This document shows, in pieces, positions 1 to 33,492 of a DNA stretch of 33,492 nt (position 1 is the stretch's first letter; every line of letters starts with the position of its first letter). The DNA lies in NCBI GenBank assembly GCA_012799725.1, contig JAAZKR010000024.1:1-33492 (forward strand), in the 5' to 3' direction. A model generated the notes under the pieces. That model did not search any database and was not told where the DNA came from. It was given only the letters and a program-made list of their open reading frames with translations. Source of the DNA: Oligosphaeraceae bacterium (GTDB lineage: Bacteria > Verrucomicrobiota > Lentisphaeria > Oligosphaerales > Oligosphaeraceae). The position numbers and the translations under genes were made by a program.

Positions 1-88
1 CAGTCGCCTTTCGGCTTCAGTCCGCATCGGAAGAAGCTCTGATTATCGGTCAAGAGGAAAAGTCAACTGCTTTTTTTAGGTTTATTCT

Positions 89-1624
89 TCAATGTTTTCG
101 TAGGTATTCTAATATTTTAGTGGCAGTTTTCAGGCCTAAACCCGGCATTTCTGCTGCCAATTCTTCTGCACTTTTTTGACTGATACGTTTGACCGAACCG
201 AATTTTTGCAGCAGTGCCTCTTGTCTTTTGGCACCTATGCCGGGTATATCTGCCAGGATTGAATTGCTGATTTTTTTATTGCGCAGTTCACGGTGATACG
301 TATTAGCGAAGCGATGTGCTTCGTCTCGCAGTGCCTGCAATAGCTTAAGTCCCGGATTTTGGTGGGACAAGCATAGTGGTTGAACAAGGCCGGGCAAATA
401 GATTTGTTCTTGTTTTTCTGCCAGACCGATCAGTGGGGTGGGCGGCATGTCCAGTTCGTTGAAGACCTGCACTGCGGCGGCCAACTGCCCTGCACCGCCG
501 TCAACTACCACCAAGTCCGGCAATTTCAGCTTATTGCGCAGCAGTCCGGCATATCTTCTTCTGAGCACTTCGCGCATAAAAGCGAGGTCGTCAGTTGCTT
601 CGCTATCTCTGATTCGGTAGCGTCGATATTCGCCGGTAGCCGGTCGGCCATTGCGAAAACAAACCATGCTGCCTACTGCCAGCACTCCGGAGATATTAGA
701 TATATCAAAGCACTCTATATGCAGAGGCGGCACCTGCATATCCAAGGCCTCTTGCAGGCTTTTCACGCCCTCGCGGTTATCCAGGCTACTACGATTGCTG
801 ATGGTCTGATTGACGAAACGCCTGCCAGGCTCGAGCAGGGTCTTGATATTTTCCAGCATGTCACGAAGCCGCGCGGCTTCCTCGAAATCCAGCTTGGCTG
901 CCGCTTCCTGCATCTGTTGTTGTATTTCTTTGGCTAACTCAGCAGCGGCGCTTTCGCCTCTCAATATCTGCATGACTTGTTCTAGCCTGAGGCGATAGTC
1001 CTCTACGCTGATCTCACCGGTGCAGGGTGAGCTGCAATCGCGTATTACATGCTCCATGCAGTGCTTCTTAGTTTCAGGTACAGGCTCAGCAACCTGGCAA
1101 CTGCGTAAATGATACCGAATTTCTAGCATCCTCACGATTTCACGCAGTGCCCGGCTCTGCGGAAAAGGACCGAAGTAAAGACGACCATCATCACGGCGTA
1201 GGCGGGCAAACTCAAGACGCGGGAAGTCCTGATTAGGGTCTAAGCAGACATGCAGGTAGCGCTTGTCGTCTCGCCAGACTACATTGTAGCGCGGATGGTA
1301 TTGCTTGATAAAACGCGCTTCCAGCAGCAGAGCCTCGTTTTCGCTGGCTACCTCAAAAGTCTGATAACTGCAAATGCTATTAATCAAGGCGCGCCGGCGA
1401 GCATCACTCTTCTGTAGAGTAGAGGCGGTAAAATAGGAGCGCATGCGATTGCGCAAATTCTTGGCTTTGCCTACATAAATTACTTCGCCGGCCTTATTCC
1501 GGAATATATACACACCAGGACTGCGGGAGACATCCTGAGAATGGAATATCGGCCCACGGACTTTATTTGGTGCCGTCGCATCCCGGTTGGACGGCACAGA
1601 TACCGGCTCGCTGGGGTCAGACAT
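89..1624 (-). CDS. uvrC: Excinuclease ABC subunit C (UvrC)
   Basis: ORF 511 aa. GIY-YIG N-terminus (SPGVYIFRNKAGEVIYVGKAKNLRNRMRSYF), UVR motif (AAAKLDFEEAARLRDMLENI), UvrC RNase H-like region (IECFDISNISGVLAVGSMVCF...VVVDGGAGQL), C-terminal HhH (ADIPGIGAKRQEALLQKFGS). Cysteine set C-x12-C-x7-C-x3-C in the middle. Confidence 0.97.
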   Translation of the reverse strand: MSDPSEPVSVPSNRDATAPNKVRGPIFHSQDVSRSPGVYIFRNKAGEVIYVGKAKNLRNRMRSYFTASTLQKSDARRRALINSICSYQTFEVASENEALLLEARFIKQYHPRYNVVWRDDKRYLHVCLDPNQDFPRLEFARLRRDDGRLYFGPFPQSRALREIVRMLEIRYHLRSCQVAEPVPETKKHCMEHVIRDCSSPCTGEISVEDYRLRLEQVMQILRGESAAAELAKEIQQQMQEAAAKLDFEEAARLRDMLENIKTLLEPGRRFVNQTISNRSSLDNREGVKSLQEALDMQVPPLHIECFDISNISGVLAVGSMVCFRNGRPATGEYRRYRIRDSEATDDLAFMREVLRRRYAGLLRNKLKLPDLVVVDGGAGQLAAAVQVFNELDMPPTPLIGLAEKQEQIYLPGLVQPLCLSHQNPGLKLLQALRDEAHRFANTYHRELRNKKISNSILADIPGIGAKRQEALLQKFGSVKRISQKSAEELAAEMPGLGLKTATKILEYLRKH

Positions 1625-1873
1625 GGCCTAAGTTACTGTCAGCTAGGGTAGACGGAAAAACTGCCCGGCGGCATTGTACTTACGGTGCATGCCTGGCCCG
1701 AGCCCTTGAGAGGCTGTATCCCGAGGGAGAAAGCAGCCAGCGGTTTTTGCAGAAACTCTTTGATAGAAACACAACATGCGAGATTGATGGAAAAGCAATT
1801 CGCCTGAAAATCACCATGTTGTGGTGTCGCTGTCCGGGCGCTGACTTTGGGTGGTCTTGCCTCGGGTAGCCTT

Positions 1874-1952
1874 GTCCAAAAAGAATCCTGCCTGCATTTT
1901 ATCCGCAGACTACGCAGATGAACGCAGATTTCCAGAATTAGGAATCATTATG
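1874..1952 (+). repeat. Dispersed intergenic repeat, copy 1
   Basis: GTCCAAAAAG...CCTGCATTTTATCCGCAGACTACGCAGATGAACGCAGATTTCCAGAATTAGGAATCATTATG. Shares order and motifs with copies at 17306 and 24695. Confidence 0.75.
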
Positions 1953-2058
1953 CATCGCTTACCCGGTACGGCTCATTGAAAACAAGTTGTACCCATGACT
2001 GTCACCTCGCCACGTATTGGGTATGATCCAATTAGGTCAGCTTGACTTTTAATTGGTA

Positions 2059-4794
2059 TTAGGTGTCTTCCTCTTCGTCCTCGTCAAGAACGTCCTCGTC
2101 CCCATCATCGAGGATGCCCTCATTCTTGTCCTCATCCTCATCGATGTCTTCGCTTTCCGGTTTGTCCCTGTCGCGAAACTGTGCTTCGATGACAGCGAGA
2201 TTGGCGTCCTCTTCGGCTTTGGCCTGATTGGCGGCGATCTCTTCTTCACTAAGTTCATCGACGATGGTGGCGGTGGCTACTTGATCGTTTTCATACAAGC
2301 GCATGACGATAACGCCTAGGCCGGCTCGACCCATCAGGCGTACATCCTGCACGCGCAAGCGCACCGTTTGCCCATTGGCCGAAATCAGGAGGAGTTCCTG
2401 CGTAGAATCGGCCGGAATTTGCAGTGCAGCCACCACCGAGTCGCCCTCACGTAATTTGATGCTTCTAACGCCTTTGGCTCCACGTCTGGTGCGTCTATAG
2501 CGTCGGTTGCTGTCCAACTCGATGATTTCACCGGATTCGTCTTCAACAACATTGCTGCCCAGTCCTATTGGCACGCGTTTACCCATGCCGTTAGCCGTCA
2601 CAATCAAGAGTTCGTCGTCAGGGTTAACTATAGTCATGGCGACCAGTTCGGAGACTTGATTGCCATCACTGTCTCTTAGTTCCATGCCGCGTACTCCAAT
2701 GGAGTTACGTCCGGTACTGCGTATGTCTTTTTCATCGAATCGACAAGCCATGCCATTAGCGGCGGAGAGCAATATTTCATCCTCGCCACTGGTCAGTTGC
2801 GCATCAATGAGGTCGTCATTTTCTTCCAATTTAATAGCGATAATACCCGGTTTGCGCAGATGCCTGAAGGCATACAGCTCGGTTTTCTTCACGATGCCAT
2901 TTTTTGTGGCCATGACCACGTAACCGCCCTGTTCCATGTCCGTCACAGGGATCATGGCACGCACTTTTTCACCTTCTTGCATCTCGAGCAGATTGACCAG
3001 TGCCTTGCCTTGGCTGTCTCGGCTTCCCTCAGGAATTTCATAGGCTTTCAGCCAGCGCATTTGTCCTTTGTTGGTGAAGAACATGACGATATCATGTGTG
3101 CAGCAGGTAAGCAGCAGTGACACATAGTCTTCGTCTTTGGTGCGCATGCCGCGTACACCCTTGCCGCCACGATGCTGAGCCTCATACTCGCTGGCCGGAA
3201 CGCGCTTGATATAGCCGGTGGCCGACAGCGGAATGACGCAGATATCGCGGGCGATCAGGTCTTCCGGGTTTATGTCATTCTCGCCAGGTACGATCATGCT
3301 GCGCCGGGCATCAGCGTACTTACGCTTGACCTCAAGCAGCTCTTCCTTGACGATATTCATGATTTCCTGCCTGGAGGCCAAGATGGCCTGCAAGCGGGCG
3401 ATCTCCGCCTTGAGTTTGTCGTATTCAGCTTGCAGCTCGTCAACAGCCAAGTTGGTAAGTTGATAGAGACGCATTTCCAGAATGGCCTTGGTTTGCGCTT
3501 CGGAAAGTTCGAAACGCTCCATGAGTCTGGTTGCGGCGCTTTCGCGATTGGCCGCCTCGCGGATGATCTGCACCACCTCGGTGATATTAGCCTGTGCGAT
3601 AAGCAGACCTGAGACGATATGGGCGCGCTCCTCAGCCTTGCGCAGCTCAAAACGGCAACGTCTGGTGACTACTTCTTCACGGTGGTCTATGTAAGCTTCC
3701 AGCAGCTGCTTTAGGTTTAAAGTGCGCGGGCGATTACGATCCACTACCAGGAACTGTGCGCCGCTCACACTTTCCAATTGCGTCATTGCATAGAGCTGGT
3801 TGAGTATCACGTTGGCGACATAACCGCGTTTGATTTCTATTTCTATGCGTATGCCGACCCGCGATGAGGAGAGGTCATCAAGAGACGCGATGCCTGCGAT
3901 GCGTCCGTCATTGGCCAGCTCGGCGATTTTCATCACCATGTTTTCTTTGTTGACAGAATAGGGTATTTCGCTGATAATGATCTTTTCGCGCCCGTTATTC
4001 TCCTCGATTTCGGCCTTGCCTCTGAGCCTCACTGAGCCTCTGCCGGTTTCATACAGGGAGATAATGGAGCGCAGGCCCTGAATGGTGCCGCCGGTAGGGA
4101 AGTCCGGCCCAGGGATATATTGCATAAGTTCGCGGATGCTGATGCGCGGGTTGTCGATAATCGCAATGGTTCCATCTATAACTTCGCCCAGGTTGTGCGG
4201 CGGTATATTGGTGGCCATGCCCACGCCTATGCCCTGTGCACCATTGACCAGCAGGTTAGGAAAGCGTGCCGGCAGTACACTGGGTTCCATGTCCTTCTCA
4301 TCAAAGGTGGGGCGCATATCCACAGTTTCTTTTTCCAAGTCGGCCAACAGTTCTTCGGCCAGCCTTTCCATGCGGCATTCGGTGTAGCGGTAGGCTGCCG
4401 GGGGGTCGCCGTCAATGGAGCCGAAGTTGCCCTGTCCATCAATCAGGGGGTAGCGCATGGAGAAGTCCTGCGCCATGCGCGCCATAGTGTCATAGACGGC
4501 ACTGTCACCGTGTGGATGGTAGTTGCCGATGACTTCACCGACTACTTTGGCGCACTTGGTATAAGGGCTGCTTTTGACAAAGCCACGCTGACGCATAGCG
4601 TAGAGTATGCGCCGGTTGCCGGGCTTAAGCCCGTCGCGCACATCCGGTATGGCACGACCTACGTTAGCACTTACGGAGTATTGCAAGTAAGCCGTATGCA
4701 TGATGTCTTCAATAGCATAGGGTATGTCATTTTTCGCTATGCTGCGAGAATCAAGCTCGGGTTCCACCGGCAAATTGCTGTTTTCATCACTCAT
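2059..4794 (-). CDS. gyrA: DNA gyrase subunit A
   Basis: ORF 911 aa. Typical N-terminus ([42 protein letters not shown] with the catalytic Tyr). GyrA-box-like QHRGGKG supports gyrase over ParC. Strongly acidic C-terminal tail. Confidence 0.97.
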
Positions 4795-4868
4795 GATAGT
4801 CTTTGCTCTTTCTATGCTGATTGGGCAGCCAGTTTACTGCGTGCAAGGCTAAAGCCACAAATTAGTAG

Positions 4869-7451
<2,583 letters not shown>

Positions 7452-7696
7452 CTATGTTCCTTAACTGTATTTGCAGGCTCGTAGCTTGCTAATTCACGTA
7501 AAAAAGACAGACTATTTAATATATAGTATGAACCGCTTTTTGCCAGTCGCTTTACGCTTGATTTTGGTTTTTTTCAGGGTTTGTAACGTGGATATTTTTA
7601 GGGCGTGGAGACGGGTGGGGAACAATTTTCAGACCCGCCGGGCAACGCTTATAATTCGTCACTGCGCAGTATGGCAGGAATGCCGCTTCGTCACTT

Positions 7697-7756
7697 GAAA
7701 AAGTAAACGCACCTTTGCAGAATTAAATGCACAAAAAGCGTGCGTTTAACTTTTCC
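7697..7756. promoter_or_regulatory. Inverted repeat upstream of the oxidoreductase gene
   Basis: GAAAAAGTAAACGCAC (7697-7712) pairs with GTGCGTTTAACTTTTC (from 7740) with a single-base bulge. Confidence 0.5.
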
Positions 7757-7777
7757 AGGTACAAGGAATGCCGCTTT

Positions 7778-7801
7778 TTGCATTTGTTCTAGACAATGCA
7801 A
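7778..7801. promoter_or_regulatory. Second inverted repeat upstream of the oxidoreductase gene
   Basis: TTGCATTTGT-TCTAG-ACAATGCAA, 9-bp stem with one bulged T. Confidence 0.5.
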
Positions 7802-7870
7802 GTACCGGCTATTATATTAACGAATTTACGCCTTTTGATGTTCAACTCACGTCATTTTAGAAAGTCAAAC

Positions 7871-8905
7871 ATGAAAAAACTGAAGGTAGGCATTATAGGT
7901 TGCGGTCGTATTTCGCGTTTTCACGGCATGCCTGCTGCCGATCAAGAAAATGCACAGCTGGTTGCCTGTTGCGATATAGTCATTGAACGTGCGGAGCAGA
8001 TGGCTCAGCTTTTCGGCTGCGAGCGCACTTATCAGGACTACGAGCAAATGATTCAAAAGGAGGCTTTGGATGTAGTGCACATCTGTCTGCCGCATTATCT
8101 GCACGCTCCGGTAGCTATTCGTGCCATGCAGCTGGGCTGCCATGTACTCACAGAAAAGCCCATGGCGATCAGTTATCAACAGGGCGTGGATATGGTGCAG
8201 GCCGCAAAAGAACACAAGCGTAAGCTGGGGGTGATCTTTCAGAACCGCTACAACGCCGGCTCGGTGCTGGTGAAAAGATGCCTGGACAGTGGACAGCTCG
8301 GCGAGGTGATTGCCGCCAAATGCTTTGTCACTTGGTGCCGCACTCCAGAGTATTACCAAAGCAGCGATTGGAAAGGTACTTGGGATAAGGAGGGCGGCGG
8401 CGCCATCATAGACCAGGCCATACACACCATAGACCTGATGTGCTGGCTGCTGGGATACGATATCGCACATGTGGATTGCTCCATAGCCAATCGTGACCAC
8501 CAGGGCATAATCGAGGTGGAAGATTGTGCTGATGGCTTGATCGTGTTCAAAAATGGCGTGCGCGCCTCGTTCTGGTGCATGAACTATTACAGCCACGATG
8601 CGGCTGTGGAAATAGACTTGGTCTGCGAAAATGGCTATGCCAAGATCAGCGCCGAAGAGGGCAGGGTTGTCTTTCATGATGGGCGTGAAATGCTAGCCAA
8701 GCCGAACCCGCAGGAGAGCTTCGACTACGGCGGTGGGCCATCGTATTGGGGCGCAAGCCATCTGAAGCAGATTGATGAATTCTACGCCGCATTGGCAGAG
8801 GATTGTGATCCGGAAATCAACGGCGAGCTTATCTTAGACACGGCGCACAAGCTGATCATGAGTCTCTATGACTCCGGCAAAAACAACAAACGCGTGGTTT
8901 ACTGA
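7871..8905 (+). CDS. Gfo/Idh/MocA family NAD(P)-dependent oxidoreductase
   Basis: ATG at 7871 gives MKKLKVGIIGCGRISRFHGMPA (Rossmann GxGxxx), HVLTEKPMAIS motif, GGGAIIDQAIHTIDLMCWLLG. The longer ORF call (7796) adds an N-terminus that does not look like this family. Confidence 0.93.
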   Translation: MKKLKVGIIGCGRISRFHGMPAADQENAQLVACCDIVIERAEQMAQLFGCERTYQDYEQMIQKEALDVVHICLPHYLHAPVAIRAMQLGCHVLTEKPMAISYQQGVDMVQAAKEHKRKLGVIFQNRYNAGSVLVKRCLDSGQLGEVIAAKCFVTWCRTPEYYQSSDWKGTWDKEGGGAIIDQAIHTIDLMCWLLGYDIAHVDCSIANRDHQGIIEVEDCADGLIVFKNGVRASFWCMNYYSHDAAVEIDLVCENGYAKISAEEGRVVFHDGREMLAKPNPQESFDYGGGPSYWGASHLKQIDEFYAALAEDCDPEINGELILDTAHKLIMSLYDSGKNNKRVVY

Positions 8906-9021
8906 GACAATAAGCCTGGACACCGAGATAACGGGTTTGACGTGTGATCAAACAGGAGGTCGGACGGAGTCGGAGCACGTTGTGACCCTTAAGGAGCTGT
9001 TATGTTGCGACGGGTGTTGCA

Positions 9022-10818
9022 GTGAAGCAGTTTTACCATGACATTTTTTACTTGTTTCGACGCCGGGATCGCTGGCGCTTTTTAGCGCTTGTTTTCCTGC
9101 TTGTGACAGGCGCCGGCATCGAGTTGCTCTCGCTGGCTAGCATCCCGTTTTTTGTGGCCTTGCTCGGTGAAACGCCGGACAGCAATACCTGGAAACTGCC
9201 TTTTCAGCTTTTTAGTTCTCCTGCTGAGGTCGGTTTTTTACATAGGGTAGCGCTTGGTTCTTTGGTGTTTCTGGGTCTGTTTGCTTTCCGCACTCTCTAT
9301 TTCTACTTCAGCTGCAGCTTGCAGCAGCGCATTTTGAACAATCGTTGTGTGGAATTAGGCTCCAAGCTTTTCGAAGCCTATATGTCCGCACCTTACAGCT
9401 TCCTTTTGCAGCGCAACTCTCAGGATCTGGTCAATGCGGTGGTGATAGAAAGCGATCGCGTGGCAAACCGGGTCTTGGGGCCTAGCTTCAATCTGCTGCG
9501 TTCACTGCTGGTGCTGCTGACTATTGTGCTGACGCTGCTGTTTTATAATCCCCTTGTTACCTTGGTGGCCTTTGCGCTGCTCATGATTTTTGCCGGCCTT
9601 TTCCTATATTTCAATCGACGCAAAGTAGTAAAATACGGAGAACTGGATGCCCGAAATCGCGAGCAAGCGCTAAGCTTGGTTGCCGAAAGCATAGGTGCCT
9701 ACAAGGAAATAAAGGTGAGCGGTACACAACGCTACTTTCAGCAGCAACTGCATCAAAGCCTGGAGCGCATTGCTGACAGTCGGAGATGGCTAGAGGTCAA
9801 CCAACAGTTTATGTGGCCCTATCTGGAACTGGTCACGGTCAGTGTCATGGTGGTCGCTACGCTTATGACGGCAAGCTTGCATGCCGAGCAGCTCAATAGC
9901 GTCGCTCCGGCTATGGCATTTTTCGCTGCTGCTCTCTTCAGAATGAAGGGCTATGTCACGGATGGTATGCTCAATTTCAGCGTCTTGCGCTATAATTGGG
10001 TCTCGGTTAGACTGGTGAGCGCCGATCTGCGCCGTCTGGAAAAAGCCGCCTTGACATTGAGCCGACCTGAGGCTGAGATGCCATTCAAGGACAAGATAGA
10101 GGTACAGGGGCTTTGCTTTAGGTATGAGGGCAGCGCTCGCGATGCTTTGCAGAATATCAATCTGAGCATTAGCCGAGGCAGCACAATAGCTCTGGTCGGA
10201 GCGACAGGTTCTGGCAAAAGCAGCATGCTGGACCTGCTACTGGGATTCCTACAGCCACAGCAAGGCAAAATACTGGTGGATGGGCGTGATATACACGAAA
10301 ATCTGCCGGCCTGGCAAAAACAGATAGGACTGGTGCCGCAACAGATATTCCTGCTGGATGCAAGCATCAGGGAAAATGTCGCTTTCGGAGTGCCAAAGGA
10401 GCAGCTCGATGAAAGGGCTTTGGATAAGGCGTTGGAAGCCGCCCAGCTGCAAGAGTTCATCGCCGCACTGCCCGATGGAGCGGATAGCCACATAGGGGAA
10501 GGCGGCATACGCATTTCCGGAGGACAAAGACAACGTATCGGCATTGCCAGAGCATTGTACAGAAATCCGGCTTTACTGGTCTTTGATGAGGCAACAGCCG
10601 CCCTCGACTCGCTGACCGAAGAGGCTCTAACCGCCGCTATGCAAAAATTGCACGGAAAGCATACCTTGATTGTTGTCGCCCATCGACTGAGTACGGTGCA
10701 GAACGCAGACCGGCTTTTTTTCTTCAATCAGGGGCAGCTGCTAGCACAGGGAGATTTCAACGAACTGTGCCGAGAATCGACGCAGTTTAGTGAAATGGCA
10801 GCCAAATCCATGATGTAA
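9022..10818 (+). CDS. ABC transporter, fused permease/ATP-binding half-transporter (MsbA/exporter type)
   Basis: Hydrophobic N-terminal TM domain; Walker A GATGSGKSS, Q-loop GLVPQQIFLLDASIRENVAFG, signature ISGGQRQRIGIARAL, Walker B LLVFDEATAALD, H-loop VVAHRLST. GTG start. Confidence 0.93.
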   Translation: MKQFYHDIFYLFRRRDRWRFLALVFLLVTGAGIELLSLASIPFFVALLGETPDSNTWKLPFQLFSSPAEVGFLHRVALGSLVFLGLFAFRTLYFYFSCSLQQRILNNRCVELGSKLFEAYMSAPYSFLLQRNSQDLVNAVVIESDRVANRVLGPSFNLLRSLLVLLTIVLTLLFYNPLVTLVAFALLMIFAGLFLYFNRRKVVKYGELDARNREQALSLVAESIGAYKEIKVSGTQRYFQQQLHQSLERIADSRRWLEVNQQFMWPYLELVTVSVMVVATLMTASLHAEQLNSVAPAMAFFAAALFRMKGYVTDGMLNFSVLRYNWVSVRLVSADLRRLEKAALTLSRPEAEMPFKDKIEVQGLCFRYEGSARDALQNINLSISRGSTIALVGATGSGKSSMLDLLLGFLQPQQGKILVDGRDIHENLPAWQKQIGLVPQQIFLLDASIRENVAFGVPKEQLDERALDKALEAAQLQEFIAALPDGADSHIGEGGIRISGGQRQRIGIARALYRNPALLVFDEATAALDSLTEEALTAAMQKLHGKHTLIVVAHRLSTVQNADRLFFFNQGQLLAQGDFNELCRESTQFSEMAAKSMM

Positions 10819-10958
10819 AACCGGCTGCCGATAAAGTTGTGAAATTTGAAGAATGAAAGAGGGGATCGCTCGACAATCATTTCTTTTCGACCGATCCGAC
10901 TGATCTATTAGCTTTTTTTTTTGCTTGCACTTAACAACAGCAACAACCAAGAGGAGTG

Positions 10959-12044
10959 ATGATGAAGGAAGTGTTCAATTTCAATGCCGGTCCGGCAGCT
11001 TTGCCGGCGGCGGTCATGCGGCAGGCGCAGGCCGAGTTTGTTGATTACAAGGGCTGCGGCTACGGCATTATCGAGGAGAGCCATCGCGCACCTCAATTTG
11101 ACGAGATTATCCAGGCTGCCGAAGCTAACCTGCGCACACTAATGGGAATTTCCGAGGAGTATGACGTGCTTTTCCTGCAAGGCGGTGCCAGCTTGCAGTT
11201 TGCCATGATCCCCATGAATATTGCCCTGCCGGGACACAAGATCGGTTTTTGCAACACCGGCGAATGGTCCAGCAAGGCAATGAAAGAGGCGAGTATCCTA
11301 GGCGCGGAGATCGAACTGCTCTATGATGGTGCAGCCAATGGCTTTAGCCGCATAGAGGGGATTGAAGCCTGGGAGGTGCCGCAGAACTTGGCCTACTTGC
11401 ATATTTGCGCCAATAATACCATCTATGGCACGCAGTACAAGCAGTTCCCTAAGACCGGACAGGTGCCGTTGGTCTGTGATATGTCCAGCGATATTATGTC
11501 ACGCCAGGTGGACGTGAACAAGTTTGGACTGATCTTCGCCGGCGCGCAGAAGAACATAGGACCGGCCGGATTGACCTTGGTCATCATACGCAAAGACCTG
11601 CTGCAACGCGTTCCGGAAGGCCTGCCCACCATGTTGCGCTACACCACGCATTGCAAAAGCAAATCCTTGTTCAATACCCCGCCTACTTTCGCTATATATA
11701 TGCTGCGCCTGATCAGCGATTGGCTAATAGAGCTGGGCGGCATCGAGGCTATGCAGAAGATTAATGATAAAAAGGCGGCGTTGCTTTATGACTATGTCGA
11801 TGGCTCGGGATACTATCGGGGCACTGCGGACAAGGCCAGCCGTTCAAATATGAACGTCTGCTTTAGATTGCCGAACGAGGAGCTGGAGAAACAATTTGTC
11901 AAGGAGGCTAAAGAAGCTGGCTTGATTGGCTTGAAAGGACATCGCGCCGTGGGCGGTTGCCGGGCCAGCATCTATAACGCCGTGCCACAAAAAGGAGTTG
12001 AGCGCTTGGTGGAATTCATGCAGCAGTTCGCAGCCAAGAACTGA
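10959..12044 (+). CDS. serC: Phosphoserine aminotransferase
   Basis: N-terminus FNFNAGPAALPAAVM, EESHRAPQFDEI, LFLQGGASLQFAMIPMN, lysine motif FAGAQKNIGPAGLTLVIIRKDLL, C-terminal GHRAVGGCRASIYNAVP. AGAGGAG ribosome-binding site just upstream. Confidence 0.96.
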   Translation: MMKEVFNFNAGPAALPAAVMRQAQAEFVDYKGCGYGIIEESHRAPQFDEIIQAAEANLRTLMGISEEYDVLFLQGGASLQFAMIPMNIALPGHKIGFCNTGEWSSKAMKEASILGAEIELLYDGAANGFSRIEGIEAWEVPQNLAYLHICANNTIYGTQYKQFPKTGQVPLVCDMSSDIMSRQVDVNKFGLIFAGAQKNIGPAGLTLVIIRKDLLQRVPEGLPTMLRYTTHCKSKSLFNTPPTFAIYMLRLISDWLIELGGIEAMQKINDKKAALLYDYVDGSGYYRGTADKASRSNMNVCFRLPNEELEKQFVKEAKEAGLIGLKGHRAVGGCRASIYNAVPQKGVERLVEFMQQFAAKN

Positions 12045-12066
12045 GCGCTTTGCAGACAACTGACCA

Positions 12067-12102
12067 AGCTCGCCCGACTTACCTGTTAAGCTCAGGCGAG
12101 CT
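12067..12102 (+). terminator. Hairpin downstream of serC (possible terminator)
   Basis: Perfect 8-bp inverted repeat AGCTCGCC (12067-12074)/GGCGAGCT (12095-12102), with CTTA/TAAG able to pair inside. No clean U-tract follows, so the termination role is uncertain. Confidence 0.4.
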
Positions 12103-12216
12103 GATCCTTGTTATTCGGATATTATATTGTATTCCGGAACCCGGAGGTGTTTTTTTGGGTCTCAGAAAGCATGGCGGTCTTTCATCCGGTCTGAAGCAAT
12201 TGTTTTGGAGTTTTTT

Positions 12217-13032
12217 ATGTCATTCAAGAGTTTTGAAGGCTTGTCCGCACTGCACCGCAATACGAACCACGTTATTGTCACCGCACATCGCGGCTTGTCG
12301 GGATGCTTTCCGGAAAATACCTTGCTGGCCATGCGCAAGGCGGTGGAATGCGGAGCGGACATTATCGAGTTTGACGTGCGCATGAGTAAAGACGGCGTGC
12401 CGGTGATCCTGCATGACGCTACGTTAAACCGTACTTCTGACTTGGAGGGAAAACCGGAAGACCTGGAATTGGCCGTGCTGCGTTGCGGCAACTACTCGTA
12501 TTATCGTTTTGGGGTGGATGCAGCCTCAGGAAAAAGGCTCAAAGTGCCGGTCTATGAGAGGATGCCCATAGCTACCCTGGAAGAGGTTTTTCAGAAGTTT
12601 CGCGGCAAGGTTGGCATGAACATACAGGTTTATGCCAACAACGCCGGCCTGGTGGAAGTCTGTCGGCTTTATAGGGCGTATCAGATGCAGGATCAAGGGT
12701 ATTTGACCATCGCCAGTCTCGAGGCTTATGAAACCATACGCAAATTTGACAGTAAGATAGAAGTTTGTTTTACGCCGGCTTGGAATCTGCGCGGCAGTCC
12801 TGAAGGACTGCGGCAGTGCAAAGAGCTGGGCTGCCGTTTTGTGCAGCCGGTGGTAGATTATAGTGGACCGGACTGCTATCGCCTCTGCCGCGAACTGGGC
12901 TTGAGAGCCAATGCTTTCTATGCAGATACCGATGTGGATGTCAAATTGCTGCTGGCCCAAGGTGCAGACGGCGTACTTAGTAATCGACCGGATATAGTTA
13001 GAGACACGCTGCAGGAACTGGGCAGAGTCTGA
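12217..13032 (+). CDS. Glycerophosphodiester phosphodiesterase family protein
   Basis: GDPD motif VTAHRGLSGCFPENTLLAMRKAVECGADIIEFDVRMSKDGVPVILHDATLNRTSD; C-terminal GADGVLSNRPDIV. ATG at 12217 preceded by GGAG, preferred over the ORF start at 12127. Confidence 0.92.
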   Translation: MSFKSFEGLSALHRNTNHVIVTAHRGLSGCFPENTLLAMRKAVECGADIIEFDVRMSKDGVPVILHDATLNRTSDLEGKPEDLELAVLRCGNYSYYRFGVDAASGKRLKVPVYERMPIATLEEVFQKFRGKVGMNIQVYANNAGLVEVCRLYRAYQMQDQGYLTIASLEAYETIRKFDSKIEVCFTPAWNLRGSPEGLRQCKELGCRFVQPVVDYSGPDCYRLCRELGLRANAFYADTDVDVKLLLAQGADGVLSNRPDIVRDTLQELGRV

Positions 13033-13087
13033 ATTGGAAAACAGGACGCTCAAGCCGGTGCCGCGCGCTGTAACAGGGGGAATCCTC

Positions 13088-15814
13088 ATGCCTAAACTTA
13101 GCCGAGCGCCCGTATATTTATTTGCTTTTCTCGTTGCCACAACACTGGTTGCACAAGTCAAGGTTGATCACGCCCGCAGCGAATGGATGCAAGGCTATGT
13201 AAAGCTGGAAAATGCCGACAAGGCGCTGGCCGAGGATAATCACTTGGCCGCCGTACAGCTCTATCGCGAAGCATTGCTGGTCTTTGAAACAGTCAGGCGC
13301 AAGTACCCGCAATGGAACCCCTCACTACTGAATTTCCGAGTCAAGTATTGCCAAGATAAAATTGATCAGATCGAACGCAAGGTGCAAAGCGAAGCCGAGG
13401 AAATGTCGCGTGAAAAGCTCTTGAGGCTGATCGCGGATCAGGCGCAAATGCTACATGAAAACAGCGTCAAAATGCAACAGCTGCAAAACTCAGTGAATAT
13501 CCTTTCTGAGTCTTTGCAAAGAGCCCGGGCCGAGGCCGCCAGAAGCGCTGCCACCGAGGCTGATTTTGATAGTATAAGCCAGGCACGTCAAGATTTGGAA
13601 AGCCGTTGTCAGCTGCTGCAGAACAAATTAAGCAAGGCCGAAGAGGATCTGGCTGCTTTGCGTAAGAAAAGTGAGGATCAAACTTTATTAGTGAAATTGC
13701 GCCAGGATCATCGCTTGCAGGGCGAGCAACTTAAAGAAGCGCAGCGCCAAATAGAGGTTCTGCAGGGCAATGCCAGAAGCTTGACACAGGACTTACAGCG
13801 CAGTCAAGTCGAAAATCAGCGCTTATTGAAATTGACCCGGGACTATGAACAGCGCTTAGGTGCTGCTAATAATCGTGTAAACGAACTGATAGAGCAAGTT
13901 AATACTATTCATGCTCAATATAGCGATTTGCAACTGAAAAGCCGTCAGCAAGACATAGAGATGGCGACACATAAAGAACAGCTTCAACGCGCGCAAAGCG
14001 GTCAAAAGGAACTAAACGAGGAGGTTGCCCGACTACGCGATTGGCGCGAAAAGTTTCTGGCTTCCCAAACTGCGCAGCAGCAATTAAGGCAACAAGTCTC
14101 CGAGTTACAGAACCGTTTGCAGGAAAATTTGGAAAAGCAGCGCTTTGAATCAGCGCAGCGGGAACTCGACAACGAGAATTCCGAGCTGCACAGTCAGCCT
14201 GCCATTGGAGCTGAGGAACAAACCGCACAACAGGCGGCTGAAGAGCAGGCAAAGTCGCTACAAGCTGAACTAAGTCGGCATAAATTGGATTTGCAACGCT
14301 CGCACGAATATGCCTTGAATCTTGAAAAACAGGTTCAACAACTGCAAGTGGCACATACTGAACTTGCCAAGATAAACCGGCAACTCAAGGATAAGGACGA
14401 GCTGATCGGACAGCGTGATCTGGCTTTGCGGGAACAGAGCCGGAAGTTGGCCGACTCTAACAGCGAGTTGCTGGTGAAAAGCCAGGCACTTGAATCTACT
14501 CAAGTGGAGCTGCAAAACGTCAGGCGCAAGCTTGCGGAAGCCGAACAGGTTAATGTTCGGTTGGGCTCTGAGTTCAGCCGTATGCAGCGACGTAGCGGAG
14601 ATCATCGCCAGGAAGTAGAGGAACTGAAAGAAAAAGTACAGCAATTAGACCAGGAGAAGCAGGCGCAGCAAGAAAATGTGAATAAGCTGGAACTGGAACT
14701 CAAGACACGTGGTGAATTGAGCGCGAGATTGGAAAGTTCGCTGGCAGAAGCTGAACGCCGGAAAAACGAGCTGGAGAAAGAACTCCTGGCTCAAGAGGAG
14801 AAAAATCGTCAGATTCAGGCTAGCCTGACCGAAAGCATAAATCGCTCACAAGCTGCTGCCGGTATGGCCAGTAACTTAGTGGACCTGCAACAGGAATTGC
14901 TTCACAAAACCGATGAATTGACCGGTTTGCGGAAAGAGCTGGCCGATTCCTTGGCCAATGTCGAGCTGTTGCGGGAACAACTCAAAAGCCAACAGCAGGG
15001 TGCACAGAAACTGCAAGGCGAATCGAGCACAGGAAATGAGACGCTCTGGCTCGCTCGCATGGCCGAGCTGAATCGACGTCTCGAACAGGAGGAAAATAAG
15101 CGCAAAGCCCTCGAGATCGCCCTTATTCGAAAAGACAGCGCAAGCCGGGAGCAGAGAGCAGCGGAGCGCAGCACCGAATCAGAGCCATCAACACAGGCCG
15201 CCAGCAAGAATGAGGCAGCCGAGCCACAGAAATTATATACCGAAAGAGACATATTGCTGAATGGCTTTTTAAGACAAGCGCTGGATGCCGAAAAAAAACA
15301 GAAAATCGAGGCGGCTCAGTGGAACTATCAAAAGGTGCTTGAGCTTGATCCGGCGCATGCGCTGGCCTTAAAGCGCTTGGGGCTGATTGCTGCTAATCAC
15401 GGCAATGACGCAGACACGATTAAATATTTGCAGCTCGCTTTTCGTTATGATCCTGATGATTCCGACGTCTTGTTGGCTTTGGGCTTCGCAATGCTTAAGC
15501 AGAGACAGGTGGAGTGGGCTTTCTCATACTTGGGTAGAGCCTTGGCATTGCAACCGGCAAACCCGGGGCTGGCCAGCCATTTTGCTGCCGCCTTGGTTGA
15601 CTTGGGCTGGACGCAGGCCGCCGAACAGCAGTTTGCGCGCTGCCTGAAATTACAGCCTAATGATCCGCATGCTGCTTTCAATCTGGCGGTGCTCTGTGCT
15701 ACTGCACAGCCGCCACGCTTAAAAGAGGCAAAAAAATGGTATGAGATAGCGGTGAATAATGGTGCCGAAAAAGACCCGGGGCTGGAAGCGGCTTTCAATA
15801 TGGCACAACCCTAA
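13088..15814 (+). CDS. Secreted/envelope coiled-coil protein with C-terminal TPR repeats
   Basis: ATG 13088 after an AGGGGG-type RBS. Hydrophobic signal-like N-terminus MPKLSRAPVYLFAFLVATTLVAQ, then about 600 aa of heptad-rich Q/E/K/L coiled coil, then TPR-like repeats (AAQWNYQKVLELDPAHALALKRLGLIA..., YLQLAFRYDPDDSDVLLALGFAM..., YLGRALALQPANPGLASHFAAALVDLG). Confidence 0.85.
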   Translation: MPKLSRAPVYLFAFLVATTLVAQVKVDHARSEWMQGYVKLENADKALAEDNHLAAVQLYREALLVFETVRRKYPQWNPSLLNFRVKYCQDKIDQIERKVQSEAEEMSREKLLRLIADQAQMLHENSVKMQQLQNSVNILSESLQRARAEAARSAATEADFDSISQARQDLESRCQLLQNKLSKAEEDLAALRKKSEDQTLLVKLRQDHRLQGEQLKEAQRQIEVLQGNARSLTQDLQRSQVENQRLLKLTRDYEQRLGAANNRVNELIEQVNTIHAQYSDLQLKSRQQDIEMATHKEQLQRAQSGQKELNEEVARLRDWREKFLASQTAQQQLRQQVSELQNRLQENLEKQRFESAQRELDNENSELHSQPAIGAEEQTAQQAAEEQAKSLQAELSRHKLDLQRSHEYALNLEKQVQQLQVAHTELAKINRQLKDKDELIGQRDLALREQSRKLADSNSELLVKSQALESTQVELQNVRRKLAEAEQVNVRLGSEFSRMQRRSGDHRQEVEELKEKVQQLDQEKQAQQENVNKLELELKTRGELSARLESSLAEAERRKNELEKELLAQEEKNRQIQASLTESINRSQAAAGMASNLVDLQQELLHKTDELTGLRKELADSLANVELLREQLKSQQQGAQKLQGESSTGNETLWLARMAELNRRLEQEENKRKALEIALIRKDSASREQRAAERSTESEPSTQAASKNEAAEPQKLYTERDILLNGFLRQALDAEKKQKIEAAQWNYQKVLELDPAHALALKRLGLIAANHGNDADTIKYLQLAFRYDPDDSDVLLALGFAMLKQRQVEWAFSYLGRALALQPANPGLASHFAAALVDLGWTQAAEQQFARCLKLQPNDPHAAFNLAVLCATAQPPRLKEAKKWYEIAVNNGAEKDPGLEAAFNMAQP

Positions 15815-15830
15815 TGCTGTTTCCGGAAAA

Positions 15831-15861
15831 AGGGCTTTTGAACATAGGGCTTTTGAACATA
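15831..15861 (+). repeat. Tandem duplication of a 15-bp unit
   Basis: AGGGCTTTTGAACAT repeated twice back to back in the spacer between the coiled-coil/TPR gene and the lipoyl-SDR gene. Confidence 0.85.
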
Positions 15862-15900
15862 AAGATATACTGAGACAAACGAGGGGCATACGAAAAAACT

Positions 15901-17235
15901 ATGAATTACCCGATCGTTTTAGAAAAACTTTACGAGAATATGGACGAGGCCAGCATAGGTCAGTGGCTGGTCAACGAAGGGCAGCAATTGCGCCAGGGCG
16001 AGGCCATGGTGCAGCTTGTCAGTGATAAGATGTCGGCTGAAATAGAGGCACCGGCAGATGGCGTGGTGGCTAAAATTTTCTTCCCTGAAAAATCGGTGCT
16101 GCCTTTTGGCGTTACCCTGGCTCTGCTTAGCGACGGCAAAGTTACGGATGCCGATATAAAGGCCATTGAGCATGAGAACCAACACCGCATGCGCAGCAGC
16201 CAAGCAGAACTCGATGTAGACCTCACGCTTTTACAGCCGAAAACTGAAACTGCGCCAGCTCACAAAGAGCCTGCCGAAGCTAAAAAGCAGCCTGAATTCA
16301 GAGCTGCGCCGGCCGCTCGTATTTACGCCCGGCAACAAGGCGTGGACTTGGCTGAGGTGGCCGCTTTTTGTGGCAAGAATAGCCTGCACCGTAAAGATGT
16401 GGAGGAGTATCTGCTGGCACGGAGTGCCAATGATGCAAAAAAAGAATGCGATGCCAATGCCGCACCGGTTAAATCTCATGCTGCTATTGCTTCTTCGGCT
16501 CCTCGTCTGGCCTTGCTTAGCGGCGCCAGCGGCGGCATTGGACGGGCCTGCGCTTTGCGACTGGCCGCCGCTGGCTTTGACTTGGCCTTGCAATATAACA
16601 GCAATGCGGATGCTTTGACACCCATTGTACAACAATGCGAAAGCCGGGGAAGCAGGGTACATTGCTTCCAAGCAGACCTGTTGCAACCCGGCGCTGCTGC
16701 TGAGCTGGTGCAGAAATGCATGGCGGAATTTGCGCGTCTAGATGTCCTGGTCAGCTGTGCAGGAATGCTGTCCGATGCACCGGTAGCCTTCATGAGTGAC
16801 CAGCAATGGTCTGAGGTCTTGCAGCTTAATCTGAGCGTGCCTTTTGAACTAAGCCGAGCTGTAGCCATGCATATGGCCAGGCAAAAGTGGGGCAGAATCA
16901 TATATTTCTCTTCGGATGCCGGACGCCTGGGATCGGCTAATCGAGCCAACTATGCCGCCGCTAAGGAGGGATTGCTGGGATTGATGCGCTCGATAGCCAG
17001 GGAAATGGCCGGACTGGGCATTACTGCGAATGCGATTTGTCCGGGCTTCATTGACACTGAGATGACTGCCTCAATCGGAGATAAACGCCGGATTGAATTG
17101 TGTAAATCAATACCGCTTAGACGTTTCGGCAAAGCTGATGAGGTCGCCAGCCTAGTTGCTTACCTGGTTTCTGAAGAGGCCGGCTATATCACCGGACAGC
17201 AATTCAGCGTGGACGGCGGCTTGTTTATGGGATGA
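15901..17235 (+). CDS. Fusion protein: lipoyl domain + E3/peripheral-subunit-binding domain + FabG-like short-chain dehydrogenase/reductase
   Basis: Residues 1-80 E2-type lipoyl domain with VSDKMSAEIEAPADGVV (candidate Lys43, codon 16027-16029); residues about 134-171 PSBD-like (RAAPAARIYARQQGVDLAEVAAFCGKNSLHRKDVEEYL); residues about 202-444 SDR with SGASGGIG, YAAAK, GITANAICPGFIDTEMT and VDGG. Confidence 0.9.
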   Translation: MNYPIVLEKLYENMDEASIGQWLVNEGQQLRQGEAMVQLVSDKMSAEIEAPADGVVAKIFFPEKSVLPFGVTLALLSDGKVTDADIKAIEHENQHRMRSSQAELDVDLTLLQPKTETAPAHKEPAEAKKQPEFRAAPAARIYARQQGVDLAEVAAFCGKNSLHRKDVEEYLLARSANDAKKECDANAAPVKSHAAIASSAPRLALLSGASGGIGRACALRLAAAGFDLALQYNSNADALTPIVQQCESRGSRVHCFQADLLQPGAAAELVQKCMAEFARLDVLVSCAGMLSDAPVAFMSDQQWSEVLQLNLSVPFELSRAVAMHMARQKWGRIIYFSSDAGRLGSANRANYAAAKEGLLGLMRSIAREMAGLGITANAICPGFIDTEMTASIGDKRRIELCKSIPLRRFGKADEVASLVAYLVSEEAGYITGQQFSVDGGLFMG

Positions 17236-17305
17236 ATCGGCGTTCTTCCCGGAATAAGTGTCGTACAGTGCAGATCAAGTTTTTTAGAGTTCTTAGCTAG
17301 ACCCC

Positions 17306-17401
17306 GTCCAAAAAAGGGGGCAGGCGCATCTTATCCGCAGATTACACAGGTTACACAGATTACACAGATGGACATGGATTTCAGGATTGGGAATCGCCAT
17401 G
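17306..17401 (+). repeat. Dispersed intergenic repeat, copy 2 (expanded TTACACAGA core)
   Basis: GTCCAAAAAAGGGGGCAGGCGCATCTTATCCGCAGATTACACAGGTTACACAGATTACACAGATGGACATGGATTTCAGGATTGGGAATCGCCATG. Confidence 0.8.
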
Positions 17402-17418
17402 ATTTTACGGGGATTCCC
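17389..17418. repeat. Short inverted repeat (hairpin) at the edge of dispersed repeat copy 2
   Basis: GGGAATC (17389-17395)/GATTCCC (17412-17418), one further T/A pair outside. Confidence 0.5.
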
Positions 17419-17622
17419 AGAAAAAAAATCTTACAGAGGCAGGGAGGCAAAGGTGGGATGGCTGGATGTGTACAGCATCGAGTGCTGCTGATTGCAGCTG
17501 CGGCGAATCAATGATGGCCTTGTGACCAGCTGGAAATGCCGGGGAGACGAGCGCTTGCGTTATCGACAAGCCTACATCGAAATGCTTTTCCACCCGCCAG
17601 CCTATACCTTTTTGGACGCCCT

Positions 17623-19050
17623 CTAGCTGGTGATCTCAGCTTGCCACCGGTTGACAAATGGGCAGCCGACGCAATCATTGTCCAGAGCCAGGCAGAAGTT
17701 CTGATATATTTCCAGCAGGCCTTGTTGATGATAGGCTTTTTTCATGATTTCCTTGCTGCGACTGGGCGGCACTAGAAAGCGATGGCAGGCCTGCTTGAAA
17801 AGATGGTTGTCTTGGCTGCGAGGTATTTCCAGCCAAGTTTGCAAGGCTAAATCAGCTCGATTTGCCTCGATGCTGTCATCGTTGGCTGCCCAGGCCGCCG
17901 CCAGGGGCAAGAGCACATTCATGGCTATGTCAATACGCCTTGCCCGACCTAGCAGCGCTGAGGCCGGGCGCAGCCGAATGCTGAAATCCATGCTGCCGCG
18001 CCATAGTTCATCAGCCTCGGCAAAAGTAGAGATTTTTTGCCAAAGCTGTTTGCTGCTCGTTGCTTGACACAGGTTTTCTTTTAGCCATTCATCCGGTGCA
18101 TAGTTTACTTGCTCAAGCCAGAGTATGCCGGCTTGCAGGCGGCGATGCACACTGTTACAGGGGCGTCCGGAATCTCGTCGCCAGTTCAGCCCGAGCTTCA
18201 GTAATCCGCTTTGCCACCAATAGTACCAATGGCGCTCAAGTGTCTCTCGAAAACCTGGCAGTACTTTTTCCTTGGTTGGATCCGGCAAGAGGCCGGCCAT
18301 GCCGAACAGAATAGCGCGGCGTTGTTCGGGCAGTGGATAGCTCTTCAAGCGCACCAAGCTTGTCTTGCTGGCCAGTTCTCGAAACGCCTGGCGATTGTTG
18401 GCATATCCCAAGGCGGCAAAGAACTCTTCATACAAACATTGGGCGACGCCTAGCTTGAGGCATTTCTGTCGTAGTTGCCGGCCTTTGTTGTTGAATCTGG
18501 CCAAGGCTGCGCTTTTCAATACCCTTGCCACCCGTTGATTGTCCAGCAAAGCCCATTGTAAGGCGCAGCTGCCGGGTGGTATCTGTCTGGAGTAGGGGTA
18601 AAAAGCTTCTTCAACATCGCTGAGTAGCCGTTGCCAGGAAGGTAGCAGGTGCTTGCATAGTTCAAAAGTTTTGAAATGGCGTGGGATTTGTTCTTTAGTT
18701 AGGTCGTTTTGCCAAACCACGTGCAGAATCACTTTTTCATAGGCCGGATCCTCATGGTGTTTGTGCTTAAACCAATCCGAAGAGTGCAAGTGCACTTCAA
18801 CATCACCGCGCTGAAGCTGCGTATCGAAGAGCAGTGAGGCCTGCTTGAAGTCCGGCCCAGCTGCATTGTTCCAACTGCCGCCAGTAACGATGCGCAGTAA
18901 ACTGCCGTCTAAACAATGAAGTTTGTCAACCAGTAATTTTTCATTCCAGACTATCTGTAAAAAACGTTCGCTGAATTGACATTGGCTCATTGAGCCAATA
19001 CATTTCGTCTTGGGCGCAAATGCGAGGCCAGATGAAGAAAATTCCGCCAT
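17623..19050 (-). CDS. DUF2851 family protein
   Basis: ERFLQIVWNEKLL, GSWNNAAGPDFKQASLLF, GDVEVHLHSSDWFKHKHHEDPAYEKVILHVVWQND, and C-terminal CVGCPFVNRW match the remembered DUF2851 pattern. Confidence 0.85.
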   Translation of the reverse strand: MAEFSSSGLAFAPKTKCIGSMSQCQFSERFLQIVWNEKLLVDKLHCLDGSLLRIVTGGSWNNAAGPDFKQASLLFDTQLQRGDVEVHLHSSDWFKHKHHEDPAYEKVILHVVWQNDLTKEQIPRHFKTFELCKHLLPSWQRLLSDVEEAFYPYSRQIPPGSCALQWALLDNQRVARVLKSAALARFNNKGRQLRQKCLKLGVAQCLYEEFFAALGYANNRQAFRELASKTSLVRLKSYPLPEQRRAILFGMAGLLPDPTKEKVLPGFRETLERHWYYWWQSGLLKLGLNWRRDSGRPCNSVHRRLQAGILWLEQVNYAPDEWLKENLCQATSSKQLWQKISTFAEADELWRGSMDFSIRLRPASALLGRARRIDIAMNVLLPLAAAWAANDDSIEANRADLALQTWLEIPRSQDNHLFKQACHRFLVPPSRSKEIMKKAYHQQGLLEIYQNFCLALDNDCVGCPFVNRWQAEITS

Positions 19051-19106
19051 TTTTCACAGCTCCTAAATGAAATTCAGTCCGCTTTCTCTCTGCTCCCAGT
19101 CATAAG

Positions 19107-20510
19107 ATGTCCATGATTATGCGTTTTTCCATTTTGGTCATAATGATTTTTGCTTATCTAGGAATTCCCGGTTTCCTTTTTGCCTCGGATATTTCTTCCA
19201 AGCCAGCGGTTTCTGCGGTTCGCATCAGTCCTACGGTAAAAGCGGTCAACCGTGCTTTGCCTTGGGTAGTCAACATAGGTACTCAAGAGCTGACTCGGGT
19301 GAAAGACCCTTTCGATCTATTTTTTAATCAGTTTTTCAATCCATATTATCAGCGTCAGGAGCCGGTGTCGAAATTCTACCCGTTAGGCAGCGGCGTTATT
19401 GTTGACGCAGCCGGCCTGGTTCTGACCAATTACCACGTGGTGCAACGAGCCGGCAGCATAGAAATACGGCTTTTGAACGGCAAGTCTTATCCGGCATTGC
19501 TGGTCGGCTATGATCAACCCAATGATCTTTGTTTGCTCAGAATGAAAGGTGAGTTTCTTGACTCAGAGGCTCTTACCGCAGCCAGCTTCGCTAACTCGGA
19601 CGATCTCCTGTTGGGGGAGACGGTTATCAGCATAGGCAATCCTTTTGGTCTGGAGCATAGCGTCTCCTCCGGAGTGCTAAGTGCTTTTAACCGCAGTCTC
19701 AGCGAAGGCAATATGTCTTTTTCCGATATTATCCAAACCGATGCAGCCATTAATCCGGGCAATAGTGGTGGTCCCTTAGTGAATCTGGACGGCGACCTGA
19801 TCGGCATTAATCTGGCAATACAGCAGGATGCCCAAGGCATAGGCTTTGCTATCCCGCTGGCTCGCATAGAAATGTTTTTAAGCTATTGGCTTAGGCCGGA
19901 ACATTTCAGCAACTGTTATCTGGGGCTGCAAACCGACGGCGTGCTGAGCGCAGGAAAAAACGGGGGGCTTTGCTTGCCTGAACTGTTGCCGGAAAGCCCA
20001 ATGACAAAGGCCGGCTTGTTGGCCGGTGACGAGGTCGTCACCTTGAACGGCAGCAAGGTGGCACGCAGGCTGGATTTTGCGCGGCAGTTCTGGGCCATCC
20101 AGGCGAATCAAGTCGTAGAATTCGGCTTGGCCAGTGGGCGTCAAGCGAAGGTGCGGGCGCTGCCCATGCCCGGAGATATGCTTATACGCACCAGATTGGG
20201 CGTGAGTGTGCAGAAGCTTACGCCGTCACTGTGCCGGGTCATGGGATTTGCCGAAAACATAAGTGGCTTGGTGATCAGTGAGCTGTTGCAGCAGGAAAGA
20301 TTCTCAATGCAAAGAAATCTGTGGCGGGATATTATCAAGCGTGGAGATGTTATCCTGGAGTTTGCCGGCAAGAAGCTGTCTGATACTGATAGCTTGGTAA
20401 GCCTGCTCGAACAGTCATACAGCGGACAAACATATCGCATGATTGTCATCAGCATCAATCATGAACGACGCACATATCAACCGCTGGCCGTAGATGTGAC
20501 ACTGAATTGA
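19107..20510 (+). CDS. HtrA/DegP-like trypsin-family serine protease with C-terminal PDZ domain(s)
   Basis: Catalytic motifs GSGVIVDAAGLVLTNYHVV (His), NDLCLLRM (Asp), TDAAINPGNSGGPLVNLDGDLIGIN (Ser), GIGFAIPL. N-terminal hydrophobic signal; two PDZ-like regions in the C-terminal half. Confidence 0.93.
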   Translation: MSMIMRFSILVIMIFAYLGIPGFLFASDISSKPAVSAVRISPTVKAVNRALPWVVNIGTQELTRVKDPFDLFFNQFFNPYYQRQEPVSKFYPLGSGVIVDAAGLVLTNYHVVQRAGSIEIRLLNGKSYPALLVGYDQPNDLCLLRMKGEFLDSEALTAASFANSDDLLLGETVISIGNPFGLEHSVSSGVLSAFNRSLSEGNMSFSDIIQTDAAINPGNSGGPLVNLDGDLIGINLAIQQDAQGIGFAIPLARIEMFLSYWLRPEHFSNCYLGLQTDGVLSAGKNGGLCLPELLPESPMTKAGLLAGDEVVTLNGSKVARRLDFARQFWAIQANQVVEFGLASGRQAKVRALPMPGDMLIRTRLGVSVQKLTPSLCRVMGFAENISGLVISELLQQERFSMQRNLWRDIIKRGDVILEFAGKKLSDTDSLVSLLEQSYSGQTYRMIVISINHERRTYQPLAVDVTLN

Positions 20511-20549
20511 AAAAACTAATGATTTCCAAGTTTTAGTAAAGTTTGAAGC

Positions 20550-20843
20550 ATGAAAAAAATCGATCTTATTATTTTGTTTTTTATTTTTCTCATTGTCTTG
20601 GCCGCTGTGGCTTTGTTTACGCCTTTGTTGGCCGAGCAAAGTCGTTTGCAGGATGAGGTCACCAGACTGACTGCGGAGCAGCAACGAGTGAAGCGGGAAT
20701 TGACCATTCTGCAAAATGAAATAGATGCTTTGAGTCGAGGAGAGGCCAAGGCGGTCATGCGGGTGGCCAGGGAGAAATTCAACTATTGCCGTGAGGGCGA
20801 AGAAATTTATCAGCTTGAATATGTTGTTCCCGAGACGCAATAA
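20550..20843 (+). CDS. Septum formation initiator (FtsB/DivIC-like) family protein
   Basis: 97 aa: one TM helix (LIILFFIFLIVLAAVALFTPLL), coiled coil, then MRVAREKFNYCREGEEIYQLEY resembling the FtsB/DivIC AREKxxxxxPGE.IY motif. Confidence 0.8.
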   Translation: MKKIDLIILFFIFLIVLAAVALFTPLLAEQSRLQDEVTRLTAEQQRVKRELTILQNEIDALSRGEAKAVMRVAREKFNYCREGEEIYQLEYVVPETQ

Positions 20844-20864
20844 AGGCTGTCTTGTGGTAATGCC

Positions 20865-20990
20865 TCAGTCTTCTGTAGTGCTGACTTAGTTGCCTGGCGT
20901 CGCCGGTGTGATTACAAAGCGTTAAATGAAGAGTGTTGGCTCCATAGGTTCCATGTATTGCCACGTTAAACCAACGCTACAGAAGACTGA
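20865..20990. other. Structured intergenic region (long-range inverted repeat)
   Basis: Perfect 14-bp inverted repeat TCAGTCTTCTGTAG (20865-20878)/CTACAGAAGACTGA (20977-20990). A competing local pairing AGTGTTGG (20932-20939)/CCAACGCT (20971-20978) also exists. Confidence 0.55.
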
Positions 20991-21046
20991 CAGCGTATGG
21001 TGAACCTGAATAGTTCTTCACTCACTGTTTCAGAGGAGTCCGTGCC

Positions 21047-21631
21047 ATGGTCAAACAATTACAGTTACCTTTAAGTGAAGAGCAGGTGCGTTCTTTACAG
21101 CTTGGTGATCAAGTGGAGCTTAGCGGACGTATCTATACTGCCAGAGATGCTGTGCACAAGCATTTAAGCGAGGCTAACCAAGAGCAGATAATGCAGGCGC
21201 CTGACTTAAGAAATGCCGTATTTTATCATTGCGGCCCGGTAATCATAGAAGAGCAGGGCGCTTGGAAAGTTACTGCTGCCGGGCCTACTACCTCCATGCG
21301 GGAAGAACCGTATATGGCCGGACTCATCGAAAAATTTTCACTCCGAGCAGTTATCGGCAAGGGTGGGATGGGAGCCAAAACGGCAGCGGCTTGCAAACGC
21401 TTTGGTTGTGTTTATCTGCACGCAGTAGGCGGAGCTGCTCAAGTATTGGCAGATGCAGTGAAAAATATACCAACGGTGCATTATCTCGAGGAATTCGGTT
21501 TCCCGGAGGCGTTGTGGTGCTTCGAAGTTGAACGTTTCCCTGCCGTAGTCAGTATGGATGCACAGGGCAACAGCTTGCATGAGCAAGTACTGCAAGCCTC
21601 GTTGCAGCAGAAAAAAGCCCTGTGTCCATAG
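21047..21631 (+). CDS. Fumarate hydratase C-terminal / L(+)-tartrate dehydratase beta-subunit family protein
   Basis: GDQVELSGRIYTARDAVHKHL, FYHCGPVI, AAGPTTSMREEPYMAGLIEKFSLRAVIGKGGMGAKTAAACKRFGCVYLHAVGGAA. Good RBS (AGAGGAG). Confidence 0.92.
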   Translation: MVKQLQLPLSEEQVRSLQLGDQVELSGRIYTARDAVHKHLSEANQEQIMQAPDLRNAVFYHCGPVIIEEQGAWKVTAAGPTTSMREEPYMAGLIEKFSLRAVIGKGGMGAKTAAACKRFGCVYLHAVGGAAQVLADAVKNIPTVHYLEEFGFPEALWCFEVERFPAVVSMDAQGNSLHEQVLQASLQQKKALCP

Positions 21632-21708
21632 TGGTTGTACCGGTTACTTCATTTCAGAACGGCACACCTGGAGCTCAGAGCTAGGCATAGGAGAGGGCAG
21701 CGCTCGTC

Positions 21709-22416
21709 TTACTGACTGCCAATATCTTTCAGTGAAGCGAAGTCGAATATAACTCTGGTTTTCCAGTCTTCGCCATCCAGGCGCATTTCCTTAACGAACC
21801 ATAGTCCGTTCTGATGTTTTTTTGCGCCTTTCATCTCCAGGCTGCGCCAGAGGGTGTGCCCATCTTCCTTGAACCATTTGGCCAATAGCGGGAAGCCATA
21901 TTCGGCGTCAAACCAGACCTCTACTTGGCTTTTATTGCCGGGATGCGCCAATCGCATAACTCTGCAAGTGCGTGAACGATTCTTTTGCGCAGGCAGTTCC
22001 TCGATAAAGTCCCAATATATAAACGAAAAGCTCAGGTCTTCGGGTTCCAGGCCAAAGTCGAACAGTCCGGGCTTAGTTTCCGGCTCCGGCAGGTTAAGCT
22101 TGCAGTTTACCGGCTCGCCTACCGGATGATGCTGCTCAAAACCATAGATGCTTTTGTCGTTTAGCGTTATCTGTGCATGTAAGGAACTGCTGCTGAAACT
22201 GACACGCAGACGCAATTCGCCGTTGAGGCGAGATTGCCCGGTACGCTGATGCGTGATGCGCCCAGTAATCTCACCCCAGACATCCTGGGCTAGGGGACGT
22301 CGTATCTCGGCCAAAAACTCCTCTGCGCTTAACTCATTAGCGGCCAGTGTACAAGGCAGGCTCAGGCACAAGGCCAGCAAGATAGCGCGCAAGATATTGG
22401 TTCCGGCAATTCTCAT
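21709..22416 (-). CDS. Outer membrane lipoprotein-sorting family protein
   Basis: Signal peptide MRIAGTNILRAILLALCLSLPCTLAA; LEPEDLSFSFIYWDFIEEL, SRTCRVMRLAHP, VEVWFDAEYGFPLLAKWF. Confidence 0.75.
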   Translation of the reverse strand: MRIAGTNILRAILLALCLSLPCTLAANELSAEEFLAEIRRPLAQDVWGEITGRITHQRTGQSRLNGELRLRVSFSSSSLHAQITLNDKSIYGFEQHHPVGEPVNCKLNLPEPETKPGLFDFGLEPEDLSFSFIYWDFIEELPAQKNRSRTCRVMRLAHPGNKSQVEVWFDAEYGFPLLAKWFKEDGHTLWRSLEMKGAKKHQNGLWFVKEMRLDGEDWKTRVIFDFASLKDIGSQ

Positions 22417-24449
22417 GGTTGCTCCTCTATGTCCTGCGGAAAGTATTCCATATCTGAAGTTATCAATATTTGGTCAAAGGCGATGCCGTCTTCACGGTTC
22501 AGTACTCTGATTTGGTGCTTGCCGGCTTCCAGCTCGTAGACTCTTGGCGATTCCAGCCAATGCCAAGTATGATATGTACCATCGTTGCCTATGGTGATGG
22601 AACGCGGTTCATCATCGATTTGCAGATTGACGGTATTGCCACAGGCCCCATCCCACCAAGTGCGCAGCCAAATCTTGCATCTTTGCGCCTTGGGCAGTTC
22701 GATCTCAAAGAGCGCGCCGCCATGTTCCATGGCCGGTTCTTTGCCTTCGGGGGGCACACCCTTGCCATCGGGAATGCGCAATGAGAGCTTGTCAGCAGCC
22801 TGCGAATCCTGATGCTTTTCAAAGGGCGGTGTGAATTCTTTCACTTGACTGGCATTGACAACCAGAAAGAAATCACTGTCATGGCTGACAAAGTTGCTTG
22901 CGACATGAGTTGCCGCTGCACGCCGTACCCCTGAGCTGCCACTAAGCGAAGCATTTTGCAGTGGGTCCGCAACCGCCTTGCGCATCAACAAGGGAAGCAG
23001 TAACAAACCTAGCAATATGCCGCCGATAATGATCCCTTTAGTGTCGAGTTCGTTTAGCTTGCAGCGAAGTTCTTTGCCATGAGGAATGATGGCCGAGCAT
23101 ACGACGGCTGTGAGTAGCCAGCAGAGACCGCCGATCATAGGGTTACTGATAAAAAAGCCGGCAAAGAGCACAAACAGGGCACTTGCTGCGCCTAATTGCT
23201 GAGAAGCGGGCGAGCTTTCTTGCTGATAATATTTGCACAGAGCCAGCGTCATAGCGCCCAGCATCGCCAGAGCCAGGAAAAAGGTAAGCGGGAAGCCCAC
23301 GGTGCTCGCCAATATCCCCCAGCCGGCTTGGGTGTCGCTGTCTATATCATTATAGCTGGGATTAGGTAGCTCGCCATAGCAGCGCCCTATGTTGGCCTGG
23401 TAGCGTCCTGCACCCACGCCACAGCAGGGGCGCAGTGAGGCCATGCGCAGAGCTGCCAGAAAATCCAAATGGCAGGTTTTCAATTCGCCGGCATAAGCCC
23501 CACTTTTGCAAGGTGTCAAAGTGCCCAATACGGTGTCACGCTGTGTGTTTTCTTGCCCCATGGTTAGTGAAAACAATACCAGCAGGATGGCTAGCAGATT
23601 CAATAAAAGTGCTCTTTTATGCAGGAACATGGAGGCAATTAGCAATGCGACCATGCAAAGTACCAGCATCATACCGTGTGGAATGAAACAAAGCAGCAGC
23701 ACGGTAGCTAACAGGACTAACAAGCAGCGCAAAAGCCCGGGATTGCGACCAAGCCATTGCGGCTGCAACCAGGTCAAAGAAACCGCAAAATAGAAACTCA
23801 GCGCCATGCGGCTGCGGAAAAATCCGGTCAATGCCTTGCCGAAACCAAGAGGCAGTGCCAGGACATCTGCCGGAGCTTGGATAGAACCATAGCCGTATAT
23901 ATTGGTCTGTGCTATGGCTAACAGCAAGTTGCTGAAAAGTCCCAAGCTGAAGAGCAGAGCCACTGCGAAGGGGGAACGACGCAAAAAATAGCTTAAAACA
24001 AGAAAACCGCAAAAATATCGCTGATAGAGCTTGGCCGTCTCAAATGCGCCATTCATGCCAGAAGCAGCGAAAAAATTCACCAATGGAAATAGCGCTAGCA
24101 AGAAAAATCCGGTTAGCGGATAAAAAATTTTCTCTTCTTTGCGCCAACTGCACCAAAGTACAGCCAAAAACGTCAAGGTCACAGTCAGGTCGGACAGAGC
24201 CAGCCTGCCATTGCTGAATGGCAGCTTGATTTGTGAAGACATGCTTAACAGCGTGATTGCAAATAGCGCCCATAACCAAAGCGGTAAAGGCAAAAACTCG
24301 GCTTGGGTGACGTCACCTTTGACATTCAACCAGGCTTGAACCCGGTTTGTCAACTTGCTGATAATTGATTCAGCAGCAGGCTGCGGATCGGATTGCAACG
24401 AATTTTCCGCGTCAGTAGCTGCCGGGTAAATATTATCTTCATTTGGCAT
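22413..24449 (-). CDS. O-antigen ligase/polymerase-like multi-TM protein with C-terminal carbohydrate-binding-like domain
   Basis: 678 aa, about a dozen hydrophobic segments; periplasmic-loop region CCGVGAGRYQANIGRCYGELPNPSYNDIDSDTQAGWGILASTVGFPLTFFLAL as in O-antigen ligase (Wzy_C-like) proteins; C-terminal soluble region WLRTWWDGACGNTVNLQIDDEPRSI...TYHTWHWLESPRVYELEAGKHQIRVLNREDGIAFDQILITSD. Confidence 0.75.
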   Translation of the reverse strand: MPNEDNIYPAATDAENSLQSDPQPAAESIISKLTNRVQAWLNVKGDVTQAEFLPLPLWLWALFAITLLSMSSQIKLPFSNGRLALSDLTVTLTFLAVLWCSWRKEEKIFYPLTGFFLLALFPLVNFFAASGMNGAFETAKLYQRYFCGFLVLSYFLRRSPFAVALLFSLGLFSNLLLAIAQTNIYGYGSIQAPADVLALPLGFGKALTGFFRSRMALSFYFAVSLTWLQPQWLGRNPGLLRCLLVLLATVLLLCFIPHGMMLVLCMVALLIASMFLHKRALLLNLLAILLVLFSLTMGQENTQRDTVLGTLTPCKSGAYAGELKTCHLDFLAALRMASLRPCCGVGAGRYQANIGRCYGELPNPSYNDIDSDTQAGWGILASTVGFPLTFFLALAMLGAMTLALCKYYQQESSPASQQLGAASALFVLFAGFFISNPMIGGLCWLLTAVVCSAIIPHGKELRCKLNELDTKGIIIGGILLGLLLLPLLMRKAVADPLQNASLSGSSGVRRAAATHVASNFVSHDSDFFLVVNASQVKEFTPPFEKHQDSQAADKLSLRIPDGKGVPPEGKEPAMEHGGALFEIELPKAQRCKIWLRTWWDGACGNTVNLQIDDEPRSITIGNDGTYHTWHWLESPRVYELEAGKHQIRVLNREDGIAFDQILITSDMEYFPQDIEEQP

Positions 24450-24694
24450 GATAAATTCCTCAAATTCAAAGCCGACTCAACCGGTGTTTTATTACAGCTT
24501 CTTGAAAGGCCCTCGCGTTGGAAATACTGTGATTGTTTGCCTTTCGGTGCGACAAATAACCCTAATATAAACGTATAGCGGCCGGATTTATTTAATCATA
24601 CTCAAAAGTTAAGCCCTAAAGATGAAAAATACAATGACATTTTACAGCCGTCCCATAGATTTCAGAGCGCGGTTCCCAAAAATAGCTAGCTGGC

Positions 24695-24763
24695 GTCCCA
24701 AAGTATTCAGGCAGCATTTTATCCGCAGGTTACACAGATGTGCGCAGATTTTCAGGACAAGGC
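24695..24763 (+). repeat. Dispersed intergenic repeat, copy 3
   Basis: GTCCCAAAGTATTCAGGCAGCATTTTATCCGCAGGTTACACAGATGTGCGCAGATTTTCAGGACAAGG. Confidence 0.75.
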
Positions 24764-24912
24764 TTCGAGTGGCGGCTCTATTTAAGAGGTTGCGCTGAAG
24801 ACCTTGACTTGGTCAACAGTTAGATGAAGAAAAAATAACGCTCGTTTTTTTGAACCTGAGCTTCAGTTGTCTGATCTTGCCTGCAGCCTCTATATCGAGC
24901 AGGGGAAAATCA

Positions 24913-25006
24913 AAAAATCGAAAATGGTTTTTTGAAAAAAGGGGTTTGCCCAAGCGTGAAATCCGGCCAAATATGCCGTTTTTTGCTGCCTATGGGATGA
25001 ATGTGA
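24913..25006 (+). repeat. 94-bp repeated element, copy A (inverted partner at 33333-33426)
   Basis: AAAAATCGAAAATGG...AAGCGTGAA...ATGCCGTTTTTT...TATGGGATGAATGTGA; gapless with the reverse complement of 33333-33426, about 74/94 identical by hand count. Confidence 0.85.
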
Positions 25007-25143
25007 TGACATTTTTGTCATTTGTCATGGCTGATGGGAAAATATGCTTGTTGCCCTTCAGATGTCAGGCTTGTTCAAAGAGGATGATGAAACGCTTATT
25101 GCCACACAACTATTTACCGGAAAGTGGATGATGAGGCAGTTAA

Positions 25144-27567
25144 CTACAGCTGACCCGTTTCAGTGGTGTCAACTTTTCGGTTTTCCAGGTCAGAAAAGAG
25201 TTGGCGGATATCTTTTATGGTTCCCCAGACAAACCAGACGGTTGTCACCAAACCGAGGAATATCGGGATAATGATTTGTACGATGAGGAAATAGTTCCCC
25301 CAAGCGGTTTGAGACCAGGGAGAGATGTATTTCGTATAAATGAAGACACCTAGGAAGATGATCAGGAATTTATAGATGATGACATAGGTAAACACAGAGT
25401 AAGCGATGATTTTGTCCCCTCTGGTATATTCCGAGTCGATGCCGAGCATGTTTTTCTGGATAAAAGTCCAGATGCGCCTGAAAATGCCAGGTTTGCCAGA
25501 AGTAATGTTTTCCGGAGCCGCAAGCGACGCGGGGCTTTCCTTCTCATCGGCATATTTGCCGCGGTGGAGCAATTTGTCAAGGTTATATGGCTTATAGGTT
25601 AGAAAAGATCCGATGGTATAGGTCAGGATGGAGATGAGCATGGCGAAGAAGAAAATCTCGTAGGAGTTAATGGGAAAGCGGACAGCATTCATTTCCCATT
25701 GGATATAGGGGTGGAAAGGCTTGCTGAGAGTTGTAAAGGCAGTGCCAACCTTATCGATCAATTGATGCTTTTCCAGCCAAGGATAAATCGTACTGGCCCA
25801 GCGGAACTGGCAAATCATTCCAAGCAGTGTGCTTCCGGAACCAAAAACGATGGCGCACCAGGCGCCGGTCAGGTTGCCGAAGCGGGTATAAAGCCCGCCG
25901 ACCATGATGGGACCCGCCGCACCCAGCCAGACGGCGCTCATGATAGTCGTGAACATGATGATGTAGTCCATCTGGGAAAAGAACATCGAGACAACGAAGA
26001 AGAAAACACCTACCAAAATTGTCCAGATGCGCAGGAGGAGGATGTGCTTTTCAGGCGTGGGACGGGTTTTGCAGTATGGGAGAACTATGTCCTGTACAAT
26101 ACTTCCGACTGCATTGAAGATACGTGTGTCATCTGTAGAGATGAGCAGCATGACTGCCAAGAGACAGAAGAGACCCTGCAAACCTATAGGGAACATATTC
26201 TTGAGGCAGACCGGCATCATCATCTGTTGGAATTTGGAGCGGTATTGCTGGAAGGCGCTGCGCCCAGAAGGAGTTTGCCCAAGTTCACTGTAGACGACAT
26301 CAAAATAATGCTTGTCCAGATTGTCACAAACAACAATAGAACCATCCTCGGGATTTTCGGTGACAATTGCGCCATCGGCTTTTCGTACCAGGATTTCCTG
26401 GTGTCTGATGGCTCCGTCCTGGTAGGTGTCGTTTGGAATTTGCGCAATGGGGCGGGCTGAATGCGTCAAACCAGGCGCAATATCTTGCATTTCGTCAATC
26501 TTCTGCTGAATAGTCTGGTGTTTGTCTTGGTCAATGAGTCCATCTCCGTGCAGTTCATCCATGATTTTTGTGGTCAATTCGCGCCGGATCTCATTATTGG
26601 AGCACTTGAATACATTGTTTCGGTTAGCGAAATTTCCGCTGGTCATGAATACATAGACCATAAGGGCGATGAGGAGAATGATCATATTTGCGAAAGTTGC
26701 CCGCCAAGCACCAAGGATGCCCGCCATTTTCTGTTCGTGAGGGGTGCGCCCAGAATTTGTGGTATCATTGCCGAACCAGGAAGCGCGGTTGATGACGCCG
26801 GAGGTCAGTTCGGCAGTAATCATGAAGATATTGAAGTCTCGGAATGCTCTGATCTGGTGCGGGTCTACGAAACTTTGCTGGGGGGCGCGGTTAATTAATA
26901 CAGGCAGCACATCGATGTCCCAGCTGAATTTCAGCAGAATGAATCCTGCGAGAATGATGAAGATGGGATAGGTAAGCAGTCCCTGGAAACAATCGGTAAT
27001 CAGAAGAGAGATGCGCCCGCTGGGCCAGATGAGCAGAATAGCCAGAGTCAGGCAGAGAACGACGACGATGCCATAGCATGGCAGAGAGATACCGAAGAAA
27101 GTGAAACGATGGGGAAGTCCGAGGTAGTAGATGAAGAATCTAGCCGCTATGGCTGGGCCGATGGCATTTGTGACTGATTCGGCGGTAGTGCTGATGACGG
27201 CAGTGACAACCCTGAAGAATTTGCTGCCATAGCGCAGCTCTATAAATTGTCCACGTGAAAGGCATCGGGTCTGACGCCAGCGGTAGTTGCAATATCCCGT
27301 CAAGCTCATGGCAATGCCTACAGGAATGCCAATGGAGTTCCAGAAGGCGACACCGAAACCGCATTGGTAGTTCTGCTCAGACAGCGCCACCAGGGTGATG
27401 ATGGACAATCCGCTGGCCAAATCAGCAACAGAAATGGCATAGCGTCCGGCTATGCGCCCCGCCGCCAGAAAATCGACAGCATCGTGGATATAGCGCTGAG
27501 TATAGAATGCAGCCCCTACAATGGCCAATAGCGGAACGATGAGAATTAACCAGTCTAATAGCGCCAT
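25144..27567 (-). CDS. Sodium:solute symporter family (SSS) transporter
   Basis: 807 aa polytopic membrane protein; VDFLAAGRIAGRYAISVADLASGLSIITLVALSEQNYQCGFG N-terminus typical of SSS; YGSKFFRVVTAVISTTAESVTNAIGPAIAARFFIYYLGLP; MLLISTDDTRIFNAVGSIVQDIVLP. Confidence 0.88.
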   Translation of the reverse strand: MALLDWLILIVPLLAIVGAAFYTQRYIHDAVDFLAAGRIAGRYAISVADLASGLSIITLVALSEQNYQCGFGVAFWNSIGIPVGIAMSLTGYCNYRWRQTRCLSRGQFIELRYGSKFFRVVTAVISTTAESVTNAIGPAIAARFFIYYLGLPHRFTFFGISLPCYGIVVVLCLTLAILLIWPSGRISLLITDCFQGLLTYPIFIILAGFILLKFSWDIDVLPVLINRAPQQSFVDPHQIRAFRDFNIFMITAELTSGVINRASWFGNDTTNSGRTPHEQKMAGILGAWRATFANMIILLIALMVYVFMTSGNFANRNNVFKCSNNEIRRELTTKIMDELHGDGLIDQDKHQTIQQKIDEMQDIAPGLTHSARPIAQIPNDTYQDGAIRHQEILVRKADGAIVTENPEDGSIVVCDNLDKHYFDVVYSELGQTPSGRSAFQQYRSKFQQMMMPVCLKNMFPIGLQGLFCLLAVMLLISTDDTRIFNAVGSIVQDIVLPYCKTRPTPEKHILLLRIWTILVGVFFFVVSMFFSQMDYIIMFTTIMSAVWLGAAGPIMVGGLYTRFGNLTGAWCAIVFGSGSTLLGMICQFRWASTIYPWLEKHQLIDKVGTAFTTLSKPFHPYIQWEMNAVRFPINSYEIFFFAMLISILTYTIGSFLTYKPYNLDKLLHRGKYADEKESPASLAAPENITSGKPGIFRRIWTFIQKNMLGIDSEYTRGDKIIAYSVFTYVIIYKFLIIFLGVFIYTKYISPWSQTAWGNYFLIVQIIIPIFLGLVTTVWFVWGTIKDIRQLFSDLENRKVDTTETGQL

Positions 27568-27571
27568 GAAA

Positions 27572-28402
27572 CTACCTCGTCATGAGTGAATGATAAACAT
27601 CGTCGCATTCAATATAGCGGAAAGAAAGTTCCGGAAAGTCTTCCGGAAGCAATTCTGCAAGCAGACGCATGCCGGAACGTTCGGAAGCGCAATGTCCCAG
27701 AACCAGGATTGCCTTTTTACTCCCCTGATAGGCCATTTCCCGCACCAGTTCGGCTTCGCCGTATTCACAGATTTCACCGGTAATGACAACATCGGTGTCA
27801 TCCTGATTCAAAATGTCGTAAATATGTCCTGGGGTTCCACAGGCAAATGCGAGATTTTGGACAGCGGCATCTATTGCACCGGCGATTCGAATATGAGGAG
27901 CAGGAAGCGACATCTTTATTATCGAGGCAATATCGCGGACTGTCATCGCTGCGTGCAGCTGAAAGCTTGTGATGCCCCAATAGGGCTTGCCGATAATTTT
28001 CCCCTTGAGCCCCAAAAAGCGAATTGTTCCCTCGCCAATCAGATCCAATGGCATGAAATGTGGATGGTCGTGATAACGAAAATAAGCAAGGCCGCTATCT
28101 TCTAAAAATTGTTTTTTTGCTAGATAGACGGTGTGAGTAGGTTTTTCCTGGTCATTGCCTAGCGCTGCCTCGTGGCCGACAAGCAATTCTGCTCCCCATT
28201 GCACGGCCTTATGCATCACTTCCAGGGTCGGGAACATCGTGATGGCGACTTTGTGGAGGATGCGGTTTTCATCCCCCGAATAGAGTTTATCTACTGTCCA
28301 GTCCCGAAGTATGTTCGCATTTCGAAAGGTATGCAGCTTGGCTAGGAAATCCTTGATGGTCATCATGACTGCACGCATTGAGATTATTTGTTTTTCTTCC
28401 AC
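27572..28402 (-). CDS. Nif3-like dinuclear metal centre protein
   Basis: AVQWGAELLVGHEAALG, GEGTIRFLGLKGKI, FACGTPGHIYDILNQDDTDVVITGEICEYGEAELVREMAYQGSKKAILVLGHCASERSGMRLLAELL match the NIF3 family layout (metal-binding His/Glu, C-terminal GHxxSE). The true start may be a downstream Met (28378, 28366 or 28363). Confidence 0.82.
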   Translation of the reverse strand: MEEKQIISMRAVMMTIKDFLAKLHTFRNANILRDWTVDKLYSGDENRILHKVAITMFPTLEVMHKAVQWGAELLVGHEAALGNDQEKPTHTVYLAKKQFLEDSGLAYFRYHDHPHFMPLDLIGEGTIRFLGLKGKIIGKPYWGITSFQLHAAMTVRDIASIIKMSLPAPHIRIAGAIDAAVQNLAFACGTPGHIYDILNQDDTDVVITGEICEYGEAELVREMAYQGSKKAILVLGHCASERSGMRLLAELLPEDFPELSFRYIECDDVYHSLMTR

Positions 28403-30450
28403 AGGACTGCTGTGCTGTGAGCCCCCAGAACGAGGCGTGCATCGGATACAGTGTTGCCATTGCTGACGTAAAGTAGTTGGAAGCCTTCCGAGATCAGCAA
28501 TTCCTGTTCGGTTTCAGTCTGGTTGAATACAAAGCGATAGCAGTCAGTCTCCGAAATGCGTTCTTGAATCCAGAAAGGAGATTCACTGATGGGGAGTCCT
28601 GCCGCAGAAAACGCCTGGCGGTATATTTCAGGAATGGCTTTCATGGTGCAGCGTTTGCCAATGGCCATAGAGACCGACCCGCCACAGGTGTAAACCACAC
28701 CTTTACCAACATGATTCAGTACGGCCGCAGTCTTGCCATCTTCCCACCGTGCAATGGCTTCGCCGCCGCAGACTTGAAGTTCTGTTTTGCAGAACACTGC
28801 TTCATCCTGCTGGCGATTGGCAAAAGTAAGCATGGCACTCCTGTCACTTTTTAGTGCCAGGCGGTGTTTTTCCTTGCAGCCAGTCAGACTTTCCAAGCCG
28901 TATGCAGGTCGCTTCAAGGTAACCCATGTACGCTCATCTCGACAGGCAAAGGGATATTCCACAAGCAGCGTGCCACCTTTTTCAACATAATCACGAAGCG
29001 CAGGAATGGCTTCCGGACGTACGAACTCCCAGCAACTCGCCACTACCAGCTGGTAATCGCTTAAATCCTGTTCTGGCGTCACAAAATCTACGGCATAGCC
29101 GCATTGACGCAGGATAAATGCACTTCCGGCTGTACTGAATTTATAGCTGTAGTTGCAGTTTTCCTGGATGTCCCAGATTCTGTCTAAGCGGCTGTTCATA
29201 TCCTGAATTCTCATCAGCAAATCTGTGGCGCAGTCAAAAAGAACAGCAACCTTACGCGGTGTTGGCGAGGTTTTTGCAAAGTCTGCACCCCAGGATTTCA
29301 GCAGGGAGGCGACTTTGTCGCAGCGTTCACTGCGAGGAGTGGCACTGCCGTCCATTTCACGCATGCCCCATCCGTTGGATTCTTCTCCGATGCGTTCGGA
29401 ACGGTACTGCCAGAAGGTCAATCCACGGCAACCGGAAGCCAGAGCCATCCAGAGAACTTGCTCAACATATTCCGGGTCGGCTTCTTCGTGCCAGCACGAA
29501 TAGTTGGTGTAGAATTCCTGGCACCAGTAATTGCTGTCAACCCTATACATCCAAGCACCTAATGCCAAAGGTTTATGGCGTTCCAGGATGTTTTTGGGCA
29601 GTAGTTCGACCGAGAATGAGCAGCCGTACCAGTCGACTTTCTGACAGTTCAGGAAATCATTGCTGGTATCGCAGGCGGGATCCTGGGTATAGCTACATTG
29701 CCCGACATGACACATTACAAATTTTCCCGGTGCGCCGCGGCGCAATCCCGCTGTAGAATACTCGATATGGCTTGCTACTGACTCGCTTGCCCATTGCCGC
29801 CAAAGATATAGTTCCGTATAATCTGAATGTGACTGGGGCGGGAAAATAGTATCAAAACTTGTCCAGGCCTTGCCGTAGGCCTTGTTGAGTTTTTCGACGG
29901 TGTCGAATTTCCCGCGGAGATAATCCCGGTAACTTCTGACGGAATGCTCGCACTGGCATTGTCCCAACGGACGGCTCCTTGGTTCATTCCAGGAATTGAA
30001 GAACCATAATGCAGGGTGATCTTTGAACTGTCGCGCCAGTTTCTCGGTAAACTTTTCCGCAGCCTTGGCAACAGCAGGATTGTCAAAACAGGGCCACCAT
30101 CCACCGACATAGAACGCGGCATGTGCAATCGGCGGAAGTGGATTGCCACCAAAGCCGATACGGCTACCGCCCAATTCGGTGAAAACCCAGTCCGGTGCAT
30201 TTTCCAGCTGAGGCTTGATGATCACACGCAGATGGTATTTATGCGCCATATCACACAGACGCTTGAGCTCTGAGAAATCATAAACACCGCGAATTCGCTC
30301 ATGGCATCGCCATTGCGGACGGAATTGAACATGGGTATATCCAGTGGCGGCAATTTCTTTCAAATCGCCTTCCCATTCAGATTCCAACGGAGTCGGCGCA
30401 CGGTGATATTGGGTGCCGAACGGGAAGAATTGCTGAAACTGATTTTCCAT
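28384..30450 (-). CDS. Glycoside hydrolase family 42-type beta-galactosidase, probably cytoplasmic
   Basis: 688 aa, no signal peptide; FGTQYHRAPTPLESEWEGDLKEIAATGYTHVQFRPQW, DHPALWFFNSWNEPRSRPLGQCQCEHSVRSYRDYLRGKFDTVEKLNKAYG (acid/base Glu in NEP), beta-galactosidase trimerisation-like region ALRDYVEKGGTLLVEYPFACRDERTWV. Confidence 0.88.
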   Translation of the reverse strand: MENQFQQFFPFGTQYHRAPTPLESEWEGDLKEIAATGYTHVQFRPQWRCHERIRGVYDFSELKRLCDMAHKYHLRVIIKPQLENAPDWVFTELGGSRIGFGGNPLPPIAHAAFYVGGWWPCFDNPAVAKAAEKFTEKLARQFKDHPALWFFNSWNEPRSRPLGQCQCEHSVRSYRDYLRGKFDTVEKLNKAYGKAWTSFDTIFPPQSHSDYTELYLWRQWASESVASHIEYSTAGLRRGAPGKFVMCHVGQCSYTQDPACDTSNDFLNCQKVDWYGCSFSVELLPKNILERHKPLALGAWMYRVDSNYWCQEFYTNYSCWHEEADPEYVEQVLWMALASGCRGLTFWQYRSERIGEESNGWGMREMDGSATPRSERCDKVASLLKSWGADFAKTSPTPRKVAVLFDCATDLLMRIQDMNSRLDRIWDIQENCNYSYKFSTAGSAFILRQCGYAVDFVTPEQDLSDYQLVVASCWEFVRPEAIPALRDYVEKGGTLLVEYPFACRDERTWVTLKRPAYGLESLTGCKEKHRLALKSDRSAMLTFANRQQDEAVFCKTELQVCGGEAIARWEDGKTAAVLNHVGKGVVYTCGGSVSMAIGKRCTMKAIPEIYRQAFSAAGLPISESPFWIQERISETDCYRFVFNQTETEQELLISEGFQLLYVSNGNTVSDARLVLGAHSTAVLWKKNK

Positions 30451-30484
30451 AATCGTGTGTTTTGTGGAGGATTATTGGGTTGAT

Positions 30485-33277
30485 TCAACGATAGGTTCCT
30501 ATGAAGGAAGCCCATATTGGAAGGTGCATTTCTGCGGGTGGGTGCTTCTTCTCGGTGCGGATATCCAACAGTTCCGATGCCCCCTTGACTTTCAGGGTGA
30601 CCGCCTGCTTGCTCATATTTGCAATATAGAGATACGCCTTGCCATCATCGCTGCGGCATGCGACCCATTCCACGCCATAGACAGAGGCGCCATTGCTATC
30701 CACGACTTCGATGTCGTCCGCCAGACCATAGTCCTTTGCCAGAGAACGCAGCTGCTTGGATAATTCGGGCAGATCCCTGGAAAGTGCAAGGTTCTTGCCG
30801 CCGATTTTTTCTGAAGCCATTCGGGCATTGTCCGATCCGAAGCAGGTGTCAAAAAGCAATTTACCGCCTTCGGTTGCATATTTTTTCAAGGCTGCCTCGG
30901 TTTCCGGAAGAGGCATTGGGCAATCCGACACTAACAGCAGCGGCAGATTGGCAGCAGTGACGCTGCCTTCTATCAGCTGCCGTTCATCGACAACACGAAG
31001 CGGCGAGCCTGCAAACATTGCAGCCTCGCTAATACGCAATAGGGCGGTATTGTTGCGGTCACCATCCAGATAACGTGAATGGCGGCTGTAAAGCACACCG
31101 ATGCGACGTGGCCGGTTGGCCAGGGCAAGATAGGCCTTGCTATGCATGCGTAGGGACGCAGTGGTCAGTCCGCCCTGAAGCATCAGATGCGGCTGGCTGG
31201 TCATATCCAGAGCCTGATTGATGCCAGGACAGGCAACCCAAAAGGCACCGGCGCGTAGTCCATGAATGAAATTCTGCCTCATTACCATGTCCAGGCAGGC
31301 AGGTGGTGTGACCGGCGGGTCGCAGCGGATGATATGCCATTCGCTGTCGAAGATCCATTTGCCGGGTTCGTAACTGCGCAGCAGCTCAAAATAGGGAGTC
31401 TGGTACTGGGCGACATCTGAAGAGAGGCGATCAGCACGGTCATGGGAGTTGTCTGCCCAAGAATCGGTGCCGATAATTGGAGTCAAGGCGGCTAGCGCTT
31501 TGCGGTCAATGCCATCCGCATAGTCGTAGAAATTCCGGTTAGCACTGGCAAATGGCATCCATGGCATGCCGAACTCGTAAGGAAGATGCTTGATGTGTGT
31601 TGGAATGCCGGGAGCGTATTTCACGCAGAGATCATGCATCATGGTAAAAAACTCAGTGCCGACTTCCTGATTGCAGAGCACCCAATCCCAGAAACGGACG
31701 GCATTGTTTCGATCCATGGCAATGTCACGGGTCATGAATATTCTATCAAAGGATTCAAATCGGGTTTTCCAGGCAGCATTCACTTTGTCAATGGTGACAT
31801 ATTTTTTCTGGAGGAACTGGCGAAAGCGCTGTTGCATGGCTGGGGTATAATCCTCAAAGCATACTTCATTGGCCAAGTCAATGGCAGCTAAGGCCGGACT
31901 TTGGGAGACGATCGGCAGAAGCTGACTTAAAAACTCCCGACACATTTCGAGGTAATCAGGTGCCAGAATGGAAGCCTTTAGAAAGCCATGACCGGCCTGA
32001 CGGCCTTTCCACTGTTGCTCATGCAATGCAATGCCTTCTTCTTCGCCTTCCATCCCCATGCCAATAAAGGTTCCTTCCCATTCCGGATGATTGCGCAGAA
32101 TATGGGGCGGTGTATAGGGTGCTACCATCAGGTCGAAACGGATGCCGTGGTTTTCATATTCTTCCAGATGCGGCATTGTCCGGCGACGCAGCATGCCATC
32201 GTCAAAAATACCATTTTCTCGACGCATAACCGAATCAGGCCAGACATGGGCCGACACCAGGTTGTAGCCCATGGCCTTCAATTCGGGGGCAAGGCTTCCC
32301 AGCCCCCAGCCGCAGACTCCTCCATAAAAATCAGTGTCGTCCTCCCCCAGCATAGGTGTTGAATAGTTAGAGGGAACACGCCAGGCGCGTAGCCCGGTGC
32401 CTGTCTTTAATTCTTCCATCAGCGCTTCGGCATCCTTGAGAAACAACTCCATGTTGCGTTCATTCTTTTTCTCCTGACGATACCACAACCCGTCCACCGC
32501 CAGCCGTCCTGCCGCCCATTGTGCCGCGCATTCCTGGACTGCATTGTCTTCGGGAATGGCCTGCATGGATTGAGGGCCATAGAAAAAGTCGTTCAATTTC
32601 TGTATGCGTTCTGCATAATCCTGGTTGCCGGGAAACGGCGTTTCCGGCGGAATAGGCGCGTCACCCGGTATAATTTCCAATGACGAATACCATCCCAGGG
32701 CACCACGGTTTTCCAAGCCCAATCTTCCGAAACGCACGGAATATGGGGCTTTGCCATAATTGCCGCCCTTTGCCTTAACCGTTGTATAACCACCACGCAC
32801 AAGCGCAACATTTTCCTTGCCAAGTATCAGCTCTAATTTTTCGGGTTTCAGGTTATTCCAGTGAATGACCGTGGGTTCCCAGAAAATAAAACGAGATAGC
32901 GCGCTTGTGTCCCCACAGGTCAAGCGAAATCGCCCCCGACGAACAAGGTCTACGCGTATGATCTGACGGCCATCAGCATCCAGTATTGAAAACAGATGAC
33001 CGTCCAGCCAACAGTAGGAGGTGTCTGCCGGTGAATACCCGAAAACAAAACGAGCAGGCATATTCTCCTTATATGCGTCAGATACCTTGAACCCAGTGTA
33101 GTTGGGATAGATATTCCAAACACCGCGTCCGTCAACCCAGACTGTATTAAGTCCTGTTGCACAGTTGGCTTCCTGAGGGCGCTCCGCTCTGCTCTTCCAT
33201 TGAAAGGAAATACCGAATAGACTCGATGGCATGCCGTATGCTAATAACAAGATGAAGATGATGCCCCATTTTCTCAT
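30485..33277 (-). CDS. Secreted clan GH-A glycoside hydrolase (GH42/beta-galactosidase-like)
   Basis: ATG at 33277 gives signal-like MRKWGIIFILLLAYGMPSSLFG; catalytic-type ALAAIDLANEVCFEDYTPAMQQRFRQFLQKKYVTIDKVNAAW (acid/base) and KWIFDSEWHII (candidate nucleophile Glu). Confidence 0.8.
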   Translation of the reverse strand: MRKWGIIFILLLAYGMPSSLFGISFQWKSRAERPQEANCATGLNTVWVDGRGVWNIYPNYTGFKVSDAYKENMPARFVFGYSPADTSYCWLDGHLFSILDADGRQIIRVDLVRRGRFRLTCGDTSALSRFIFWEPTVIHWNNLKPEKLELILGKENVALVRGGYTTVKAKGGNYGKAPYSVRFGRLGLENRGALGWYSSLEIIPGDAPIPPETPFPGNQDYAERIQKLNDFFYGPQSMQAIPEDNAVQECAAQWAAGRLAVDGLWYRQEKKNERNMELFLKDAEALMEELKTGTGLRAWRVPSNYSTPMLGEDDTDFYGGVCGWGLGSLAPELKAMGYNLVSAHVWPDSVMRRENGIFDDGMLRRRTMPHLEEYENHGIRFDLMVAPYTPPHILRNHPEWEGTFIGMGMEGEEEGIALHEQQWKGRQAGHGFLKASILAPDYLEMCREFLSQLLPIVSQSPALAAIDLANEVCFEDYTPAMQQRFRQFLQKKYVTIDKVNAAWKTRFESFDRIFMTRDIAMDRNNAVRFWDWVLCNQEVGTEFFTMMHDLCVKYAPGIPTHIKHLPYEFGMPWMPFASANRNFYDYADGIDRKALAALTPIIGTDSWADNSHDRADRLSSDVAQYQTPYFELLRSYEPGKWIFDSEWHIIRCDPPVTPPACLDMVMRQNFIHGLRAGAFWVACPGINQALDMTSQPHLMLQGGLTTASLRMHSKAYLALANRPRRIGVLYSRHSRYLDGDRNNTALLRISEAAMFAGSPLRVVDERQLIEGSVTAANLPLLLVSDCPMPLPETEAALKKYATEGGKLLFDTCFGSDNARMASEKIGGKNLALSRDLPELSKQLRSLAKDYGLADDIEVVDSNGASVYGVEWVACRSDDGKAYLYIANMSKQAVTLKVKGASELLDIRTEKKHPPAEMHLPIWASFIGTYR

Positions 33278-33332
33278 GGCAGTTTTTCCTTTTTTATTCT
33301 GTTCTTTTTGCACTCAGAAGCATTATTTTTAT

Positions 33333-33426
33333 TCACAGTCATCCCATAAGCGATAAAAAACGGCATAATTGGTTCAATTTCACGCTTAATAAAACCGCTT
33401 CTACCAAAAGGCCATTTTCGATTTTT
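33333..33426 (-). repeat. 94-bp repeated element, copy B (inverted partner of 24913-25006)
   Basis: Reverse complement AAAAATCGAAAATGGCCTTTTGGTAGAAGCGGTTTTATTAAGCGTGAAATTGAACCAATTATGCCGTTTTTTATCGCTTATGGGATGACTGTGA. Confidence 0.85.
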
Positions 33427-33431
33427 AATTT

Positions 33432-33492
33432 CACCGCCAAGGCCGCCAAGCTTCTTTTTTATCCCCTTTTCTTTGCGTTCTTTGCGGTTATC
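33432..33492 (-). repeat. Low-complexity dispersed-repeat-like sequence (CGCAAAGAACGCAAAG ... GGCGGCCTTGGCGG)
   Basis: Minus strand GATAACCGCAAAGAACGCAAAGAAAAGGGGATAAAAAAGAAGCTTGGCGGCCTTGGCGGT, with internal direct repeats CGCAAAGAA and CTTGGCGG. Truncated by the window edge. Confidence 0.6.

Follow-up and report, generated by a model that had tools for sequence, protein, structure and literature searches.

The gene at positions 15,901 to 17,235 of the window (the whole 33,492-nucleotide stretch of Oligosphaeraceae DNA that was analysed) encodes a single polypeptide in which a lipoyl domain and a divergent PSBD-like (E3-binding-like) domain precede a FabG-type ketoreductase (KR). Its membership of a system comprising a ketosynthase (KS), a CLF-like partner and a dedicated E1 is well supported. 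We lean, with moderate confidence, towards the view that the fusion serves as carrier and reductase within a conserved biosynthetic system of the E1-lipoyl-KS/CLF-KR kind, the chemistry of which we infer. The discovery of an operon for this system in related lineages shifts the reading of the gene from an odd fusion to such a subunit, and suggests an undescribed way to load acyl groups into a biosynthetic pathway.

The gene is one uninterrupted open reading frame of 444 amino acids without a frame break (Table 1). Pfam places Biotin_lipoyl at residues 15-74, above its cut-off (E 4.9e-11), and adh_short_C2 at residues 208-441 (E 2.1e-56), while E3_binding matches residues 134-154 with 20.1 bits (E 7.8e-4), under its cut-off of 23.7. 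When a profile is built from the family's N-terminal half, almost all of it matches the lipoyl and PSBD regions of PDB pyruvate dehydrogenase (PDH) E2 chains (best match 9y7v, 3.2e-44; 3duf, 2.9e-24). The AF2 model shows a lipoyl barrel, a three-helix PSBD-like unit and a short-chain dehydrogenase (SDR), with a pLDDT of 82 for the whole protein and 90 for residues 1-180. Foldseek relates the N-terminus to lipoyl/biotinyl domains and the C-terminus to FabG, 2ph3 being the solved structure closest to the reductase part. The lipoyl, E3-binding and SDR layout proposed in the sequence-only reading is thus borne out, with the amendment that the PSBD is divergent. The same reading had noted that a CoA-acyltransferase domain is missing; indeed, the protein contains no HxxxDG motif and Pfam finds no PF00198 match in it.

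The lipoyl domain carries the DK lysine characteristic of the E2 type. This residue, Lys43, and the KR residues Ser338, Tyr351 and Lys355 are invariant across 22 fused homologues. The reductase half is a Rossmann SDR with the Ser-Tyr-Lys set of FabG; it scores 246 bits against the 297.75 required by the FabG equivalog TIGR01830 and passes the cut-off of subfamily NF009466 (225 vs 222 bits). The PSBD retains its helices and the basic residues of the first helix, while the canonical GTGxxGR(I/V) loop is absent; every member has in its place a stretch specific to the family, which reads HRxDVE in the fused proteins. The domain thus appears to be a real but divergent PSBD and, with its altered loop, may dock neither E1 nor E3. 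No canonical counterpart was identified for the helix at residues 83-104.

Table 1. Features of the lipoyl-FabG gene, in window coordinates.
Feature	Position	Strand	Basis
Whole gene: lipoyl domain, PSBD-like domain and FabG-type ketoreductase	15901..17235	+	ORF, Pfam, full-length homologues
Lipoyl domain, residues 1-77	15901..16131	+	Pfam PF00364, PDB profile match, AF2, Foldseek
Lys43 codon, predicted lipoylation site (SDK-M motif)	16027..16029	+	Invariant in 22 fused homologues; also in fused and stand-alone carriers
Helix predicted at residues 83-104, following the lipoyl domain, Asn93 invariant	16147..16212	+	AF2 models, conservation
Putative PSBD/E3-binding-like domain, residues about 133-172, without canonical GTGxxGR loop	16297..16416	+	Sub-threshold PF02817, PDB profile match to PSBDs, alignment
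Ala-rich linker, low-confidence in the model	16417..16500	+	pLDDT <50 at residues 180-197
FabG-type short-chain dehydrogenase/ketoreductase, residues 201-444	16501..17232	+	PF13561, NCBIfam NF009466 above cut-off, Foldseek 2ph3
KR catalytic Ser338 (16912-16914), Tyr351 (16951-16953) and Lys355 (16963-16965)	16912..16965	+	Invariant in 22 homologues

The fusion belongs to a Lentisphaerae-like bacterial lineage; among named records, a Lentisphaerae MAG comes closest. When the architecture was sought in other genomes, as the earlier reading had proposed, full or nearly full copies were detected in 24 of 60 sampled relatives (47-76% identity) and none was seen in twelve genomes of other orders of the class; the genomes are mostly MAGs, and absence from incomplete ones is weak evidence. 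A contig scan with the window protein alone returned mostly lone FabGs, because short single-sequence patterns overlook the fusion. A frameshift or an assembly join, which the earlier reading had named as what could undo it, is ruled out, as is a chimera, since many genomes conserve the one reading frame, among them a single-contig genome of 5.7 Mb.

The neighbours of the gene in the window are ordinary (UvrC, gyrase, SerC, TPR, DUF2851 and HtrA-like), and no partner gene lies inside the window, in agreement with the earlier remark that neither E1 nor E3 is encoded nearby. The upstream TPR gene and the downstream DUF2851 gene are conserved among close relatives only. The former, directly upstream (13034-15814), encodes a 926-amino-acid coiled-coil/TPR protein, and this order is retained in the closest relatives (L134, L135 and L137). 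Downstream of the gene, at 17335-17372, are short TTACACAG (cagattacacaggttacacagattacacagatgg) repeats, possibly a dispersed intergenic repeat. Two adjacent minus-strand reading frames of 235 and 678 amino acids, at 21709-24449, have no Pfam match, and Rfam recognises no RNA element in the window.

Order-mates and more remote related lineages carry the parts of the fusion as separate neighbouring genes. The operon order is lipoyl mini-E2 (without acyltransferase), FabG, KS, Cys-less CLF-like partner, E1alpha, E1beta, GT2, ACP, two alpha/beta-hydrolases and GT4, and the window gene is a fusion of the first two. The entire series is present in L344, L345, L347 and L348, and L346 has it as far as GT2. 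The L190 run consists of a 162-amino-acid lipoyl+PSBD protein, a 248-amino-acid FabG, a KS, a second KS-like protein, E1alpha (grouped with its relatives by the tree) and E1beta. L143 holds lipoyl-PSBD, FabG, KS and CLF genes, Pfam calling the stand-alone lipoyl+PSBD protein, and L303 continues it with E1alpha, E1beta, GT2, ACP and two alpha/beta-hydrolases. A lipoyl-FabG-KS-CLF-E1alpha run also occurs in L364, a short and possibly misbinned contig of an Armatimonadetes-labelled MAG. ACP, GT2, the two hydrolases and the GT4s are additional genes of the longer operons, where ACP is conserved (PF00550 in L303, with homologues in L344, L345, L347 and L348). No E2 acyltransferase domain was recognised among the operon genes. 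Nor was a dehydratase or an enoyl reductase recognised in the operon, which does encode an ACP.

The E1alpha matches TIGR03182 best (377 bits, just under the cut-off), E1beta is above the cut-off of PRK09212, and the best NCBIfam match of the stand-alone mini-E2 is the acetoin dehydrogenase E2, PRK14875. The KS retains, in alignment, the Cys and the His of GH(M/L)xGAAG, its first His being read from the sequences. Together with its partner, which lacks the active-site Cys and, in the order of the window, is cut to roughly half its length, it has the make-up of a KS-CLF pair; in the window's own genome the KS alone was found. The KS resembles FabF more than it does the KS enzymes of ishigamide and actinorhodin. 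The operon hydrolases (L345, 2545-4172, and homologues) are nearest to TIGR03101/TIGR03100, hydrolases of the exosortase A system, and a GT4 is similar to TIGR03088, which may connect these operons with exosortase/PEP-CTERM-type glycan loci.

A locus from the Planctomycetota side, L388 (G333:C74, 800-8050), has the order FabG-KS-CLF-GT2-ACP-two hydrolases-GT4, and no lipoyl or E1 genes are visible nearby. The E1/lipoyl module is thus not universal to the pathway, which is apparently present there in its absence; this suits a loading module that may be added or swapped.

Two further observations concern the surroundings of these genes. A protein of about 2000 residues, weakly similar to DUF6250 and to 3-keto-disaccharide hydrolases, lies upstream of the carrier in most operons. 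It recurs in L344, L345, L346, L348, L143, L119, L120, L305 and L307, adjoining a lipoyl-FabG gene, a mini-E2 operon or an E1alpha/E1beta pair, and may be a target or a companion of the pathway. In addition, L289 (33-2742) and L313 encode a different E1alpha/E1beta pair, on a long separate branch of the E1alpha tree; in L289 an SDR gene follows the pair directly.

In the window's own genome the partners are unlinked: E1alpha and E1beta are on contig C59, the KS is on C97, and C212 carries one homologue of the hydrolases. No CLF-like half was found next to the KS (the contig ends there, with no reading frame), GT2 was not found in the genome and the ACP gene was not located in it. It had been expected from the sequence that partners would act in trans, and this fits the dedicated E1alpha/E1beta and KS encoded elsewhere in the genome, which in other lineages belong to one operon with the gene of the lipoyl protein. 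Contig C231 encodes a complete PDH of its own (E1, E2, E3), so the lipoyl-FabG/E1/KS set is not the housekeeping PDH, and identity of the protein with the E2 of that complex is ruled out.

Although scattered, the partners are co-inherited in the window's family. Four markers (lipoyl-FabG, KS, GT2 and ABH2) are all present in 20 of the 60 relatives and all absent from 25; pairwise Fisher p values range from 2e-9 to 2e-7, related genomes being treated as independent. Among the 29 genomes of the family itself, the presence of lipoyl-FabG goes with that of the small E1alpha (p 1.7e-4) and with that of the KS (p 7e-5), kinship again being ignored. Genomes devoid of the fusion mostly retain only a large fused PDH E1.

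In the FabG tree, fused and operon FabGs form one clade (99/97), within which the fused proteins are a nested subclade (100/99), while the genome's other FabG falls outside. Identity with the housekeeping FabG is ruled out by this tree and by the separate FabG gene beside FabF on C208. In the E1alpha tree, the order's scattered E1alpha proteins (16 rows, 100/100) are sister to those of the operons (25 rows, 90/89), and the E1alphas of complexes having E2 and E3 fall apart from both. These two trees indicate that the fusion most likely arose within an already assembled system.

The preferred reading can be put as a series of steps. Lys43 would be lipoylated by the LplA/LipB-type enzymes that the genome encodes. 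The dedicated E1 would then decarboxylate a 2-oxoacid, most likely pyruvate, and reductively acylate the lipoyl arm; as E1alpha and E1beta are of the pyruvate/acetoin type, acetyl is the best guess for the loaded group. The acyl group would pass from the arm to the active-site Cys of the KS without an E2 catalytic domain or, less likely, via a hydrolase-fold transferase, and prime condensation with malonyl-ACP. FabG would reduce the 3-ketoacyl product to a 3-hydroxyacyl; a 3-hydroxyacyl end product would fit, as no dehydratase or enoyl reductase was recognised. The PSBD-like domain would dock E1 and/or the genome's E3, which would reoxidise the arm. In the fused form, a FabG tetramer could stand in for the E2 core, with four swinging arms. 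In the weakest step of the scheme, the glycosyltransferases and exosortase-system-like hydrolases of the operon suggest that the product may decorate a surface glycan or glycolipid.

The substrate of the reductase bears on a bolder proposal. FabG may reduce a group that the lipoyl arm of the same protein carries; an ACP-bound substrate is at least as likely, given the conserved ACP gene of the operons. Were the arm, in place of pantetheine, to do the job of the ACP, with the KS extending and FabG reducing an arm-held chain and with FabG as the core in place of E2, the system would cross a 2-oxoacid dehydrogenase with a type II fatty acid/polyketide synthase. It would then make sense that the domain fused to the arm is the reductase, and neither KS nor ACP, that the mini-E2 gene directly precedes FabG in the split operons, and that no E2 acyltransferase is there to unload the arm. 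However, FabG folds are known to act on ACP- or CoA-bound substrates, and the longer operons conserve an ACP gene of their own, so that we consider this proposal rather unlikely, though not remote. A further model, which we hold to be doubtful, assumes that the hydrolase-fold proteins pass the acyl group to CoA or ACP as AcoC-like transferases in trans, the KS being fed separately and the FabG fusion serving only oligomeric assembly. The match of the mini-E2 to PRK14875, a lipoyl protein with an alpha/beta-hydrolase domain, and the two hydrolase genes of the operon speak for it; yet these hydrolases match those of the exosortase system better than AcoC, and they occur in L388 too, in the absence of lipoyl and E1 genes. 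It is improbable that the lipoyl/PSBD half is a degenerate, never-lipoylated docking scaffold on an ordinary working FabG: the canonical PSBD loop is lost, but Lys43 is invariant, the lipoyl domain is retained in fused and stand-alone forms alike, and a dedicated E1 is inherited along with the protein. Least credible is a redox device handing electrons from E3-reduced dihydrolipoyl to the FabG reaction, as the sequence-only reading had entertained: the PSBD-like domain and the E3 encoded in the genome speak for it, but FabG-type SDRs take their hydride from NAD(P)H and the E1 and KS partners would be left without a role.

Lipoyl domains are known in a handful of central complexes, with few exceptions. 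Searches of a collection of open-access papers revealed no characterised enzyme of the present architecture, as the earlier reading had supposed: no lipoyl domain is described there together with a ketoreductase and an E3-binding domain, or with a ketosynthase and a polyketide, and searches for a lipoyl domain with ketosynthase, ketoreductase or starter unit returned nothing relevant. The closest precedent is QncN/QncL/QncM of quinocarcin and SclQ1-4 of scleric acid, where E1-like ThDP proteins work with a lipoyl protein and an ACP to load a C2 glycolicacyl unit (PMC6335953). As there, a split ThDP E1, a lipoyl domain and an ACP serve a biosynthetic cluster outside central metabolism (PMC6335953): the E1 pair is linked to the lipoyl protein in the operons and, in the window's lineage, by co-occurrence and phylogeny, and the discrete ACP is found in the operons. 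The Qnc and Scl lipoyl proteins keep an acyltransferase domain and feed an NRPS-type pathway; the present system lacks that domain and has KS-CLF and KR, and carrier and KR form one protein in the order of the window.

With the E2 of 2-oxoacid dehydrogenases (PDH, BCKDH and OGDH) the protein shares the lipoyl domain, linker, PSBD-like domain and dedicated E1alpha/E1beta; it differs in lacking the CoA-acyltransferase core, in its diverged PSBD loop and in having FabG at the core position. AcoC (PRK14875), which the stand-alone carrier matches best in NCBIfam, is an example of an E2 with a foreign catalytic domain behind its lipoyl domain. In AcoC, however, this is an alpha/beta-hydrolase, absent from both fusion and stand-alone carrier, whereas the window protein has an SDR and the hydrolases are separate genes. 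The reductase resembles FabG (3-oxoacyl-ACP reductase) in its whole fold and Ser-Tyr-Lys, and differs from the genome's other FabG in its clade and its N-terminal lipoyl/PSBD extension. A FabF-like KS having an active Cys also occurs with a Cys-less partner, a KR and an ACP in type II KS-CLF systems (aryl polyene ApeO-ApeC, ishigamide and actinorhodin), which differ in that no E1/lipoyl module accompanies these genes. The lipoate-binding proteins LbpA of Hdr-like sulfur oxidation have a lipoyl domain outside 2-oxoacid dehydrogenases, in a dedicated operon, and show that a lipoyl carrier can serve a non-classical pathway (PMC6067878), but they resemble GcvH and work without E1, KS or KR.

Here, operon, phylogeny and co-inheritance tie a lipoyl domain to a ketosynthase, a CLF and a ketoreductase, with the E2 acyltransferase missing. 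Several questions become testable: whether a KS takes its starter straight from an acyl-lipoyl arm, whether a FabG core can replace an E2 core, and whether a lipoyl arm can be the acyl carrier of chain building. The last, if true, would be categorically new. The findings also point to an uncharacterised pathway that occurs in several families within the phylum of the window and, apparently, outside that phylum too.
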